Assembly: GCF_003185895.1 (NCBI RefSeq)
Contig: NZ_QHLY01000005.1
Span: 186,001-250,000 of the forward strand
Direction of reading: 5' to 3'
Length of the DNA stretch: 64,000 nt
Source of the DNA: Cryobacterium arcticum
Lineage (GTDB): Bacteria > Actinomycetota > Actinomycetes > Actinomycetales > Microbacteriaceae
The position numbers and the translations under genes are program-made. Below are positions 1-64,000 of this stretch, one piece after another (positions within the stretch are counted from its first letter, which is position 1; each line of letters begins with the position of its first letter). Below the pieces are notes generated by a model, which saw only the letters and a list, made by a program, of their open reading frames with translations, did not search any database and was not told the origin of the DNA.

Positions 1-101
1 TCGATCTCGGCGAGACCGGCGGGCAGGGTGATGTCCGCGACGACCTTGCGGGAGGCGTTCACGAACGAGGTCAGGATGGTGGCTGGGGTCAGCGGCAACA
101 T
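1..101 (-). CDS. FBP-domain protein, N-terminal part only (runs off the left edge)
   Basis: An open frame starts at an ATG at 101 on the minus strand and leaves the window. The visible residues begin MLPLTPATILTSFVNASRK and continue through VVADITLPAGLAEID. The PLT...I..SFVNASR pattern is what I remember from the start of actinobacterial FBP-domain proteins (FusC/EF-G-binding-like, with a treble-clef zinc finger near the C terminus). The zinc finger would lie outside the window, so the family call rests on about 33 residues. The gene follows the SGNH hydrolase stop by 8 bases on the same strand and may be the last gene of that transcript. Confidence 0.5.
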   Translation of the reverse strand, partial: MLPLTPATILTSFVNASRKVVADITLPAGLAEI

Positions 102-109
102 GGGCGTTC

Positions 110-1300
110 TCAATCGGTAGAAGCGTCGGACGGGGCGGCATCGAAGGCGAGCGCGGCGAACCGGTGCCCCATGCTCTGGTGCACCTCTGCCCCGGGGTGC
201 AGGCCGTCGGCGAGCGGGAACTCGACGTGGTCCGCGCTGCCGTAGAGCTCGGTGCCATCCAGCAGGAACAGGGCCGGATCGGTCAGCGCGCGCTGGGCCA
301 CGATCTGGGCGAGGTCGGCGCGGATGGTCTGCAGGGTCATGGCACCGAACGGCACCTGCGCGGCATCACCGCTGGCGAGAAACCGCACCTGGCCGGTGGC
401 GAAGGAGGCAGGATCCGGCGCCGACGGTCCGGGCACGCTCTCGTGGATCGGGCAGTAGATCGGCGACACCACCACGAGCGGGGTGGTGGGGTGCCCCTCG
501 CGGATGGTGTCGAGAAAGCCGTGCACGGCAGGCACGAAGGCGCGCCGGCGCATGGCGTCCGCGTTCACCAGGTTGATGCCGATTTTCACGCTGATCCGAT
601 CGGCCGGGGCGTCCCGGATCACTCGGGCCATGAACGGGTCGAGCATGGCGCTGCCGCCGAAGCCGAGGTTCACCAGGTCGAGGCCGCAGGCGCGGGCGGC
701 CACGGCGGGCCAGGTTTCCGACGGCGAGGCCGCGTTCGAGCCGTGGCTGATCGAGCTGCCGTGGTGCACCCAGACCGGGCGGGGCGGGGCGGATGCCGGT
801 GACACGGGCGCATCGGTGCGAAGCGCGACCAGCTCGGTGCGTTCGTTCCACGGCAGCCAGATCTCGATCTCCTTCTGCCCATCGGGCAGCCCGGCGAACA
901 GGGCAGTGCCCACGCTGCCGCCACGCAATTCGGTGGTGCCGGCCTGCAGGTCGATCAGGATCTGATTACCGCCGGGGACACTGGCCTGGGCGATGAGCTG
1001 CCCGGCGATGCGCAGGTCGTACACGCCGTCCGGGCGGCCGGGAGCGCCGACATAGAGAGTCTTGGTCGGGCGCACATCAAGCGCCACGACGGACGCGGTC
1101 GTGCGAAAGAGCAGGCGCACACCGGCCGGCTGCGCCTCGGTCATCAGCAGCTGCGGGTCGGGGAATTGCTCGCGCACCCAGGTGGGCAGCCGGTGCGGAG
1201 TGAGGCCGTGCCCGGTGGGTTCGAGCTCGGCCGCGCCGCGGATGAGGTCTGCGGTGATCTCGGTGACGACAGGCGCGAGGGCGAGGGTATCGATAGTCAT
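110..1300 (-). CDS. SGNH/GDSL-family hydrolase
   Basis: A 396-residue protein with the blocks of an SGNH esterase/lipase. Block I is GSSISHG at residues 181-187 with the likely nucleophile Ser183. Block II is NLGFGGSA, block III is GINLVN, and the terminal Asp-His pair lies in DGLHPG near residue 370. The first 170 residues form a beta-rich N-terminal domain ahead of the hydrolase fold, as in two-domain carbohydrate esterases. No signal peptide is visible, so it is probably cytoplasmic. The start lies 6 bases after the stop of the TetR gene, so the two are probably co-transcribed. The substrate cannot be told from sequence; deacetylation of sugars or small esters is possible. Confidence 0.82.
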   Translation of the reverse strand: MTIDTLALAPVVTEITADLIRGAAELEPTGHGLTPHRLPTWVREQFPDPQLLMTEAQPAGVRLLFRTTASVVALDVRPTKTLYVGAPGRPDGVYDLRIAGQLIAQASVPGGNQILIDLQAGTTELRGGSVGTALFAGLPDGQKEIEIWLPWNERTELVALRTDAPVSPASAPPRPVWVHHGSSISHGSNAASPSETWPAVAARACGLDLVNLGFGGSAMLDPFMARVIRDAPADRISVKIGINLVNADAMRRRAFVPAVHGFLDTIREGHPTTPLVVVSPIYCPIHESVPGPSAPDPASFATGQVRFLASGDAAQVPFGAMTLQTIRADLAQIVAQRALTDPALFLLDGTELYGSADHVEFPLADGLHPGAEVHQSMGHRFAALAFDAAPSDASTD

Positions 1301-1306
1301 GGGTGG

Positions 1307-1882
1307 TTACTCCGTCGGGGTGGGCCAGTTGCGCAGGGAGGTGTCGACGGCGTCGAGCACCCGGTGCCAGCTCTCGGCGGCCGACGGGGCGGAGTGGTCG
1401 AAACCGCCGCCGGCCTCGATCGCGACGAAGCCGTTGATGGCGCTGCCGAGCAGCCGAACGCCGTGTACCTCGTCGGCCGCCGTCAGGCCGTACCCGCTCA
1501 TGATCGCTCGGGCGAACCGGGCGATCCTGCCGCCATCGCTGGCGGCGGCGGCATCCGCGCTCAGCCGGCGTTGCGCAGCTTGCCACCGGCCGGGGTGCGC
1601 CCTGGCGTAGTCGCGGTGTGCGTTCGCGAAGGCGAAGAGGGCGTCCCGGCCGGACTTGCCGGCCAGGTCATCCGCGGCGCGGTCGGCCAATTCGTGCAGG
1701 GCGAGCAACGCCGTCTGGTCGAGCAATTCGTCGAGGCCGGTGATGTGCGAATAGACGCTGGCCGGCCGCACGTCGAACCGGCGCGCGAGCGCCGAGACCG
1801 TGACGGCCACGAGTCCGGCCTCGTCGGCGAGCTCCGCGGCGGCGCTCACCAGTCGAGCCTCGGTCACTCCTGCGCGAACCAT
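1307..1882 (-). CDS. TetR/AcrR-family regulator with WHG-type C-terminal domain
   Basis: A 191-residue protein. Residues 1-50 form the TetR helix-turn-helix (VTVSALARRFDVRPASVYSHI). The remainder resembles the WHG domain class of TetR ligand-binding regions. It heads a minus-strand unit with the SGNH hydrolase and probably controls it and itself. The upstream region 1891-1930 is A/T-rich against a G/C-rich background and contains a TAATTA core with flanking CTAT/ATAG elements, a plausible promoter-operator. The ligand is unknown. Confidence 0.82.
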   Translation of the reverse strand: MVRAGVTEARLVSAAAELADEAGLVAVTVSALARRFDVRPASVYSHITGLDELLDQTALLALHELADRAADDLAGKSGRDALFAFANAHRDYARAHPGRWQAAQRRLSADAAAASDGGRIARFARAIMSGYGLTAADEVHGVRLLGSAINGFVAIEAGGGFDHSAPSAAESWHRVLDAVDTSLRNWPTPTE

Positions 1883-1890
1883 TCGTCCTC

Positions 1891-1930
1891 CTACTATCTA
1901 TTGTTAATTACCTACAGTCTATAGGCAATC
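1891..1930 (-). promoter_or_regulatory. A/T-rich promoter-operator region of the TetR/SGNH unit
   Basis: This stretch just upstream of the TetR start is strikingly A/T-rich for the genome. It holds a central TAATTA with CTAT on the left and ATAG on the right at unequal distances, so the dyad is imperfect. It is the natural place for the promoter and for autorepression, but I cannot fix -35 and -10 boxes with confidence. Confidence 0.35.
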
Positions 1931-2030
1931 GCGTGCGGCCTGTGAACCGGCAGAATTCTCTGGCTTTCTCCGGTCGCCCGTGTCAATCTGAATCAGACCG
2001 GCCCCCCGGGGCCCCGCGATCGGAGCACCA

Positions 2031-2276
2031 ATGACGGATACCGGTAACACCCAGAACGAGCCGATTCAGGCCCAGCACGACCAGCCCGATGACGCCAAGG
2101 TGGCCGGCATTCTCGTGCAGCAGGAGGCCGACCTGGCCGGCCAGGATGAGGCCAAGATCCTGGATGCGTTGCGTCAGCGTTTCGCGGATGCCGGGCTCTC
2201 GATCAGCGACGACAACCTCTCAGGCCATGCCAAGCGGATCGCCGGGCTCGAACCGAACAGCTTCTCCCAGAAGTAG
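2031..2276 (+). CDS. Small acidic protein of unknown function
   Basis: An 81-residue protein with an ATG start. The first 25 residues are polar and rich in Asn, Gln and Asp, probably disordered. The rest reads as two or three helices (KILDALRQRFADAGLSISD). There is no signal peptide, membrane segment or cysteine. It stands alone between the divergent TetR gene and the Usp gene 59 bases downstream. The helical part, with a predicted short target-binding-like repeat, gives no function I can name. Coding status is supported by codon usage and a clear stop before the next gene. Confidence 0.6.
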   Translation: MTDTGNTQNEPIQAQHDQPDDAKVAGILVQQEADLAGQDEAKILDALRQRFADAGLSISDDNLSGHAKRIAGLEPNSFSQK

Positions 2277-2335
2277 CCGCTCGGCCCCCGCGCAGGGCCT
2301 ACCGCTGGCGGGACTCTTCTGTCAGTCTGGGCGCC

Positions 2336-2881
2336 ATGAGCATCCGAAGCCGTGTGGTGGTGGTGGGCGTGTACCCCGGGCAGTCCGACGGGGTGGTGTT
2401 GCAGGCAGCGGTCTTTGCGGCGCGGTTCGACGCCGAGCTCGTGTGCGCCTGGGTCGATCCCGGGCGGCACCCCCGGGCCGATCACGCGGATGACCCGGGA
2501 ATTCCCGTCGTCGGCCCGGCGGGGATCGACCCGCTCAGTGGCGCGCCGGTGATGACCGGCCCCGTCGCCGTGCCGCCCGCCGCGCCGTTCAACCCGTACC
2601 TCGCCGCCCACCTGGAACGCATCCTGGGCGGGCACGATATCGAGTGGAGCACCCGCCAGCTCAGCGGCGACCCGGCCCAGTCGCTCGGCCAATTGGCCGA
2701 GTCGCTGCACGCGGCCATGATCGTGGTCGGCACTCGCGACGGCACCGTGCGGGGCAGCCTGCAGGAATTCTTCGCCGGGTCGATTGCGATGAACCTGGCC
2801 CATCACCAGCACCGGCCGGTGGTGGTGATTCCGCTGGCACCGGTGTCGTTCGAGGATGCCCCGCAGTGGGAGTCGGACTGA
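2336..2881 (+). CDS. Universal-stress-protein-like protein (Usp subfamily)
   Basis: A 181-residue single-domain protein with the alternating strand/helix pattern of the UspA fold. Strand 1 is VVVVGVYPGQSDGVVLQAA. Near the C terminus AMIVVGTRDG is followed by FFAGSIAMNLAHHQHRPVVVIPL. This matches the G-2x-G-9x-G(S/T) nucleotide-binding region only loosely. It has a close paralogue at 59783-60286 sharing the first strand pattern, the FFAGS/FFTGS loop and an acidic tryptophan-containing tail. The 60-base region after its stop is the fluoride riboswitch of the next operon. Confidence 0.75.
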   Translation: MSIRSRVVVVGVYPGQSDGVVLQAAVFAARFDAELVCAWVDPGRHPRADHADDPGIPVVGPAGIDPLSGAPVMTGPVAVPPAAPFNPYLAAHLERILGGHDIEWSTRQLSGDPAQSLGQLAESLHAAMIVVGTRDGTVRGSLQEFFAGSIAMNLAHHQHRPVVVIPLAPVSFEDAPQWESD

Positions 2882-2900
2882 CCGGTGTAGCCTTTTGCTT

Positions 2901-2960
2901 TGGTGATGGATCCCACCTGAGCATCCGCTCGAACCGCCTGTTGGGCTGATGGTTCCTACC
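2901..2960 (+). promoter_or_regulatory. Fluoride riboswitch (crcB RNA motif)
   Basis: The sequence follows the crcB/fluoride aptamer in order. GGTG (2902-2905) pairs with CACC (2914-2917), enclosing ATG and GGATCC (2908-2913). A small perfect hairpin follows, GAGC/GCTC (2919-2930). Then come AACCGCC (2932-2938) and the conserved GGGCTGATGGTTCCTACC end (2943-2960). GGTTCC (2951-2956) can pair with GGATCC at five of six positions, giving the pseudoknot. The Thermotoga petrophila aptamer, as I recall it, has the same GATG...GGGCTGATGG...CTAC framework. The next three genes include two fluoride channels, which is the expected target. CCTACC (2955-2960) could also pair with GGTGGG (2996-3001) just upstream of the GTG start, suggesting translational control. 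Confidence 0.88.
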
Positions 2961-3007
2961 GACTTTTGGTCGCGCCGACTCCGGCCGACGAGACTGGTGG
3001 GTGAACC

Positions 3008-3748
3008 GTGACGAGCAGGCCGAGCGCTGGTTCCCTCGTACTCGTGCGGCACGGTCAGAGCACCGCGAACGCCGCCGGCCTCTTCACCGGCATCCTCGAC
3101 CCTGCTCTCTCCGCCACCGGCGCCGACGAGGCCAGGGCGTCAGCAGAGCTGTTGCTGAGCAACGGGCTGGTACCGGATGCCCTGTTCGTGTCGCCATTGA
3201 AACGCGCCACCCAGACCGCCCGCATCATCGCCGAGACGCTCAGCATTCCCGCGGCCGAGGTCACGGTGGACTGGCGGCTCACCGAACGCAACTACGGCGC
3301 GCTCACCGGCCGCCTCAAAGACGATGTGCGCACCGAATTCGGCGAGAGCCAGTTTCTGGCCTGGCGCCGCTCGGTCGACACCGCCCCGCCGGCCATGGCC
3401 GACGAGCAGTTCGCGCCGTTCCAGAACAGCGCACTGTTCCAGGGCCTGCCCACCCGGGCGCTCACCCGCACCGAATCGTTGCGCGACGTGATGGCCCGGG
3501 TCACCGAGTTCCATGACGAACGAGTGCTGCCCCAGTTGGCGATGGGCCGCACCGTGCTGATCGTGGCGCACGGCAACTCGCTGCGCGCGTACTGCGCCGT
3601 GCTCGAGCAACTCGACAAGTCGGCCATCCACCGGCTCAACCTGCCGACCGGACATCCGCTGGTCTATGCAGACGGCACCCGTCGGTACCTCGACGCGGAG
3701 CGGGCCGAGGCCGCCGCGCTCGCCCTCACCCTGGACGGCGGTACCTGA
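3008..3748 (+). CDS. gpmA: 2,3-bisphosphoglycerate-dependent phosphoglycerate mutase (GpmA-like)
   Basis: A 246-residue histidine phosphatase superfamily member, expected to interconvert 3- and 2-phosphoglycerate. It has the RHG motif at residues 14-16 (His15 phospho-acceptor), TERNYGALTG with Glu93 as general acid/base, and the second histidine in VAHGNS (His188). Length and motif spacing match dPGM rather than the shorter phosphatase-type members. The start is GTG at 3008. It is the first gene after the fluoride riboswitch and overlaps crcB by one base (TGATG), so it is clearly in the fluoride-responsive transcript. It may be a second, inducible mutase, since fluoride blocks enolase, the next glycolytic step. 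Confidence 0.88.
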   Translation: MTSRPSAGSLVLVRHGQSTANAAGLFTGILDPALSATGADEARASAELLLSNGLVPDALFVSPLKRATQTARIIAETLSIPAAEVTVDWRLTERNYGALTGRLKDDVRTEFGESQFLAWRRSVDTAPPAMADEQFAPFQNSALFQGLPTRALTRTESLRDVMARVTEFHDERVLPQLAMGRTVLIVAHGNSLRAYCAVLEQLDKSAIHRLNLPTGHPLVYADGTRRYLDAERAEAAALALTLDGGT

Positions 3749-4203
3749 TGGCCGCCGCGCCCGCCGCACCAGTGCACCTGCGCTGGCAGTATCTGGCACT
3801 GGTCTTCGCCGGCGGCACCGTGGGCACGGCCGCGCGGGAGCTGCTCGCCATCACCGTGCCGCCGGTCGCCGGGGTGGCGGTCGTGATCGTGGGGATCAAC
3901 GTGGTGGGGGCGTTCCTGCTGGGCCTGCTGCTGGAGACCCTCGCGCGCCGCGGGCCGGACGACGGCCGGCGCCGCTCCATGCGCCTACTGCTGGGCACCG
4001 GAGTACTCGGCGGCTTCACCACCTACAGCGCCCTGGCCACCGATACCAGTCTGCTGCTCGCCGAGAACCGACTCGGCACCGCGCTGCTCTACGCCCTGGG
4101 CACTCTGCTCGTGGGCGCGTTCACCGCCTGGGCGGGCATCCTCACCGGCGCCGCGCTGCACGGCCGGCGCACCATCCGTCGCAGCGGGGCGGATGCCTCG
4201 TGA
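3748..4203 (+). CDS. crcB: Fluoride channel subunit CrcB/Fluc, first copy
   Basis: A 151-residue inner-membrane protein with four hydrophobic segments. It shows the Fluc signatures: GTAARE in the first helix, INVVGAFLLG in the second, and GVLGGFTTYSAL in the third, where the GGFTT(Y/F)S loop carries the Na+ site and Phe/Tyr-box residues. It exports fluoride as a dual-topology dimer. Its ATG overlaps the gpmA stop and its stop overlaps the GTG of the second crcB. Paired adjacent Fluc genes usually form an antiparallel heterodimer. A 25-residue cytoplasmic loop between helices 2 and 3 is longer and more charged than in the partner. Confidence 0.93.
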   Translation: MAAAPAAPVHLRWQYLALVFAGGTVGTAARELLAITVPPVAGVAVVIVGINVVGAFLLGLLLETLARRGPDDGRRRSMRLLLGTGVLGGFTTYSALATDTSLLLAENRLGTALLYALGTLLVGAFTAWAGILTGAALHGRRTIRRSGADAS

Positions 4204-4580
4204 CGCCGCTGCTGTTTGTGGCCGTGTCGCTGGCCGGCGGCCTCGGTGCCGCGCTGCGCCTATTCCTCGACGGTGTCGTGCGCGCCCGGGTGAAGACCAC
4301 CCTGCCGCTGGGCACGTTGCTCATCAATGTGCTCGGTTCGCTGCTGCTCGGTGTCATCACCGGTCTCACCCTGGCCCTGTGGCTGCCCGAGGCCTGGCAC
4401 CTGGTGCTCGGCGGCGGCCTGATGGGAGGCTTCACCACCTTCAGCACCGCGAGCGTCGAGACCGTGCGCCTGGCGCAGGCCCGCCGGTCGTACGCCGCCC
4501 TGATCAATGGTCTGGGCATGCTCGTGCTCTCGGTGGCCTGCGCGTTCCTCGGTCTCTGGCTGGGCCTGAGCGCCGGTTAG
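4200..4580 (+). CDS. crcB: Fluoride channel subunit CrcB/Fluc, second copy
   Basis: A 126-residue four-helix membrane protein starting at GTG 4200 and overlapping the previous stop by four bases (GTGA). Signatures are GGLGAALRLFLD (helix 1), LGTLLINVLGSLLLG (helix 2) and GGGLMGGFTTFSTASVE (helix 3). It is the partner of the preceding CrcB, and the near-equal length with divergent sequence fits a heterodimeric Fluc. Its last four bases overlap the convergent stop of the TetR gene on the other strand, so the operon ends here. Confidence 0.92.
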   Translation: MTPLLFVAVSLAGGLGAALRLFLDGVVRARVKTTLPLGTLLINVLGSLLLGVITGLTLALWLPEAWHLVLGGGLMGGFTTFSTASVETVRLAQARRSYAALINGLGMLVLSVACAFLGLWLGLSAG

Positions 4581-5161
4581 GCGAGCACCTTGCGGGCGGT
4601 GCGCTCGAACGCGGTCTTGGTCTGTTCGACGCCGTCGAGGTAGCCGCCCACCAGGGCAGCATCGCGCAGCAGCACCAGGGAGGCGGCACCGGCCGCCGGG
4701 TCCTCGGCGCCGGCGGCGACCAGCACCTGTTCGAGCGTGTCGCGGAACCAGTCCCGGTGGCTGGCCACGAGCTTGCGCACCGGGCTCGTCGCATTCGGGT
4801 ACTCGGCGGCCGCGTTGATGAACGGGCAGCCACGGGTGTGGTGCTGGCTGATGTCGTCGGCGATGCCGCCGATCAAAACATCGAGCAGGTCAGCCGCCTC
4901 GGCCGCGGAGGAGGCGCCCTCGGCGAACAGCGCTCGGAGGGCCGCATCCTCCTCCCCCAAGTAGGCGAGCACCAACCCCTCCTTGCCCGCGAAGTGCCGG
5001 TACATGGTCGCCCGGGTCACCCCGGCCTCGGCCAGCACCCGGTCGAGCCCGATCGTGTGAATGCCCTCGCGGTAGAACAGGCCGGACGCCACCCGGAGCA
5101 GGCGGTCACGCGCTGCGGAGCTCTTTTTCGGACTGCTGTGCATGAGATCGGTCATACGCAC
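4577..5161 (-). CDS. TetR/AcrR-family transcriptional regulator
   Basis: A 194-residue regulator. The helix-turn-helix is IGLDRVLAEAGVTRATMYRHFAGKEGLV near residues 37-65, and the C-terminal part resembles the TetR_C class seen in FabR/YxaF-like members. It is divergent from the alpha/beta hydrolase gene at 5273. The shared intergenic region carries two AGAACGTTCT-type palindromes, one 10 bases from its own start. Autorepression together with repression of the hydrolase is the simplest reading. The inducer is unknown, probably a hydrophobic ester or related compound acted on by the hydrolase. Confidence 0.85.
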   Translation of the reverse strand: MRMTDLMHSSPKKSSAARDRLLRVASGLFYREGIHTIGLDRVLAEAGVTRATMYRHFAGKEGLVLAYLGEEDAALRALFAEGASSAAEAADLLDVLIGGIADDISQHHTRGCPFINAAAEYPNATSPVRKLVASHRDWFRDTLEQVLVAAGAEDPAAGAASLVLLRDAALVGGYLDGVEQTKTAFERTARKVLA

Positions 5162-5170
5162 AAATATACC

Positions 5171-5180
5171 AGAACGTTCT
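5171..5180. promoter_or_regulatory. TetR operator 1 (AGAACGTTCT)
   Basis: A perfect 10-base palindrome AGAACGTTCT ten bases upstream of the TetR start. Its core GAACGTTC recurs in the second site at 5232-5247, so both are probably bound by the same TetR protein. Confidence 0.7.
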
Positions 5181-5192
5181 TTCTCTTTTTGC

Positions 5193-5247
5193 TTGACATT
5201 GCTGATCTCGGCGAGCTAAGTTCAATTCAACAAGAACGAACGTTCTT
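5193..5247 (+). promoter_or_regulatory. Hydrolase promoter with overlapping TetR operator 2
   Basis: TTGACA (5193-5198) and TAAGTT (5217-5222) are separated by 18 bases and form a good housekeeping promoter reading toward the hydrolase. Just downstream lies the inverted repeat AAGAACG-AA-CGTTCTT (5232-5247), which includes a perfect GAACGTTC. A repressor bound there would block the transcription start. Confidence 0.75.
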
Positions 5248-5272
5248 TCCAATCCCAACACCAGGAGTCGCC

Positions 5273-6139
5273 ATGTCCACCGCATCCGCACCCATCACCA
5301 CCCGCGAGCAGACCGAGATCGACCGCGCCAACGCGTCCGGCCGACAGCCGGTGGTCTTCGTACACGGCCTCTGGCTGCTGCCCAGCAGCTGGGCCGCCTG
5401 GCGCGAGTTCTTCGAGGAGCAGGGCTTCACCACCCTCGCGCCGAGCTGGCCCGACGACCCCGAGACCGTCGACGAAGCCCGCGCTCACCCCGAGGTGTTC
5501 GCAGGCAAGTCGGTGCAGGGCATCACGGATCACGTCGCCGCCGTCATCGGCCGGCTCGACCGCGCCCCCATCGTGATCGGCCACTCCTTCGGCGGCCTGA
5601 TCGCCCAGAAGCTCGCCGGCATGGGCCTGGCCGCGGCCACCGTCGCCGTCGACCCCGGCCCCGTCAAGGGCGTGCTCCCCCTGCCGCTCTCCACCCTCAA
5701 GGTCGGCAGCGCCGTGCTGCTCAACCCGGCGAACTACCGCAGCCAGGTGCTGCTCACCCGCGAGCAGTTCCGGTTCGGCTTCGGCAACGCCGTGAGTGAG
5801 GCCGAGTCCCACGACCTCTACGCCCGCTTCTCCGTGCCCGGCTCCGGCATCCCGCTGTTCCAAGCGGCGCTGGCCAACTTCCGTTTCGGCGGCGACACCG
5901 CAGCCGACACGAAGACCCCCGCCCGTGGTCCGCTGCTGGTGATCTCCGGCGAGAAGGACCACACCGTGCCGTGGGCCGTCGCCAATGCCACCTACAAGTT
6001 GCAGAAGAAGAACCCCGGCACCACCGAGATCGTGGAGATGGCCGGTCGCGGGCACTCCCTCACGATCGACTCCGGCTGGCGCGAGGTGGCCGAAACCGCG
6101 CTGCGCTTCGTGCGGGCGCAGGTGCCGGTGGTGTCATAG
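5273..6139 (+). CDS. Alpha/beta hydrolase
   Basis: A 288-residue alpha/beta-hydrolase. The oxyanion region is FVHGLW (residues 29-34). The nucleophile elbow is GHSFGG with Ser105. The acid is probably the Asp of GEKDHT and the catalytic His that of GRGHSLTID near the C terminus. No signal peptide is seen. I chose the ATG at 5273 because it follows the promoter/operator and has AGGAG 7 bases upstream; the frame is open further upstream but passes through the TetR region. The family includes esterases and haloperoxidase-like proteins, and the substrate is unknown. Control by the divergent TetR protein is likely. Confidence 0.85.
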   Translation: MSTASAPITTREQTEIDRANASGRQPVVFVHGLWLLPSSWAAWREFFEEQGFTTLAPSWPDDPETVDEARAHPEVFAGKSVQGITDHVAAVIGRLDRAPIVIGHSFGGLIAQKLAGMGLAAATVAVDPGPVKGVLPLPLSTLKVGSAVLLNPANYRSQVLLTREQFRFGFGNAVSEAESHDLYARFSVPGSGIPLFQAALANFRFGGDTAADTKTPARGPLLVISGEKDHTVPWAVANATYKLQKKNPGTTEIVEMAGRGHSLTIDSGWREVAETALRFVRAQVPVVS

Positions 6140-6179
6140 CCGGATGCGGCGAAAACTGCTTGAATCTTTTTCACCGCAC

Positions 6180-6206
6180 TGTCGATCCGCACGATTGTCG
6201 TTCGAC
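6180..6206 (+). promoter_or_regulatory. Probable ECF42-type promoter of the YCII-sigma operon
   Basis: TGTCGA (6180-6185) and CGAC (6203-6206) are 17 bases apart, about 50 bases upstream of the YCII gene. From memory, TGTCGA is the typical -35 of ECF42 sigma factors, and these usually transcribe their own DGPF/YCII genes. This suggests positive autoregulation by the sigma factor encoded at 6710. Confidence 0.5.
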
Positions 6207-6256
6207 GTCTAGGTAGAGGGACGCATCCGGCGGCCCGAACAGCCAAGGAGAATCCG

Positions 6257-6682
6257 ATGAAGTACATGCTGATCATGCGAGCAACCGATGCCGCCCGCCA
6301 AGACTATGAGGCGATGGATTTCAACGAGGTCATCGAGAAGATGGGCGCCTACAACGAGGCCCTCCTCAAGGCGGGCGTAATGCTCGCCGGCGACGGCCTG
6401 GCCGACTCGATGGCCGACAACTTCGTGGTCGACTTCTCCGCTGACCCGCCCATCGTGACCGACGGCCCCTACGGCGAAACGCATGAACTCTTCAGCGGCT
6501 TCTGGATGATCCAGGTGGGCTCCAAGGAAGAGGCCATGGAGTGGGCGAACCGGTGCCCGCTCGGCCCCGGGTCGAAGCTCGAGGTGCGCCGGGTCACCGA
6601 GATGAGCGACTTCGGCGAGTTCGCCGACAACCCGGTACTCAAGCAGCAGGAGACCTGGCGCGCCGAGAGCGGCCAGGTCTAG
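6257..6682 (+). CDS. YCII-related (DGPF-domain) protein
   Basis: A 141-residue single-domain YCII-like protein. It has the opening MKYMLIMR strand, a middle TDGPYGET segment that gives the DGPF family its name, and a closing VRRVTEM strand. These ferredoxin-fold proteins are the standard genomic partners of ECF42 sigma factors, and here the sigma gene follows after 27 bases. A direct enzymatic role has not been settled for the family. A strong AAGGAGAA ribosome binding site precedes the ATG. Confidence 0.88.
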   Translation: MKYMLIMRATDAARQDYEAMDFNEVIEKMGAYNEALLKAGVMLAGDGLADSMADNFVVDFSADPPIVTDGPYGETHELFSGFWMIQVGSKEEAMEWANRCPLGPGSKLEVRRVTEMSDFGEFADNPVLKQQETWRAESGQV

Positions 6683-6709
6683 CGCGGCCAGCGCGAGGGG
6701 ACCGGCGCG

Positions 6710-7945
6710 ATGGTCGACACGCGGCGCACCGTCGAAGCGGTCTGGCGCATCGAAGGTGCCCGCATCGTCGCCACGCTCGCCCGGGTGACGAACGATGTGG
6801 TGCTGGCCGAGGACCTCGCCCAGGAGGCGGTGATCGATGCGCTCCGGCAGTGGCCGGAGTGGGGAATCCCGCAGAACCCGGGGGCCTGGCTCACCGCCGT
6901 GGCCAAGCGCAAGGCGATCGACACCTGGCGACGGCGGGAGCGTCTCGACGACAGGTATCAGGCCATCGCGCACGATCTGGCGGCCCGCGCAGGCTCCGAG
7001 CCGGATGCCTGGGAGCCGATCGACGACGACGTGCTGCGCCTGGTCTTCATCGCCTGCCACCCCGTGATCGCGCGCGAGGCCCAGGTGGCGTTGACCCTGC
7101 GGTTGGTCGGCGGCCTCACTACCGAGGAGATCGCCCGGTTGTTCCTGCTGCCGGTCGGCACCATCCAGCAGCGCATCGTGCGGGCCAAGAAGACCCTCAC
7201 CGCCGCCAAGGTGCCGTTCGAGGTGCCCGACCCGAGCGAGTGGCGGGCCCGGTTGGGCTCGGTGCTCGGCGTGGTCTACCTGGTCTTCACCGAGGGCTAC
7301 GCGGCCACCTCGGGCGAGCACTGGATGCGCACCGACCTCGCCAACGAGGCGCTTCGGTTGGGCCGGGTGCTGGCGGGGCTCACCCCGCGGGAGCCCGAGG
7401 TGCACGCGCTCGTGGCGCTGATGGAACTGCAGGCGTCGAGGTTCGGTGCCCGGGTGCGACCGGATGGCACCCCGATCTTGCTGGCCGACCAGGACCGCAG
7501 CCGGTGGGACCGGGCGCAGATCGGTCGCGGGCAGGCGGCGCTGGCCCGGGCGGATGCGCTCGGCCGGGGCCGGGGCAGCTACGCCCTGCAGGCCGCGATC
7601 GCGGAGTGCCATGCCACCGCCCCGAGCGTCGAGACCACTGACTGGGCCCGGATCGTGTTGCTCTACGAGGCGCTCGGCCGAATCGCGCCGAACCCGGTGG
7701 TGGATCTCAACCGGGCGGTCGCGGTGTCGATGGCGACGGGTCCGGCATCCGCCCTGCTCATCGTGGACGGCTTGGCCGATGCCGGCGCCCTGCGCGGCTC
7801 GTCCCTGTTGCCGAGCGTGCGCGGTGAACTGCTGGCGCGGCTCGGCCGGGCCGAGGAGGCGCGCTCGGAGTTCGTGACCGCGGCCGCGCTCACCGGGAAC
7901 GAGCGCGAGCGGGGTGTCTTGCTGGCCAAGGCCGCCGCGCTCTGA
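6710..7945 (+). CDS. ECF42-type RNA polymerase sigma factor with SnoaL/TPR-like C-terminal extension (DUF6596)
   Basis: A 411-residue protein, far longer than a minimal ECF sigma. Sigma2 covers residues 10-75 (EDLAQEAVIDAL, then AWLTAVAKRKAIDTWRRRE) and sigma4 residues 115-165 (ALTLRLVGGLTTEEIARLF...TIQQRIVRAKK). The roughly 230-residue C-terminal extension (DUF6596, helical repeat rich) is characteristic of ECF42, where it is needed for activity. There is no anti-sigma gene nearby, consistent with that group. It probably transcribes the upstream YCII gene and itself. The stimulus is unknown. Confidence 0.9.
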   Translation: MVDTRRTVEAVWRIEGARIVATLARVTNDVVLAEDLAQEAVIDALRQWPEWGIPQNPGAWLTAVAKRKAIDTWRRRERLDDRYQAIAHDLAARAGSEPDAWEPIDDDVLRLVFIACHPVIAREAQVALTLRLVGGLTTEEIARLFLLPVGTIQQRIVRAKKTLTAAKVPFEVPDPSEWRARLGSVLGVVYLVFTEGYAATSGEHWMRTDLANEALRLGRVLAGLTPREPEVHALVALMELQASRFGARVRPDGTPILLADQDRSRWDRAQIGRGQAALARADALGRGRGSYALQAAIAECHATAPSVETTDWARIVLLYEALGRIAPNPVVDLNRAVAVSMATGPASALLIVDGLADAGALRGSSLLPSVRGELLARLGRAEEARSEFVTAAALTGNERERGVLLAKAAAL

Positions 7946-7949
7946 CCGA

Positions 7950-8774
7950 TCAGCTCCGTGCCCGGGTGGCCCGCACGGTGCCGAGTAGCGCGAGGGCGTC
8001 GGCGCTCGGTGAACCGGCGGGTGCGGTTGCGACGGTGAGCTGCTGGCCGGGCGCGTCCCGCACGTCCAGGGTCTGGTAGGTCAGCTCCAGCCGGCCGACG
8101 TCGGGGTGGTTGATGATCTTGTAGGTGATGTTCAGCCCGGCCACGGCGTGATCGGCCCACAGTGCGGCGAAGGCGGAGCTCTCCCGGAGGAGCCGGTCGA
8201 TGATGGGAATCAGGTCGGGATGCGGTGGCGTGTGACCGGCGGCGAGTCGGAGTGCGCTGACCGTGGCGCGGGCGACGACATCCCACTCCACGAAGTACTC
8301 ACGGGCAGCGGGATCGAGGAACAGGAAGTCGAGCGCGCCGTCGATCTGCGTTTCACCGAGCAACGCCTGAGCCGTCGGATTGGCCGCGATCACCCGGAAC
8401 GTCGCATCTACGACGTAGGCGGCCGAGTCGGGGAAGGCCTCCATCAGCTGTTGGAGGTCGGCACTCACCGCGCCCGGGGCAGACTGATCGCGGGGCGCGA
8501 GCCGGGCCAGGCGGAAGGCGTGCTTACGGGCATCCCGGCCCAGCCGGAGGGCCGCGCAGATCGACTCGACCACCTGGGCGGATGGCGTGCGCTCCCGGCC
8601 CTGCTCGAGTCGGGTGTAGTAGTCCACGCTCACCCCGGCGAGCACGGCGACCTCTTCCCGGCGGAGTCCGCTGACCCGCCGGCCGGCCAGGTCGGGCAGC
8701 CCGACGTCACTCGGGGCGATCCGGGCGCGCTGGGCGCGGAGGAAGTCTCCGAAGGGACTGGTGTCGGCTGGCAT
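7950..8774 (-). CDS. XRE-family regulator with MmyB-type ligand-binding domain
   Basis: A 274-residue protein. The N-terminal XRE helix-turn-helix spans residues 5-75 (RRVSGLRREEVAVLAGVSVDYYTRLEQGR). The rest is the MmyB-like PAS-related domain (AYVVDATFRVIAANPTAQALLG). Such regulators often bind fatty acids and repress a divergent enzyme. I chose the ATG at 8774; the longer open frame upstream is low-complexity and lies in the intergenic region. It is divergent from the SnoaL-like gene at 8917 and has a paralogue at 56092-56973. Confidence 0.85.
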   Translation of the reverse strand: MPADTSPFGDFLRAQRARIAPSDVGLPDLAGRRVSGLRREEVAVLAGVSVDYYTRLEQGRERTPSAQVVESICAALRLGRDARKHAFRLARLAPRDQSAPGAVSADLQQLMEAFPDSAAYVVDATFRVIAANPTAQALLGETQIDGALDFLFLDPAAREYFVEWDVVARATVSALRLAAGHTPPHPDLIPIIDRLLRESSAFAALWADHAVAGLNITYKIINHPDVGRLELTYQTLDVRDAPGQQLTVATAPAGSPSADALALLGTVRATRARS

Positions 8775-8809
8775 ACTGCCCACGTTAGTTGCACCCGCCC
8801 ACGCCCTGG

Positions 8810-8828
8810 CAGGGTGCAGCCCACCCTG
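8810..8828. promoter_or_regulatory. Candidate operator between XRE and SnoaL-like genes
   Basis: CAGGGTG (8810-8816) and CACCCTG (8822-8828) form a perfect 7-base inverted repeat with a 5-base spacer in the 142-base divergent region. It may be the site of the XRE regulator, but only position and symmetry support this. Confidence 0.4.
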
Positions 8829-8916
8829 GCAGCCGGCCGCGGCGGCCGTGAGACTCGAAGGACGACACCACCTCCCCTCGCCGCCCGCGGCGAACCGACC
8901 GGAAGACGACTCGACC

Positions 8917-9303
8917 ATGCCCCACACCGACCAGCCCAACACCGACCAGTCCAGCACCAACCGGACCACCACCGACCAGGCCGTCCTCGTCGGCGACTGG
9001 ATCACCGCTACCAACACCCACGATGTCGACCAGTACCTCGCCTTCTTCACCGACGACGCCGTGCTCGACGACCCGTCGGTCGGCGAAGCCTTCACCGGCA
9101 AGCCGGGTATCGCACGGTATTTCCAGAGCTACTTCGTCAGCTACAACACGCAGACCCGGCTGGTGAGCACCGAGGCCCGAGGGGACTCCCTGCACGTCGA
9201 GGTCGACTTCACCGGCGACTTTCCCGGCGGCCAGACCGGCGGAACCTTCGAGATCACCTTCGCCGGGCAGAAGCTCGCGCGGGTGCAGGCGGACCTCCTC
9301 TAG
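8917..9303 (+). CDS. SnoaL-like / NTF2-fold protein
   Basis: A 128-residue protein with an NTF2/SnoaL-like cone fold: WITATNTHDVDQYLAFFTDDAVLDDPSVGEAFTGK, then beta strands ending in VDFTGDFPGGQTGGTFEITF. The first 22 residues are a Thr/Asn/Gln-rich tail of unknown role (repeats of TDQ and TNR). Family members are polyketide cyclases, ester cyclases or binding proteins, and no catalytic pair can be assigned. The ATG at 8917 is preferred over the longer frame because the extra region holds the divergent regulatory sequence. Confidence 0.72.
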   Translation: MPHTDQPNTDQSSTNRTTTDQAVLVGDWITATNTHDVDQYLAFFTDDAVLDDPSVGEAFTGKPGIARYFQSYFVSYNTQTRLVSTEARGDSLHVEVDFTGDFPGGQTGGTFEITFAGQKLARVQADLL

Positions 9304-9333
9304 GCGAGAAGCGCCGACTGCCAGACTGAGGGC

Positions 9334-10431
9334 ATGACCGCCCGCGAACCCGTCACCCTCGCCGACCTGCCCACTCCGTCGCTCGTGCTCGACGAGGCGC
9401 GGCTCGACCGCAATATCGTCGCGATGGCCGCCTTCGCGGCCGAGCGCGGACTCGCCCTGCGTCCGCACGTGAAGACACACAAGTCGGTCGAGATCGCCCG
9501 CCGCCAAGTCGCCGCCGGTGCCGCGGGCATCACCGTCGCCACGATCGCCGAGGCCGAGATCTTCGCCGGCGCCGGCTTCACCGACATCTTCATCGCCTAT
9601 CCGCTCTGGCTCGACGCCGACAAGACCGCCCGGCTGCGGCGCCTGCTCGAGGCGAGCCCGGCCGGGGCCGGGCCACTGCTCATCGGGATCGACTCGACCG
9701 AGGGTGCTGAGCGCGCCGCCCAGGCCGCGGCCGGCCTTCTCGACCGACTCGCGGTGCTCGTCGAGGTGGACTCCGGGCACCATCGCAGCGGGGTTACGGC
9801 CGCAGAAGCGGCAGCCGTTGCGACCGCCGCAACGCAGGCCGGCCTCGACGTCGCCGGGGTCTTCACCTTTCCCGGCCACAGCTACACGCCCGAGGGCCGC
9901 CGGGCCGCCGCGGCCGACGAAGCACGCGAGCTGGCGGCCGCGGCCCTAGCGCTGGCCGGGGTGGGCGTGACCGCGCGCATCGTCAGCGGCGGCTCCACGC
10001 CATCCGCTGAGTTCGCCGACGCGAGCGTGCTCACCGAGCTACGCCCCGGCGTGTATGTCTTTCGCGACGCGCAGCAGTGGGAGCTCGGCATGTCGGCGCC
10101 CGACGACATCGCACTCACCGTGCAGGCCACCGTGGTCTCCCGGCGCGGCGACCACCTCATCGCGGATGCGGGCAGCAAGGTTCTGGGCGTCGACCGCGGA
10201 TCGTTCTCCACCGGCTTCGGCCGCCTGCCGGGCCACCCCGAGGCCCGCATCACCGCGCTCTCGGAGCACCACGCCACTCTCACCGCGCTCGACCTGCCCG
10301 CCGGCAGCCGGATCACCGTCGTGCCCAATCACGTCTGCATCGCGGTGAACCTCGCCGACGAGTATGTCGTCGTGCGCGGCGGCACGGTGGTGGGCCGGTG
10401 GCCCGTGGATGCGCGCGGCGCGAATACCTGA
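9334..10431 (+). CDS. PLP-dependent D-threonine aldolase / D-serine dehydratase-like enzyme
   Basis: A 365-residue fold-type III PLP enzyme. An alanine-racemase-like N-terminal barrel carries RPHVKTHKS (Schiff-base Lys47 or Lys50). A DSD1-like C-terminal domain carries the metal ligands, probably HH...H in the ALSEHHATL segment and the NHVC segment (PNHVCIAVNL). Together these define the D-threonine aldolase/D-serine dehydratase-like family, which acts on beta-hydroxy D-amino acids. The gene follows the SnoaL-like gene by 30 bases on the same strand, so co-transcription is possible. Exact substrate unknown. Confidence 0.85.
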   Translation: MTAREPVTLADLPTPSLVLDEARLDRNIVAMAAFAAERGLALRPHVKTHKSVEIARRQVAAGAAGITVATIAEAEIFAGAGFTDIFIAYPLWLDADKTARLRRLLEASPAGAGPLLIGIDSTEGAERAAQAAAGLLDRLAVLVEVDSGHHRSGVTAAEAAAVATAATQAGLDVAGVFTFPGHSYTPEGRRAAAADEARELAAAALALAGVGVTARIVSGGSTPSAEFADASVLTELRPGVYVFRDAQQWELGMSAPDDIALTVQATVVSRRGDHLIADAGSKVLGVDRGSFSTGFGRLPGHPEARITALSEHHATLTALDLPAGSRITVVPNHVCIAVNLADEYVVVRGGTVVGRWPVDARGANT

Positions 10432-10444
10432 CCCGGCCGCCGGG

Positions 10445-10798
10445 TCAGGCCGGCTGCCAGAGCTCGATCCGATTGCCCTCTGGGTCTCTCACCCAGGCGA
10501 ACCGGCCGATGCCGGCCATGTCTTCGGTCTCGGGTGCCACATCCGCCCCGGCGGCGCGCAACTGCGCCAGCATCGCGTCCAGGTCTCGCACCCGGAAGTT
10601 GAGCATGGTCTGCTGGCCGCGCGAACCGAAGTAGTCCGTCTTCGACTCGAACGGGGCGAACACCGTCGGTCCGGCTTCCTGCTGCCACGGTTCGTCGCCG
10701 CCGGCGTCCAGGCCCAGGCAGTCGCGGTACCAGGCGCTCAGAGCGGCCGGGTCCGCGGCCCGCAGAAAGTACCCACCGATGCCCACCACGCGTTCCAT
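10445..10798 (-). CDS. VOC-family (glyoxalase/bleomycin-resistance-like) protein
   Basis: A 117-residue vicinal-oxygen-chelate domain: GIGGYFLRAADPAALSAWYRDCLGL, then MLNFRVRDLDAMLAQLRAAGADV and the closing RFAWVRDPEGNRIELWQPA. The ATG at 10798 gives the normal single-domain length; the longer frame runs into the operators of the next gene. There is no full metal-ligand set in the first motif, so it may be a binding protein rather than an enzyme. It stands convergent with the aldolase gene, 13 bases away. Confidence 0.82.
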   Translation of the reverse strand: MERVVGIGGYFLRAADPAALSAWYRDCLGLDAGGDEPWQQEAGPTVFAPFESKTDYFGSRGQQTMLNFRVRDLDAMLAQLRAAGADVAPETEDMAGIGRFAWVRDPEGNRIELWQPA

Positions 10799-10855
10799 GC
10801 CCACAGCTTGCCACGCGAGCGATGACCACTTCCAGCGGCAACACCAGAAAATAAG

Positions 10856-10897
10856 CAACTTAAGTTGACTAATCGCTAGAAGCAACCTAAGTTGCTT
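10856..10897 (+). promoter_or_regulatory. Leaderless promoter with two operators for the HTH-ClpN pair
   Basis: TTGACT (10865-10870) and TAAGTT (10888-10893) with a 17-base spacer lie exactly 6 bases before the ATG at 10900, so the transcript should start at or next to the start codon. Two palindromes overlap the boxes. CAACTTAAGTTG (10856-10867) is a perfect 12-mer over the -35. AAGCAAC-CTAA-GTTGCTT (10880-10897) covers the -10 and ends two bases before the ATG. Both share the AGCAACnTAAGTTG core. Confidence 0.8.
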
Positions 10898-10899
10898 AT

Positions 10900-11136
10900 A
10901 TGCCACCGATTACACCACCACCCACCGGAGGCCCGGCCGATGGCCTCGCCGCCGTGGTCGCCCTGCGTGAACTCGCCGACCGCATGGAAGACGCCGAAGT
11001 CGAGCGCGCCATGCGGGAGGGCTGGTCGTGGACCGAAGTCGCCCAGGCCCTGGGCGTCTCCCGTCAGGCCGTACACAAAAAACACTTGCGCCGACTGATC
11101 GACGCCGGCATCGAATTGAGGAGAAGAAATGGATGA
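10900..11136 (+). CDS. Small helix-turn-helix protein, probable autoregulator
   Basis: A 78-residue protein. After a Pro-rich N terminus, residues 20-70 give two helices and a classical helix-turn-helix (WSWTEVAQALGVSRQAVHKKHLRRL). No ribosome binding site is visible because the promoter sits directly on the start. The two palindromes there are the obvious binding sites. Its last eight bases overlap the start of the Clp-N gene, so the pair is translationally coupled. This HTH plus Clp-N pair recurs in Actinobacteria as far as I know, but its biological role is not established. Confidence 0.8.
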   Translation: MPPITPPPTGGPADGLAAVVALRELADRMEDAEVERAMREGWSWTEVAQALGVSRQAVHKKHLRRLIDAGIELRRRNG

Positions 11137-11602
11137 CGACACCCTGCCGGTCGGCATGCGCGAGCTCATGACCAGGGCCATCGACGAGGCCGCCCAGCGT
11201 GGCTCCGGAGTCGTGGAGGGCGAGCACATCCTGCTGGCGTTGCTCGCCGAGCCCCGCAGCGCCGCGGCCCGCACCGCCGCCGAAGGCGGACTCGACCACG
11301 ACGGACTCCTCGACGCCCTGCGCGCCGAACGGGTGCACAGCCTCCAGGCCGCGGGCATCACCGCGATCGACGCCAGTCGGCTGCAGTCCACCCCTCGGGC
11401 CCGCCAGCGACCCACCTGGGGCGCCTCCATCCGCACCCTGATGACCGAGGCCCGCACCGCCAACCGCGGCCCGCGCCACCGCATGACCGAACAGGACATG
11501 TTCGTCGCGATCCTGCGCACCGAGCTCGGCACGGTTCCTCGTGCCCTCGACCTGGCCGGCATCGACCGGGCCGCGCTGATCACCCGACTCAGCCAGGCGT
11601 AA
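11129..11602 (+). CDS. Stand-alone Clp N-terminal domain protein
   Basis: A 157-residue protein containing two Clp-N repeats and no ATPase domain. Repeat 1 runs from LMTRAIDEAAQRGSGVVEGEHILLALL, and repeat 2 from LMTEARTANRGPRHRMTEQDMFVAIL. ClpC/ClpA use this domain to receive substrates and adaptors. A free copy could act as an adaptor, decoy or inhibitor of the Clp machinery, or as a ligand-sensing partner of the HTH protein with which it overlaps by eight bases. AGGAGAAG precedes the ATG. No target is deducible. Confidence 0.85.
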   Translation: MDDDTLPVGMRELMTRAIDEAAQRGSGVVEGEHILLALLAEPRSAAARTAAEGGLDHDGLLDALRAERVHSLQAAGITAIDASRLQSTPRARQRPTWGASIRTLMTEARTANRGPRHRMTEQDMFVAILRTELGTVPRALDLAGIDRAALITRLSQA

Positions 11603-11769
11603 CCTGCGCGGCCCGCCGGCCGCATCCGCCACCGCCGACGGCCACCGGCGTCGCCGGGGTATTCGGCGCGCCCGCACGCCGGCCGAACCGACTCCTACTC
11701 GACCCGAGGCACCTCGCCGAGCCCTCCCCTGCCCGAAACCATCGCACCAACTCACCCGAAGGATTCCCC

Positions 11770-12792
11770 ATGACCATCCCCTCCCTCGCCCATCCCCGAA
11801 CCGACTGGGCCATCGAAGCCACCGGCCTCGTCAAGACCTTCGGCGCCAATCGCGCCGTCGACGGTGTCGACCTGCGTGTGCGCACCGGCACCGTCTACGG
11901 CGTGCTCGGCCCCAACGGCGCCGGCAAGTCCACCACGATCAGCATGCTCGCCACGCTGATGCGCCCCGACGGCGGCGAGGCCCGCATCTTCGGCCACGAC
12001 GTCGTGAGAGAGGCGCAGGTGGTGCGCCAATTGATCGGCGTGACCGCGCAGTTCGCCTCGGTCGACGAGAACCTCAGTGCCACCGAGAACCTGGTGATCT
12101 TCGGTCGCCTGCTCGGCCTGAACCGCCGGGAGGCCGCCGCCAAGGCCACCGCGCTGCTCGAGGAGTTCAACCTCACCGAGGCGGCCCGCCGGCCGCTGAA
12201 ACGGTTCTCCGGCGGCATGCGCCGGCGGCTCGACCTGGCCGCCAGCCTGATCGCCCAGCCGCCGCTGATCTTCCTCGACGAACCCACCACCGGGCTCGAC
12301 CCGCGCACCCGCACCCAGATGTGGGACACCGTCCGCCGGCTGGTGGCGAACGGGTCGACTGTGCTGCTCACCACCCAGATGCTCGACGAAGCCGACCAAC
12401 TCGCGGACCGCATCGCCGTGATCGACCGCGGCCGCGTCGTGGCCGAGGGCACCGCCGACGACCTCAAGGCCTCGGTGGGTACCGCCTCGCTGCAGCTGCG
12501 CCTCACCAACCCGGCCGACACCACCGACGCGCTCCGCGCCATCCAGACGGTGCTCGGCAGCGCGGGCACGGCAGCGCCGCAAGCCGGGCGCATCACGGTG
12601 CCGATGACGGATGTCGACCGGGTCACCGAGCTGCTCCTCACCCTGCGCGACGCCGGCATCAGCCTCACCGAGATGAGCGTGCAGAAGCCCACCCTCGACG
12701 AGGTCTTCCTCACCATCACCGGCCGCGGTGTCGACGACGCCGCCTCCCCCACCCCGACCACCCCCGACCACGAAGTGAGCGCCGTCGCATGA
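11770..12792 (+). CDS. ABC transporter ATP-binding protein, DrrA family
   Basis: A 340-residue ATPase. Walker A is GPNGAGKST near residues 50-58, the signature is FSGGMRRRLDLA, Walker B is LIFLDEPTTGLDP, and a DrrA-type C-terminal regulatory domain of about 100 residues follows (VTELLLTLRDAGISLTEMSVQKPTLDEVFL). These drive ABC-2 exporters for antibiotics or lipids. The ATG follows AAGGATT, and its stop overlaps the permease start by four bases (ATGA). The 167 bases upstream hold no obvious regulator, only a short pyrimidine-rich leader. Confidence 0.92.
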   Translation: MTIPSLAHPRTDWAIEATGLVKTFGANRAVDGVDLRVRTGTVYGVLGPNGAGKSTTISMLATLMRPDGGEARIFGHDVVREAQVVRQLIGVTAQFASVDENLSATENLVIFGRLLGLNRREAAAKATALLEEFNLTEAARRPLKRFSGGMRRRLDLAASLIAQPPLIFLDEPTTGLDPRTRTQMWDTVRRLVANGSTVLLTTQMLDEADQLADRIAVIDRGRVVAEGTADDLKASVGTASLQLRLTNPADTTDALRAIQTVLGSAGTAAPQAGRITVPMTDVDRVTELLLTLRDAGISLTEMSVQKPTLDEVFLTITGRGVDDAASPTPTTPDHEVSAVA

Positions 12793-13616
12793 GCACCGCA
12801 AGCCTGAGCACCACCATCACCCCCGGCCTCGATCGGCCCCTGAAGAACCGCACCAGCGCCCGCCAGACCGTGAGCAATTCGCTCACCATGGCCTACCGGG
12901 GGCTGCTCAAGATCAAGCGCACGCCCGAGCAACTCGTCGACGTGACCGTGCAGCCGATCCTGTTCACGGTGATGTTCACCGTGCTCTTCGGCGGCGCCAT
13001 CTCCGGCGACATGGCCAGCTACCTGCCGCTGCTCATCCCCGGCATCCTGGTGCAGACCGTGTTGACGACCTCCGTGGTCACCGGGGTGCAGCTGCGCGAA
13101 GACATGGACAAGGGGGTCTTCGACCGGTTCAAGTCGCTGCCCATCGCCCGCATCTCCCCGCTGGTGGGCGCGCTGCTCGCCGACACCGTGCGCTACGCGA
13201 TCGCCACCACCATCACCTGGATCGTCGGCTACGCGCTGGGCTACCGGCCCGAAGCCGGGCTGGGCTACGTGGTGCTGGCCTCGCTGCTGATCATCGCCTG
13301 CGCCTGGTCGATCAGCTGGATCTTCGCGTTCTTCGGCGTGATCGCCCGCAGCGCGTCGAGCGTGCAGGGCATCTCGATGAGCGTCCTGTTCCCGCTCACC
13401 TTCCTCTCCAACGCGTTCGTGCCCATCGACACCCTGCCCACCTGGCTGCAGCCGCTGGTGAACCTGAACCCGATCTCCCACCTGATCACCGCGGTACGCG
13501 GCCTGGCCGACACCGGCACCATCGGCGTCGACGTGCTCCTCGCCCTCGCCGGCGCCGCCGTGGTGGTGCTGGTCTTCGCCCCGCTCACCGTGCGCGCCTA
13601 CATGCGCAAGGCCTAA
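12789..13616 (+). CDS. ABC-2 type permease, DrrB family
   Basis: A 275-residue membrane protein with six hydrophobic segments and the ABC-2 pattern (PILFTVMFTVLFGGAI; a central amphipathic region KGVFDRFKSLPIAR; FLSNAFVPIDTLPTWLQP before the last helix). It pairs with the overlapping DrrA-type ATPase to form an exporter. Family members export daunorubicin, other drugs or glycolipid precursors. No biosynthetic cluster is next to it, so a resistance or envelope role is as likely as metabolite export. Confidence 0.9.
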   Translation: MSTASLSTTITPGLDRPLKNRTSARQTVSNSLTMAYRGLLKIKRTPEQLVDVTVQPILFTVMFTVLFGGAISGDMASYLPLLIPGILVQTVLTTSVVTGVQLREDMDKGVFDRFKSLPIARISPLVGALLADTVRYAIATTITWIVGYALGYRPEAGLGYVVLASLLIIACAWSISWIFAFFGVIARSASSVQGISMSVLFPLTFLSNAFVPIDTLPTWLQPLVNLNPISHLITAVRGLADTGTIGVDVLLALAGAAVVVLVFAPLTVRAYMRKA

Positions 13617-13669
13617 CCGCCCCCGGTAGGGAAGACTGGCACGACACCGATCGCAGAAAGACAGGCACC

Positions 13670-15418
13670 ATGGACGTCCAGCTGCTCCTCGTGATGACCG
13701 GCGCGTTGATCATCGCCGCCTTCGCCCACCTGCGCGGGCTGCAGGCCGGCATCGTCACGGTCACCCTAGCTGCGGCCATCTCGTTCATCCCCGGCCTGCC
13801 CCGGCTGGAACTCGACCCCGAGCTGATCCTCGGGGTCGTGATCCCGCCGCTGCTCTACTCGGCCACTCTCAACTTCTCCTTCTTCGCATTCGTCAAGAAC
13901 CTGCGCAGCATCCTCGGCCTCGGCGTTGGTCTGGTGGTCTTCACCACCGTAGTGGTGGGCTTCCTCACCTCCTGGCTCTCGCCAGAGCTCGGCCTGGCCG
14001 GCGCGTTCGTGCTGGCGGCCGTGGTCTCGCCGCCGGACTCGGTCACCACGGTCAGCCACGGCCGGGAGATCGGCCTGCCGCGCCGCACGATCTCGATCCT
14101 CACCGGGGAGAGTCTCGTCAACGACGCGGCCGCCCTCACCCTGTTCGCCGTGGCGGTGGCCGCGGTCACCGGCGACAGCGAGTTCATCGAGAACCCGTTC
14201 CTGCTCTTCGCTTGGGAGGCCGTGATCGGCTTGATCCTCGGTGTGGTGATCGGCCGGGTCGTCATCGCCGTGCGCAGCAAGGTGGGCAACCCCACCATCG
14301 AGAGCGGGCTCAACCTCCTGGTGCCCTTCCTGGCCTACTTCGCTGCCGAACAGCTGCACGCTTCCGGCATCATCGCCGTCGTCGCGGCCGGCTTCACCGT
14401 GAGCATGTCGCACTTCCACACCCAGTCCAGCGGTACCCCCTCCACGGCCTACCGCACCCGGCTGCAGGAGTCGGCGCTCTGGCCCGTTGTGGACCTCATC
14501 CTCGAGGCTTTCGTCTTCGCCTACATGGGGCTGCAGTTCCGGTTCGTGCTCGAAGACCTCGCCGACTCGAGTACTCCCACCTGGTCCACCATCGGGCTGG
14601 GCTTGATCGTGCTGCTCGCGGTCGTGCTCTGCCGGTTCGCCTGGGTGTATTTCAGTTACGGCCGGGCCCAGCTCGCCCTGCTGATCTACGCCAAGCGGAT
14701 GGCGGCGAGCCTCGATCCGATGGCCCGGCGGCGGGAGCGACGACGGGGTGGGCCCGACCGCACCGTCGACGGCCGATCGCAGCGGGCGGACAGGTCGCAG
14801 AGGACACAGCGGTCGCAGAGGCCAGACAGCGCTCAGCGGCTGCGCATACAGCAGCGGCTGGACAGCGCGCAGGGGCCGCAGGGGCTGGACAGCACGGGCG
14901 GCCGCGGCGCCGGACGCGGCGGGCGTCCCGGGCCGGGCGGTCGGCAGGGCGCGCGGGACGGCAGCCACATCACGGTGCTCACTCCGCCCGAGAACCTGCT
15001 CGTCTCCTGGACCGGCATGCGCGGCATCATCACCCTCGCCGCGGCCGGAGGCATCCCGCTCACCATCGCCTCCGGGGCGCCGTTCCCCGGCCGCACCATC
15101 ATCCAGACCGTGGCGTTCATCGTGGCGGTCGGCACACTGCTGCTGCAGGGCTCTACGTTGCCGTGGCTGGCGAAGCGGCTGAAGATCGACACCACCGCCG
15201 AAGACGCCGAGGTAGAAGAGGGCAGGGCCGCTGCCCGTGCCGTGGCCGCCATCGCGGTGGCCGGCCGGGACGACCCCACCAGCGGTGAGTACTTCGACCT
15301 GCAGCGCGCCGCCCTCACCGAGGCGGTCATGGCCCGGCAGATCTCCCCCGCCAGCGCCGGCGACGTGCGCCACGAGATCGACTCCCTACAGGCCGGGGTG
15401 ACGCCTCTGCTCGATTAG
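13670..15418 (+). CDS. CPA1-type Na+/H+ antiporter with low-complexity cytoplasmic insert
   Basis: A 582-residue membrane protein with about eleven helices. Antiporter motifs are PPLLYSATLNFS, VVSPPDSVTTV, and GESLVNDAAALTLF with the transport Asp of the ND pair. Residues about 349-437 interrupt the membrane domain with a very basic, Gln/Ser/Asp/Gly-rich stretch containing RSQR, DSAQ and GLDS-like repeats, ahead of the LLVSWTGMRGIITLAAA helix that normally follows a short loop. A short cytoplasmic tail follows the last helix. It exchanges protons for Na+ or K+. A terminator-like hairpin follows the stop at once. Confidence 0.9.
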   Translation: MDVQLLLVMTGALIIAAFAHLRGLQAGIVTVTLAAAISFIPGLPRLELDPELILGVVIPPLLYSATLNFSFFAFVKNLRSILGLGVGLVVFTTVVVGFLTSWLSPELGLAGAFVLAAVVSPPDSVTTVSHGREIGLPRRTISILTGESLVNDAAALTLFAVAVAAVTGDSEFIENPFLLFAWEAVIGLILGVVIGRVVIAVRSKVGNPTIESGLNLLVPFLAYFAAEQLHASGIIAVVAAGFTVSMSHFHTQSSGTPSTAYRTRLQESALWPVVDLILEAFVFAYMGLQFRFVLEDLADSSTPTWSTIGLGLIVLLAVVLCRFAWVYFSYGRAQLALLIYAKRMAASLDPMARRRERRRGGPDRTVDGRSQRADRSQRTQRSQRPDSAQRLRIQQRLDSAQGPQGLDSTGGRGAGRGGRPGPGGRQGARDGSHITVLTPPENLLVSWTGMRGIITLAAAGGIPLTIASGAPFPGRTIIQTVAFIVAVGTLLLQGSTLPWLAKRLKIDTTAEDAEVEEGRAAARAVAAIAVAGRDDPTSGEYFDLQRAALTEAVMARQISPASAGDVRHEIDSLQAGVTPLLD

Positions 15419-15419
15419 C

Positions 15420-15460
15420 GGCGGCGCTCGGCGGCTGCGCCTCAGTCGCCGAGTGCCGCC
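15420..15460 (+). terminator. Terminator hairpin after the antiporter gene
   Basis: A 14-base stem, 15420-15433 paired with 15447-15460, contains one G-U pair and has a 13-base loop. It starts one base after the TAG stop. There is no T-tract, as is common in high-GC actinobacteria. Confidence 0.75.
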
Positions 15461-15477
15461 GGGCGACACCGAATAAT

Positions 15478-15543
15478 CTGCGGTCGCAGGCCACCTGGCG
15501 TGGCCCGGCGGAGGAAAACACCGGCGCCGCAGATGAGTTTTTT
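15478..15543 (+). other. Structured leader RNA candidate or second terminator before ald
   Basis: CTGCGG (15478-15483) pairs with CCGCAG (15527-15532) and encloses a perfect hairpin GGCCAC-CTGGC-GTGGCC plus a weaker CCGG arm around GGAGGAAAACA. This three-way shape is followed by TTTTTT (15538-15543). It may be a leftover intrinsic terminator, or an attenuator of the alanine dehydrogenase gene whose ATG is 115 bases further on. I do not recognise a known riboswitch here. Confidence 0.4.
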
Positions 15544-15657
15544 CGTGATTCTTCGGTGGAAACGTCTCTGAAACAGGAAGAAAGCAAGATTTCCTGCAGG
15601 GACCAGTCGATTGTTCGGACTGATCCGCATCCATCCCTCTTCTCACCTGGAGCAATC

Positions 15658-16761
15658 ATGCGCGTCGGAGTCCCTAGCGAAATCAAGAACAACGAGAACC
15701 GGGTGGCCATCACCCCCGCGGGAGTGTCCGAACTCACCCGCCGCGGCCACGAGGTCTTCATCCAGCAGGGCGCGGGGCTGGGCTCCTCCATCACCGACGA
15801 CGCCTACACGCTGGCCGGAGCCACCATCCTCGGCACCGCGGCCGAGGTCTGGGCCACCGCCGAGCTACTGATCAAGGTGAAGGAACCCATCGCCGCCGAG
15901 TATGGCTACCTCCGCGCCGACCAGGTGCTCTTCACCTATCTGCACCTGGCCGCCGACCGCGCCCAGACCGAGGCGCTGCTCGCCTCCGGCACCACCGCGA
16001 TCGCGTACGAGACCGTGCAGTTGCCGGGCCGCGCTCTGCCCCTGCTCTCCCCGATGAGCGAGGTCGCCGGGCGGCTGGCCACCCAGGTGGGCGCGTACCA
16101 CCTGATGAGCGCGGCCGGCGGGCGAGGCATCCTGCTCGGCGGCGTGCCCGGCACCCCCAAGGCCAAGGTCGTCGTGATCGGCGGCGGCGTCGCCGGCGAG
16201 CACGCCGCCGCCAACGCGCTGGGCATGGGCGCCGACGTCACCATCATCGACCTCTCGGTGCCGCGCCTGCGCGAGCTCGAGAACCGCTTCGAGGGCAAGG
16301 TCCAGACCCGGGTGTCGACCGCCTACGAGATCGCCGCCCAACTCGCCGATGCCGACCTCGTGATCGGGTCGGTGTTGATCCCGGGCGCCGCCGCACCCAA
16401 GCTCGTCACCGACGCAATGGTCGCCGGTATGAAGCAGGGCTCCGTGCTCGTGGACATCGCCATCGACCAGGGCGGCTGCTTCGAGGGCTCACGGCCCACC
16501 ACGCACGACGAACCCACTTTCGCCGTGCACGGCTCGGTCTACTACTGCGTCGCCAACATGCCCGGAGCCGTGCCGGAGACCTCCACCCGGGCGCTCACCA
16601 ACGCCACCCTGCCCTACGTGATCGCGCTCGCCGACAAGGGCTGGGAACTGGCCATCGCCGATGACGCCGCGCTCGAAGCGGGCCTGAATATCCACGCCGG
16701 CACCGTCACCAACGCCGGTGTGACCGCAGCGCTCGGCCTGCCCCTGGCGACCGCCCACTAA
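15658..16761 (+). CDS. ald: Alanine dehydrogenase
   Basis: A 367-residue NAD+-dependent enzyme converting L-alanine to pyruvate and ammonia, and the reverse. It starts [20 protein letters not shown], with substrate-binding Arg15 and Lys75 (VKEP) and catalytic His96 (YLHLAAD). The NAD-binding glycine motif is [14 protein letters not shown], and the family signature [18 protein letters not shown] follows. I chose the ATG at 15658 over the longer open frame because it matches the family N terminus exactly and has CTGGAG 7 bases upstream. It is monocistronic, with a hairpin directly after the stop. Confidence 0.95.
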
Positions 16762-16807
16762 GCGAGGTGCGCGGGTCAGGCGCCGCTTCGCCAGTGGCGC
16801 GCCTCGC
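16762..16807 (+). terminator. Terminator-like hairpin after ald
   Basis: GCGAGGTGCGC (16762-16772) pairs with GCGCGCCTCGC (16797-16807) with one G-U pair and a 24-base loop that itself has short stems. It begins immediately after the stop codon. Confidence 0.6.
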
Positions 16808-16937
16808 GCGCACCGGCGCCTTGCCCGCGAATCGCTCGCACCGGCGTCTCGCGCACTCAGCCCGGCATCCCGGCGGCGCGAACCGGGCGGGCGCGCTATG
16901 GTCGTGGCGAACACAGGCACCCCCGAGGAGGCCGGCC

Positions 16938-17378
16938 ATGACCGTCGGATTGACAATCACGCGCACCATCGCCGCTCCGCCCGAACGCGTCTTTGCGGCC
17001 TGGACTCGGCCGGAGGACTTCGCCGGATGGTTCGGCGGTGACGCGGTGAAGGTTCCGGCCGACACCGTGGTGATGGATGTGCGACCGGGCGGCCGGTGGA
17101 CCGCCGAGATGCGGGTGCCCGACGGCAGCACGATCTACTGGCACGGCCGTTACACCGAGGTGGACCCGCCCCGGCGGCTGGCGTTCACCATGGACGACGA
17201 CCCGGCGAGTGACACCACCGACCCCGTCGTGGTCACCTTCGCTCCGGCAGCCGGCGGCACCGAGATGCGTCTCACCCAGCCCCGCGACGATCTCACCGAC
17301 GAACAGCTCGGCCAAACCCTGATCGGCTACAACTCATTCTTCGACAGCATGGAGATCCTGCTCGCCGGTCGCGACTGA
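16938..17378 (+). CDS. SRPBCC-domain protein (AHSA1/CalC-type)
   Basis: A 146-residue START-like/AHSA1 domain: ITRTIAAPPERVFAAWTRPEDFAGWFG at the front, DVRPGGRWTAEMRVPDGS in the middle and the closing helix GYNSFFDSMEILLAG. These helix-grip folds bind hydrophobic ligands or stabilise proteins. In this size class no enzymatic function can be given. The ATG at 16938 follows CGAGGAGG. The gene is convergent with the FMN reductase gene, 15 bases away. Confidence 0.85.
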   Translation: MTVGLTITRTIAAPPERVFAAWTRPEDFAGWFGGDAVKVPADTVVMDVRPGGRWTAEMRVPDGSTIYWHGRYTEVDPPRRLAFTMDDDPASDTTDPVVVTFAPAAGGTEMRLTQPRDDLTDEQLGQTLIGYNSFFDSMEILLAGRD

Positions 17379-17393
17379 CCCGCGCCGCGCGGC

Positions 17394-17942
17394 TCAGGCC
17401 ACGTCGACGGCGGGCACCAACGCGGCGAGGGCGGCCAGCTGGGCGACCAGCGCCCGCTCGTGCCGCTCAGACGGCAGAAAGACCTCGTCCACGATGTGCT
17501 CGGCGACCCAGGCGATCTCCACGTTGGCGGCGAGGACCCGCATACCCAGGTTCACCAGCACCGGCTGCAGCGCCGTCACCGCGCGGGTGCCGCCGGAGAG
17601 CCCGCCGTAACTCACCAGCCCCACCGGCTTGCCCGCCCACTCACCGTGCAGGTGGTTGATCGCGTTCTTCAGCGGGGCGCTGAAGCTGTGGTTGTACTCG
17701 GGCAGCACGAAGATCACCGCATCCGCGGCCTCCACCCGGCGGCTCCACTCCCAGGTGAGTTCGCTGGTGTACTGCTTGAGGCGCGGATGGTGTGGCTCGG
17801 CCAGCATCGGCAGCACAAACGCCGCGAGGTCCACCACATCCACCTCGGCCGTGGTCTGCCGCGCCGACTCGGCCACCCACTCGCCCACCGGCCCACCGGC
17901 CCGGCCCGACCGGGTGCTCGCGATCACCACCATCAGTCTCAT
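17394..17942 (-). CDS. NADPH-dependent FMN reductase-family protein
   Basis: A 182-residue flavodoxin-fold protein. It has the FMN phosphate loop MVVIASTRSGRAGGPVGEWV, the PEYNHSFSAPLKNAINHL motif typical of the SsuE/ArsH-like NADPH:FMN reductases, and VSYGGLSGGTRAV. It should reduce FMN or quinones with NAD(P)H in the cytoplasm. It overlaps the stop of the IclR gene by four bases (ATGA) and so is translated with it. It may supply reduced flavin for the catabolic operon on the other side of IclR, but that operon holds no flavin-dependent monooxygenase in this window. Confidence 0.85.
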   Translation of the reverse strand: MRLMVVIASTRSGRAGGPVGEWVAESARQTTAEVDVVDLAAFVLPMLAEPHHPRLKQYTSELTWEWSRRVEAADAVIFVLPEYNHSFSAPLKNAINHLHGEWAGKPVGLVSYGGLSGGTRAVTALQPVLVNLGMRVLAANVEIAWVAEHIVDEVFLPSERHERALVAQLAALAALVPAVDVA

Positions 17943-18745
17943 CTGGCCACGATCTCTCGCACGGGCCGCGCATCCCAGCGCGCCCAATCGGCACTGATTC
18001 CCTCGGCTGCGCGCAGCAACTGCGGCAGGTAGTCGTCGACCAGGGTCTGCATGCTGGTCTCATAGGCGTGGGTGTTGAGGTTGACGGCCGCGACGACCTC
18101 ACCCGCGCCATTGCGGATGGGCGCCGCGACCGACCGGATGGCCGGAGCCAGCTGTTGGTCGGTGATCGCCCAGCCGCGCTGCCGCACCTCGGCGAGCGCC
18201 GCGTCGATCTCGGCTCGATCGGGCGCCCAGACCGCGGTCACCGGCGAGCGGCTCGGCTCCGCGAGCGTCGCGTCGAGCGCGTGCGGTTCGAGCCAGGCCA
18301 GCAGCACCTTGCCGAGCGACGTGGGCACGGCGGGAAACCGGGTGCCGATCGTGACCGACAGCGCCACCAGTTTGGGCACGGCCACCCGGGCCACGTAGAC
18401 CACGTCGGAGCCGTCGAGCTGCGCCACCGAGCAGGATTCGTGTACGCGTTCGCTCAGCTCGGTGAGGTGCGGCCGCGACAGTTCCCAGATGTTGCTCGAG
18501 CAGACGTAGGCCATGCCGAGCTCGAGCACCCGGGGAGTGAGGCTGAAGCCGTCGTCGTCGCTTCGCACGTAGCCGAGCTCGGCGAGGGTGATCAGGATGC
18601 GCCGCGCGGTCGGCCGGGCCAGCCCGGTCACGGCCGCCACCTCGCTGAGGTTCATCCGGGGCCGCTCGGGCGCAAACGCTTTGAGCACGTCAAGCCCCCG
18701 GGCGATGGCCTCGATGAAATCGGGGCTCTCGGTGTCGCGTGCCAT
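17939..18745 (-). CDS. IclR-family transcriptional regulator
   Basis: A 268-residue regulator. The N-terminal winged helix is AIARGLDVLKAFAPERPRMNLSEVAAVTGLARPTARRIL, and the C-terminal IclR effector domain includes YVARVAVPKLVALSVTIGTRFPAVPTSLGKVLLA, like PcaR/PobR-type aromatic regulators. I chose the ATG at 18745. It is divergent from the five-gene operon starting at 18874, and the perfect TGTCCGC-CCA-GCGGACA repeat between them is its probable operator. The effector is probably an aromatic acid or a ring-cleavage product. Confidence 0.88.
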   Translation of the reverse strand: MARDTESPDFIEAIARGLDVLKAFAPERPRMNLSEVAAVTGLARPTARRILITLAELGYVRSDDDGFSLTPRVLELGMAYVCSSNIWELSRPHLTELSERVHESCSVAQLDGSDVVYVARVAVPKLVALSVTIGTRFPAVPTSLGKVLLAWLEPHALDATLAEPSRSPVTAVWAPDRAEIDAALAEVRQRGWAITDQQLAPAIRSVAAPIRNGAGEVVAAVNLNTHAYETSMQTLVDDYLPQLLRAAEGISADWARWDARPVREIVAR

Positions 18746-18833
18746 CTCGCCTCCGTACCCGTCGGTCGGGACGGGAGAATTCGCCCCCGGGCCCCTTGAC
18801 CGTCGATCGCTTCTAGGGTTCACTATAGATCAA

Positions 18834-18850
18834 TGTCCGCCCAGCGGACA
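18834..18850. promoter_or_regulatory. IclR operator
   Basis: TGTCCGC (18834-18840) and GCGGACA (18844-18850) form a perfect inverted repeat with a 3-base spacer, just downstream of a TATAGA (18824-18829) that could be the -10 of the catabolic operon. IclR-family sites commonly have this TnCCGC/GCGGnA shape. Confidence 0.72.
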
Positions 18851-18873
18851 GTCGTCCGAAAAACCGAAAGGCA

Positions 18874-20136
18874 ATGATGCCTCACGCTTTCGTCCCGACG
18901 TCGACCCCGACGCCGACCGAGTCCTCGAGCAATACCGACGCGCCCGTCGATCAGGCCGGCCCGCTCGACGGGCTCCTGGTGGCCGACTTCTCCCGCGTGC
19001 TCGCCGGGCCGTACTCCACCCAGCTGATGGGCGATCTGGGTGCCACCATCGTGAAGGTCGAGGGGCCGGCCGGCGACGAGACCCGCGACTGGGCGCCCCC
19101 GGCCCGCGACGGCGTGTCCACTTACTACCTGGGCGTGAATCGCAACAAGCGCAGCGTCACCCTCAACCTCGCCGATGCCGGTGACCGTTCCCTCGCCCAG
19201 GAGCTCGCCCGCAGGGCCGACATTGTGATCGAGAACTTCAAGCCGGGCGGCCTGGCCAAGTTCGGCCTGGACTATGCCTCGGTGCGGGCCGAAAACCCGA
19301 CCGTGATCTACGCCTCGATCAGCGGCTTCGGCGCCGCCGGCGGTGCCGCGTTGCCGGGCTACGACCTGATCGTGCAGGCCATGAGCGGCCTGATGAGCCT
19401 CACCGGCGACGCCGATGGCACCCCGTTCCGCAGCGGGGTCTCGGTCTTCGACGTGATGACGGGCATGCAGGCCACCGTGGGCATCCTCGCCGCCCTCAAC
19501 CACCGCAACAGCACCGGCCAGGGTCAGCTGGTGCAGGTCAACCTGCTCTCCACCGCCCTCTCGGCCATGGCCAACCACAGCTCCACCTACGTCGCCGGCG
19601 GCACCGTGCCGTTCCGGATGGGCAACGCCCACCCCAGCCTCTTCCCCTACGAACCCCTGCCCGCCAGCGACGGCGACATCGTGATCGTGGCCGCCAACGA
19701 CACGCAGTTCGTGCGGCTGGCCACCGCGCTCGGCCACCCGGAGTGGGCCGACGACGACAGGTTCGCTCGTACGGTGGCCCGCAACGAGAACCGGAACGAC
19801 CTGCGCCCCCTGCTCGTGGCCGCGCTCGCCGGTAAAACCACCGCCGAGTGGTTCGACGAGCTCACCCGGGCCGGGGTGGCCTGCGGACCGATCAACACCA
19901 TCGACGGCGGAGTGGCTCTGGCCGAACGACTGGGCCTCGACCCCGTGGTGCAGGTCGGCGAGGGCGACTCCGCCATCCCCATGGTGCGCAACCCCATCGA
20001 CTTCTCCCTCACCCCCGCCCGGTACCTCTCGCCGCCGCCGACCCTGGGCCAGGATGCCGCCGAGATTCGCGCCTGGCTGTCCCAGCCCAACTCCGAACAC
20101 CGTGCGACCCCCTACGAGAGCGAGTTCGACCTGTGA
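18874..20136 (+). CDS. CaiB/BaiF-type (family III) CoA-transferase
   Basis: A 420-residue family III CoA-transferase. LVADFSRVLAGPYSTQLMGDLGATIVKVEGP is the family opening, and Asp164 in GYDLIVQAMSGLM is the expected catalytic residue that forms the mixed anhydride/thioester. The NHRNSTGQGQLVQVNLL segment is also typical. It moves CoA between a donor acyl-CoA and an organic acid. A 30-residue Thr/Pro/Ser-rich N terminus precedes the fold, so the real start may be further in. Its stop overlaps the GTG of the citryl-CoA-lyase-like gene, so the acid it activates is probably the substrate of that lyase. Confidence 0.88.
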   Translation: MMPHAFVPTSTPTPTESSSNTDAPVDQAGPLDGLLVADFSRVLAGPYSTQLMGDLGATIVKVEGPAGDETRDWAPPARDGVSTYYLGVNRNKRSVTLNLADAGDRSLAQELARRADIVIENFKPGGLAKFGLDYASVRAENPTVIYASISGFGAAGGAALPGYDLIVQAMSGLMSLTGDADGTPFRSGVSVFDVMTGMQATVGILAALNHRNSTGQGQLVQVNLLSTALSAMANHSSTYVAGGTVPFRMGNAHPSLFPYEPLPASDGDIVIVAANDTQFVRLATALGHPEWADDDRFARTVARNENRNDLRPLLVAALAGKTTAEWFDELTRAGVACGPINTIDGGVALAERLGLDPVVQVGEGDSAIPMVRNPIDFSLTPARYLSPPPTLGQDAAEIRAWLSQPNSEHRATPYESEFDL

Positions 20137-20930
20137 CCGACTACCCCACCGGCCTGGGCACCAGCGACCGCGACACCATCTCCCTGCTCGGCCACGACCT
20201 GGCCGGCGAGCTGCTCGGCACGGTCACCTTCGGCGAACTCGCCTTCTGGCTCGCCACCCAGCAGCGCCCCACTCCACAGCAGTTGCGGGTATTCGAGGCC
20301 GTGCTGGTGTCGCTGGCCGACCACGGCTTCACCCCCACCGCCATCGCCGCCCGGCTCACCTATTACTCCGCGCCCGACTCCCTGCAGGGCGCCATCGCGG
20401 CCGGGCTGCTCGGCGGCGGAAGCCGGTTCCTCGGCGTGACCGAAGACACCGGCAAATTCCTGCACACCGCCCTCGCCGGGCTCGGCGACACCACCGCCTT
20501 CACCGACGACGACTGGGATGCCGCGGCGCTCACCCTGCTCACCGAGACGAAGCAGCTCGGCCGCCGAGTGCCCGGCCTCGGCCACCCGGTGCACAAGGTA
20601 CGCGACCCGCGCACGGTCGTGATCATCCGCATCGCCGAGGAGGAGGGTGTGCGCGGGCCGCACCTGCGCCTGTTCGAGGCGATCGGCCGCACCAACGCCC
20701 TGGTGCTCGGCAAGGAGCTGCCCCTGAACGGCGCTGGCGTGGCAGGAGCCGCGCTGGCCGACCTCGGCCTGCCGATCGACCTGCTGCGCGGCTTCGCCCT
20801 GCTCGCCCGCACCGCCGGCCTGATCGGGCACCTCGCCGAGGAACGCGTCAACCCGATCGCCCCGGCCATCTACGCCGAGGTCGACCGCAACGCCGTGTAC
20901 GTGCCCAGCGCCGCCGCATCCGCCGAATAG
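20133..20930 (+). CDS. Citryl-CoA lyase / citrate synthase-like protein
   Basis: A 265-residue protein of the citrate synthase superfamily, shorter than citrate synthase (about 370-430). It has GLGHPVHKVRDPR (His151, His154, Asp158 region) and LIGHLAEE in the C-terminal part, as in citryl-CoA lyases that cleave citryl-CoA to acetyl-CoA and oxaloacetate. It starts at GTG 20133 within the CoA-transferase stop (GTGA). The pairing with a CoA-transferase copies the logic of citrate lyase, activation then retro-Claisen/aldol cleavage, but next to a ring-cleavage dioxygenase. The true substrate is therefore probably a citrate-like product of aromatic degradation. Confidence 0.8.
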   Translation: MTDYPTGLGTSDRDTISLLGHDLAGELLGTVTFGELAFWLATQQRPTPQQLRVFEAVLVSLADHGFTPTAIAARLTYYSAPDSLQGAIAAGLLGGGSRFLGVTEDTGKFLHTALAGLGDTTAFTDDDWDAAALTLLTETKQLGRRVPGLGHPVHKVRDPRTVVIIRIAEEEGVRGPHLRLFEAIGRTNALVLGKELPLNGAGVAGAALADLGLPIDLLRGFALLARTAGLIGHLAEERVNPIAPAIYAEVDRNAVYVPSAAASAE

Positions 20931-20960
20931 TCCGTAAAAGCACGTCTCGAAGGAGAGAAG

Positions 20961-21821
20961 ATGGCCACTCTGAGTGCGGTGCTCGCCACCACGCACCACC
21001 CGTTCTACCTCAAGGCCACCACGGCGCCGCCCGAGGAGCGGATGCCGCAGGCCGACGAGTGGAAGCGCAAGGTGGAGGCGTACCGGGAGACGCTCACCGT
21101 GGCCAAACCCGACATCCTGGTGATGGTCGGCGCCGACCACTTCCACCAGTTCTTCTCCGATAACTACCCCACCTTCCTCATCGGCAAACAGCCGATGTAC
21201 GACGCCACCTTCTACAACGAGACCCGCGAGTTCGGCCTGCCCACCTTTCTGCTGCAGGGCCACGAGGAACTCTCCGGCTACATGCTTCAGGGCCTGCTCG
21301 ACCGCGGCTTCGACTTCTCGGTCAGCCACGAACTCAAGATCGACCACTCGATCATCTGCCCGATCATCACCACCCGGCCAGATGCCGACCTGCCGATCGT
21401 GCCGATCTACACGAACATCTTCGCTCCCCCGCTGCCCAGCCCGAAGCGGTTCTGGGACCTGGGGCGGGCCATCCGTTCGATCATCGACGAGTGGCCGAGC
21501 GACCTGCGGGTGGCCGCGGTGGGCAGCGGGCACCTCTCGCTCGAGCTCGGCGGGCCGCGCCAGTTCGGCGAGACCGGGCCCGACCCCGAGTTCGACCTGC
21601 AGGCCATCGAGTGGCTGCGCACCGGCGACATCGACGGCATCCTCGCCAACGTCACCCACGAGAGCATGGCCGGCGCCGGCAACGCCACGCACGGTTTCAT
21701 GGACCTGATCCTGATGATGGGCATCGCCGGTCCGATCGAGGCGTCGTACGTCGACAGTCTCGACTTGTTCCACACCCGCGAGGCCTATGTGACCTGGTAC
21801 CCGGAGGGGGCGCCGTCGTGA
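20961..21821 (+). CDS. LigB-type extradiol ring-cleavage dioxygenase, catalytic subunit
   Basis: A 286-residue type II extradiol dioxygenase. His12/His13 in TTHHPFY and His59/His61 in VGADHFHQFF are the probable iron ligands and acid/base. GSGHLSLELGGPRQF and the C-terminal TWYPEG are typical of LigB/PmdB and DODA relatives. Fe(II)-dependent meta cleavage of a catechol-type ring is the expected reaction. It has a good AAGGAGAG ribosome binding site and overlaps the LigA-like gene by four bases, so the two subunits are made together. Confidence 0.85.
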   Translation: MATLSAVLATTHHPFYLKATTAPPEERMPQADEWKRKVEAYRETLTVAKPDILVMVGADHFHQFFSDNYPTFLIGKQPMYDATFYNETREFGLPTFLLQGHEELSGYMLQGLLDRGFDFSVSHELKIDHSIICPIITTRPDADLPIVPIYTNIFAPPLPSPKRFWDLGRAIRSIIDEWPSDLRVAAVGSGHLSLELGGPRQFGETGPDPEFDLQAIEWLRTGDIDGILANVTHESMAGAGNATHGFMDLILMMGIAGPIEASYVDSLDLFHTREAYVTWYPEGAPS

Positions 21822-22183
21822 GCATCTACTACGTGAACAAATTCCTCTTCCAGGTCGACGGTGACCCGGAGCTGCTCGCCCGGTACAAGGCCGACCCGGC
21901 CGAACTGGTGGCCTGGTGGGAGACCGAGCGCGGGCCATGGCTGAACCGGGTGGAACGCACCACCTGGCTGGGCTTCACCGAGACCGAACGCCGCGCGCTC
22001 GTCGGGCACGACTACGTGACCCTGTTCGAGCTCGGCGCGCACTTCTTCCTCTCGCTCACGATCTTCATCGCCCTGTACGACGCCGACTACGCCGCCCGCT
22101 CCGGCCCGCTGTCGTTCCAACGGGAGTACGCCGCCAACCTCGCGCACTGGATGGGCAAGGAGTACCCGAGCGTGGCCCTGTAG
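21818..22183 (+). CDS. LigA-like small subunit of the extradiol dioxygenase
   Basis: A 121-residue helical protein starting at GTG 21818 inside the stop of the LigB-like gene (GTGA). Residues 14-70 follow the LigA pattern: a run like DPELLARYKADP, then GFTETERRALVGHDYVTLFELGAHFF. In LigAB the small subunit caps the active site of LigB. It ends with GKEYPSVAL rather than the usual short tail. The overlapping start and fixed order support an alpha2beta2 dioxygenase of the protocatechuate 4,5-, gallate or related type. Confidence 0.78.
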   Translation: MSIYYVNKFLFQVDGDPELLARYKADPAELVAWWETERGPWLNRVERTTWLGFTETERRALVGHDYVTLFELGAHFFLSLTIFIALYDADYAARSGPLSFQREYAANLAHWMGKEYPSVAL

Positions 22184-22296
22184 CCACGCTCACCCGGCAC
22201 CACTCGTATCGGCACCGCACGCATCTGCACTCGCACCGCCGCAGCACCCGCACTCGTTCCGCTCTCACTCGTCCGACTAAGGCAAAGGAGCCCACC

Positions 22297-23766
22297 ATGC
22301 CCGTTCCCCCCATCCCCGCCCTGCCCGATCACGTGCTCCCTGGCACGGTCTTCCGCGACGCCACCGTGCTCACGATGGATGCCGGCCGGCAGATCCTGCC
22401 GCACACTGATGTGCTCGTCGTCGACGACGCCATCGCCGCGATCGGCCCGCACCTCGTTGTGCCCGACGGCACCTTCGAGATCGACGCGGCCGGCGGCATC
22501 CTGATGCCGGGCATGATCGACACCCACCGGCACATGTGGCAGACCGCGATGCGCGGCTACGGCGCCGACTGGACCCTCACCCAGTACTTCGTCTGGTATT
22601 ACCTCGAGCACGGCAAGCACTTCCGCCCGCAGGATGTCTACGCCGGCAACCTGCTCTCCTCGCTCGACGCCATCGACGCCGGCATCACCACCACGGTGGA
22701 CTGGTCGCACGGGCTTCGCACCATCGAGCATGCCGAGGCGGCGCTCGCGGCCCTGCAGGAGGCGCCCGGCCGCTCGGTGCTGGCCTACGGCAACATCTTC
22801 GCCGGCCCCTGGGAGTGGTCGGACTCCGACGAGTTCACGGCCTTCGCCGCCGCGCGGGAGAAGGGCAACGAGATGCTGGGCTTCCAGATGGCGTTCGACG
22901 TCACCGGCGACCCGGCCTTCCCCGAGCGGCGCGCGTTCGAGGTGGCCCGCGACCTCGACCTGGCCGTGACCACGCACGCCGGCGTGTGGGGCGCCACCAA
23001 CGACGACGGCATCCGGCTGATGTACGAGAACGGCTTCATGACCCCCGGCACGGTCTACGTGCACGCCGCCACCCTCTCCGACGACTCCTACCAGCGCATC
23101 GCCGCCACCGGCGGATCGGTGTCGCTCTCGACCGAGAGCGAACAGAGCTGCGGCCAGGGCTACCCGCCGTCGTGGGTGCTGCGCTCGCACGGCATCCCGG
23201 TGTCGCTGTCGGTGGACACCAGCGTGTGGTTCAGCAGCGACCTGTTCGCCGCCATGCGCACCACCCTCGGGGCCGACCGCTCGATCGAGCACATGAAGGC
23301 GCACGAGCTGGGCGAGACCGTCACCCACTCGCACCTGCGCGCCGAGCACGTTGTCGACTGGGCCACACGCGGCGGCGCTGCGGCGCTGGGCAAGGAGGCC
23401 ACGCTCGGTTCGATCGAGGTGGGCAAGAAGGCGGATGTGGTGCTGGTGAAGAACGACGCCTCGCCGTCGATGTTCCCGGTGCTGAACCCCTACGGCCACA
23501 TCGCCCTGCAGGCCAACCGGGCCGACGTGCACACCGTGCTGGTGAACGGGAAGATCGTGAAGTACGGGCACGCCCTGGTCGGCGACCAGCTCGCGGCGGC
23601 CCGCACCGCGGTGGAGGACACCGTCACGCACCTGCAGTCCACCCTCGGCGACGAGGTGTGGAAGGCGGGCATGAACCCCGACATCCCGGCGACGAAGATC
23701 CTCGACAACCCGTACACCTACACGGAGTACCGTACGAGCTCCACGCACGAGGCCGCTGAGGTCTGA
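22297..23766 (+). CDS. Amidohydrolase of the ATZ/TRZ (cytosine-deaminase-like) family
   Basis: A 489-residue metal-dependent hydrolase with a composite beta-sandwich and TIM barrel. Metal ligands are His77 and His79 in IDTHRHMWQ, the His of TTHAGVWG and that of YVHAATLSD, and the Asp of SLSVDTSVWFS. LGSIEVGKKADVVLV is the closing sandwich signature. Members deaminate or dechlorinate heterocycles or cleave amides. The ATG at 22297 follows AAAGGAG after a 113-base spacer from the LigA-like gene. As the last operon gene it may prepare a nitrogenous ring or amide substrate for the dioxygenase. Confidence 0.85.
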   Translation: MPVPPIPALPDHVLPGTVFRDATVLTMDAGRQILPHTDVLVVDDAIAAIGPHLVVPDGTFEIDAAGGILMPGMIDTHRHMWQTAMRGYGADWTLTQYFVWYYLEHGKHFRPQDVYAGNLLSSLDAIDAGITTTVDWSHGLRTIEHAEAALAALQEAPGRSVLAYGNIFAGPWEWSDSDEFTAFAAAREKGNEMLGFQMAFDVTGDPAFPERRAFEVARDLDLAVTTHAGVWGATNDDGIRLMYENGFMTPGTVYVHAATLSDDSYQRIAATGGSVSLSTESEQSCGQGYPPSWVLRSHGIPVSLSVDTSVWFSSDLFAAMRTTLGADRSIEHMKAHELGETVTHSHLRAEHVVDWATRGGAAALGKEATLGSIEVGKKADVVLVKNDASPSMFPVLNPYGHIALQANRADVHTVLVNGKIVKYGHALVGDQLAAARTAVEDTVTHLQSTLGDEVWKAGMNPDIPATKILDNPYTYTEYRTSSTHEAAEV

Positions 23767-23798
23767 GCCGGAATCGGTCGCCCCGCGGAACGGCGCCA

Positions 23799-23835
23799 GA
23801 CCCGCGCATCGCCGACCGATCCGGATGCGCGGGTC
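23799..23835 (+). terminator. Terminator of the catabolic operon
   Basis: GACCCGCGCATC (23799-23810) and GATGCGCGGGTC (23824-23835) are a perfect 12-base inverted repeat with a 13-base loop, 32 bases after the amidohydrolase stop and before the convergent membrane-protein gene. It can act on both strands. Confidence 0.78.
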
Positions 23836-23880
23836 ACGCGTACCGCCCCCGCCCACGTGCGACCGGCGACGACGGGATGC

Positions 23881-24366
23881 CTAGACCTTCATGCGCAGCG
23901 CCGTGACGAAGGTGGGGATGGTGATGATCAGCTGCCAGGAGATCACCGGGATGATCACCATCACCTCGAACGGTGCGGCCCACCCGGGGCTCTGCGCGAG
24001 GAGCATCAGCACCACGGTGATCACGAAGACCACCGAGAGCACCTTGTACGACATCGAGTAGACCAGGCCGCGAATCTGCGCCTGCCGTTCGTCGAGCACG
24101 TCGGGCGAAAGCTCCTCGACCCCGCGAGTGGAGGCCTTCAACCCGCCCAGGGTGAACACCATCACGATGATCAGCACCACCATGCCGCCGAGGAACACGG
24201 CAACGGGCATCATCGCGGCGGTGCCGATGAGCACGGCCTCGGCCACGAGCACCCCGATCAGGCCGGCCGCCAACAGGCGTCTGGCCTTGGGTGTGCGCAG
24301 GTACTCCATCGAGGGGTCGTCCAGCCTGGCCGCTCGGCGCTGCTGGTAGGTCGGGGAGGCGGTCAT
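23881..24366 (-). CDS. Four-helix membrane protein of unknown function, partner of XRE regulator
   Basis: A 161-residue protein with four hydrophobic helices in two hairpins, at about residues 30-50, 54-76, 103-124 and 132-152, separated by a charged cytoplasmic segment (VEELSPDVLDERQAQIRGLVYSM). No family name is certain. It overlaps the preceding XRE-type regulator by four bases. Such small-HTH plus membrane-protein pairs (DUF2178-like in archaea and Gram-positives) are common, and the regulator usually controls the pair. Confidence 0.7.
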   Translation of the reverse strand: MTASPTYQQRRAARLDDPSMEYLRTPKARRLLAAGLIGVLVAEAVLIGTAAMMPVAVFLGGMVVLIIVMVFTLGGLKASTRGVEELSPDVLDERQAQIRGLVYSMSYKVLSVVFVITVVLMLLAQSPGWAAPFEVMVIIPVISWQLIITIPTFVTALRMKV

Positions 24367-24638
24367 CGGTTCTCTCCTTCGGTGTTGTAAAGCTGGTCGG
24401 CCATGCTGGCGAACGGCGTCAACGAGAAAACGGCGTCGAGGGGAACGGCCAGCGCCGCAGCAATGCGCAGGGCGAGCACCAGACTCGGGCTGTACTCCCC
24501 ACGTTCGAGGTAGCCGATGGTTTGGTAGTGCACCCCGGCCAGCTCGGCAAGCTCCTTGCGGCTCATGCCACGCTCGGCGCGCAGAACGGGAAGCCGCGTA
24601 TAGAACTGCGGCTGCTCATCCGGAACTTGCTTCTTCAT
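24363..24638 (-). CDS. Small XRE-family regulator (YozG/Cro-like), leaderless
   Basis: A 91-residue protein. LPVLRAERGMSRKELAELAGVHYQTIGYLERGEYSPSLVLALRIA is a complete Cro/XRE helix-turn-helix of the short class found with small membrane proteins. The mRNA appears leaderless: TACATT (24650-24645) ends six bases before the ATG, and an inverted repeat covers the -10 and the start codon. It therefore probably represses itself and the membrane protein overlapping its 3' end. Confidence 0.82.
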   Translation of the reverse strand: MKKQVPDEQPQFYTRLPVLRAERGMSRKELAELAGVHYQTIGYLERGEYSPSLVLALRIAAALAVPLDAVFSLTPFASMADQLYNTEGENR

Positions 24639-24656
24639 GTAGCAAATGTACTACAT
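24637..24656 (-). promoter_or_regulatory. Operator over leaderless start of the small XRE gene
   Basis: ATGTAG (24637-24642) and CTACAT (24651-24656) are a perfect inverted repeat with an 8-base spacer. On the minus strand it contains the -10 TACATT and includes the first two bases of the ATG. A TTGCGC 18 bases further upstream could be the -35. Confidence 0.7.
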
Positions 24657-24754
24657 ATGATTACAGGTGCGCAAGATCACCATCCGCGTGACGCGGCCCG
24701 CGCCACCCGACGAGCCCTGAGCCAGCCCCTGTGAGGACCGCCTAGGCTGGGGAA

Positions 24755-25597
24755 ATGTCCGCCTCAGCCTGGGTCGAAGTCGCCCACGACGTCTACCAGC
24801 AGCGCTACAACCCGGTCGACGTCTCGGTGGTCGCGGTGCTGGGCGCCGACGGCGTCACGGTGATCGACACCCGCAACAACCTGGCCGAAGGCGCCGAGAT
24901 CATCGAGGATGTGGGCATCCGGTTCGGCGTGCCGATCGTGGCCGTGATCAACACCCACGCGCACTACGACCATTCGTTCGGCAACCAGGCTTTCGCAGCG
25001 TTGGGCGTGCCCATCTACGGGCATCGACTCGTGGCCCAGCACTACGCCGACTACGAAGAGCCCCGGCTGCTGGCCGTGCAGGCCGACCCGAGCCGGGAGC
25101 CCGACAAGACCTGGCACCAGGTGATCCTGACGCCGCCGACGCACCTCGTCGGGCAGCGGATGACCGTGGTCGCCGGCGGCCGCACTCTCGAGCTGGTCCC
25201 GCTGCCGCCCGGGCACACCGATACCGACCTGGCCACCTTCGTGCCCGATGCGCGGGCCTGGATCCTCGGCGACGTGATCGAGGAGTCGGGGCCGCCCATG
25301 GCCGGATCGGGCGGCTTTCCGCTGACCTGGCCGAACGTTCTCGATGAACTCCTGACCTGGATCGACCCCGCCGATGTGATCGTGCCCGGGCACGGCACGG
25401 TGGTCGACCGCGACTTCGTCGTACGCCAGGCCGCCGACCTGCGGGCGCTGGCCGACAGCATCCGGGCCGGGTGGGCGGCTGGCCTCGCCGTGGACGACGC
25501 CGTGGACGCGGCCGCCCTCGCCACCCCCACGAGCTCCTGGCCCGCCCACATGCTCCGGCCGGCGTTCGAGCGCGGCTACGCGCAGCTGGCACCCTAG
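24755..25597 (+). CDS. Metallo-beta-lactamase-fold hydrolase
   Basis: A 280-residue MBL-fold protein with the full metal set: NTHAHYDHS (HxHxDH), GHTDTD, the Asp of ILGDVIEE and PGHGTVV near the C terminus. Thus two metals, probably zinc, are expected. The fold serves glyoxalase II-like thioesterases, quinol lactonases and other hydrolases. There is no signal peptide. The gene stands between the small XRE unit and the SDR gene 9 bases downstream, with which it is probably co-transcribed. Substrate unknown. Confidence 0.85.
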   Translation: MSASAWVEVAHDVYQQRYNPVDVSVVAVLGADGVTVIDTRNNLAEGAEIIEDVGIRFGVPIVAVINTHAHYDHSFGNQAFAALGVPIYGHRLVAQHYADYEEPRLLAVQADPSREPDKTWHQVILTPPTHLVGQRMTVVAGGRTLELVPLPPGHTDTDLATFVPDARAWILGDVIEESGPPMAGSGGFPLTWPNVLDELLTWIDPADVIVPGHGTVVDRDFVVRQAADLRALADSIRAGWAAGLAVDDAVDAAALATPTSSWPAHMLRPAFERGYAQLAP

Positions 25598-25606
25598 GCT
25601 GGCGGC

Positions 25607-26599
25607 GTGGGGGACATCAGAAAACGCGCTGTGGTCGCCGGGGCATCCGGATTCATCGGGCAGCGCCTCGTGCGCGAACTGCGGGGCGACGGATACGACG
25701 TCGCCTGCATCGGTCGGAGTGGTCCCGACGCGAGGTGGAGCGACGATCAAGCCGTGCGGGCGCTGGTGGACGGCGCCGATCTGCTGGTGAATCTCGCCGG
25801 CAAGATCGTGAACTGCCGGTACACAGACGCGAACCGCACCGAGATCCTGCGCTCGAGGGTCGACACCACCCGGCAGTTGCGCCAGGCCGTCGCGGCGAGC
25901 GCGCATCCGCCGCGGGTGTGGTTGAACGCGAGCACCGCCACGATCTACCGTTACGCCGGGGACCGCCCGATGACAGAGGCCGGCGGCGAACTGGGCACCG
26001 GGTTCTCTGTGGACATCGCCCGCGAGTGGGAAGACGAATTCTTCAGCGGCACTCTGCCCGGCACCCGGCGGGTGGCGTTACGGATGGCCATCGTGCTCGG
26101 AGACGGTCCTGCCACGACGATCCTGGTGCGGCTGGCCCGGTTCGGCCTCGGCGGGGCACAGCACGACGGCTGGTGGTTTCCGCACCGGCGCTACCGCGGC
26201 ATCGGCGCCCACCCGTCCGGCGACGGGCGGGCACCCAGTCACCGTTCCCGGGGCCGGCAACGATTCAGCTGGATCCACCTCGACGATGTCATCGATGCCA
26301 TTCGGTTAATCGTCGCCACCGACGACCTCGACGGACCGGTCAACCTCGCCGCACCGTACCCCAGCGACAACCGCACCCTGATGGCCACGCTGCGGCGAAG
26401 CGTCAGGGCGCGGATCGGGCTGCCGGCGTTCCGCTGGATGCTCGAACCGGCGATGTGGTTGCTCCGCACCGAACCAGAGTTGGTGCTGAAGAGCCGTTGG
26501 GTGCTGCCCGACCGTCTGCTTCAGGCCGGCTACACCTTCCGATGGCCGAACCTTGGACCGGCGATCGACGACGTGGTGGCGCGCTCCTCGCGCAGGTGA
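25607..26599 (+). CDS. TIGR01777/DUF1731-type SDR epimerase-like protein
   Basis: A 330-residue extended SDR. The Rossmann motif is VVAGASGFIGQRLVREL near residues 9-25 and LVNLAGKIVNCRYTDANR is typical of the YfcH/TIGR01777 family. A C-terminal DUF1731 region (LPAFRWMLEPAMWLL...LVLKSRWVLPDRLLQAGYTF) follows. A Gly/His/Arg-rich stretch (about residues 180-222) has replaced the usual short loop, including PHRRYRGIGAHPSGDGR. The start is GTG. No reaction is known for the family. Confidence 0.82.
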   Translation: MGDIRKRAVVAGASGFIGQRLVRELRGDGYDVACIGRSGPDARWSDDQAVRALVDGADLLVNLAGKIVNCRYTDANRTEILRSRVDTTRQLRQAVAASAHPPRVWLNASTATIYRYAGDRPMTEAGGELGTGFSVDIAREWEDEFFSGTLPGTRRVALRMAIVLGDGPATTILVRLARFGLGGAQHDGWWFPHRRYRGIGAHPSGDGRAPSHRSRGRQRFSWIHLDDVIDAIRLIVATDDLDGPVNLAAPYPSDNRTLMATLRRSVRARIGLPAFRWMLEPAMWLLRTEPELVLKSRWVLPDRLLQAGYTFRWPNLGPAIDDVVARSSRR

Positions 26600-26664
26600 C
26601 CGCGCCGCCTCCTACGGCGGTCGCGACCGGGGAAGTGCAGTTCCAGCGCGGCGCGGCTGCGGCG

Positions 26665-27216
26665 TCAGGCGAGGAGGGCGATGATCTCCGCGGTCGTTCC
26701 GGTCTGCCCCAGGGCCGGGAAGACACCGGCCACACTCTTCTCGTGCGCCTCTGCGCTGCGGTCGGTGATCGCGTCGACGGCAATCGCCACGCTGTAGCCG
26801 AGGTCGTAGGCGTCGCGCGCGGTGGACTCCACGCCGAAGCTGGTGGCGATGCCGGCGAGCACGAGCTGGGTGATGCCGCGCTCGGTGAGCAGGGCGTGCA
26901 GGTCGGTGCCGGCGAACGCACTCCAGGTGGCCCGGGTGATCGTGAGATCACTCGGCTGCTGGTCCAGCCCGGGCACCAGCGCGCTGAACGCGCCCGGGAA
27001 TTCCCGGGCGCCCTCGCCGTACTGGGTGCGTCCGGCGGGAGTGCCGTCGACGTTGGCGAGCACAACGGGCAGGCCCTGGGCGCGGAAGGCGCCGAGCAGG
27101 TCATTGGCCCTGGCGACGATGTCGTCGGCCGGATGCGCGGTGGGAGCACCGAGTGTTCCGGCCTGCAGGTCGATCACGATCAGGGCGGCCGTGTGGTCGA
27201 GCGCGGTGACAGTCAC
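26665..27216 (-). CDS. Isochorismatase-family cysteine hydrolase
   Basis: A 183-residue protein with the isochorismatase-like fold. The catalytic triad candidates are Asp18 in VIDLQAG, a Lys/Arg in the middle region, and a position in LAGIATSFGVESTARDAYDLGY where most family members have Cys (GVxTxxCV). Here that site reads ATSFGVES, so the nucleophilic cysteine appears to be replaced. It may hydrolyse a small amide by another residue or be inactive. It overlaps the HxlR regulator by four bases and is probably induced through it, as in quinone- or electrophile-responsive pairs. Confidence 0.8.
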   Translation of the reverse strand: MTVTALDHTAALIVIDLQAGTLGAPTAHPADDIVARANDLLGAFRAQGLPVVLANVDGTPAGRTQYGEGAREFPGAFSALVPGLDQQPSDLTITRATWSAFAGTDLHALLTERGITQLVLAGIATSFGVESTARDAYDLGYSVAIAVDAITDRSAEAHEKSVAGVFPALGQTGTTAEIIALLA

Positions 27217-27605
27217 GAATGTTCTCCTTGGGGTGGTGGGGCGGTTTGGTGATGCGCGATGATGCCGGGAAGTTGGTCGTGGATCGTGTTGATGAGGTCG
27301 CGCACGCTGCGGGCGATCGGCCGGCCGAGGTCGGTGAGGGCGTAGTCGACCCGCAGCGGGATCGTGGGGTGCGGCGTGCGGGAGACCAGGCCGTGCGCCT
27401 CGAGCCGTTGCAGCGTTTGCACCAGCATCCGGTCAGAGATTCCGCGCACCGCCCGGGCCAGTTCGGCGAAGCGCAGCGGCCCGTCGATCAGTGCCGCCAG
27501 GGTGAGCGCACCCCACCGCCCGGTCGAGTGCTCGAGAACGCTGCGCGAGGCGTCATCCGAGTCGGCCGCATCCGAGGGCCCGGCGTGCAGGCGGCCAGGT
27601 GTCAT
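27213..27605 (-). CDS. HxlR-family winged-helix regulator
   Basis: A 130-residue MarR-like HxlR protein: GRWGALTLAALIDGPLRFAELARAVRGISDRMLVQTLQRLEAHGLV followed by VDYALTDLGRPI. HxlR proteins respond to aldehydes, quinones or oxidants and often use a cysteine near the N terminus; this one has no cysteine, so thiol sensing is excluded. An ACTTAC-GCAAA-GTAAGC operator lies 26 bases upstream. It is transcribed with the isochorismatase-like gene and divergently from the TOBE regulator. Confidence 0.87.
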   Translation of the reverse strand: MTPGRLHAGPSDAADSDDASRSVLEHSTGRWGALTLAALIDGPLRFAELARAVRGISDRMLVQTLQRLEAHGLVSRTPHPTIPLRVDYALTDLGRPIARSVRDLINTIHDQLPGIIAHHQTAPPPQGEHS

Positions 27606-27630
27606 GGCAACAGGCTAGATGCATTCCGGT

Positions 27631-27647
27631 ACTTACGCAAAGTAAGC
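27631..27647. promoter_or_regulatory. HxlR operator
   Basis: CTTAC (27632-27636) and GTAAG (27642-27646) form a perfect inverted repeat with a 5-base spacer, extended by A on the left and C on the right. The ACTTAC...GTAAG pattern is the usual HxlR/YodB-type site. Confidence 0.7.
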
Positions 27648-27695
27648 ACTGATGTCGTGAATGCGGAACGAACGCATGTTCAACTCCGTGAAAAC

Positions 27696-27710
27696 GGTTA
27701 TAGAGTAACC
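27696..27710 (+). promoter_or_regulatory. Operator over the promoter of the molybdate operon
   Basis: GGTTA (27696-27700) and TAACC (27706-27710) are a perfect inverted repeat around TAGAG. A -10 TAGAGT (27701-27706) lies inside it and the ATG follows at 27714 with no ribosome binding site, so the message is probably leaderless. The TOBE/HTH protein encoded first is the natural ligand, as ModE sites are also GTTA/TAAC-like. Confidence 0.6.
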
Positions 27711-27713
27711 TTC

Positions 27714-28118
27714 ATGCCTCAGATACGGATAAAAGACGCCGCGGCCTTTTTGAGCGTGAGCGACGACACCGTGCGCCGCTGGATCGACAACGGCACCTTG
27801 CCGAGTTCCAAGGACGCCTCGTCGCGCACCGTCGTCGACGGTCTGGCGCTGGCGCAGCTGGCCCGCAAGAACGCGGTGCTGCCCGAGGACCCGTCCGAGA
27901 TCGGCCGATCCGCCCGCAACCGGTTCGTCGGCCTGGTGACCGACATCGTCATGGACAAGGTGATGGCCCAGGTCGAGATCCAGTGCGGACCACACCGGGT
28001 CGTGTCGCTCATGAGCAGCGAAGCCGTGCGCGAGCTCGGCCTCGAGCTCGGCTCCGTCGCCATCGCCGTGGTCAAGGCCACCACCGTCATCGTCGAAACC
28101 CCCTCCGGAAAGCTCTGA
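27714..28118 (+). CDS. Helix-turn-helix/TOBE (Mop-like) molybdate-responsive regulator
   Basis: A 134-residue protein. Residues 5-45 form an excisionase/MerR-like helix-turn-helix (IKDAAAFLSVSDDTVRRWIDNGTLPS). Residues 68-134 form one TOBE/Mop domain (RNRFVGLVTDIVMDKVMAQVEIQCGPHRVVSLMSSEAV), which binds molybdate or tungstate in oligomers. It stands 2 bases before modA and probably replaces ModE as oxyanion-sensing repressor of the operon. Start chosen at ATG 27714; the longer open frame upstream runs through the HxlR gene. Confidence 0.87.
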   Translation: MPQIRIKDAAAFLSVSDDTVRRWIDNGTLPSSKDASSRTVVDGLALAQLARKNAVLPEDPSEIGRSARNRFVGLVTDIVMDKVMAQVEIQCGPHRVVSLMSSEAVRELGLELGSVAIAVVKATTVIVETPSGKL

Positions 28119-28120
28119 TC

Positions 28121-28924
28121 GTGCCCCGCACCTCCCCCTCCGGCCGTGTCGTCGCGCTCATCGGTCTGGCCGCGCTCGTGCTGACCGGATGCGCCACCGC
28201 CACCCCCGCCGCATCCACCCCCACTCCGTCTGCCTCGGCCGCCGCCCTCGACGGCGACATCACCGTCTTCGCCGCGGCCTCGCTTAAGGCCACCTTCACC
28301 GAGCTGGCCGCCTCGTTCGAGGCCGAGAACCCGGGCACCACCGTGGCCCTGAACTTCGCCGGCTCGTCGGACCTGGTCACCCAGATCATCGAGGGCGCTC
28401 CCGCCGACGTTTTCGCCTCCGCCGACACCAAGAACATGACCAAGCTCACCGATGAGTCCTTGGCCGCGGGCGACCCGGTCGACTTCGCCACCAACGTGCT
28501 CGAGATCGCGGTGCCGCCGGGCAACCCGGCCGGCATCGTCGACTTCGCCGACCTGGCCAGCCCCGACGTGAAGCTCGTCGTCTGCGCCCCGGAGGTGCCC
28601 TGCGGTTCCGCCACCGCCACCGTGGCAGCCGCCGCCGACCTCACCCTCACTCCGGTGAGCGAAGAGTCCTCGGTCACCGATGTTCTCGGCAAGGTCACCT
28701 CGGGCGAAGCGGATGCCGGCCTGGTCTACGTCACCGACGTCACGGCCGCGGGCGACGCGGTCGAGGGCATCGATTTCGCAGAGTCCGCGGAGGCCGTGAA
28801 CACCTACCCGATCGTGGCGCTGAAGGATTCGGCATCCGCGGACGTGGCCCAGGCCTTCGTCGACTACATCACCGGCGGCGCGGGTGCCGACGTGCTGCAG
28901 ACCGCGGGCTTCGGGGCGCCGTAG
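28121..28924 (+). CDS. modA: Molybdate ABC transporter substrate-binding lipoprotein
   Basis: A 267-residue lipoprotein. A signal peptide ends in the lipobox LTGC near residue 24, then a Thr/Pro/Ser/Ala linker. The mature domain shows the ModA pattern [40 protein letters not shown] and a late DAGLVYVTD. It captures molybdate at the cell surface. The start is GTG at 28121, only 2 bases after the regulator stop, and modB follows after 4 bases, so the order regulator-modA-modB-modC is one transcript. Confidence 0.92.
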
Positions 28925-28928
28925 CTCC

Positions 28929-29747
28929 ATGAGGCCGGTCTCGGGCAGCTACTCCGGGGTGCCCCGCTGGGTCATCGCGCTCGCCGCCGTGGGCGCGGCG
29001 TTTGTGTTGCTTCCGCTGGCGGCGATGGTGCTGCGGGTGAACTGGGCGGAGTTCGTGCCACTGGTCACCTCGGAATCCTCGGTCGCCGCCCTGCTCCTCA
29101 GCCTGCGCACCTCCCTCGCCGCCACCGCGCTCTGCGTGGTCTTCGGCGTTCCGATGGCGCTGGTTTTGGCCCGCACCGACTTCTGGGGGCAGAAGATCCT
29201 CCGCTCCCTGGTGCTGCTTCCCCTCGTGCTGCCGCCGGTCGTGGGCGGCATCGCGCTGCTCTACACCTTCGGCCGGCGCGGCCTGTTGGGGCAGACCTTC
29301 GGGCTGCTCGGCATCGAAATCGCCTTTTCCACCACCGCGGTGGTGATCGCGCAGACCTTCGTGGCGCTGCCGTTCCTGGTGCTCAGCCTCGAGGGCGCGC
29401 TCCGCACGGTGGGCACTCGGTATGAAGCGATCGGCGCCACGCTCGGCGCCAGCCCCACCACGGTGCTGCGCCGCATCACCCTGCCGCTGGTGCTGCCGGC
29501 CGTGCTCTCCGGCGCCGTGCTGTCGTTCGCCCGCGCGCTCGGCGAGTTCGGCGCCACGCTCACCTTCGCCGGCAGCCTGCAGGGCACCACCCGCACCCTG
29601 CCGTTGGAGATCTACCTGCAGCGCGAGACCGATCCAGACACCGCCGTCGCGCTGTCCCTGCTGCTGGTGGTGGTGGCGATCGTCATCGTCACACTCGCGC
29701 ACCGCACCGGCGCCCCGTTCCGCCGCACGACCGGGGCAGACTCGTGA
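28929..29747 (+). CDS. modB: Molybdate ABC transporter permease
   Basis: A 272-residue permease with six membrane helices. The ModB/CysT cytoplasmic EAA loop is [28 protein letters not shown], followed by [17 protein letters not shown], a strong ModB signature. [24 protein letters not shown] is also typical. The ATG lies 4 bases after the modA stop; the GTG of modC overlaps its stop. Confidence 0.93.
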
Positions 29748-30841
29748 CCTTCACCCTCGACCTGCACGTCGCCGAGCGCGACGTGACGCTGCACCTGGAG
29801 GTGGCCGCGGGCGAGACCGTCGCCGTGCTCGGCCCCAACGGTGCCGGCAAGTCCACCCTGTTGGGCGTGATCGCCGGGCTGGTACGGCCCGACAGCGGAC
29901 GGGCCGAACTGAACGGCACCGTCTTGTTCGACCTGCCCGCCACCGGCGACCGCCGCTCGGTGTGGCGGCCGCCGCATCAGCGATCGGTGTCGCTCCTGGC
30001 GCAAGACGCACTGCTGTTCCCGCACCTGAGCGTGCTCGAGAACGTGGCTTTCGGGCCCCGCGGCGCCGGCGTGCCCGCGAGCCAGGCCCGCGAAACCGCG
30101 ACCGGGTGGCTACGCGAGGTGGATGCCGAGGGGCTCGCGGGCCGGCGCCCGGCCGAGCTCTCCGGCGGGCAGGCCCAGCGGATCGCGGTGGCGCGGGCGC
30201 TCGCATCCGACCCCGGCCTCTTACTGCTCGACGAACCGCTCGCTGCCCTGGACATCGCGGTCGCGCCGGCAGTACGGCGGATGCTGCGCCGGGTGCTCGC
30301 CGATCGCAGCGCGGTGATCGTGACCCACGATGTGCTCGACGCCTATACCCTCGCCGACCGGGTGGTGATCATCGAGAACGGCCGGATCGTCGATGAAGGC
30401 ACTCCGGCGGAGGTGTTCGACCGGCCGCGCAGCGCGTTCGCGGCCGGGCTGGCCGGGCTCAACCTGATCACCGGTACCCGTCGGGGCAACACGCTCGTCG
30501 CGGATGCCTTCACGAGCATCGGAATCGACGGCGGGTTGCACGGGTCCGGCATCGACGCGGCGGAGGGCGCACCGCTGTCACTGGCCGTGCGGCCGGCCGC
30601 GGTCTCCGTCTCGGCCGACAGGCCGACCGATCCGACGCTCATCAACGTGCGCGCCGAGCTGATCGACCTCGAACCGCGCGGCGACTTCGTGCGGGTGCGC
30701 AGCCTGCTGCTGTCGGCCGACGTCAGCCCGAAGCAGGCCGCCGAGCTGGATCCCGCCGTGGGGTCACCGGTCTGGTTCTCGTTCCCGTCGACCGCTGCCA
30801 CGGTATTCCCGAGCGTTCGTTCCACCCGGCTTTCCTCTTAG
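29744..30841 (+). CDS. modC: Molybdate ABC transporter ATP-binding protein
   Basis: A 365-residue ATPase. Walker A is GPNGAGKST near residues 29-37, the signature is [15 protein letters not shown], Walker B is [12 protein letters not shown] and the switch His is that of [10 protein letters not shown]. The C-terminal 130 residues form a TOBE domain ([12 protein letters not shown]...PVWFSFP) that may bind molybdate and inhibit transport. Start GTG 29744 overlaps modB. It is the last gene of the operon; the 263 bases after it hold no gene I can support and lead into carD. Confidence 0.93.
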
Positions 30842-31104
30842 GTGGGGGCTCTCCGGCGCCTGGCGAAGCTGTGAATACAACGCCAATCCTGGGTTTTCCG
30901 CGCCCGGCAGGGCGAAATCGCACGGCATAATGACGAGGTCGATCTCGCAGGAACTCGAAACCCCGTCGTACACGAGGGCAACGATTCCCGTGCAATTATT
31001 CGCCAGCCGAGAGGCTGTGAGTGGTTCCGCCGTCCGAGAAGCCGCTCCCCGGAGCGGGTTCCGCGATGCCGAGTCAGGCATTCACGAACACCTCGAGGTG
31101 ACGA

Positions 31105-31614
31105 ATGACCTTCTCCGAAGGCAAGACCGTAGTCCATCCCATCCACGGCCCCGGCCAGGTGCTCTCGCTGAGTTCGCGTTCTGTGCGCGGCCGGGCCGAG
31201 CCCTATGTGAGCCTGTACTTCGCCGAGAACCGGTTGCGCATCAGCCTGCCGGTCGCGGCGGCCGCAGACATCGGCATCCGCCAGGTGCTCACCCCGAGCG
31301 CCGCCGAGGAGATCTTCGACGCCCTGCGCGCGCCGAGCATTGCCCTGCCCACGATGTTCGCCCGGCGCATGAAGGAACTGCAGGAGTTACTCTCCCGCGG
31401 CACCGTCGAGCACGGGGCTATCGTCGTGCGGGAACTGGAGCGGAAGGACCCGGAGCGCCGCTCGATGGGCGAGCGGCAGATTCTGAAGGGAGCGAAGAAC
31501 CGGCTGGCCGGCGAACTCGCCCTGGCCCTGGAGCAGCCGATCGAAGCGGTCATCCAGCTGATCGAAGCGGCGGCGACCGACGTTCCCGCAGAAGCTGAGC
31601 CGGCTGCCGCCTAG
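31105..31614 (+). CDS. carD: CarD-family RNA polymerase-binding regulator
   Basis: A 169-residue CarD/CdnL protein. The N-terminal Tudor-like RNAP-interaction domain starts FSEGKTVVHPIHGPGQV and contains YVSLYFAENRLRISLPV. The C-terminal helical DNA-binding domain includes RRMKELQELLSRGTVEHGAIVVRELERKD and the minor-groove region around RSMGERQILKGAKNRLAGELALA. It stabilises open complexes at rRNA and housekeeping promoters. A long 263-base leader precedes it. The gene abuts the convergent membrane-protein gene with no spacer. Other CarD paralogues may exist elsewhere, so the symbol is tentative. Confidence 0.85.
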   Translation: MTFSEGKTVVHPIHGPGQVLSLSSRSVRGRAEPYVSLYFAENRLRISLPVAAAADIGIRQVLTPSAAEEIFDALRAPSIALPTMFARRMKELQELLSRGTVEHGAIVVRELERKDPERRSMGERQILKGAKNRLAGELALALEQPIEAVIQLIEAAATDVPAEAEPAAA

Positions 31615-32115
31615 CTAACGCTCCGCGGCTGACTGGAGATCCCGCACCAGCCGCGGGGTGCGCCACTGGCCCACCAGCCCGAACCAGCGGGCAACGGGGT
31701 ACGACAGGCGCACCACGAAGTAGTTGAGGTACTCAACCACCCCGAACGCCCAGATCGCCAGCAGCACGATCGCGAGCCAGGGCTCGCCGGGCCACCACAC
31801 GACAATGCCGCACAGGCCGGCCAGGAGCAGCACCGGATCGAGCAGGCGGAAGGATCGGTACAGCGCTGCGATCGGCCGTGGCATCCGGGCCCGTTCGACC
31901 CAGCCGCGGGCCAGCATCCAGTAGACGCCGGCCTGCAGAAGCACGACCAGCAGCGGGATGAGTGCACACCACAACGCCCAGACCTGGGTCGGCGAGTTCA
32001 GCCGCGGCGCGACCATCCCGGTGGCGACAATCCCGAACGTTGCGGTCGCGGCCAGCTCACCCCAGCCCAGGTTCAGGTAGGCCCGCCTCAGGGCAACACG
32101 CCGGTCAGTGCTCAC
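31615..32115 (-). CDS. Membrane protein of unknown function
   Basis: A 166-residue protein with four hydrophobic helices at about residues 20-38, 44-68, 92-107 and 112-134. The N terminus is basic and the C-terminal 30 residues are cytoplasmic (RWFGLVGQWRTPRLVRDL). The family resembles small actinobacterial integral membrane proteins without assigned function. It is monocistronic, with its stop directly against the carD stop. Confidence 0.7.
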   Translation of the reverse strand: MSTDRRVALRRAYLNLGWGELAATATFGIVATGMVAPRLNSPTQVWALWCALIPLLVVLLQAGVYWMLARGWVERARMPRPIAALYRSFRLLDPVLLLAGLCGIVVWWPGEPWLAIVLLAIWAFGVVEYLNYFVVRLSYPVARWFGLVGQWRTPRLVRDLQSAAER

Positions 32116-32264
32116 CCAGGCAGGTTAGCCGAGGTCGTGCAGTCATTCGGTCAGAACGGTGTGACACCTCTGCGAACGCCACCCAGGACTGATCGGCCCG
32201 ACCAGCCTGTCGGCGGGCGGGGTGACGCTAGCCGGTCGCGCACCTCGTCGATCAGCCCGGACTG

Positions 32265-33299
32265 TCAGCGCACGGCGGTGGTGATGAGCCGTTCCAGTCG
32301 CACGATGCCGGCGTAGCGGCCGGCGTTGTCGGTGACGATCAGCGGGTCATAGCGGTGCGTGCTGTCGCGGGTGATCGCGCGCAGCAGGGCATCCCGAACC
32401 GGGGTGTCGAGATTCACCCGCACGGCGTCGGTGGTGACCCCGAGGTGGGCGCTCTCGCCGTCCAATACCGAGACCGGGCGACCGTGATGGTCTATGAGCA
32501 CCACGGTGCGCACCCCCGCGTGCTCAGTGAAAATCCTCGCCGCCGACGCCACGGACTCCACGGCGGGGGCGACGTCGAGCAGGTCGCGCACCACGGGACC
32601 GGGCTGCGGCGCCGCGACGGTCCGCAGCGGCTTGGGCAGGGCGGGCCACGCAGGCCCGGGCCGGGCAAGGTAGTAGCCCTGCGCGAGCGGCACCCCGAGT
32701 GCGGTGATGGTGTCGTACTCTGCCTCGGTCTCGATGCCCTCCGCCAACACCCAGGCGTCGATCCGCCCGGCGAAGGTGCCGATCATCTCCACGAGGGCCC
32801 GTTTCGCTTCGTCGGTGTCGATGCCCGCGATGAGGTCCCGGTCGAGCTTGATCAGCGCCGGCTTGAGCGCGAGCAGGCGCGACAGCCCGGCGTAGCCCGA
32901 GCCGAGGTCGTCAACGGCGATGAGGCCGCCGGCACCCCGGATGGCGTCGAGGTCGGGCTCAAGATCGGCGGCGGAGTCGATGGCGGACTGTTCGGTGAGC
33001 TCGACGAACACGCCCTGCAGGTCGGGGTGATCTCTCCACACGGCCCGGATGACGTCCTGCCGGAGCACGTGTGGTGAGACGTTCACGGTGAGGAAGCAGT
33101 TGGCCGGGATCGAGGCGCGGTCGGCGAGGACCGCCCGCAGGCAGCGCGCCTCGATCTGGGCGGACCGGTCCGCGGCGCGGGCCCGGGCGAACAGGTCCTC
33201 CACGCTGATCCCGGCGGGCATCTCGAATCGGGCCAGGCCCTCGTAGCCCACCACGATCCCGCGGGCGGTGTCCACGATCGGCTGGAACGCGGCCGACAC
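32265..33299 (-). CDS. EAL-domain protein with C-terminal CBS-like pair
   Basis: The EAL domain covers about residues 1-235 and two degenerate CBS-like repeats the rest (GVRTVVLIDHHGRPVSVLDG; HRYDPLIVTDNAGRYAGIV). EAL motifs: YEGLAR in place of EAL, VNVSP, VELTE, VDDLGSGYAGL, IKLDRDLI and LAEGIET. Most catalytic acids of a c-di-GMP phosphodiesterase are thus present except for the Ala-to-Gly change in the first motif. The annotated start is GTG 33299, but in-frame coding character continues upstream to about 33380 (LSAEQWSDLLDAVSAGIG), where only a CTG overlaps the DUF1059 stop. The true N terminus may therefore be 27 residues longer. Confidence 0.83.
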   Translation of the reverse strand: MSAAFQPIVDTARGIVVGYEGLARFEMPAGISVEDLFARARAADRSAQIEARCLRAVLADRASIPANCFLTVNVSPHVLRQDVIRAVWRDHPDLQGVFVELTEQSAIDSAADLEPDLDAIRGAGGLIAVDDLGSGYAGLSRLLALKPALIKLDRDLIAGIDTDEAKRALVEMIGTFAGRIDAWVLAEGIETEAEYDTITALGVPLAQGYYLARPGPAWPALPKPLRTVAAPQPGPVVRDLLDVAPAVESVASAARIFTEHAGVRTVVLIDHHGRPVSVLDGESAHLGVTTDAVRVNLDTPVRDALLRAITRDSTHRYDPLIVTDNAGRYAGIVRLERLITTAVR

Positions 33300-33376
33300 C
33301 CCGATTCCAGCACTGACCGCGTCCAGCAGGTCGCTCCACTGCTCGGCCGAGAGCGGTGCGGCGGAGAGCGGTGTCG

Positions 33377-33553
33377 TCAGGAGACGACCACGATCCGGTC
33401 CGTGACGCTCTGGGCCAGTTCGGCGCTCACCGCGTGGATGCCGTGAACGGCACTGGCGTGCTGGGCCACCATGACGAGGATCTCGTCATCGGTGGAACTG
33501 ACCCAGCTCGCCGTGCAACCGGGCACCACATCTCCGCACGCAAATGACTTCAT
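33377..33553 (-). CDS. DUF1059 small protein
   Basis: A 58-residue protein found by reading the gap between the EAL gene and prfC. It starts MKSFACGDVVPGCTASWV, continues SSTDDEILVMVAQHASAVHG and ends with DRIVVVS. The CG..VPGC pair of cysteines and the DDEIL..V..HA.A.HG helix define DUF1059. A GGGAGAG motif precedes the ATG. Its TGA overlaps a CTG in the frame of the EAL protein, so the two may be translationally coupled. Function unknown; the two cysteines and the histidines could hold a metal. Confidence 0.85.
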   Translation of the reverse strand: MKSFACGDVVPGCTASWVSSTDDEILVMVAQHASAVHGIHAVSAELAQSVTDRIVVVS

Positions 33554-33647
33554 GACGCTCTCCCCCTGTCGTCGTCGCCGTTAGGCAACTCCATGATTCC
33601 GTATGCTTCCGAGTGTAGTTCGGCGGCGAGGCGATCTCGGATTGGCG

Positions 33648-35285
33648 CTAGTAGCGCACCTCGTCGACCGGACCGCCGCCGGCGAGGTCTTCGAGCAGCA
33701 GTTCGGGGTGGTCGCGCACGGTGTTGCGCAGCCGCCACGGGGTGCTGAACAGGGCCAGCAGGGTGCCGTCGCTGCGGCGCAGCACCTCCACCTGGCGGTC
33801 GTGCCCGAGGATCAGCGCGCTTTCCTTGTCGGTGCGGCGGGCCAGCTGGTAGGGCAGCACGTCGCTGCGGATGGCGGCGCCGAAGTCGTGCGACATCCGT
33901 TCTTCGACGACCTCGAACTGCATCGGGCCCACGGCGCCGAGCACCGGAGCCTGGTCGCCGCGGAGGTCGGAGCGCATCACCTGGATGACGCCCTCGTGGT
34001 CGAGCTGGTCGATGCCGCGGCGGAACTGCTTGTGCTTGCTGGTATCGGCGGGGCGCACTGCGCGGAAGTGCGCGGGCGCGAACATCGGCAGTGGCGGGAA
34101 GGTGACGGCGGGGGCGCCCTCGTGGATCGAGTCGCCCACCCGCAGCGCGGAGGCGTTGACCAGGCCGACGATGTCGCCCGGCCAGGCCTCCTCGGCCACT
34201 TCGCGGTCCTTGCCGAACAGCTGCTGGGCGTACTTGGTGGCGAACGGCCGGCCGGTGGCGGAGTGGGTGACCACCATGCCGCGGCGGAACTGACCCGAGC
34301 AGACCCGCACGAAGGCGACGTAGTCGCGGTGCGAGGAGTTCATGCCGGACTGCACCTTGAAGACGAAGCCGGAGAACGGGCTGGTCACGGCACGGTGGCC
34401 GCCCTCGGCGTCGAGGCGCGCCTCGGCGGGCGGCGCGAAGTCCACCAGGGTGTCGAGGATGTGCTGTACACCGAAGTTGAGCACCGCGGCGGAGAACAGC
34501 ACCGGGGTGGTGACGCCGCCGAGGAACGACTCCTCGTCGTGGTTCTGGCCTTCCTCGGCGAGCAGTTCGGATTCCTCGGCGGCGGCGACCCAGGCGTCGC
34601 CCTCTGCGGCGGCGGCTTCTTCGGCCGTGGTGCGCTCGGAGTCGGCACGGGTGGCGCCACCGGCGGTGCGGTTGAAGCGGATGAAGTCGCTGCTGTCTTG
34701 CTCGATCACGCCGCGGAAGTCACCCGCGATGCCCACCGGCCAGGTGAGCGGGGTGGGGATCAGGCCCGTGCGGGTGCGGATCTCGTCCATCAGGTCGAGC
34801 GCAGCGGAGCCGGGGCGGTCCCACTTGTTGATCACGGTGATGACGGGCAAGCCGCGCTGCTTGCAGACCTCGAAGAGCTTCATAGTCTGCACCTCGAGGC
34901 CCTTGCTGGCGTCGACGAGCATCACTGCGGCATCCACCGCGGAGAGCACCCGGAAGGTGTCCTCGGAGAAGTCGGCGTGGCCGGGGGTGTCGACGAGGTT
35001 GATCACGCTGTCGCGGTATTCGAACTGGATGGCGGCGGAGGTGATCGAGATGCCGCGCTCCTGTTCCATGGTCATCCAGTCGGAGACGGTGCCGCGGCGG
35101 CCGGCCTTGCCGTGCGTGGCACCGGCGGTGGTGATCGCGTGAGCGTGCAGCAGCAGGGCCTCGGTGAGTGTGGACTTACCGGCGTCGGGGTGGGAGATGA
35201 CGGCGAAGGTGCGCCGGCGGAGTGCCTGAGCCTCGACCTCTTTCGGAGACACTTCGGCGCCCGGGGTCACGGTTGATTCAGCCAC
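33648..35285 (-). CDS. prfC: Peptide chain release factor 3
   Basis: A 545-residue translational GTPase that recycles RF1/RF2 after termination. G1 is HPDAGKST (residues 32-39), then RGISI, DTPGHADF and NKWDRPG. Domain II and the RF3 C-terminal domain follow (AVGPMQFEVVEERMSHDFG, ALFSTPWRLRN). Between G4 and G5 there is an acidic Ala/Glu-rich segment of about 50 residues (near 205-260) that is longer than in enterobacterial RF3. Monocistronic; the start is the ATG at 35285. Confidence 0.94.
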   Translation of the reverse strand: MAESTVTPGAEVSPKEVEAQALRRRTFAVISHPDAGKSTLTEALLLHAHAITTAGATHGKAGRRGTVSDWMTMEQERGISITSAAIQFEYRDSVINLVDTPGHADFSEDTFRVLSAVDAAVMLVDASKGLEVQTMKLFEVCKQRGLPVITVINKWDRPGSAALDLMDEIRTRTGLIPTPLTWPVGIAGDFRGVIEQDSSDFIRFNRTAGGATRADSERTTAEEAAAAEGDAWVAAAEESELLAEEGQNHDEESFLGGVTTPVLFSAAVLNFGVQHILDTLVDFAPPAEARLDAEGGHRAVTSPFSGFVFKVQSGMNSSHRDYVAFVRVCSGQFRRGMVVTHSATGRPFATKYAQQLFGKDREVAEEAWPGDIVGLVNASALRVGDSIHEGAPAVTFPPLPMFAPAHFRAVRPADTSKHKQFRRGIDQLDHEGVIQVMRSDLRGDQAPVLGAVGPMQFEVVEERMSHDFGAAIRSDVLPYQLARRTDKESALILGHDRQVEVLRRSDGTLLALFSTPWRLRNTVRDHPELLLEDLAGGGPVDEVRY

Positions 35286-35432
35286 TTGCTACGTTTCCTG
35301 CTTCTATTCGTCTGTCACTGCGCAACACCTGCGCCACATCTACGTCTGTTGTGCGTACCGCTCACGCGCACGCGTCCTTCAAACCTAACCTGCGCAGCCA
35401 CCCGGCTGCTCCCCGGGTAATTGTTACCATCC

Positions 35433-35462
35433 TTTACAAACATGCGAGCAACATGGGATAAT
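35433..35462 (+). promoter_or_regulatory. Promoter of the ROK kinase gene
   Basis: TTTACA (35433-35438) and GATAAT (35457-35462) with 18 bases between them form a good vegetative promoter about 90 bases upstream of the ATG at 35553. The flanking sequence is A/T-rich compared with its surroundings. Confidence 0.65.
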
Positions 35463-35552
35463 CTCCTCACAGGCAGTTGACGATCAGCACTTATGAACTC
35501 TTGGCCGGTTACTTGCCCCGCCACACTCGCCTACCGCTGAGGAGCCCCTGCC

Positions 35553-36506
35553 ATGACCCTGACGTCGGTGGTCGACCAGGCGCTTCCGCTGGGCAACGGG
35601 CCGGCCGTGATCGCGGTCGACGTGGGTGGCACCGACACCAAGGCGGCGCTGTTCGACGAAGCCGGCCGGATGCTCGGCCTCAGCCGCACCCCCACCCCGC
35701 ACGACGGCGCGGGGACAGCCCTGGCGGTCGTGACCCGGGTGCAGGAACTCACCCGGCAGTTCGCCGCGGACTTTCCCGCGGTGCGCCCGCAGGCGGTGGG
35801 CCTACTCGCCCCCGGCGTGGTGGACGACGAGGCCGGCGTGGGTGTTCTGTCGGCAAACCTGCACTGGTCGAACGTGCCGTTCAAGCAGCTCACCGAAGAC
35901 CTCGTGCGCCTGCCCACGACCTTCTCGCACGACGTGCGAGCCGCCGGCGAGGCCGAATTCCGGCTCGGCGCCGCCCGCCCGTTCCAGAATGTGGTGGTGC
36001 TGGTGATCGGCACCGGCATCGCCGGGTCACTGTTCATCAACGGCCACGCGCACGCCGGCGGCGGCTACGCCGGCGAGATCGGCCACTCCATCGTTGCTCC
36101 GGATGGCCCGCTGTGCGGCTGCGGTGCCCGTGGCTGCCTGGAGAGCATCGCTTCGGCCGGCGCTCTGGTGCGGCGCTACACCGAGCTCACCGGCATCCGC
36201 CCGAGCGGCGCCCGCGAGGTGTTGGCCCTGGCCCAGTCCGGCGATGCCGCGGCGGCGGCGATCTGGAGCGACGCCCTCGATGCCCTCGCCCTCAGCATCG
36301 CCCAGCTCGCCGCCGTGCTCGCACCGGAAGCGGTCGTGATCGGTGGCGGACTGGCGCAAGCGGGCGACCGCCTCTTCGTTCCGGTGCGCGAGCGGGTGCA
36401 TGCCCTGCTGAGCTTCCACCGCCGCCCGGAGATTCTGCCGGCGTCGATCGGCGAGAACGCCGGCCTGCTGGGCGGCGCCCTCCGCGCCCGCGACCTCGTC
36501 AGCTGA
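35553..36506 (+). CDS. ROK-family sugar kinase
   Basis: A 317-residue ROK kinase. The ATP-binding DVGGTDTKAALFDEAG (residues 26-41) and the ROK signature region (GHAHAGGGYAGEIGHSIV) are present, with the zinc-binding GPLCGCGARGCLE. The catalytic Asp is probably that of SHDVRAAGEAEF. It phosphorylates glucose, N-acetylglucosamine, N-acetylmannosamine or a similar hexose at O6. It is convergent with the ABC/NagZ-like operon, so it may phosphorylate the sugar released by that enzyme. Ribosome binding site GAGGAG. Confidence 0.87.
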   Translation: MTLTSVVDQALPLGNGPAVIAVDVGGTDTKAALFDEAGRMLGLSRTPTPHDGAGTALAVVTRVQELTRQFAADFPAVRPQAVGLLAPGVVDDEAGVGVLSANLHWSNVPFKQLTEDLVRLPTTFSHDVRAAGEAEFRLGAARPFQNVVVLVIGTGIAGSLFINGHAHAGGGYAGEIGHSIVAPDGPLCGCGARGCLESIASAGALVRRYTELTGIRPSGAREVLALAQSGDAAAAAIWSDALDALALSIAQLAAVLAPEAVVIGGGLAQAGDRLFVPVRERVHALLSFHRRPEILPASIGENAGLLGGALRARDLVS

Positions 36507-36575
36507 GCGCTCACCGCACGTCGTGCACCCCGCCCCGCCCGGCCCACCTCGTTCACTGCACCTCGTATGGCGGAC

Positions 36576-36597
36576 TGAGCCCGCTATAGCGGGCTCA
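36576..36597. terminator. Bidirectional terminator between ROK kinase and GH3 genes
   Basis: TGAGCCCGC (36576-36584) and GCGGGCTCA (36589-36597) form a perfect 9-base stem with a TATA loop, 69 bases after the kinase stop and on the far side of the convergent GH3 gene. Confidence 0.8.
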
Positions 36598-36653
36598 CCG
36601 ACCCACAGGGGGCGCACCGACCCACAGGGGGCGCACCGAGCCGCAGCAGGCGC
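36597..36653. repeat. 19-base tandem repeat, about three copies
   Basis: Two identical copies of ACCGACCCACAGGGGGCGC (36597-36615 and 36616-36634) are followed by a diverged third copy (36635-36653). It lies in the convergent space directly after the terminator, with no protein in the region. Confidence 0.85.
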
Positions 36654-36700
36654 ACAACCTCCGCTCGCGCAGCCCGCGTGACCCCGTAGCCGACGTGAAT

Positions 36701-38230
36701 CTACGCCGGCACGGGCGCGAGAAGCTCGAGCAGGGCTCGCCCGGCCAGCCGGGAGGCCCCGTAGGTGGCGATGTCTGCGTAGGCGAGGTCGTCCGACGGC
36801 CAGCCCATGTCCACCACGAGAACGTCCTGGCGGTCGGCCCGCAGGGCATCGACCAGGGTTCGCACGAAGGGATGCCGGTGGTTGTCTTTGCCGATCACCA
36901 GAACACGTGCCGAATCGGGCAGCACCAGCTCGGCGGTGTCACCGGCCGCCCGGCTGACCAGGTGCTGGGCGCGCCACCTCGTGGCGAGGTCGGAGTCCGG
37001 GTGCGCATCCGCCTCGGCGAAGGGCCCCCACGGGGCGCCGCCCACGGCGATGTTCGACTCGGTGTCGAGGCGCACCACCGAGAAACTGCCTCGTGCCGCC
37101 GCGAGCCAGGCGGCTGCCCGGGCATTCCCAGCAAAGGAGGCCCGGATGCGGGCGGTGTCGAAGCTCGGCTCGGTCGCGACCTGCGCGTCCGCCGGAATCG
37201 GGGTGGCCCGGGTGGCGGCCAGAGTGCCTTCGGCCAGGCGGTGCACGCGGGCGGCGGCATCCGCGAGCCGGGTCGGCGGCAGCGTGCCGGCGGCCACCGC
37301 GGCCAGCACCGCGGCCTCGATCTCGTCCAGTTGTTCTGCGGTGTTCTCGGTGCCGATGCAGAGCAGGTCGCAGCCGGCGGCGAGGGCGGCCGCGGTGGCT
37401 CCCGGGATTCCGAGGGTGCCGCTCGCGCCCGCCATGTCGAGCGCGTCGCTCACGATCACTCCGTCGAAGCCCAGTTCGCTGCGGAGCAGCCCGCCGAGCA
37501 CGGCAGCGGAGAGCGTGGCCGGGTTGGCCTGGTCGATCTGGGGCAGCAGGATGTGCGAGGTCATCACGGTCGTCGCGCCGGCGGCGATCGCGGCGCGGAA
37601 GGGCACCAGCTCGCGTTGCCGCAGTGTCGCCAGCGGCACGTCCACCACGGGCATGGCCAGGTGCGAATCGAGCGCCGTGTCACCGTGGCCGGGGAAATGC
37701 TTGGGGCAAGCGGCGACGCCGGTGGATTGCAGCCCGCGCACCCAGGCGGCGGAGTGCAGGCCGACGCGCTCGGGGTCGGTGCCGAAGCTGCGCACGCCGA
37801 TCACGGGGTTGTCCGGGTTGGAGTTGACGTCGGTGTCGGGCGCGAAGGTGAGCGTGCAGCCCGCCTTGCGTAGCTCCCAGCCGACCTGGCGGCCCACCTC
37901 TTCGGTGTAGTCGACGTCGTCGATGCGGCCGAGGATGGCATTGCCGGGGTACGGCGAGCCGGTGGAGAAGTAGAGCCGGGTGACGTCGCCGCCCTCCTCG
38001 TCGATCGCGATGACCGCGTGCGGGTTGGCCGCGAGGATCGCACCGGTCAGCTCCCGCAGCTGGCCGAGCGAGGCGATGTTCTGCCCGAACAGGCACACGG
38101 CGCCGAGTCCGTTCCGCAGGCGCTCCTCCAGCCAGCGTGGCAGCTCGGTGCCCACGAAGCCCGGCATCAGCGTCGACCGGATGTGGCGGCGCAGCACGGT
38201 TTGGTCGGTCGCGGGCTCGCGCTCACTCAT
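36701..38230 (-). CDS. Glycoside hydrolase family 3 protein (NagZ-like beta-N-acetylhexosaminidase)
   Basis: A 509-residue GH3 enzyme without signal peptide, so cytoplasmic. Substrate-binding KHFPGHGDTALDSH is the NagZ-type loop that carries the catalytic His-Asp dyad for N-acetyl-hexosaminides. The nucleophile is the Asp of GVIVSDALDMAGA. A C-terminal alpha/beta region follows after residue 350. It should cleave imported beta-linked amino-sugar disaccharides or short chitooligosaccharides. It is the last gene of the ABC operon, and its ATG overlaps the permease stop by four bases (ATGA). Confidence 0.88.
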   Translation of the reverse strand: MSEREPATDQTVLRRHIRSTLMPGFVGTELPRWLEERLRNGLGAVCLFGQNIASLGQLRELTGAILAANPHAVIAIDEEGGDVTRLYFSTGSPYPGNAILGRIDDVDYTEEVGRQVGWELRKAGCTLTFAPDTDVNSNPDNPVIGVRSFGTDPERVGLHSAAWVRGLQSTGVAACPKHFPGHGDTALDSHLAMPVVDVPLATLRQRELVPFRAAIAAGATTVMTSHILLPQIDQANPATLSAAVLGGLLRSELGFDGVIVSDALDMAGASGTLGIPGATAAALAAGCDLLCIGTENTAEQLDEIEAAVLAAVAAGTLPPTRLADAAARVHRLAEGTLAATRATPIPADAQVATEPSFDTARIRASFAGNARAAAWLAAARGSFSVVRLDTESNIAVGGAPWGPFAEADAHPDSDLATRWRAQHLVSRAAGDTAELVLPDSARVLVIGKDNHRHPFVRTLVDALRADRQDVLVVDMGWPSDDLAYADIATYGASRLAGRALLELLAPVPA

Positions 38231-39183
38231 CCCTTGACCGCCCCGCTGACCAGCCCGCTGGTCATGCGGCCCTGCACGAAGAGGAAGAAGATGATCACCG
38301 GGATGGCCACCAGGGTCGACGCCGCCATCACCTGGCCCCAGTCGGTGGCCCGGCTGGCGCTGGCCTGGATGAAGCCGCGAAGCCACAGCGGCAGGGTCTG
38401 GCTGGAGTTGTCCTGCAGCAGCACCAGCGCCACCGTGAACTCGTTCCAGGCCTGCAGGAACGCGTACACCCCGGAGGCGACCAGCCCGGGCGCCAGCAGC
38501 GGAAAGGTGATGCGCAGGAACGCCTGGGTGCGGCTCAGCCCGTCGATCATGGCCGCCTCCTCGAGGTCGGCCGGCACACCGGCGACGAAACCGCGCAGCA
38601 TCCAGATCGTGAACGGCACCACGGCGGCGATGTAGATCACGCTCACGCCCACGATCGAGTTGAGCAGGTTGAGACTGCCCATCAGCTTGTACTGGGCAAT
38701 GAAGAGCCCTTCGGCGGGCAACATCTGGATGAGCAGCACGGCCAGCACGAACGCCTTGCGGCCGCGGAACCGGAACCGGCTGATCGCCAGGGCGCCGAGG
38801 AAGGCGAAGAACAGGCAGAACACCACGGTGATCACGGCGATCGCGGTGCTCATACCCAAGGCGGGCAGAAAGGTGCCGCCGGAGTACACGGCGACGAAGT
38901 TGTCGAACGAGCCGCCGAACGGCAGCCAGGTGGGGGTGGTGCTCTGCAGCACCACGTTCGGCAGCAGCGCCGAGTTGAGCATCCAGTACACCGGGAACGC
39001 CCAGATCAGGGCGACCACGATGCCGACCACGCCGAGCACGATCCGTACCGGGCGGATGCGGTGGCGGCCGATGCGAGCATCCGGTCGCTGCGCCGGCGGC
39101 ATTGTGGGTGCCGGCTGGGCGCCGCCCGGGCGGGCACTGGTTGGCCGGGCGGCGGCGCCGGTGGAGTCCACTGTCGAGGTCAT
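38227..39183 (-). CDS. Carbohydrate ABC transporter permease (MalG-type)
   Basis: A 318-residue permease with six helices and the EAA loop EEAAMIDGLSRTQAFLRITFPLLAPGL. The first 45 residues are a Pro/Ala/Arg-rich cytoplasmic tail before the first helix. It overlaps the other permease by four bases at its 5' end and the GH3 gene at its 3' end. No ATPase is in the operon; as in many actinobacteria a shared MsiK-type ATPase elsewhere would energise it. Confidence 0.92.
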   Translation of the reverse strand: MTSTVDSTGAAARPTSARPGGAQPAPTMPPAQRPDARIGRHRIRPVRIVLGVVGIVVALIWAFPVYWMLNSALLPNVVLQSTTPTWLPFGGSFDNFVAVYSGGTFLPALGMSTAIAVITVVFCLFFAFLGALAISRFRFRGRKAFVLAVLLIQMLPAEGLFIAQYKLMGSLNLLNSIVGVSVIYIAAVVPFTIWMLRGFVAGVPADLEEAAMIDGLSRTQAFLRITFPLLAPGLVASGVYAFLQAWNEFTVALVLLQDNSSQTLPLWLRGFIQASASRATDWGQVMAASTLVAIPVIIFFLFVQGRMTSGLVSGAVKG

Positions 39184-40133
39184 GAGTCGTCCTCCTTGAG
39201 CATGCTGCGCACGTAGAACCAGCTCAGCGCCACGGTGAGCACGAGCACGAAGATCGACACGGCGCTGGCCATGGCGAAGTCACTCGAGCCCACGCCAAGT
39301 TGGTAGATATAGGTACCGAGCAGGTTGGTCTCCGAGGCGATCGAGCCGGCATCCTGCAGCAGCCGGATCTGGGTGAACACCCGCAGGTCCCAGATCACCT
39401 GCAGCAACAGGATGATGGCGAGCACCGGCCGGATGATCGGCACGATGATGAACCGCAGCCGTTGGGATAGCCCGGCCCCGTCGAGTTGGGCGGCCTCGAG
39501 CACCTCGGTGGAGACCTGGGTGAGGCCGGCGTAGATGGAGAACGCCACGAACGGCACGCTCATCCAGACCACGATCACCATGGCGATGAAGAAGAACGAC
39601 AGCGGGGTGGCCAGCCAGTTGTGGTTCTGGAAGTCCAGACCGAGACCGGTGAGCACCGAGTTGAGCACGCCGCGGCGCCAGTCGATCAGCCAGTTCCAGA
39701 CCGTCATCGCCGCCACGACGGGCATCGCCCAGGCGAGCAGCATCGAGATCTGCAGGGTGATGCGCACCGCGCTGTGCACGGCGTCCATCAGCAGTGCCAT
39801 CAGGGTGCCGATGGCCATGGTGACCCCGGCGGTGATCAGGCAGAAGGCCAGAGACCTGGCCACCACCGTCCACATGTACGGGTCGGTGAACAGGGTCACG
39901 TAGTTGTCGAACCAGACGAACTCCGGCGGCTGCCCGAACTGCTGGGCGAGCCCGAACTTCTGCATCGAGGTGATGAACTGCCAGACCAGCGGGTAGCCCA
40001 GAGCCAGAATCAGGATGCCGATGGCCGGCACGATCAACAGGTACGGCGTCGACCTGCCCTTCTTGCGCGGCCGGGGCTGCCGGGGCGGGCGAGGCGCGGC
40101 AGCCGGGGCCAGCACGGGGTTCTGTGTTGTCAC
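39180..40133 (-). CDS. Carbohydrate ABC transporter permease (MalF-type)
   Basis: A 317-residue permease with six helices and the EAA loop LEAAQLDGAGLSQRLRFIIVPIIRPVL. A basic, Pro-rich 25-residue tail (PRPPRQPRPRKKGRS) precedes helix 1. It pairs with the following MalG-type permease. The gene is separated from the binding-protein gene by 78 bases that hold a strong hairpin. Ribosome binding site GAAGGAGAG upstream of the ATG. Confidence 0.92.
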   Translation of the reverse strand: MTTQNPVLAPAAAPRPPRQPRPRKKGRSTPYLLIVPAIGILILALGYPLVWQFITSMQKFGLAQQFGQPPEFVWFDNYVTLFTDPYMWTVVARSLAFCLITAGVTMAIGTLMALLMDAVHSAVRITLQISMLLAWAMPVVAAMTVWNWLIDWRRGVLNSVLTGLGLDFQNHNWLATPLSFFFIAMVIVVWMSVPFVAFSIYAGLTQVSTEVLEAAQLDGAGLSQRLRFIIVPIIRPVLAIILLLQVIWDLRVFTQIRLLQDAGSIASETNLLGTYIYQLGVGSSDFAMASAVSIFVLVLTVALSWFYVRSMLKEDDS

Positions 40134-40161
40134 GCCGCTCTCCTTCGGTTGTTCTGGTGGG

Positions 40162-40195
40162 CGGGCCCGACCACCGGTAAGAGTGGTCGGGCCCG
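40162..40195 (-). terminator. Intercistronic hairpin between binding-protein and permease genes
   Basis: CGGGCCCGACCAC (40162-40174) and GTGGTCGGGCCCG (40183-40195) form a perfect 13-base stem with an 8-base loop. Placed inside the operon, it probably stabilises the binding-protein mRNA 3' end and lowers read-through to the permeases, giving the excess of binding protein usual for ABC importers. Confidence 0.72.
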
Positions 40196-40211
40196 GGCCG
40201 ATCGGTGGCGG

Positions 40212-41564
40212 CTATTCGCCGTTCAGCATCGGGGTGAGCTTCTCGTCATACTCCTCCGCGAGGGCCTTGAGGTCACTGGCGCCCTCGATCTTGCTGAAGA
40301 ACTCCTCCATCACCATCGAGCCTTCCACCGTGGCCCAGCCCGGCGCGGCCGGGGTGAGCTTCGAGTTCGAGGCCGATTCGATCAGGGCCGTCGCGAACTG
40401 GTCGTCGCCGAGCGAGTCGACGTAGTCGCTGTTCGCCGGGCCCAGGCCGTTGGTGCCGAGCATGGTCTGGTAGTCCTCCGAGAAGATGATCTTCAGCAGG
40501 CTCTTGGCCAGTTCGGGGTTCTTGCTCGTGGCCGAGATGCCGATGTTCGAGCCGCCGGCAAAGACCGGGGCGGGCTTGCCGTCGTTGCCCGGCAGGGCGA
40601 AGACGGCGTTCTTGGTGTCGTCCCAGGTGCGGGTGGGCTTGCCATCGGCATCCGTGCCCAGCGTGCCGATCGACCAGTGCGCCCAGGTGGGCGCCATGAT
40701 CGTCGCGGCGGAGAGCGAGGTGCTCGCCGTGACCGCGCCTTCGGCGTCCTTGATCTCGTCACTGTCGTTGAGGTAGATGTACTGGTTGCTGTCCTTGGCG
40801 TCGTTGGGCGCGTTGGAGGCGGACTTGTACAGCTCCTGCAGTTGGGCGAGGCCGACGAGGGTGTTCTCCGACGCGAGCGTCGAGGTCCAGGTGCCGTCCT
40901 TCACCGTGGCGAGCTCGCCGTCGTTGGCGAAGATCCAGGAGATGCCGTTGCGCCAGTCCTGACCGCCGAGGTAGAACCCGGAGAAGTCCGGGATGTTGAG
41001 CGGGTTGGCCGCGTTGATGGCGGCGACGCCGGCGTTGAATTCGTCGAGCGTGGTGGGCAGTGCCACCCCGGCGGCGGCCCAGACGTCGGCCCGGGTGAAC
41101 ACCGCGCGGGAGCCGAAGTAGTACGGCAACGCATAGTTCTTGTCGCCCACCTTGCCTGCATCGACGAAGGACTGCAGCAGTTTGTCGCCACCGAGCTCGT
41201 CGTACATATCGGTGATGTCCAGGAACGCCCCGACGTTGGTGAAGGTGGAGGACTGGGTGTTGCCCAGCTCAGTCACGTCCGGGGTGTTGTTCGCGTCGGG
41301 CAGCGAGGTGGTCAGCTTGGTGACCAGGTCTCCCCAGTCCTGCTGCTGGATGTCGAGCGTCGCGCCGGTCTCCTTGTTGAACTCGGTCTTGAGGTAGTCG
41401 CGCAGTTCGTCGGGGGTGTCACCGCCGGCGAGCCACAGCGTGATGGTCTTGCCGCTGTTGTCGGCGGCGGTGTCGGTGCTTTCGTTGGCATCAGACGAGC
41501 ATCCTGCCAACACGAGGGCGGAGGCGGTGGCCAACGCGGCGAGAGCGACGAGCTTTCTCTTCAT
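40212..41564 (-). CDS. Sugar ABC transporter substrate-binding lipoprotein
   Basis: A 450-residue family 1 extracellular sugar-binding lipoprotein. Signal peptide with lipobox VLAGC at about residues 18-22, then a short Asp/Thr/Ser linker. The mature part starts TITLWLAGGDTPDELRDYL, and contains SWIFANDGELATVKDGTW and the C-terminal EYDEKLTPML. It binds an oligosaccharide outside the membrane; the specificity is inferred from the NagZ-like enzyme in the operon. A clear AAGGAAG site precedes the ATG. Confidence 0.92.
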   Translation of the reverse strand: MKRKLVALAALATASALVLAGCSSDANESTDTAADNSGKTITLWLAGGDTPDELRDYLKTEFNKETGATLDIQQQDWGDLVTKLTTSLPDANNTPDVTELGNTQSSTFTNVGAFLDITDMYDELGGDKLLQSFVDAGKVGDKNYALPYYFGSRAVFTRADVWAAAGVALPTTLDEFNAGVAAINAANPLNIPDFSGFYLGGQDWRNGISWIFANDGELATVKDGTWTSTLASENTLVGLAQLQELYKSASNAPNDAKDSNQYIYLNDSDEIKDAEGAVTASTSLSAATIMAPTWAHWSIGTLGTDADGKPTRTWDDTKNAVFALPGNDGKPAPVFAGGSNIGISATSKNPELAKSLLKIIFSEDYQTMLGTNGLGPANSDYVDSLGDDQFATALIESASNSKLTPAAPGWATVEGSMVMEEFFSKIEGASDLKALAEEYDEKLTPMLNGE

Positions 41565-41632
41565 GAGATCTTCCTTTCGTGAGTGCCGACGTTGGCGGGT
41601 GCCACATCGTTGGTGCAGGTGAATCGCTCGAG

Positions 41633-42808
41633 TCAGGAAACCCCGAGTTGCGCGGAGAGAACCATGACGGCCGCGCCGCGCAGAACGATGTCCTCGCCCT
41701 GCGCGGTCATGCGCAGGGTGAGTTCGCCGGTCTCGGTGGCCATCGTGCGGGAGAGGATGGTCTCGACGGTGGCGGCGGAGAGCACGCCGTCGAGCAGTTC
41801 GGGTGGGCCGCTCAGAACGATCTCGAGCAGGTTGAGCGCGCCGACGACGGGCGCCAGGATGATGCCCAGGCGCCGGCCGGCTTCGGTGAGAATCTGGTCG
41901 GTGGCGAGTTCTGCCTGCTCAGGCGTGGCGGCGGTGTCGGTGGCGGCCTGGATGGCGCTGGTCAGCCGGGGCACCGACAGCCAGGCTTCGAGGCAGCCGG
42001 ACTTGCCGCAGGCGCAGAGCGGGCCGTCGTCGGTGCCGACGACCACATGGCCGATCTCACCGGCGGCGAATCGCTCGCCGAAGATCGCGCGGCCGCCCAT
42101 GAGTAGGCCGGCGCCGACGCCGTGGCCGACCTTGACCAGCAGCAGGTCGTGGTCGGCGCCGCCGAAGCTGTGCTCGGCGAGCACCGCGGCGTTGGCGTCG
42201 TTGACCACCCGGACGGGCAGGCCGGTGGCGTCCTGCAGCCGGGCCTGCAACGGCTCGTCCCGCCAACCGAGGTTGGGGGCGTTGCGCACGACACCGGCCC
42301 GGTCGACGATGCCGGGGGAACCGACGCCGACGCCGAGGATGGGGGCGGTGGCCCCGGCGATCACCTGGCGGAGCAGCGCGGCGACCTTCTCGTAGGCGGC
42401 CTCGCCGCGGGCTCCGGACAATTCGACGCCCGAGCTCGACAACACGGCGCCGTCGAGGCTGAGCACGGCACCCCGCAACCGGGTGTGACCGGACAGGTCG
42501 AGGGTGACGATCTGGAAGGCGACCCGGTTGATGTCCAGCAGCGTGGCGGGCTTACCCGGCCGGGGCTCCTGGCGCTGGCCGAGTTCGATCACCAGGTTCT
42601 CCCCCATCAGCTCGCTGATCAGGTCGCTCACCGTCACCCGGGTGAGACCGGTCTCGCGGGCCAGGTCGGCGCGGCTCTGCAGGCCGGTGCGGTAGAGGGT
42701 CTGCAGCACCAGGGTGCGGTTGTTCAGGCGGATGTGCTCGGGCAGGACCTTCGCGGTGGGGCGAAGGGCACGGTCCTGGATCATCCGCGGGGCGCCGGTG
42801 GCTGTCAT
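41633..42808 (-). CDS. ROK-family transcriptional repressor (NagC/XylR-type)
   Basis: A 391-residue protein. N-terminal MarR-like winged helix (TLYRTGLQSRADLARETGLTRVTVSDLISELMGENLV, residues 34-70) and ROK sugar-binding domain with the zinc motif CACGKSGCLEAWL. It lies first in the ABC operon strand, 68 bases before the binding-protein gene, and a TTAGTAA-ATC-TTACGAA site stands directly upstream of it. It probably represses the whole operon until a sugar or sugar phosphate binds. Confidence 0.9.
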   Translation of the reverse strand: MTATGAPRMIQDRALRPTAKVLPEHIRLNNRTLVLQTLYRTGLQSRADLARETGLTRVTVSDLISELMGENLVIELGQRQEPRPGKPATLLDINRVAFQIVTLDLSGHTRLRGAVLSLDGAVLSSSGVELSGARGEAAYEKVAALLRQVIAGATAPILGVGVGSPGIVDRAGVVRNAPNLGWRDEPLQARLQDATGLPVRVVNDANAAVLAEHSFGGADHDLLLVKVGHGVGAGLLMGGRAIFGERFAAGEIGHVVVGTDDGPLCACGKSGCLEAWLSVPRLTSAIQAATDTAATPEQAELATDQILTEAGRRLGIILAPVVGALNLLEIVLSGPPELLDGVLSAATVETILSRTMATETGELTLRMTAQGEDIVLRGAAVMVLSAQLGVS

Positions 42809-42813
42809 GTTTG

Positions 42814-42830
42814 TTAGTAAATCTTACGAA
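42814..42830 (-). promoter_or_regulatory. ROK operator
   Basis: TTAGTAA (42814-42820) and TTACGAA (42824-42830) match as an inverted repeat at six of seven positions around ATC, 5 bases upstream of the repressor ATG. A half site TTCGTAA occurs about 50 bases further upstream. Confidence 0.68.
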
Positions 42831-42937
42831 CTAAATGTGCGCAAGGGAGAACAAACTATTCGTCGGGTTGTTTACCAATTCGTAACGCGCCCGCAGTTGT
42901 GTTGCCGGCATGCGTCGAGATGCACCCCGGCCGGGGG

Positions 42938-43684
42938 TCAGCTCGGCTGGGTTCTCTCCCGCGAGTTGCCCACCTGCGGACCACTTGCCCCGGTAGGCGG
43001 GGGCAACTCGACCGCAGGTGGGCAACTCGGCGGACGGGCGGCCGAGGTCGCCCCGGAGACCACCAGATCGGCCCGCACCCGGGTCGCCTCGATCAGGATC
43101 GCGTTGGCGCCATCCACCGAGCTCGCCCAAGCGCGCGCAGCCTCGGGGCTGCGCCCGTGCCGGGTGTGCCGGTCGACCAGCCGGGTGAGCCGTTCGTCGG
43201 CCGCTGTCGCGCAGAACCAGGACTCGGCGAGGAGGCTCGGGATTCTGTTCCACGGTTCCTGGTCGACGAGCAGGTAGTTGCCCTCCACGATCACGATCTC
43301 GGCGCCGGCCGGGATCGCGACCTCTCCGGCGATGCCCTCGTCCACGGTGCGTTCGAAGCTCGGCGCGTACACGGTGTGGTCCCGCTCCTCGAGCACGCGG
43401 CCCAGTAGCGCCACGAATCCCCAGCCGTCGAAGGTATCGATGGCTCCCTTGCGGTCGTGGATCCCCAGTCGGTCGAGGGTGGCGTTGGCGAGGTGGAACC
43501 CGTCCATCGGCAGGTACACCGCCCGGGAGCCACCGTCGTTCAGGCGCTGCACCAGTTCTTTCGCCAGCGTGGTCTTCCCCGCACCGGGGCTGCCCGTGAT
43601 GCCCACGATGATGCGGCCGTTCCCGGCCAGCAGGCCGAGTGCCCGCTGCGCGAGGTCGTCCAGGGTGTCTGCGGCACTCTCCAT
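42938..43684 (-). CDS. P-loop nucleoside/sugar kinase-like protein with palindrome-derived C terminus
   Basis: A 248-residue uridine-kinase/PanK-like P-loop protein. Walker A is ITGSPGAGKTT near residues 27-37, then YLPMDGFHLANATLDRLG and IVEGNYLLVDQEPW, typical of the YFH7/fructose-transport-kinase group. The family domain ends near VVSGATSAAR. The last 30 residues (PSCPPAVELPPPTGASG onward) are encoded by a palindromic element at 42962-43029, so the native stop has probably been lost to an insertion. The ATG at 43684 is preferred to the upstream start because it matches domain length. Confidence 0.85.
   Translation of the reverse strand: MESAADTLDDLAQRALGLLAGNGRIIVGITGSPGAGKTTLAKELVQRLNDGGSRAVYLPMDGFHLANATLDRLGIHDRKGAIDTFDGWGFVALLGRVLEERDHTVYAPSFERTVDEGIAGEVAIPAGAEIVIVEGNYLLVDQEPWNRIPSLLAESWFCATAADERLTRLVDRHTRHGRSPEAARAWASSVDGANAILIEATRVRADLVVSGATSAARPPSCPPAVELPPPTGASGPQVGNSRERTQPS
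42962..43029. repeat. REP-like nested palindrome
   Basis: CGAGTTGCCCACCTGCGG (42962-42979) and CCGCAGGTGGGCAACTCG (43012-43029) are a perfect 18-base inverted repeat. Inside the 32-base loop a second pair TTGCCCC (42985-42991) / GGGGCAA (43000-43006) nests. The variants of AGTTGCCC occur four times. It forms the 3' end of the kinase reading frame. Confidence 0.82.
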
Positions 43685-43733
43685 ACGACAACTATCCTGC
43701 CTGGCGGAGGCTTCGGGCACCCGGCCGGGCCGG

Positions 43734-44321
43734 TCAGCCGGTGATGACGGTGAGGATCCCCGTCGCGGCGGCGGTGACCAGTCCGGTCCAGAGCACGATC
43801 GCGATGACCTGCCAGAGAATCACCCAGCTCTTGTTGACGCCTGAGGCCACCAGGGTGGCCGCAGTGAGCTGGGTCGGCAGCGCGAACGGGGCGATGAGAC
43901 TCGCGCCCGGCACACCGAAACGCACGATCCAGCGACGCAGCCGCTGCCGACCCTTCGACGGTTCGGGCTCGGCCGGCACAGCCAGGCCGGCTTCCTCCGG
44001 AGCGGACAGACCGCTACCCGCGCCTGCCGCGACCGGCACCCCCGCGGCCCGCACGGCAGTCCTGCGGCTCAACCGGCGGGCGACGGCGGCCGTGCGGATG
44101 CGCGAGCTGAGCAGAACGACCAACACGACGCAGATGATGTTGCCTGTCGCGCCCGCCAGCCCGGCGATGACCGGATGCACGCCGGCGATCACGCCGATCG
44201 CGGCCGACCCCTCGCCCTCGATGTAGGGGATGGCGCCGGCGACGGCGATGAGCAGTGGTTGCAGGAGGTCAGGCACCTGGCCGACGAATTCCTGGAAGCC
44301 CTCGTAGGGGTTGTTGGACAT
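43734..44321 (-). CDS. Small multidrug-export-type membrane protein
   Basis: A 195-residue membrane protein. Hydrophobic segments near residues 15-35, 45-75, 145-165 and 170-195 are split by a 50-residue charged cytoplasmic loop (RLSRRTAVRAAGVPVAAGAG...EPSKGRQRLRRW). AIPYIEGEGSAAIGVIAG fits the PxxExxxAI pattern of the Sm_multidrug_ex family. The transported compound is unproven for the family. I chose the ATG at 44321 preceded by AAGGAGAC. Confidence 0.68.
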   Translation of the reverse strand: MSNNPYEGFQEFVGQVPDLLQPLLIAVAGAIPYIEGEGSAAIGVIAGVHPVIAGLAGATGNIICVVLVVLLSSRIRTAAVARRLSRRTAVRAAGVPVAAGAGSGLSAPEEAGLAVPAEPEPSKGRQRLRRWIVRFGVPGASLIAPFALPTQLTAATLVASGVNKSWVILWQVIAIVLWTGLVTAAATGILTVITG

Positions 44322-44432
44322 GGCTGTCTCCTTCGATGTGGTGGTGCGCCGTGCGGCGCCAGGGCGGCGCGCGCGGCAGGGCATGACTGATCGGTCCGGC
44401 GTCGGGGCGACGCCGGCGAGTGGTGTTGAGGG

Positions 44433-45140
44433 TCAGTTGCCGCGGGCGGCGCTGACGACGGCCAGGCTGGCGGCGGTAGAGATGGCCGTCACGGTGCGGG
44501 CCACGGCCTCGCCGGCGGCCGCGGCACCCCAGTCGCCGGCCTCGAGTTCCTTGCCGCGGGTGTAGACCGCGCCGGACCAGGGGATGTCGGCGTGCAGGGC
44601 GGGCAGGCTGCCGCTGGCGGAGAGCAGCGCCGCCAGCACCGCGGTGCGCGTGTCGGGCTCGGCGCCGTCAACCAGAACAGAACGCACCGCGCCGACGAGT
44701 TCCGCCCGACGGGGCGTGCCTCCGTCCCGCAGGGCCGTAGTGGGGAAAAGTCCGAGCACCTTGCGATTCTCACGACGGATGTCGCCACGCTCGACCAGCC
44801 GGTCGAGCAACTGCTGACGGAGAGGCGGACCGATCTCGGCCAAGAGCGTCTGCACCCCACGCGGCTTGCGGGCGAGCCGCTGCCAGATCTCGCCCAGCAG
44901 GGGGTCCGATGGCGGGCTCCCCGCGATCGCGCGCACCTTGCGGCCGAGCAGCGCGGGCTCGTCGACCTCCACGTGCGAGCGCAGGGCGAGGTCGGTGAGC
45001 ATCGCGCCCGCCAGGGGGTAGAACAGGGTTCCTTCGCCCGCGATAGTTCCCGACGTCGGGGCGAACAGCAGCAACAAGAGGTCCTCAGCGATCAGTGAGG
45101 TTCCGGTCGTGGAGGCACCTGGGCCGGTCGGTGCGGTCAT
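44433..45140 (-). CDS. GPP34/GOLPH3-family protein
   Basis: A 235-residue all-helical protein of the GPP34 (Golgi phosphoprotein 3) family: SLIAEDLLLLLFAPTSGTI, then LFYPLAGAMLTDLALRSHVEV and, later, IRRENRKVLGLFPTTALRDGGTPRRAEL. Eukaryotic members bind phosphatidylinositol 4-phosphate; bacterial members are common in actinobacteria without a settled role. The ATG at 45140 overlaps the MerR stop by four bases, so the protein is made under MerR control. The protein has no signal peptide or membrane helix. Confidence 0.85.
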   Translation of the reverse strand: MTAPTGPGASTTGTSLIAEDLLLLLFAPTSGTIAGEGTLFYPLAGAMLTDLALRSHVEVDEPALLGRKVRAIAGSPPSDPLLGEIWQRLARKPRGVQTLLAEIGPPLRQQLLDRLVERGDIRRENRKVLGLFPTTALRDGGTPRRAELVGAVRSVLVDGAEPDTRTAVLAALLSASGSLPALHADIPWSGAVYTRGKELEAGDWGAAAAGEAVARTVTAISTAASLAVVSAARGN

Positions 45141-45976
45141 CGTCTCCTCCATTCGTCGGGGTGGCGCAGGGTCGTCGGCCGGGCGGCCGGATCGGCGCCG
45201 GCGTCATCGCGGGCGGCCGCCTCGAGCACGGCGGCCTCGAGCACTTCGAGGTCTTCGGTCTTGTCCTGAGCGATGAGGCTCGCGCGGTAGAGCACCTCGA
45301 GCTGGGCCTTGTTGTACAGCTCCCACAAGGCCTGGGTGACCGTGCTCTCGGCACTCGCCGCCCCTCCGGGGGAATGCGCCGCGGAATCGCCGAGCCCGGG
45401 GTACTTCTCGAACTGCACCCGCATCGCCGGCGCGAGGTCGTCGGCGAGCTGTTTACGAGTGGCCAGGTCGGCATCGGCCGGCAGAGCTTCGAACGCGGTG
45501 TCGGCATCCGTGCGCTTTTCCTCCTGCATCAGCTGGCGCAGCTCGTCGATCCAGGTCTCGTCGAAGACCCGGGAGTAGATCGTGAGCATTGATTTGTCTT
45601 CGGTGGTGAGCTCGTCGGCGAAGGCGCTGAACGCGACCGGCAGGTCGACCGGGGCGCGGTAGCGCAGGATCACGGCTAGTTCGGCCCGCACCCGCTGGAG
45701 CCGCTCGATGGTTGCCGCCAACTCGACATCGAGCAAGCGGATGGCCTCGTCGGGCTCCTGGTCGGCCCGCCCCATCGATGCGACCTGGGAGAGCGGAACA
45801 CCGAGGTCGACGAGCCGCTTGATCTGCAGGAGTCGCACCAGGTGCGACACTTCGTACTGTTTGTAGCCGTTCGACCGCCGCTCCGGCAGGTCCAGCAGCC
45901 CGATCTCGTGATAATGCCGCACGGCCTTGACGGTGGTGCCGGCCAGGTCGGCCAGTTGCCGCGTGCTCCACGCCAT
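45137..45976 (-). CDS. MerR-family regulator with long C-terminal domain
   Basis: A 279-residue MerR protein. Winged HTH is STRQLADLAGTTVKAVRHYHEIGLLDLPERRSNGYKQY, and a coiled dimer helix follows. The 180-residue C-terminal domain includes FDETWIDELRQLMQEEKRTDADTAFEALP and resembles that of TipA-like sensors only loosely. I chose the ATG at 45976 (GAAAGGAGC upstream), which lies 70 bases from a promoter with a 19-base spacer containing TGCCCCTGGGGCA. The downstream GPP34 gene overlaps it and is the probable target. Confidence 0.88.
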   Translation of the reverse strand: MAWSTRQLADLAGTTVKAVRHYHEIGLLDLPERRSNGYKQYEVSHLVRLLQIKRLVDLGVPLSQVASMGRADQEPDEAIRLLDVELAATIERLQRVRAELAVILRYRAPVDLPVAFSAFADELTTEDKSMLTIYSRVFDETWIDELRQLMQEEKRTDADTAFEALPADADLATRKQLADDLAPAMRVQFEKYPGLGDSAAHSPGGAASAESTVTQALWELYNKAQLEVLYRASLIAQDKTEDLEVLEAAVLEAAARDDAGADPAARPTTLRHPDEWRRR

Positions 45977-46020
45977 GGTCTGCTCCTTTCGAACGGCCGG
46001 CGGAACCGCCGGCAACTACA

Positions 46021-46051
46021 AGTACAGACCATGCCCCTGGGGCACAGTCAA
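46021..46051 (-). promoter_or_regulatory. MerR-type promoter with 19-base spacer and operator
   Basis: On the minus strand TTGACT (46051-46046) and TGTACT (46026-46021) are 19 bases apart, the over-long spacing that MerR activators correct by twisting DNA. The spacer contains the perfect palindrome TGCCCCTGGGGCA (46032-46044). It lies 45 bases before the MerR ATG. Confidence 0.85.
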
Positions 46052-46310
46052 GGGCGCGTTCACCGATGGCCAGACCGCCCCGCGGTGGCCAGCGCTGCGA
46101 CCCGGCGGCCCCATCTCGGGGGATACTCAGGACTCCCCTGCCGACACGGCGGTATTCAGCGTCGAACCCGGTCAAATCGGCGATTCGCGGCGCTCGGCCG
46201 CATGAAAACGCCGCCAACCCCCGGTTACGCTGGTGCGACGCACGCGACTGTGCGTTCAACCGTCGCCAGCGCCCTCGCGCCAGCGGCATTCACGAGGACG
46301 GGAGGTTCCC

Positions 46311-47711
46311 ATGTCGAATTACATTGCAGATGCACTGGTCGGTGAGCCCGAGGTTCTCGAAGACACCCGCATGGGCAGTGCCGCCGACCTCACCGGGTCG
46401 CCCGCGTGGCTCAGGCTCAAGCAGGCAGCCACCGCCCTGCAGACCGTGCAGGCGCAGGACGGCTCGATCCCCGAGGCCGACGCGCACGCGGATGCAGAGC
46501 GCTCCGTCGCCGAGATCACCGCGGCGATCAGCGAGCTGGCGCCGCAGTTCGCCCACGACGCCGCCTACCTCGATGCCCTGGTGGCCGACTTCGATCGCTG
46601 GGTCGCCGGCGGCTTCGGCGTGCCCGACTTCTACGACGCACTGATGGCGTTCCACCCCGAACACCACCGGGTGAACGGCATACGGCACCTCGTGGTGTTC
46701 CCGATGTACACCCAGAACGGCAGCGCCAACCGGCTGGTGGAGGCGGTGCTGATCGAGGTGCTCTGGCCGGAGTTCGTGGCCGAGCTGGAACTCGAGTACA
46801 CCAACAAACTGTTCGTGCCCATCCGCTTTCTCGACTTCACGGCCGGCTACGACACCAACTCGGCGGTGCTGTTCCCCGAGACCGTGGCGATGCGGCAGAT
46901 CCCCACCTTCACCTGGGGCGCGATCTTCGCCGACCGGGAGGCCGCCAGGTTCCGCCGGGTGGTGCGCGCGGCGGCCGAGATCACCCGGCTGGAGCTGCCC
47001 GCGGAGGCCGCGGCGTTGCTGGAGGACCAGCACCTCACCGAAGAGACCTTCGTGATGTGGGACCTCATTCACGACCGCACCCACATGCGCGGCGACCTGC
47101 CGTTCGACCCGTTCATGATCAAGCAGCGGATGCCGTTCTTCCTCTACTCCCTCGAGGAGCTGCGCTGCGACCTCACCGCGTTCCGCGAATCGGTGAAGAT
47201 CGAACGCGACGACACCGCGAGCCCGGAGGCCCGCCGGCACGCGAAGCTGATGCAGTACGCGGTGATCTTCGACCGCATTTTCCGGTTCGCCATCACCGGC
47301 ACGAGGGTGCGCAACTACGACGGCCTGGGCGGGCAGCTGCTGTTCGCCTGGCTGCACCAGCACCATGTGCTGCACTGGACCGACACGGCGCTCTCGTTCG
47401 ATTGGGAGGCCGTGCCCGACGTGGTCATCGCTCTCGGTGCAGAGATCGACGAGCTCTACTGGGCGTCGATCGACCGGCCGAAGAAGGCGCACTGGCTGGC
47501 CGCCTACGAGATGCTCACCCAGACGCTCACACCCAACCCGGCGTCGGTGTGGGCGGGCGGGTTGCCGCTCGAGGTGCTCGCCGGGGCGCCGAAGGGGTAC
47601 ACCGACCTCGTGCTCGACGACGAGTTCCCGCTCTCGATGTTCTTTGAGGCGCTCGACAAGAAGATGAAACCCGTCATCGAGTCGACCGTGGGCATCACGG
47701 CGGATGCCTAG
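46311..47711 (+). CDS. DUF6421-family protein
   Basis: A 466-residue protein I recognise as the actinobacterial DUF6421 family. It has conserved HHRVNGIRHLVVFPMYTQNGSANR, FDYDT-like TAGYDTNSAVLFPETVAMR, and LHQHHVLHWTD. Histidine-rich spots may bind a metal, but no reaction is known. I chose the ATG at 46311 (GGGAGG upstream). It overlaps the SDR gene by eight bases, so the two may work on the same substrate. Confidence 0.85.
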   Translation: MSNYIADALVGEPEVLEDTRMGSAADLTGSPAWLRLKQAATALQTVQAQDGSIPEADAHADAERSVAEITAAISELAPQFAHDAAYLDALVADFDRWVAGGFGVPDFYDALMAFHPEHHRVNGIRHLVVFPMYTQNGSANRLVEAVLIEVLWPEFVAELELEYTNKLFVPIRFLDFTAGYDTNSAVLFPETVAMRQIPTFTWGAIFADREAARFRRVVRAAAEITRLELPAEAAALLEDQHLTEETFVMWDLIHDRTHMRGDLPFDPFMIKQRMPFFLYSLEELRCDLTAFRESVKIERDDTASPEARRHAKLMQYAVIFDRIFRFAITGTRVRNYDGLGGQLLFAWLHQHHVLHWTDTALSFDWEAVPDVVIALGAEIDELYWASIDRPKKAHWLAAYEMLTQTLTPNPASVWAGGLPLEVLAGAPKGYTDLVLDDEFPLSMFFEALDKKMKPVIESTVGITADA

Positions 47712-48399
47712 GCTCACCGCGGTGAATCCGGTGCAGCCCGACGAGCACGGTGTCGACGGTCTCACCGTGCTCGTGGCCGGGGCCAGCAGCGCCGCCGGGG
47801 TGGCCGTGGCGGCCGCCCTGGCCCGCGCGGGCGCCCGGGTGCTGGCTGTCGGCTCCAGCCGGGACCGCCTGCAACGGGTGCTGAAGGTGGTGCCGCAGGC
47901 ATCCGTTTACGAATGCGACCTGGCCGACTTCGCCGCCGTCACCGCCCTGGCGGCAACGGTGCACTCCGAACACGGCCCGATCGACGGGCTGGTGCACCTG
48001 GTGGGCGGCTGGCGCGGCGGCGGCGGGCTCGACGGCCAGACCGACGAGGACTGGGCCTTTCTGCACCAGCACGTGCTGACCACGCTGCGCAACACCACAC
48101 GGGCGTTCAATGCCGACCTGCTCGCCTCGTTCACCGGCCGGCTGGCGATCGTGTCGTCGGTCACGGTGGATGCGCCCACCCCCGGCGGCGCCAACTACGC
48201 GAGCGCGAAGGCCGCCGCCGAGACCTGGACGCGGGCGGTGGGGCACGGTTTCGCCAAGGCCGGCGACACCGCCGCGGCCGTGGTGTTCGCGGTGCGTTCG
48301 CTCGAAGGCCTCGAACCGAAACTGGCCGCGGAGGTGGTGGCTCTCTGGGACTCCCCCGCGGCCGATCTCAACAACACCCGCCACATCCTCGCCCCCTGA
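47704..48399 (+). CDS. Short-chain dehydrogenase/reductase
   Basis: A 231-residue classical SDR. The glycine motif is VAGASSAAGVAVAAAL (residues 24-39), NAG is replaced by HLVGG, and the catalytic Ser and YxxxK are in IVSSVTVDAPTPGGANYASAKAA. It uses NAD(P)H on a substrate that cannot be named. It overlaps DUF6421 by eight bases and is probably co-translated with it. Confidence 0.85.
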   Translation: MPRLTAVNPVQPDEHGVDGLTVLVAGASSAAGVAVAAALARAGARVLAVGSSRDRLQRVLKVVPQASVYECDLADFAAVTALAATVHSEHGPIDGLVHLVGGWRGGGGLDGQTDEDWAFLHQHVLTTLRNTTRAFNADLLASFTGRLAIVSSVTVDAPTPGGANYASAKAAAETWTRAVGHGFAKAGDTAAAVVFAVRSLEGLEPKLAAEVVALWDSPAADLNNTRHILAP

Positions 48400-48473
48400 C
48401 CCGCCAGTGCTGCTGGCCGGATCGAGCCACAATCTGGCCGCCTGCGTCGCCGTCTCGGGGATAGCGTCGACAG

Positions 48474-49379
<906 letters not shown>

Positions 49380-49429
49380 GCAACCGAGAATCCGGCCCGG
49401 CAGCACTGAGCGACAGTCAGCGAATACGG

Positions 49430-50227
49430 CTACCGGGCCAGGCGACGCGGTCCGGTCTTCTCGGTGGCCGCAACGGCGCCGGGGGTCATGCCCACGATGC
49501 GGCGGAAGGTGGCCACGAAAGTGCTCGCCGACGCATAGCCGAGGTGGCGGCTCACCTGCTTGACACCCCATCCGCTCATCAGCAGGGTGACCGCTTCACG
49601 CATGCGCACGGCGATGCGCCACTGCACGAAGCTCATCTGCACCTCGGCGGCGAAGATTCGGGTGAGGGTGCGGGCGCTGATGTTGAGAATCGCGGCCCAG
49701 TCCTCCAGCGAGCGGGAGTCGCTGGGCCGGGCGAGAATCTCGTCGACGAGCAGCGCCACCCGGAGGTCGGTCGGCGCCGTGAACGCACTATTGCGGTCGG
49801 ATGCCGGTGCGAGGAGGTCGATGCAGACCTGCTGCACGCGAGCGCGGTGTTCGTCTGGCATCTCGTTCCGAGCGTCGTGCAGGAGCATCTCGCGCAGCGC
49901 CGGCGTCACCGTCATCAGGGTGGGTGCCGCCCACGGCCGGGCGGAGGAGTGCGCGTCGATATGGGTGGCGCCGAGCGACACGGCGGCGTCGGCGGTGACC
50001 CGGTGTACTGCACCGGCCGGGATCCAGAGCGCCAGGCCTAGGGAGAGCTTCCAGACCTGCGCGTCGATCCGCACGTGCACGGAGCCCTGCTCCACCCAAA
50101 GCAGTTCGTGGGAGACGTGTGCGTGCGGCGCCCACCCGATGGCGTTGGCGGCATCGAACATGTGCGTGCTCAGCGGGAACACGGGTACCTGGGCGGATCG
50201 GGCGTCGCTGATCACGGCGATCGTCAT
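49430..50227 (-). CDS. AraC-family regulator, iron-controlled
   Basis: A 265-residue AraC protein. The cupin domain (HAHVSHELLWVEQGSVHVRIDAQVWKL, then WIPAGAVHRV) is followed by two HTHs (SLEDWAAILNISARTLTRIF; GVKQVSRHLGYASASTFVATFRRIVGMTPG). A near-perfect DtxR/IdeR iron box sits 51 bases upstream of the ATG, as for RipA of Corynebacterium. It is convergent with the siderophore reductase gene and may activate iron-acquisition genes or repress iron-using proteins under low iron. Confidence 0.87.
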   Translation of the reverse strand: MTIAVISDARSAQVPVFPLSTHMFDAANAIGWAPHAHVSHELLWVEQGSVHVRIDAQVWKLSLGLALWIPAGAVHRVTADAAVSLGATHIDAHSSARPWAAPTLMTVTPALREMLLHDARNEMPDEHRARVQQVCIDLLAPASDRNSAFTAPTDLRVALLVDEILARPSDSRSLEDWAAILNISARTLTRIFAAEVQMSFVQWRIAVRMREAVTLLMSGWGVKQVSRHLGYASASTFVATFRRIVGMTPGAVAATEKTGPRRLAR

Positions 50228-50277
50228 GGTCGGCTCCCTCCGCGCCTGAAAGCATGCGCGTCACAACGCCCACTCGA

Positions 50278-50296
50278 TTAGGCAAGCCTAAGCTAA
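50278..50296. promoter_or_regulatory. DtxR/IdeR iron box
   Basis: TTAGGCAAGCCTAAGCTAA (50278-50296) matches the DtxR/IdeR consensus TWAGGTWAGSCTWACCTWA at 17 of 19 positions. It lies 51 bases upstream of the AraC gene start, where it would cover its promoter. Confidence 0.85.
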
Positions 50297-50364
50297 ACAA
50301 TCACCAGGTGCCAGATGGAGCGTCTGCGCCGGACCCAGATGCACTCGACGCCGCCGCCACACAG

Positions 50365-50403
50365 ACACGCGGCCCCACCCCGGTGAGGGGTGGGGCCGCG
50401 TGT
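50365..50403. terminator. Strong terminator after the MMPL gene
   Basis: A perfect 17-base stem (50365-50381 with 50387-50403) around the loop GGTGA, located 22 bases after the MMPL stop on the minus strand. It separates the exporter from the AraC regulatory region. Confidence 0.88.
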
Positions 50404-50424
50404 CACAGACGGTGACCGTGCCGG

Positions 50425-52974
50425 TTAGTGCCGCGGAGCCGCAGCGACCTCAGGCCCAGCCGTCTCGTCAGCGGTCTCGTCCGCGGGGTGCACCGGGTGC
50501 GTGCGCTCGAGCGATGCGCCCTCCACGTCCACGTTGGGCAGGATGCGGTCGAGCCACTTGGGCAGCCACCAGGCCGCGTCGCCGAGCAGGTGCATCACCG
50601 CGGGGATGATGAGCAGCCGCACCACGAACGCATCCAGCAGCACGCCGATGCCGAGACCGAAACCGATCGACTGGATCATCACCGAGTTCGAGAAGACGAA
50701 GCCGGAGAAGACCGAGGCCATGATCAGCGCGGCGGCGATGACCACAGTGCGGCCGGCGTGCACGCCGCGCTGCACGGCCAGCCGGGCCGGAGCGCCGTGC
50801 GTGAACGACTCGCGCATGCCGCTCACCAGGAACAGCTGGTAGTCCATCGCCAGCCCGAACAACACACCGACCACGAGGATCGGCAGGAAGCTCAGGATGG
50901 GCCCCGGGTCGTGGATGCCGAACAGGAACCCGAGCCAGCCCCACTGGAACACCGCGGTGATGGCACCGAACGACGCGAACAGCGACAGCACGAAGCCCAG
51001 CGTCGCGGTGACGGGCACCAGGATCGAGCGGAACACGAAGATCAGGATGATCAGCGAGAGTCCCACCACCACGAGCAGGTAGAGCGGCAGCGCGTCGGCG
51101 AGTTTCTCGCTCACGTCGATGTTGCCGGAGGCGTTCCCGGCGACGCCGAGGGAGCTGACCCCGTCGATATCGAGGCCGCGCAGGTCGCGCACGAGCTGCT
51201 CGGTCGATTCGCTGGTCGGTCCCTCTTCCGGGATCACCTGGAAGGCGAGCAGCAGGTCGTCCTCGGATGCACCGATCGGCGCGACCGCGACAACGTCGTT
51301 CTCCGCCTTGAGTGCGGTACCGATGCGCACCTGTTCGGCGATCAGCTCGTCGTCGGTGATGGCGGTGTCGAGGTCGGCGACCACGAGCAACGGGCCGTTG
51401 ATGCCGGCTCCGAACTTGTCGTCCACGATCTTGTAGGCCCGGTAGGCGCTGGAGTCCAGCGGTTCGGAGGAGCCTGCGGGCAGGCCCAGGCGCATCGAGA
51501 GAGCCGGAATCGCGATGGTGAGCAGCACGGCGATACCGGCGATCACGGTGACGACGGCGCGCACGGTGTTCATCGGCTTGGTGGGTACGGCGGCGTGCAC
51601 GTGTGCGGCGCCGATGTGGGCCCGAGCCTTCTTGGTGAGGATCTTCTCGCCGACCAGCCCCAGCAGGGCGGGGGTCAGCGTGATGGCGATGAGGATCGCG
51701 ACGAACACGCAGACCGCGCCGACGGTGCCCATCAGGCCGAGGAAGGGGATGCCGGTGAGGTTGAGGGCGAGCAGGGCGATCAGCACTGTCGCGCCGGCGA
51801 ATACGACGGCGTTGCCCGACGTGCCGTTGGCCAGCCCGATCGACTCCTGCAGGGACACCCCGCGGCGCAGTTGGGTGCGGTGTCGGTTGAGGATGAAGAG
51901 GGAGTAGTCGATTCCGACCGCGAGTCCAAGCATCACGCCCAGAACCGGGGTGACCGAGAGCATCACGACAGTGCCGGAGAGCGCGAGCGATGCGAGCACG
52001 CCGACGCCGACGCCGACCAGGGCGTTCAGCAGCGGGAGTCCGGCGCCGATCAGGGTGCCGAGCATGATGAACAGCACGATGGCCGCGACGATCACGCCGC
52101 CGACCTCACCCGGGCCGAGGATCTCGGGGATGCTGGCGGCGATGTCGTTGGAGACCTCGGCAGTGACGCCGTCGATGCCGGCGTTGTTGAACTCCTCGAC
52201 GACGGCTTCCTTGGACTCGGCGGGCAGCGCGTTCAGCGAGGTGTCGAACTGCACGCTCGCGACGGCCGTGGTCTCATCCGTCGAGACCTGGCGGATGCCC
52301 GCGGCCAGGTCGAGCAGGTCGGATCCCTGTTCCAGGGCGGTGCCCTGGGTCTCGAGTTCGGTGCGGCCGGCGTCGAGGGTGGCCTGCTGCTCGGCGAGCG
52401 CGGCCGCGCCGGCGTCGAGCTGGGCCTGCTGCGCGTCAAGGGTCGGCTGGGCGGCAGCGAGTTGTCCGGCCGCCTCGGCCTGGGCGCGGGCAGCGTCGAG
52501 CTGGGCCTGGCCGGCGGTGATCTGGGTCGTGGCCGCGTCGAGCTGCGCCTGCCCGGAATCGAGCTGGGCGACACCGTCGGCGAGCTGCTGACGGCCGTCG
52601 ATGACCTGCTGGGCCGAGTCGTCGATCTGCGCCTGGGTCTCGAACGGGTTCGTGGTCGACTTCACGTTGTCGAGCTCGACGGTCTCATCGAGCAGATCGC
52701 CGATCGCGGTCTGCTGCTCGGCGGTGAACGCGGAGTCGTCTGTGGTGGTGAAGACGACGGTGCCGCGCCCGCCGCTGGCGGCCGGGAACTTCTCGGCGAG
52801 TTCGTCACTCACCTTCTGGGTGGCGGTGCCCGGAATACTGACGGCGGAGGTGAGAGTTCCGCCGAACAGGGCGAAGGCGCCGCCGGCGAGGCCGAGAATG
52901 ACCACCCAGGCGACGATGACCAGCCAGGCTCGTCGGGCGGAGAACCGACCGAGTCGGTAGAGAAGGGATGCCAT
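50425..52974 (-). CDS. MMPL/RND-type transporter with coiled-coil periplasmic insert
   Basis: An 849-residue MMPL exporter with about 12 helices in two SSD-like halves; GIDYSLFILNRHRTQLRRG and AMDYQLFLVSGMRES are the paired proton-relay motifs. Residues 113-228 of the first extracytoplasmic loop form a Gln/Ala/Leu/Asp-rich repeat with units like AGQAQLDAA and LDAQQAQLDAG, as in YhgE/Pip-like or Wzz-like coiled coils. Members export lipids, siderophores or drugs. It is next to a TetR gene with an operator, so an efflux role induced by ligand is likely. Confidence 0.92.
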   Translation of the reverse strand: MASLLYRLGRFSARRAWLVIVAWVVILGLAGGAFALFGGTLTSAVSIPGTATQKVSDELAEKFPAASGGRGTVVFTTTDDSAFTAEQQTAIGDLLDETVELDNVKSTTNPFETQAQIDDSAQQVIDGRQQLADGVAQLDSGQAQLDAATTQITAGQAQLDAARAQAEAAGQLAAAQPTLDAQQAQLDAGAAALAEQQATLDAGRTELETQGTALEQGSDLLDLAAGIRQVSTDETTAVASVQFDTSLNALPAESKEAVVEEFNNAGIDGVTAEVSNDIAASIPEILGPGEVGGVIVAAIVLFIMLGTLIGAGLPLLNALVGVGVGVLASLALSGTVVMLSVTPVLGVMLGLAVGIDYSLFILNRHRTQLRRGVSLQESIGLANGTSGNAVVFAGATVLIALLALNLTGIPFLGLMGTVGAVCVFVAILIAITLTPALLGLVGEKILTKKARAHIGAAHVHAAVPTKPMNTVRAVVTVIAGIAVLLTIAIPALSMRLGLPAGSSEPLDSSAYRAYKIVDDKFGAGINGPLLVVADLDTAITDDELIAEQVRIGTALKAENDVVAVAPIGASEDDLLLAFQVIPEEGPTSESTEQLVRDLRGLDIDGVSSLGVAGNASGNIDVSEKLADALPLYLLVVVGLSLIILIFVFRSILVPVTATLGFVLSLFASFGAITAVFQWGWLGFLFGIHDPGPILSFLPILVVGVLFGLAMDYQLFLVSGMRESFTHGAPARLAVQRGVHAGRTVVIAAALIMASVFSGFVFSNSVMIQSIGFGLGIGVLLDAFVVRLLIIPAVMHLLGDAAWWLPKWLDRILPNVDVEGASLERTHPVHPADETADETAGPEVAAAPRH

Positions 52975-53094
52975 GTTCCTCAGGTTCTTTCGTGATGTCG
53001 GGGTACGGGAAGTCGGGTGTCTCGCATCGCGTCATCGGGAAGAGAGCTGGTCGGTCGAACAGGTACAGCGGTCGGGCACCTCACGGGCGCGGGG

Positions 53095-53736
53095 TCAGCC
53101 GGCGGCGGCGTATCCGCTCTGGAGGGTGGCGACCATGCGGTCGACCAGGTCGTCCCACACAATTCGGGAGGAGTCATCAAGGGTGCCGCCGGTGCTGGCG
53201 ATCCAGTGCCCGGCGACCACGGCGACGCCGTTCATCACCGAGCTGACCAGGATCGCCACCTCGAACTCGTCGATCGCGCTGCTGCGATCGGCGATCTCCC
53301 GGGACACCTGTTCGGTGGCGCGGGTGAAGACGTCACCGAGCGCGTGCGGGGAGCGGCCGCTCTCGGCATCCGCGGCGAGTACCCCGCAGAGGTAGGCGAC
53401 CACGGTGGGCAGGTCGATGGCGCGAACCGCGGAGGTGATCTCGGCGAAGAGGGCGCTGAGGCTGCCGTCACGGGCGGGGGTGGCCCGGGTGGCCGCGCGG
53501 AACTCGTCGACGACGTCGCTGAGCAGCCGGGTGCAGGTGGTCATGGTCACCTCGTCGAGCGAGGCGAAGTGATTGAAAACCGTGCGCCGTGACACATCGG
53601 CGCGCTCGGCCAGTTCGTCGACACTGAACTGCGGCTTGCCCCGTTCGCGGATGAGCGCGTCGGCGGCGTCGAGGATCGCCTCCCGGTGCCGTGCCTTGAG
53701 CTCGGCACGACGATTGGGGGCGATGGCGAGCGACAC
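53095..53736 (-). CDS. TetR-family regulator of the MMPL transporter
   Basis: A 213-residue TetR protein: residues 18-62 give the HTH (FSVDELAERADVSRRTVFNHFASLDEV) with a typical alpha-helical C-terminal domain. It lies 120 bases upstream of the MMPL gene on the same strand. TTACACT-A-AGTGCAA is 5 bases from its ATG, and a second AGTGCAA half site follows. Autorepression with control of the exporter is likely. The first 15 residues are polar and basic. Confidence 0.87.
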   Translation of the reverse strand: MSLAIAPNRRAELKARHREAILDAADALIRERGKPQFSVDELAERADVSRRTVFNHFASLDEVTMTTCTRLLSDVVDEFRAATRATPARDGSLSALFAEITSAVRAIDLPTVVAYLCGVLAADAESGRSPHALGDVFTRATEQVSREIADRSSAIDEFEVAILVSSVMNGVAVVAGHWIASTGGTLDDSSRIVWDDLVDRMVATLQSGYAAAG

Positions 53737-53740
53737 CTGC

Positions 53741-53772
53741 TTACACTAAGTGCAACGACGCACGCAGTGCAA
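53741..53772 (-). promoter_or_regulatory. TetR operator upstream of the MMPL regulator gene
   Basis: TTACACT (53741-53747) and AGTGCAA (53749-53755) form an inverted repeat matching at six of seven positions around one base. Another AGTGCAA lies at 53766-53772. The site starts 5 bases upstream of the ATG at 53736. Confidence 0.65.
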
Positions 53773-53874
53773 GCGACCCCCGGCACCTTCCCAGCGACGG
53801 CGGCAGAGCGTGCTCACGCCCCTCTCCTCCTCACGGCTGAGGTGCCGGCTCCGCTGCGGCGCTAGCGTGGAGGA

Positions 53875-55209
53875 ATGAGCGCTGAGACTCCTCCCGATCG
53901 GCCTGTCGATCCGCTGGACGACGGCTGGTTGCGCCCGCGCGGGCCGCGTTCGGGCTACCGGGCGGATGCCTGGGTCGCGCTGGCGCTGGCCGGCGCAACC
54001 GCGCTGAGCCTGGTTCTCACCCGTAGCGCCGGCATCATGGACGAGTCGCCGGCGTGGCTCGCTGCCCTGTGGGTGGCGCTGATCGCGCTGCCCCTTGCGG
54101 CCCGGCGACGCTGGCCGGAGGCCGTGGCACTCCTGATCTCGATCGTCTTCGGCGTCTTCGGCTCCCTCGGGGTCACCGACGCGCTGTTCTCGAGCATCTG
54201 CCTCTACGTGGCCATCTATTCGGTGGGCGCCTGGAGCCACCACCGCCTACTCGCCCGCTGGACGCGGTTGGCCATCATCGCGGGCATGTTCATCTGGCTG
54301 TTCTGGACCCTGCTCGTGCACGCCAACCAGGCCGCTGCGATTCCCGAGCTTTCCCGCGAGGGATTCTTCTCGCCGTACGCCGCCTACGGCCTGCTGCAGG
54401 TGCTGATCAACCTGGTCTACTTCTGGGCCGCGTACTACTTCGGCGACGCCGCCTGGCATGCCGCACGCCGATCAGCCGCGTTGGAGGCCCGCACCCAGGA
54501 ACTCGCTGCCGAACGTGAGCGCACCGCAGCGCAGGCCGTGAGCCTGGAACGGGTGCGGATCGCCCGGGAACTGCACGATGTGGTGGCGCACCACGTCTCG
54601 TTGATGGGGGTGCAGGCCGGTGCCGCTCGCCGCATCCTGGAACGCGACCCGGCCACGGCCGCCCGCGCGATCGCCGTGATCGAGGAGAGCGCCCGCACTG
54701 CTGTGGAGGAGTTGCACACCATGCTCGGCGCCCTCCGCGCCGACGACACCGACTGCGACGGCACCCAGCCGGCCAACCAGAGCACCAGCACTCGCGGGGT
54801 GGAGCAACTCGGCGAGCTCGCCCAGGAGAACAGCGACGCCGGCTTGGCCGTGCGCATCCAGGTGATCGGTGCGCCCCGGCCCGTTCCGGGCACCATCGGC
54901 CTGAGCCTCTACCGGATCGCCCAGGAGGCCCTCACCAACACCCGCAAGCACGCCGGCGCGGGCGCCACCGCCGAGGTGCGGCTGCGCTACGAAGCAGATG
55001 CCGTGGAACTGGAAGTCACCGACACCGGCCGGGGCTCCCGCCGGCAGAACGGCGCCGCACACCCCGAGGAACCGACGAGCGGTCTCGGCCAGCGCGGCAT
55101 GCGCGAACGGGTGACCGCTGTGGGCGGCACCCTCGAACTGGCCAACCGCCCACGCGGCGGCTACCTCGTGCGCGCCCGGGTGCCCCTCGCCCCCGCCCGG
55201 GAGTCATAA
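53875..55209 (+). CDS. NarL-type sensor histidine kinase (HisKA_3)
   Basis: A 444-residue membrane kinase with five or six hydrophobic segments between residues 32 and 192 and almost no external loop, so it may sense within the membrane. RELHDVVAHHVSLMGVQAGAARRIL carries phospho-acceptor His234 of the DesK-type dimerisation domain. The ATPase part has the N-box EEALTNTRKHAGAG and the G-box DTGRG...GLGQRGMRERV. It pairs with the response regulator 49 bases downstream. No target operon is recognisable here. Confidence 0.9.
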   Translation: MSAETPPDRPVDPLDDGWLRPRGPRSGYRADAWVALALAGATALSLVLTRSAGIMDESPAWLAALWVALIALPLAARRRWPEAVALLISIVFGVFGSLGVTDALFSSICLYVAIYSVGAWSHHRLLARWTRLAIIAGMFIWLFWTLLVHANQAAAIPELSREGFFSPYAAYGLLQVLINLVYFWAAYYFGDAAWHAARRSAALEARTQELAAERERTAAQAVSLERVRIARELHDVVAHHVSLMGVQAGAARRILERDPATAARAIAVIEESARTAVEELHTMLGALRADDTDCDGTQPANQSTSTRGVEQLGELAQENSDAGLAVRIQVIGAPRPVPGTIGLSLYRIAQEALTNTRKHAGAGATAEVRLRYEADAVELEVTDTGRGSRRQNGAAHPEEPTSGLGQRGMRERVTAVGGTLELANRPRGGYLVRARVPLAPARES

Positions 55210-55258
55210 CTCCTGCGATTGGCTGCGGCGCGCACAGCGGCCCGGCTAGCGTGGGGGC

Positions 55259-56035
55259 ATGACCAACCCGGCCGAGACCGCCTTCCCGCCCGTTGACGCG
55301 GCCCCGATCCGGGTGCTGCTGGTCGACGACCAGGCCCTCGTGCGCGCCGGGTTCCGCATCATCCTGGAGTCAGAGCCGGGCATCCTGGTGGTCGGTGAAG
55401 CCGCCGACGGCGCCGCCGCCATTCGGCAGGCATCCATTCTGCAGCCCGACGTGATCTGCATGGACGTGCAGATGCCCGGCATCGACGGCCTCACCGCCAC
55501 CCGCGAGATCATCGCGGACCCGTCCAGCCGGGCCGCGGTGCTCGTGCTCACCACCTTCGACCGCGAGGACTACCTGTTCCAGGCGCTGCAGCACGGGGCC
55601 AGCGGGTTCTTGCTCAAGAACTCCTCCCCAGAAGCTCTCGTCGAGGCCGTGCAGGTGCTCGCGCGCGGCGACGCCCTGCTCTCCCCCGAGATCACCCGTC
55701 GGGTGATCGAACGGTTCGCGCAGGGTTCGCCCACCGGGGCCGCGGATGTCGCGGCGGCGGAACGAGCTGCCTTGCGCACCCGGCCGACCGGGCAGGCGGC
55801 CCGGCCGGAGCCTGCCGCGGTGGGCGACCTCACCGAGCGCGAACGCGAGGTGTTCGAGCTGATCGCCCTGGGCCTGGCCAACGCCGAGATCGCCGGGCGG
55901 CTCTACCTGGGCGAGGCCACGGTGAAGACCCACGTCTCGAAGGTGCTGCAGAAGCTAGACCTGCGCGACCGCATCCAGGCCGTGGTCTACGCCTACGAAC
56001 ACGGCATCGTCGTGCCAGGGGCACCGCAGCAGTAA
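55259..56035 (+). CDS. NarL/LuxR-type response regulator
   Basis: A 258-residue regulator. The receiver has LLVDDQALVRAGF, phospho-acceptor Asp69 (ICMDVQMPGIDG), the conserved Thr of VLVLTTFD and Lys of GFLLKNSSPE. The LuxR HTH near the C terminus is LTEREREVFELIALGLANAEIAGRLYLGEATVKTHVSKVLQKL. The linker between the two (about residues 155-185) is long and Ala/Pro/Arg-rich. It is the cognate partner of the upstream kinase. Confidence 0.93.
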   Translation: MTNPAETAFPPVDAAPIRVLLVDDQALVRAGFRIILESEPGILVVGEAADGAAAIRQASILQPDVICMDVQMPGIDGLTATREIIADPSSRAAVLVLTTFDREDYLFQALQHGASGFLLKNSSPEALVEAVQVLARGDALLSPEITRRVIERFAQGSPTGAADVAAAERAALRTRPTGQAARPEPAAVGDLTEREREVFELIALGLANAEIAGRLYLGEATVKTHVSKVLQKLDLRDRIQAVVYAYEHGIVVPGAPQQ

Positions 56036-56091
56036 CTGGCAGGTACCGGCAGTGCCTCCCGAATCCCGATGGATTGACTTAGCGTTGGGGC

Positions 56092-56973
56092 ATGGCTGAA
56101 ACCCGCGCAGAGATCCGTGAATTCCTGAGCTCGCGCCGTGCTCGCATCACTCCCGAGCAGGCGGGGCTGCCCGTCTACGGCGGCAATCGCCGGGTCGCCG
56201 GGTTGCGCCGCGAAGAGGTCGCGATGCTCAGCGGCGTCTCGGTCGACTACTACGTGCGCCTGGAGCGCGGGAATCTCGCGGGCGCTTCCGACAGCGTGCT
56301 GGATGCACTCGCCCGCACCCTGCTGCTGGACGAGGCCGAGCGCGAATACCTCTTCGACCTGGCCAGGGCCGCGGGCCCGGCGCCTCTGCGACAGCAACGG
56401 CCGGCGTCGTCGGTGCGGCCGGCTGTGCTCCAGGTGCTTGATGCCGTGTCGGATGCTCCGGCGTGGGTTCGCAATGGCCGCCACGACATCCTTGCCGCCA
56501 ACAAGATGGGCCGGGCGCTGTATTCACCGGTCTTCGACGACCCCCGCCGGCCGGTGAACACGACGAGGTTCACCTATCTGAACCCGGCCGCCCGGGAGTT
56601 CTGGCGGGACTACGACCAGATCGCCAACGATGCCGCCGCGATGCTGCGTCTGGAGGCGGGCCGCAACCCGCACGATTCCGAGCTGATCAAGCTCGTGGGT
56701 GAGCTGTCGACCCAGAGCGAGGTGTTCCGCGAGCGGTGGGCCTCCCGAGACGTCGTGCACCACCGCAGCGGCGTCAAGCGCATCCACCACCCGGTGGTCG
56801 GAGACCTCGATCTCAACTTCGAATCGATGGAGCTCCCGAGCGAACCTGGCCTGGTGATGAATGTGTACACGGCTGCAGCCGGTTCGCCGACCGCCGACGC
56901 CTTGAAGGTACTGGCATCGTGGGCGGCCACGCAGGAAACAGCCACCGCCGAGCACGAGTCCCGCACCAGCTGA
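56092..56973 (+). CDS. XRE-family regulator with MmyB-type domain, second copy
   Basis: A 293-residue paralogue of the protein at 7950-8774. The XRE HTH includes RRVAGLRREEVAMLSGVSVDYYVRLERGN, and the MmyB-like domain includes WVRNGRHDILAANKMGRALYSPVF and TRFTYLNPAAREFW. It probably binds a fatty acid or similar ligand. It is 67 bases upstream of, and parallel with, the aldo/keto reductase region, which is the usual target gene for this class. Confidence 0.87.
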   Translation: MAETRAEIREFLSSRRARITPEQAGLPVYGGNRRVAGLRREEVAMLSGVSVDYYVRLERGNLAGASDSVLDALARTLLLDEAEREYLFDLARAAGPAPLRQQRPASSVRPAVLQVLDAVSDAPAWVRNGRHDILAANKMGRALYSPVFDDPRRPVNTTRFTYLNPAAREFWRDYDQIANDAAAMLRLEAGRNPHDSELIKLVGELSTQSEVFRERWASRDVVHHRSGVKRIHHPVVGDLDLNFESMELPSEPGLVMNVYTAAAGSPTADALKVLASWAATQETATAEHESRTS

Positions 56974-57099
56974 CGTTGCGGTCGACGACCTGCGACCAGT
57001 GGTCCCTAACAGCACTCACCAGATAGAACGGATCCGATCATCGATTACCGCACTCTCGGACGCACCGGCGTCTCCGTCAGCCCGCTCTGCCTCGGCACC

Positions 57100-58059
57100 A
57101 TGATGTTCGGGCCGTGGGGCAACGCCGACGAGCAGGACTCCATCCGCGTCATCCACCACGCCCTCGATGCCGGCGTCAACTTCGTCGACACCGCCGACGT
57201 GTATTCCGGCGGCGAATCCGAGCGGATCACGGGCAAGGCCCTCCAGGGCCGCCGCGACGATGTCGTGCTGGCCACGAAGTTCTTCATGCCGATGAGCGAT
57301 GAGCCCAACCACCGGGGCGGATCGCGCAAGTGGATCATGCGCTCGGTTGAAGACTCGCTCCAGCGGCTGCAGACCGACTACATCGACCTGTATCAGGTGC
57401 ACCGCCCCTCCCCCGATACGGATGTGGAGGAGACTCTCGGAGCACTCAGTGACCTCGTGCGTCAGGGCAAGGTGCGTTACATCGGCTCGTCGTCGTATGC
57501 GGCGAGCCAGATCGTGGAAGCCCAGTGGACCGCCCGCGAGAGGAACCTCCAGCGTTTCGTTACCGAGCAGCCGCCGTACTCGATCCTGGTCCGCGGGATC
57601 GAAGCCGATGTGCTGCCGACCGCCCAGCGGCACGGCATGGGCATTCTCACCTATAGCCCCTTGGGCGGCGGATGGCTGTCGGGCCGGTGGCGCAAGGATT
57701 CAGCGTCGTCCCCCACCTCGTCGGCACGTCCGGCGGCACGGTTCGACATGACCAGCCCCGCAAACCAGCAGAAGCTCGACGTGGTCGAGGAACTCGCGCT
57801 TCTCGCGGAGGAAAACGGCATCACGCTGATCCAGCTGGCGCTCGCGTTCGTCATCCGGCACCCCGCCGTCACCTCGGCGATCATCGGGCCCCGCACGATG
57901 GATCAGCTCACGTCGCAGTTGGCCGCGGCGGATGTGGTGCTCACCGACGCGGTGCTCGACCGGATCGATGAACTCGTGGCCCCCGGCGTCACGATCAACC
58001 CCGACGACAACAGCTACGGCGCCACCGAACTCACCCCGGCTGCTCGGCGACGGGCCTGA
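57100..58059 (+). CDS. Aldo/keto reductase (start codon unclear; homology begins near 57040)
   Basis: A (beta/alpha)8 NADPH-dependent oxidoreductase. Visible motifs are NFVDTADVYSGGESERI (catalytic Asp and Tyr), the Lys of VLATKFFMP and YIDLYQVHRP. The coding similarity continues upstream of the ATG at 57100 without stop: IDYRTLGRTGVSVSPLCLGT, the normal N terminus, begins at 57040 with ATC. No ATG, GTG or TTG lies between the in-frame TAA at 57007 and 57100. Either an ATC start is used, or a start mutation has truncated the gene; a truncated protein would lack the first beta hairpin. Confidence 0.8.
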   Translation: MMFGPWGNADEQDSIRVIHHALDAGVNFVDTADVYSGGESERITGKALQGRRDDVVLATKFFMPMSDEPNHRGGSRKWIMRSVEDSLQRLQTDYIDLYQVHRPSPDTDVEETLGALSDLVRQGKVRYIGSSSYAASQIVEAQWTARERNLQRFVTEQPPYSILVRGIEADVLPTAQRHGMGILTYSPLGGGWLSGRWRKDSASSPTSSARPAARFDMTSPANQQKLDVVEELALLAEENGITLIQLALAFVIRHPAVTSAIIGPRTMDQLTSQLAAADVVLTDAVLDRIDELVAPGVTINPDDNSYGATELTPAARRRA

Positions 58060-58180
58060 CTGCTCGCTCGACCTGCCCGATTCGGCGGCGCCTCTCCTCC
58101 ACAGGGGTGCCGCCGATGGCCTTCTCCACCGCTGATTTACTGGGATCTGCAGTGTCGGTGGTGGGTGGTTCTATAGAGCC

Positions 58181-59653
58181 ATGGCCACCTCAAACGCCAC
58201 ACCCGAAGACGCACCAGGCGAGCCCGACTCGGCTCGATCCGAGGGCGCAGAGACTGCCGCTTCCACCGGGCCTGTGTGCCCCGATGACGGCCGTGATCCC
58301 ACCACGACCGCGATCGCTGCGATCATCGATCCGCTGATCGAGAACGAGAAGGTGATCGCGGCCGGGTTCGCCGAACGCGCCCGGCTGCTCGCCGAACTGC
58401 ACCGGCTCGGCGAGCACCCGGCCATCATCGCCGGGCTGCGCGGCGACCCGGTCGAAACCGGGGCGAACGATCCCGACACCCACGCGCACGGGCCGGCCTG
58501 GGACGACGTGGAACTGGCCGAGCGCACCCTCGCGACCGAGGTCGCCGGGGCGCTCCGGTTGCACTCCACGACGGCGCGGATGATGATCTTCAACGCCGCC
58601 CACCTGGTTGAGAAACTGCCCGGGTTTCACCAGGCGTTGGCGCAGGGGCGGATCAGTTGGGCGCACGTGCTGAGAATGCAAGACGTGACCACCGGCGCCC
58701 CCGACGAGGTACTGCCCGCCCTCGAAGCGGCCGTGCTGCCGAAAGCGGAGAAGCTCACCGCGACGCAGTTCGGCAGGGTCGCCGCCCGAGAACTGGACCG
58801 GTTGCATCCGGTGTCGTTGCAGGAGCGCGTCGACGTCGGCGCATCCTTGCGGCGGGTGGTGCTGCAGCCCGACGTGGACGGCATGGCTTGGTTGAACGCG
58901 TACCTCAAGGCCGATGAGGCGCAGGCGGGGTATGACCGGTTGACCCGGATCGCGAAGAGCCTCAACGACGCCGACACCAACGATGGTGCCGACGGCGCCG
59001 ATCCCGGCTGCGAGGTGGTGCTGCGCACGATGGATCAACGCCGCGCAGACGCCTTCCGGGACCTGCTCCTGGACGGCGAATGCGCCGGCGGCCTCGGCCG
59101 AGGCATCCGCGGCACCGTGCACGTCACCGTTCCCGTGCTCACCCTGATGGGCACGAGCTGCGAACCCGGCATGTTGGAAGGGTACGGGCCGATCGACCCG
59201 GAAACGGCCCGACGGCTGGCGGGCACCGCACCCAGTTAGGACCGGATCCTCACCCACCCGGAAACCGGGTGCATCCTCTCCGTCGGCCGGGACTCGTACA
59301 CTCCGCCGGCGGATATGAAGCGGTACACCGAGATTCGGGATCAGACCTGTCAAGGAATCGGCTGCAACCGCAAAGCCACCCACAGTGAAATTGACCACAC
59401 CGTGCCCTGGAACAGGGGCGGGCCAACCGCCGTCGGAAACCTCGTACATCTCTGCAAGGCGTGTCACCGGTTGAAACACCAATCCAGCTTCAGCACCCGG
59501 CAAACCCCGACCGGTGCGCTCACCTGGACGAGTCCCGGCGGCAAGATCTACACCCACGAACCCGCCAACCCCATCGGGTCCCCCACACCGGCAGCGCCGG
59601 CCAGGCCGCCGTTGCCGCCGTCGACCGGGAGAGCAGACCCACCGCCGTTCTGA
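58181..59653 (+). pseudogene. DUF222-HNH endonuclease (13E12-repeat family) interrupted by one in-frame TAG
   Basis: The DUF222 domain occupies 58181-59236 (ELAERTLATEVAGALRLHSTTARMMIFNAAHLVEKLP...). A TAG at 59237-59239 stops the frame at APS|DRILTHPETG, but the same frame continues open for another 138 codons and encodes the HNH domain: CQGIGCNRKATHSEIDHTVPWNRGG and NLVHLCKACHRLKH. Family members read APSWDRIL here, so TGG (Trp) became TAG by one change. The gene is a recent nonsense pseudogene, or yields a DUF222-only protein of 352 residues. These genes are multi-copy in actinobacteria. Confidence 0.87.
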
Positions 59654-59782
59654 TCCGCCGGCCAGAACGCGGATTGGTGCGCCGGCGAACCGGCGTGGCG
59701 GCAGGCAGGCCCGCTAGTGTCGGAGTGAGAGCCCGTCACCGGGTGAACCGGCACCTGGCCCTCCCGTCGCAAAGGAGCAGCC

Positions 59783-60286
59783 ATGGTGCGCACACCCCCG
59801 CCAGTCATCGTCGGCGTCACCTCCGGCCAACCCGATGCGGTGGTGTTGGCCGCGTCGGAGTTCGCCGCCCAGTTCGGTGCCGAGTTGATCTGCGCGGCGG
59901 TGGATCCGAGCCGCTTCGTGCTCGAGGAGCTGCCCGACGGCAGCGTCACCTCGGCCTCGTTCGACCCCGACTCGCTCGAAGCACCCACGACCGAATTCGA
60001 TCCCGGCTTGGCCGCACAGATTGAACGCGTGCTGCACGGCCGCTCCGTCACCTGGTCCACCCGCGCCCTCGCCGGCGAGCCGGCCCAGGCGCTCGGCCGC
60101 CTCGCCGGAACCGTGCGCGCGGTGATGATCATCGTGGGCTCGCGCGAACCCACGATCCGGCACAATTTCCGCTTTTTCTTCACCGGGTCCATCGCCGTGA
60201 AACTCGCCCACGGACAACACCGCCCGGTGGTCATCATCCCGCTGCAACCCGTACCTTTCGGCGAAGAACTGCCCTGGGACGAGTAG
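59783..60286 (+). CDS. Universal-stress-protein-like protein, second copy
   Basis: A 167-residue Usp-fold protein closely related to the one at 2336-2881: PVIVGVTSGQPDAVVLAASEFAAQFGAELI, later VMIIVGSREPTIRHNFRFFFTGS and HGQHRPVVIIPLQPVPF, with an acidic tryptophan tail. Like its paralogue it lacks the full GxxGxxxxxxxxxG(S/T) ATP loop. AAAGGAG precedes the ATG. Role unknown beyond the fold; it stands alone between the broken HNH gene and an ABC exporter. Confidence 0.75.
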   Translation: MVRTPPPVIVGVTSGQPDAVVLAASEFAAQFGAELICAAVDPSRFVLEELPDGSVTSASFDPDSLEAPTTEFDPGLAAQIERVLHGRSVTWSTRALAGEPAQALGRLAGTVRAVMIIVGSREPTIRHNFRFFFTGSIAVKLAHGQHRPVVIIPLQPVPFGEELPWDE

Positions 60287-60407
60287 CCGAAGCCTCCCAG
60301 CCGGGCACCACCTCCTCCGTCCGGCGGAGTCCAGCGTTCAGCCCCCAGACGGATGTTGCGGCACCAGCGCATCCGTAGCTTTATGGGTAGACGACGAAAG
60401 GGCTCAC

Positions 60408-61292
60408 ATGCTCGAGATCAGGGGAATCAACAAGAACTACGGTGCCCATCAGGTGCTCACCGACGTGAGCTTCACCGTGGGTGATGGGCGCATGACCGGA
60501 TTCGTCGGAGCGAACGGCGCCGGCAAGACCACCACGATGCGCATCATCCTGGGTGTGTTGGCATCCGACTCCGGCAGCGTTCTGCTCGATGGCACCCCGC
60601 TCACGGCCGGTGACCGTCGCCGTTTCGGCTACATGCCCGAAGAACGCGGGCTTTACCCGAAGATGAAGGTGGCCGAGCAACTCGTCTACCTGGCCCGGCT
60701 GCACGGGCTCAGCCCCGCCGCTGCCAAGCAGAACACCAACGACCTGCTCGAGCGGCTCAGCCTCGACCAGCGGGCCGGCGACTTGGTGGAGTCACTCTCG
60801 CTGGGCAACCAACAGCGGGCCCAGATCGCCGCGGCCCTGGTGCACGACCCCGAGTTCCTGGTGCTCGACGAGCCATTCTCCGGTCTCGACCCGATCGCGG
60901 TCGAGGTGGTGCTCACGGTGCTCAAGGAGCACGCCGCAGCCGGGGCTCCCGTGCTCTTCTCCTCCCACCAGCTCGACCTCGTCGAACGACTCTGCGACGA
61001 CCTGGTGATCATCGCCGCCGGCGAGATCCGCGCCAACGGCTCCCGCGAGAAGCTGCGCGACCAGTTCAGCACGCCGCGATTCGAGATCCATTCCGCCGTC
61101 GATGCCGGCTGGATCCGCGGCGTCGAGGGCATCACCGTGATCGACTTCGACGGCGGCGAGGCCGTCTTCGAAGCCGACTCGGATGCCGCCAGCCAGACCG
61201 TGTTGCGCGAGGCCCTGTCCCGCGGCGCGGTGCACTCATTCGGCCACCTGCGGCCATCCCTCGCCACCATCTTCAAGGAGGTCGTGCAGTGA
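60408..61292 (+). CDS. ABC transporter ATP-binding protein (NatA/YhaQ-type)
   Basis: A 294-residue ATPase: Walker A GANGAGKTT near residues 35-43, signature LSLGNQQRAQIAAAL, Walker B FLVLDEPFSGLDP and a C-terminal DUF4162-like domain. LSLGNQQ in place of LSGGQ is the hallmark of NatA/YhaQ exporters of Na+ or peptides. A promoter-like TTTATGGGTAGACG region lies 30 bases upstream. GTG of the permease overlaps its stop. Confidence 0.9.
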   Translation: MLEIRGINKNYGAHQVLTDVSFTVGDGRMTGFVGANGAGKTTTMRIILGVLASDSGSVLLDGTPLTAGDRRRFGYMPEERGLYPKMKVAEQLVYLARLHGLSPAAAKQNTNDLLERLSLDQRAGDLVESLSLGNQQRAQIAAALVHDPEFLVLDEPFSGLDPIAVEVVLTVLKEHAAAGAPVLFSSHQLDLVERLCDDLVIIAAGEIRANGSREKLRDQFSTPRFEIHSAVDAGWIRGVEGITVIDFDGGEAVFEADSDAASQTVLREALSRGAVHSFGHLRPSLATIFKEVVQ

Positions 61293-62428
61293 GCACAGCT
61301 ACCGAACCCCGCCGCGACACGCCCGCCCGCACCCGCGCCACGCACACCGCGCCCAGCTTCTGGGCCAGTGTCTGGCTGGTCTCCTCCCGGGAGATCGCCT
61401 CGCGCCTGCGCAGCAAGGCGTTCCTCATCTCCACCGGCATCCTGCTGCTGATCGCCGTGGGCTCCGTGATCGCCGGCGGCATCCTCAGCGCCAACACCAG
61501 CACCAACACCACCCAGGTCGCCGTGGTCGGCACCGCTAGCGCTGTCGTCGGCGAGTCCTCGGGCCTCACCGCGGTGCCCGCCGACGACGTCGCCGCAGCC
61601 GAAGCGCTCGTGCGCGACGGCACCGTGTCGGCCGCCGTGGTGCCGGATGACTCCCTACTCGGCGTGTCGGTGATCGCCCTCGACTCCCCGCCGGCCGACG
61701 TGATGAACGCGCTCAGCGTCTCCCCCGCCGTCGAACTGCTCGACCCGGCGGCCCAGGGCGGCTTCCTCGTCTACCTGGTGGCGCTCGGCTTCGGCCTGGT
61801 GTTCTTCATGTCGGCGCTCACCTTCGGCTCCACCATCGCGCAGAGCGTCGTCGAAGAGAAACAGACCCGCGTGGTCGAGATCCTGATGACCACCATCCCG
61901 GTGCGTGCGCTGCTGGCCGGCAAGGTGGTCGGCAACTCGATCATGGCGTTCGGCCAAATCGTGGCGATCGCGCTGCTGGTAGGCATCGGTATGGCGATCA
62001 CCGGGCAACGGGTGTTGCTGGCCGACCTCGGCCCGGCCATCGGCTGGTTCGCGGTGTTCTTCGCCTTCGGCTTCGTCATGATCGCCGCCCTGTTCGCCGC
62101 GACGGCCTCGATGGTGTCTCGGCAGGAAGACGTGGGCACCACCACCGCCCCGGTCACGTACCTGGTGATGCTCCCCTACATTCTGGTGATCATCTTCAAC
62201 GACAACCCGCTGGTGATGGCGATCATGTCGTACGTGCCGTTCTCCGCCCCGGTCGGGATGCCCGTGCGCATCTTCCTGGGTACGGCCGAGTGGTGGGAGC
62301 CGATCCTGTCGCTGGTCATCCTCGCCCTCACCACCGCCGGGGTGATCCTGTTCGGCTCCCGCATCTACCGCAACTCACTGCTGCGGATGGGCGGCCGGGT
62401 CACCTACAAGCAGGCTCTGCGCGGCTGA
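61289..62428 (+). CDS. ABC-2 family permease (NatB/YhaP-type)
   Basis: A 379-residue membrane protein. Helix 1 near residues 45-67 is followed by an extracytoplasmic domain of about 100 residues (VAVVGTASAVVGESSGLTAVP...) and then five helices; VVEEKQTRVVEILMTTIPVRALLAGKVVGN is the ABC-2_3 cytoplasmic signature. It forms an exporter with the preceding ATPase. Start GTG 61289 overlaps the ATPase stop (GTGA). A strong hairpin ends the unit. Confidence 0.88.
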   Translation: MSTATEPRRDTPARTRATHTAPSFWASVWLVSSREIASRLRSKAFLISTGILLLIAVGSVIAGGILSANTSTNTTQVAVVGTASAVVGESSGLTAVPADDVAAAEALVRDGTVSAAVVPDDSLLGVSVIALDSPPADVMNALSVSPAVELLDPAAQGGFLVYLVALGFGLVFFMSALTFGSTIAQSVVEEKQTRVVEILMTTIPVRALLAGKVVGNSIMAFGQIVAIALLVGIGMAITGQRVLLADLGPAIGWFAVFFAFGFVMIAALFAATASMVSRQEDVGTTTAPVTYLVMLPYILVIIFNDNPLVMAIMSYVPFSAPVGMPVRIFLGTAEWWEPILSLVILALTTAGVILFGSRIYRNSLLRMGGRVTYKQALRG

Positions 62429-62486
62429 TCACCCGGCGGAGCAGCCCGCCGATTGCGCGGCGAATCGTTCCGCCACAAAGAATCCG

Positions 62487-62536
62487 GTCTGCCCCGGGGC
62501 CTCCGCACACGTTCCGTGCGGGGCCCCGGAGCAGAC
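62487..62536 (+). terminator. Terminator after the NatAB-like operon
   Basis: GTCTGC (62487-62492) pairs with GCAGAC (62531-62536) and the stem continues inward through CCGGGGCC / GGCCCCGG and CCGCAC / GTGCGG with one mismatch and one bulge around the loop ACGTTCC. It is one of the longest hairpins in the window. Confidence 0.8.
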
Positions 62537-62574
62537 GCACAGATTCACTGCGTCTGTTTGCGCCAAGATGGAGT

Positions 62575-63645
62575 GTGACCACCCTCCATGACCTACTCTC
62601 CCGCGGCTTCGCCTCCGACAATTATTCGGGCATCCACCCGGAGATCCTCGACGCGATAGTACGTGCCAACGGCGCCCACCAGATCGCCTACGGCGACGAC
62701 GTGTACACCGCCGAACTGCAGCGAGTATTCGCCCGCCACTTCGGCGAGGGCGTGCAGGCGTTCCCGGTCTTCAACGGCACCGGCGCCAACGTCACTGCGC
62801 TGCAGTCGATGCTGCCTCGCTGGGGAGCGGTGGTGTGCGCGAGCACCGCGCATATCAACACCGACGAGGGCGGCGCGCCCGAACGTGTCGGCGGGCTCAA
62901 GCTGTTGCCGGTGGCGACCCCCGACGGCAAGCTCACCCCCGACCTGATCGACCAGGAAGCCTGGGGCTGGGGCGACGAGCACCGCGCCCAGCCGCTCGTG
63001 GTGTCGATCACCCAGACCACCGAACTCGGCACCCTCTACACGCCGGCCGAGGTGCGCGCCATCGCCGACCACGCACACGCCAAGGGCATGTTGCTGCACA
63101 TGGACGGAGCCCGCATCTCCAACGCCGCCGCCGCCCTCGGGGTGCCGTTCAAGGAATTCACCACCGACGCCGGCGTCGACCTGCTCAGCTTCGGCGGCAC
63201 CAAGAACGGCATGATGCTGGGCGAGTGCATCGTGGTGCTCAACCCCGACGCATCCACCGGGCTCAAGTACCTGCGCAAGATCAACATGCAGCTTTCGTCG
63301 AAGATGCGGTTCATCTCCGCCCAGCTGATCGCCTTGCTCGACGGTGACCTGTGGCTGCGCAACGCCGATCACGCCAACGCCATGGCCGCGCGCCTGCGCG
63401 GTGCCCTGGAAGAGGGCCTGATGGATGGCTCGGTGACCGGAATCTCGTTCAGCCAGCCCACGCAGGCCAATGCGATCTTCGCCGTGCTGCCGGCAGGCGT
63501 GGCCGATAAGGTGCGCGAGGCATACCGGTTCTACGACTGGAACCCTGCCACCGGCGAGGTGCGCTGGATGTGCGGCTTCGACACCACCCCGGAAGACGTC
63601 GACGACTTTGTCGCCGCCCTGACCAAGGAGCTGGCCACAGCATGA
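62575..63645 (+). CDS. Low-specificity threonine aldolase / beta-eliminating lyase family
   Basis: A 356-residue fold-type I PLP enzyme. The opening FASDNYSGIHPEIL, the DEGGAPERVGGLKL loop, HMDGARISNAAAALG with the PLP-contacting Asp, and SFGGTKNG with Schiff-base Lys210 match L-threonine aldolases of the LtaE group. It would split L-threonine or beta-hydroxy amino acids to glycine and an aldehyde. I chose GTG 62575, directly after the terminator and promoter region. Its stop overlaps the start of the acyl-CoA ligase (ATGA). Confidence 0.87.
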   Translation: MTTLHDLLSRGFASDNYSGIHPEILDAIVRANGAHQIAYGDDVYTAELQRVFARHFGEGVQAFPVFNGTGANVTALQSMLPRWGAVVCASTAHINTDEGGAPERVGGLKLLPVATPDGKLTPDLIDQEAWGWGDEHRAQPLVVSITQTTELGTLYTPAEVRAIADHAHAKGMLLHMDGARISNAAAALGVPFKEFTTDAGVDLLSFGGTKNGMMLGECIVVLNPDASTGLKYLRKINMQLSSKMRFISAQLIALLDGDLWLRNADHANAMAARLRGALEEGLMDGSVTGISFSQPTQANAIFAVLPAGVADKVREAYRFYDWNPATGEVRWMCGFDTTPEDVDDFVAALTKELATA

Positions 63646-64000
63646 ACGTCTTCGCGAGCAAACCCTGGCTGGCGTCTTACGCGGTCGGCGTGCCCAACGC
63701 CATCCCCGACCCCACCGAGACCCTCGTCGACATGATCGAGGGCTCCACCCGCCGGTTCGCCGGCGAGGTCGCGCTGGACTTCTTCGGCGGCACCATGACC
63801 TACGCCGAACTCGGCGACGAGATCTCCCGGGTGGCCAACGGCCTGCGCCGTCTCGGCGTGAAGCCGGGCGACCGGGTGGCGCTCGTGCTGCCGAACTGCC
63901 CGCAGCACATCGTGGCGTTCTACGCCGTGCTGCGCCTGGGCGCGATCGTGGTCGAGCACAACCCGCTCTACACCGAGCGGGAACTGCGCCACCAGTTCGA
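63642..64000 (+). CDS. AMP-binding long-chain acyl-CoA ligase, N-terminal part (runs off the right edge)
   Basis: The first 119 codons of an ANL-superfamily enzyme. SKPWLASYAVGVPNAIPDP, ALDFFGGTMTYAELGDEI and LRRLGVKPGDRVALVLPNCPQ match FadD-type fatty acyl-CoA ligases, followed by RLGAIVVEHNPLYTERELRH. The P-loop and adenylation motifs lie beyond the edge. The start overlaps the threonine aldolase stop by four bases, so the two are translated together; why is unclear. Confidence 0.85.
   Translation, partial: MNVFASKPWLASYAVGVPNAIPDPTETLVDMIEGSTRRFAGEVALDFFGGTMTYAELGDEISRVANGLRRLGVKPGDRVALVLPNCPQHIVAFYAVLRLGAIVVEHNPLYTERELRHQF

Follow-up and report, generated by a model that had tools for sequence, protein, structure and literature searches.

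The window, a 64,000-nucleotide stretch of the Cryobacterium arcticum contig NZ_QHLY01000005.1, carries a five-gene operon for a CoA-transferase, a lyase, LigB, LigA and a metal hydrolase, together with an IclR-type regulator and an FMN reductase family gene (Table 1). Gene calling and Pfam searches confirmed, at the sequence level, that this operon is real and that it follows the order claimed in the initial annotation, i.e. CaiB-type CoA-transferase, lyase, LigB, LigA and amidohydrolase behind an IclR palindrome. The Pfam assignment was clear for every gene of the locus except LigA. Both the lyase and the LigA reading frames begin with GTG and overlap the preceding frame (CoA-transferase and LigB, respectively) by 4 nt, and 113 bp separate LigA from the hydrolase gene. 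The FMN reductase family gene, which shares 7 bp with the 3' end of iclR, encodes a possible quinone reductase; of the 80 named LigB loci, 9 have a relative of it, all of them actinobacterial. Alphaproteobacterial loci carry other FMN_red proteins.

Table 1. Genes and sequence features of the locus (window coordinates).
Feature	Position	Strand	Evidence
NADPH-dependent FMN reductase family protein	17394..17945	-	PF03358, 125 bits
IclR-type regulator	17939..18745	-	PF01614, PF09339
Putative IclR operator palindrome TGTCCGCCCAGCGGACA	18834..18850	.	perfect 17-bp palindrome
Class III (CaiB-type) CoA-transferase	18874..20136	+	PF02515, 392 bits
Short citrate-synthase-fold lyase	20133..20930	+	NF004868, 274.7 bits (cut-off 193)
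LigB-family dioxygenase, large subunit	20961..21821	+	PF02900, 95 bits (cut-off 26.3)
LigA-like small subunit	21818..22183	+	profile comparison, E 6.3e-8
Amidohydrolase-superfamily metal enzyme	22297..23766	+	PF01979, 93.5 bits
Possible terminator (perfect inverted repeat of 12 bp, no T-tract)	23799..23835	+	sequence

With 280.1 bits against TIGR02431, the model of PcaR/PcaU/PobR, the regulator falls just below the cut-off of 284.75 and appears close to that subfamily. Operators of PcaR/PcaU/PobR regulators consist of a palindrome plus a further half-site, and the palindrome of the locus is likewise followed by an imperfect third half-site. In a genome scan the palindrome pattern occurred at one place, which by itself is no evidence because the backward-read control pattern also occurred once. 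Besides the congener L031, 8 of 23 other actinobacterial loci that were scanned carry the same six-base arms 5' of the transferase gene; the candidate operator is thus suggested by its position and by the recurrence of these arms. Regarding the closing terminator that had been claimed, a perfect 12-bp hairpin (arms 23799-23810 and 23824-23835) is indeed present, but it lacks a T-tract and was not called by the terminator scan. The 107-nt stretch around it gave a folding z of -1.7, and 10 of 200 shuffles folded equally well.

LigB exceeds the PF02900 gathering score and has seven His that are invariant in all 92 relatives. Its PDB matches were gallate dioxygenase (2.3e-18) and protocatechuate 4,5-dioxygenase (8.7e-18), whereas its scores against the NCBIfam models for both enzymes were far under cut-off. 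The locus thus shares with the class III extradiol dioxygenases LigAB and DesB the PF02900 family, the LigB plus LigA subunits and His 12, 60 and 129 (window numbering), but its LigB is a distant relative. In the iron site, His12 and His60 are invariant; the region of the Glu ligand of LigB/DesB aligns with gaps, a Gly standing opposite by eye, and this ligand is probably not conserved. Glu234 is shared by 68 of 92 relatives, and His271 is invariant. His271 may be the third iron ligand, as in DODA-type enzymes. At the position of the DesB catalytic base (His192, in GLSH), the locus has GHLSL, with Leu194 in 92/92 sequences and an invariant His191 three residues earlier. Furthermore, when LigBA was aligned, at low identity, with three sequences annotated as gallate dioxygenase, the DesB substrate residues Thr13, Thr267, Tyr391', Tyr412' and Glu377' were not conserved, and the carboxylate-binding residues of gallate dioxygenase were missing (roles as given in PMC3962378). 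A gallate dioxygenase proper was therefore rejected. The small subunit had no Pfam match at 1e-3 and none in the PDB at E 1; in a single hhalign comparison, its profile matched one built from two alpha chains and three gallate-dioxygenase C-domains with a probability of 94.7 (E 6.3e-8). It accompanies LigB in 80/80 named loci.

The lyase passes the NF004868 cut-off for citryl-CoA lyase, and its best PDB match is the citryl-CoA lyase 6hxp (5.1e-24). In common with that family (NF004868/PRK06224) it has the short citrate-synthase C-domain and His64, His151 and Arg160. Citrate synthase uses a His/His/Asp set of catalytic residues; at the locus, Ala201 stands where the catalytic Asp belongs, and Ala, Ser or Thr replaces it in the family members examined. 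The 92-sequence alignment, in which the two catalytic-site His are kept in 90/92 and 92/92 sequences and the Arg in 92/92, counts some genomes twice (L111-L120); in a per-locus recount covering the 70 named loci with a lyase, Ser occupied the Asp position in 45 of them and Ala in the other 25. The Asp was also missing in 30/30 NF004868 loci examined. Since this residue is lost, citryl-CoA itself is an unlikely substrate and the subfamily should not use the textbook mechanism. Judged by these residues, the protein is no ordinary citryl-CoA lyase, and the cleavage originally envisaged, as for citryl-CoA, does not hold as stated. The wider family is large: every one of 8000 scored candidates matched, citrate synthases possibly among them.

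The CoA-transferase belongs to class III by PF02515 and by its catalytic Asp164, present in 81 of 82 aligned sequences (the remaining one has a gap). Family and Asp are shared with dicarboxylate CoA-transferases such as succinate--glutarate and succinyl-CoA:mesaconate CoA-transferase, but the locus enzyme scores far under their equivalog cut-offs; its best NCBIfam model, succinate--glutarate CoA-transferase, gave 343.8 bits against a cut-off of 750. The hydrolase reached 365.1 bits against NF006056 (cut-off 391) and keeps the amidohydrolase metal ligands HxH, H, H and D in 63/63 relatives. The HxxE motif is characteristic of cog0402 deaminases, and its Glu was found in 0/63 relatives; a nitrogen-containing starting compound, previously proposed from this gene, is therefore not indicated. 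The amidohydrolase superfamily also includes the 4-oxalomesaconate hydratase LigJ and the pyrone lactonase LigI, so that a hydratase or a lactonase role is equally open. By this analogy, we propose that the enzyme acts as hydratase or lactonase on the ring-fission product. By tblastn, no hydrolase above the bit-score threshold was seen in 28 of the 80 named LigB loci.

Comparison across genomes indicates that transferase, lyase and LigBA are conserved as a unit, in distantly related bacteria too. LigB and lyase occurred in the same 10 of 199 Microbacteriaceae genomes (77-100% and 70-100% identity, respectively), the next-best matches being 36% for LigB and 35% for the lyase. In Cryobacterium sp. 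1639, a congener, the neighbouring genes are 89-96% identical to those of the window. CoA-transferase and lyase lay within 10 kb of LigB in 69 of 80 named loci (the best 80 of 121), counts that come from tblastn tables and depend on the chosen bit-score thresholds and on contig ends. In alphaproteobacteria, LigB retains 70-85% identity to the window, the lyase 35-41%, and the transferase and hydrolase about 30% each. The gene set is thus kept together in other genomes too, but the alphaproteobacterial arrangement differs. Transferase, lyase or both were missing from 11 of the 80 loci (L052, L061, L071, L091, L093, L103, L104, L107-L110), of which L091 and L110 end at a contig edge and the others do not. 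The presence of an FAA-hydrolase-family gene in L142 and L107 suggests that LigBA may serve a different lower route. Among 13 fetched lyase regions without LigB, a tested CoA-activating enzyme was found in 8: an AMP ligase adjoining the lyase (L185, L186, L193, L199), a CaiB-type transferase (L189, L194, L197) or, in L195, a PF01144 CoA-transferase one gene away. No such enzyme among those tested was found in the other five (L190, L191, L192, L200, L201). The lyase thus has CoA-activating neighbours in most of the contexts examined.

Another informative arrangement involves exchange of the dioxygenase itself. In a survey of 30 intradiol dioxygenase loci among the matches, with flanks of about 1.5 kb, 8 of 9 loci of one clade (at least 57% identity, query included) lay within 1.5 kb of the same transferase and/or lyase, compared with 0 of 21 more distant loci. 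L214 carries the intradiol enzyme without the transferase/lyase module within these flanks. LigB of this family was missing from 7 of the 8 genomes with module-adjoining intradiol genes, one of the seven having a weak 79-bit relative; in the remaining one (G493), this LigB is also present, on another contig. Conversely, the intradiol enzyme was found in 0/80 named LigB loci. The gene set of L189 (FMO, hydrolase, AmH, intradiol enzyme, transferase, lyase) parallels those of the LigBA-carrying L143 and L187. The best NCBIfam model for the clade was chlorocatechol 1,2-dioxygenase (146.5 and 159.6 bits, cut-off 359), and we infer a hydroxyquinol-type nature. Acting on a ring that bears three neighbouring hydroxyls, LigBA and the intradiol enzyme would yield one product, and the extradiol/intradiol exchange before a single lower pathway makes this a sharp chemical prediction.

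Altogether, we lean towards an operon for regulated aromatic ring cleavage with a CoA-dependent lower half, in which a 1,2,3-triol would be converted to acetyl-CoA and a keto acid; its substrate and every reaction are inferred. LigBA would open the ring of a pyrogallol-type compound, possibly 1,2,3,5-tetrahydroxybenzene, most likely between two hydroxyl-bearing carbons, to yield a muconate-like dicarboxylate. Hydration of this product, or opening of its lactone, would fall to the metal hydrolase, the CoA-transferase would form the CoA thioester, probably with succinyl-CoA as donor, and the Asp-less citrate-synthase-like enzyme would cut the C-C bond beside the thioester. The IclR regulator would act from the palindrome to control the operon. 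Points that weigh against this reading are the lost Asp of the lyase, the 11 LigB loci lacking transferase or lyase, the five LigB-free lyase regions in which no tested CoA-activating enzyme was seen, the loci with no hydrolase above threshold, the FAA-hydrolase-family genes, the exceptions G493 and L214 to the dioxygenase exchange, and the CHA aldolases of relatives. The initial annotation thus stands in its central idea that the ring-fission product is activated by CoA and cleaved, which the conservation of transferase and lyase alongside the dioxygenase supports; the lyase, however, is no ordinary citryl-CoA lyase, LigBA lacks the gallate-binding residues of DesB, and a nitrogenous substrate is not indicated.

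The ending of the pathway could instead be a new one for gallate or protocatechuate 4,5-cleavage, in which 4-oxalomesaconate formed by LigBA is hydrated by the hydrolase and CHA-CoA is then split by transferase and lyase; this corresponds to the tricarboxylic route of the initial annotation. The PDB matches of LigB agree with this, as do genes that fit a citrate-like acid: LeuD-like ones in L062, L063, L068 and L143, and in L190 a LeuC-like one close to the lyase. In addition, the window genome gave no hit to the CHA aldolase model TIGR02798 at E 1e-3, in line with the absence first reported; 8 of 10 relatives tested have an aldolase above its cut-off elsewhere in the genome. Against it stand the unconserved DesB substrate residues and the distance of LigB from both NCBIfam models, and we regard this ending as unlikely. 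More improbable is that the citrate-synthase-like protein serves as a CoA-ester hydrolase, hydratase or accessory protein rather than as a C-C lyase. Its uniform loss of the Asp would fit such a role, but the two catalytic-site His and the Arg are retained, and a pure thioesterase downstream of a CoA-transferase step would be futile.

A hydroxypyridine pathway related to mimosine/4-hydroxypyridine breakdown seems the most remote of these alternatives; in it, the amidohydrolase would attack an N-formyl or amide product or would itself be a second, KpiC-like dioxygenase. In its favour, PMC7356986 describes KpiC as an amidohydrolase-family 3,4-dihydroxypyridine dioxygenase and assigns PydA to the LigB family, and an accessory hydrolase of L040 resembles 2,6-dihydroxypseudooxynicotine hydrolase (103.8 bits). 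However, the hydrolase lacks the deaminase Glu, the term CoA has 0 occurrences in the 4-hydroxypyridine paper, and the PydA motifs DDHFENH and EWICGM (from PMC3637104) are missing from the locus LigB, which has GADHFHQ. A PydA-type dioxygenase was rejected for LigB on these motifs.

A more specific form of the preferred CoA-dependent reading is put forward tentatively, and we hold it as rather doubtful: a bacterial route for 1,2,3-trihydroxy- and 1,2,3,5-tetrahydroxybenzenes through 2-hydroxymuconate- or 2,4-dioxoadipate-type acids, using LigBA or the intradiol enzyme, the CoA-transferase and an Asp-less retro-Claisen enzyme. In the retro-Claisen step, 2,4-dioxoadipyl-CoA and water would give oxaloacetate and acetyl-CoA; as these are the products of citryl-CoA lyase, recruitment of that fold would be explained. 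Hydroxylated phloroglucinol, tannins, flavonoids or phenols of brown algae might be the source of the rings. For two transporter binding proteins, PDB matches were too distant for naming a ligand. A fungal central pathway for 1,2,3,5-tetrahydroxybenzene, which reportedly uses enzymes of other families (a DUF family, short proteins), would have the proposed ring-cleavage intermediate in common. This pathway (Martins et al., 2024) is mentioned in PMC13094099. The gene set was not described in open-licence PMC literature, judged by titles and the starts of abstracts, and the word "dioxygenase" was not found in the available section of the Rhizobium rhizosphere paper PMC3333776.

If the CoA-dependent reading is correct, LigAB-type cleavage has a second ending besides hydratase and aldolase, and a subfamily now labelled citryl-CoA lyase acquires a function. 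Bacterial genes would also be at hand with which to test the breakdown of tannin-, flavonoid- and phlorotannin-derived polyhydroxybenzenes. The operon set is spread over Actinobacteria, rhizobia and Rhodobacterales, and many of its carriers are, by genus, presumably plant-associated or marine.

The five plus-strand genes form a compact operon divergent from iclR, and the five-gene operon behind an IclR gene proposed in the initial annotation is sound. An FMN-reductase-family gene lies 3' of iclR and overlaps it by 7 nt. LigA, the small dioxygenase subunit, gave no Pfam or PDB match; its family profile, however, matched the C-domains of three gallate dioxygenases together with two subunits annotated as alpha-type, at a probability of 94.7 and an E-value of 6.3e-8 that hold for that comparison alone.

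Features of the operon and its borders in the window
Feature	Position	Strand	Remark
Palindrome	18834-18850		TGTCCGC-CCA-GCGGACA
Class III CoA-transferase	18874-20136	+	
Short citrate-synthase-like lyase	20133-20930	+	4-nt overlap with transferase
LigB	20961-21821	+	
LigA	21818-22183	+	4-nt overlap with LigB
Amidohydrolase-fold protein	22297-23766	+	
End hairpin	23799-23835		perfect 12-bp repeat, no T-tract

Among 199 Microbacteriaceae genomes, the LigB query matched 33 (E 1e-3), ten at 77-100% identity with the next best at 36%, and the lyase query matched 49, ten at 70-100% with the next best at 35%. The same ten genomes were recovered by both queries, and in all ten LigB, LigA and the transferase lie inside the 3.7-kb lyase locus. 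A scan of species genomes gave 121 LigB matches; the best 80 carry LigA (80/80), the lyase (70), the CoA-transferase (69), an IclR homologue (66) and the hydrolase (52). Window-type transferases (>55% identity) occur at 24 loci, every one from Actinobacteria, and a Ktedonobacteraceae contig (L110) with a window-type lyase stops before any transferase. As to conservation of the gene order, for which a check had been proposed, transferase and lyase occur together at 69 of these best 80 LigB loci, and the alphaproteobacterial arrangement differs: there both genes may stand before, after or divergent from LigB, and identity to the window is about 30% for the transferase, 35-41% for the lyase and 70-85% for LigB. 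Because linkage is kept despite the divergence of transferase and lyase, the sequences provide strong evidence for one pathway. The main idea, that a CoA-transferase and a lyase act with LigBA, is sound and better founded than the initial annotation could show, with putative exact reactions; no description of such a route was found in the open-licence literature searched. Compared with the window, a Cryobacterium congener (L031) shows 100% identity in the LigB protein and 89-96% in IclR, CoA-transferase, lyase, LigA and hydrolase; at the DNA level, identity is 94.0% for ligB and 87.2% for the CoA-transferase.

Some evidence counts against the CoA route, as the CHA aldolase model exceeded its cut-off elsewhere in the genome of 8 of 10 relatives tested. 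In addition, 11 of the best 80 of 121 LigB loci lack the transferase, the lyase or both; contig ends truncate two of these, and several are fully flanked. An FAA-hydrolase-family gene is present in L142 and L107. Judging from gene content, LigBA is thus not bound to a single lower route. In a second setting (L093, L103, L104, L107, L108, L109, L142 and L145), LigBA has neither CoA-transferase nor lyase near it, and the neighbours include P450 family members found by ORF clustering. P450s were Pfam-tested in L103; annotations in L142 and L145 name a P450, a sensor kinase (VirA-like in L142) and a cytochrome c peroxidase.

By its sequence, the lyase is more unusual than initially described. It exceeds the cut-off of NCBIfam NF004868 'citryl-CoA lyase', finds its best PDB match in the citryl-CoA lyase 6hxp, and retains the catalytic His residues (90/92 and 92/92 sequences) and Arg (92/92), but the catalytic Asp of the 'LNvDG' motif is lost in all 70 named loci carrying the lyase (Ser in 45, Ala in 25). 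The only sequences with Asp or Glu at this position were those of unlinked relatives and citrate synthases (7/8 from L121-L129; L121 has Val). The NF004868 subfamily exceeded the cut-off in 35/246 Actinomycetes genomes and 0/14 control genomes, and none of the 30 loci examined has the Asp, which is replaced by Ala in 28 and by Thr in 2. Twenty regions were fetched from such loci, 7 with LigB and 13 without. Among the 13, an AMP-forming ligase adjoins the lyase in four (L185, L186, L193, L199), a CaiB-type transferase occurs in three (L189, L194, which ends directly after the lyase, and L197), and a PF01144 CoA-transferase lies one gene away in L195; a ligase in L191 was suggested by eye alone, and no CoA-activating enzyme was recognised in the fetched regions of L190, L192, L200 and L201. 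L186 further encodes a mycothiol maleylpyruvate-isomerase-type protein in addition to its Asp-less lyase and acyl-CoA ligase, a gene set pointing to a putative LigB-free pathway.

The usual place of LigBA is taken in L189 and L197 by a protein that has the two intradiol-dioxygenase domains, PF00775 and PF04444. An intradiol query (E 1e-60) matched 44 of 394 Actinomycetes genomes, and 30 loci were examined: transferase and/or lyase lie within ~1.5 kb in 8 of the 9 at >=57% identity (query included) and in none of the 21 at <=51%. Of the eight intradiol-module genomes, six lack any LigB match, a seventh has no more than a weak relative of 79 bits, and G493 carries a LigB of the window family on another contig. 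Conversely, no relative of this intradiol enzyme was found at the best 80 of 121 LigB loci, and the sole PF00775 match in the window genome is partial (37.5 bits). L189 shares upper genes with the LigBA-bearing Rhodococcus L143 (MhpA-like monooxygenase, pseudooxynicotine-hydrolase-like hydrolase, amidohydrolase) and the latter two with the LigBA-bearing L187. By established chemistry, extradiol cleavage beside a third hydroxyl, as in gallate, yields the same dicarboxylate as intradiol cleavage; owing to this convergence, a ring with three adjacent hydroxyls would be the simplest common substrate. The intradiol clade is inferred to be of the hydroxyquinol type, and if so, 1,2,3,5-tetrahydroxybenzene would fit both cleavage patterns. 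This compound is reported as a central intermediate in fungi (PMC13094099), and a tetrahydroxybenzene is reported from brown algae (PMC13412289).

Gallate itself is disfavoured, since the DesB residues holding its carboxylate and OH-5, as defined in PMC3962378, are not present in the window LigB in a low-identity alignment; their absence would speak for a carboxylate-free ring or a different binding mode. Seven LigB histidines (His12, 13, 60, 62, 129, 191 and 271) are retained in 92/92 relatives; the base motif GLSH of LigAB/DesB reads GHLSL, and no residue clearly corresponds to their Glu iron ligand (Glu234 is Glu in 68/92). The nitrogen-containing starting compound once suggested by the amidohydrolase found no support: the HxH, H, H, D metal positions are kept in 63/63 hydrolase relatives, but the HxxE Glu is absent from all 63. 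A hydratase or lactonase role is favoured, and a KpiC-like dioxygenase, as outlined in PMC7356986, is possible. With the hydratase or lactonase role, aconitase-family genes may perform this step in other loci: LeuD occurs in L062, L063, L068 and L143, and L190 has LeuC close to its lyase.

The palindrome pattern occurs at a single place in the 4.3-Mb genome, which by itself means little because its backward control likewise occurs once. When the loci carrying a window-type transferase, 24 in all, were scanned, the palindrome was identical in L031, eight (L032, L033, L034, L035, L042, L064, L067, L074) share the six-base arms around a different centre, and 15 gave no match; in L034, L035, L067 and L074 a further half-site adjoins it, at a spacing like that of PcaU-type operators. 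As for the proposed closing terminator, the hairpin is present but lacks a T-tract and was not called by the terminator scan. In several alphaproteobacteria (L070, L084, L085, L092, L095, L102, L141), a MetE/URO-D-like methyltransferase gene goes with the module, for a possible demethylation step. A Cache-domain chemoreceptor near both Bradyrhizobium copies (L057:14130-15812, Pfam-tested, and L077) suggests putative chemotaxis toward the pathway substrate. Elsewhere in the window (27714-28924, by eye), an HTH regulator of the Mop type precedes a molybdate-binding protein resembling ModA, a pair that looks ordinary.
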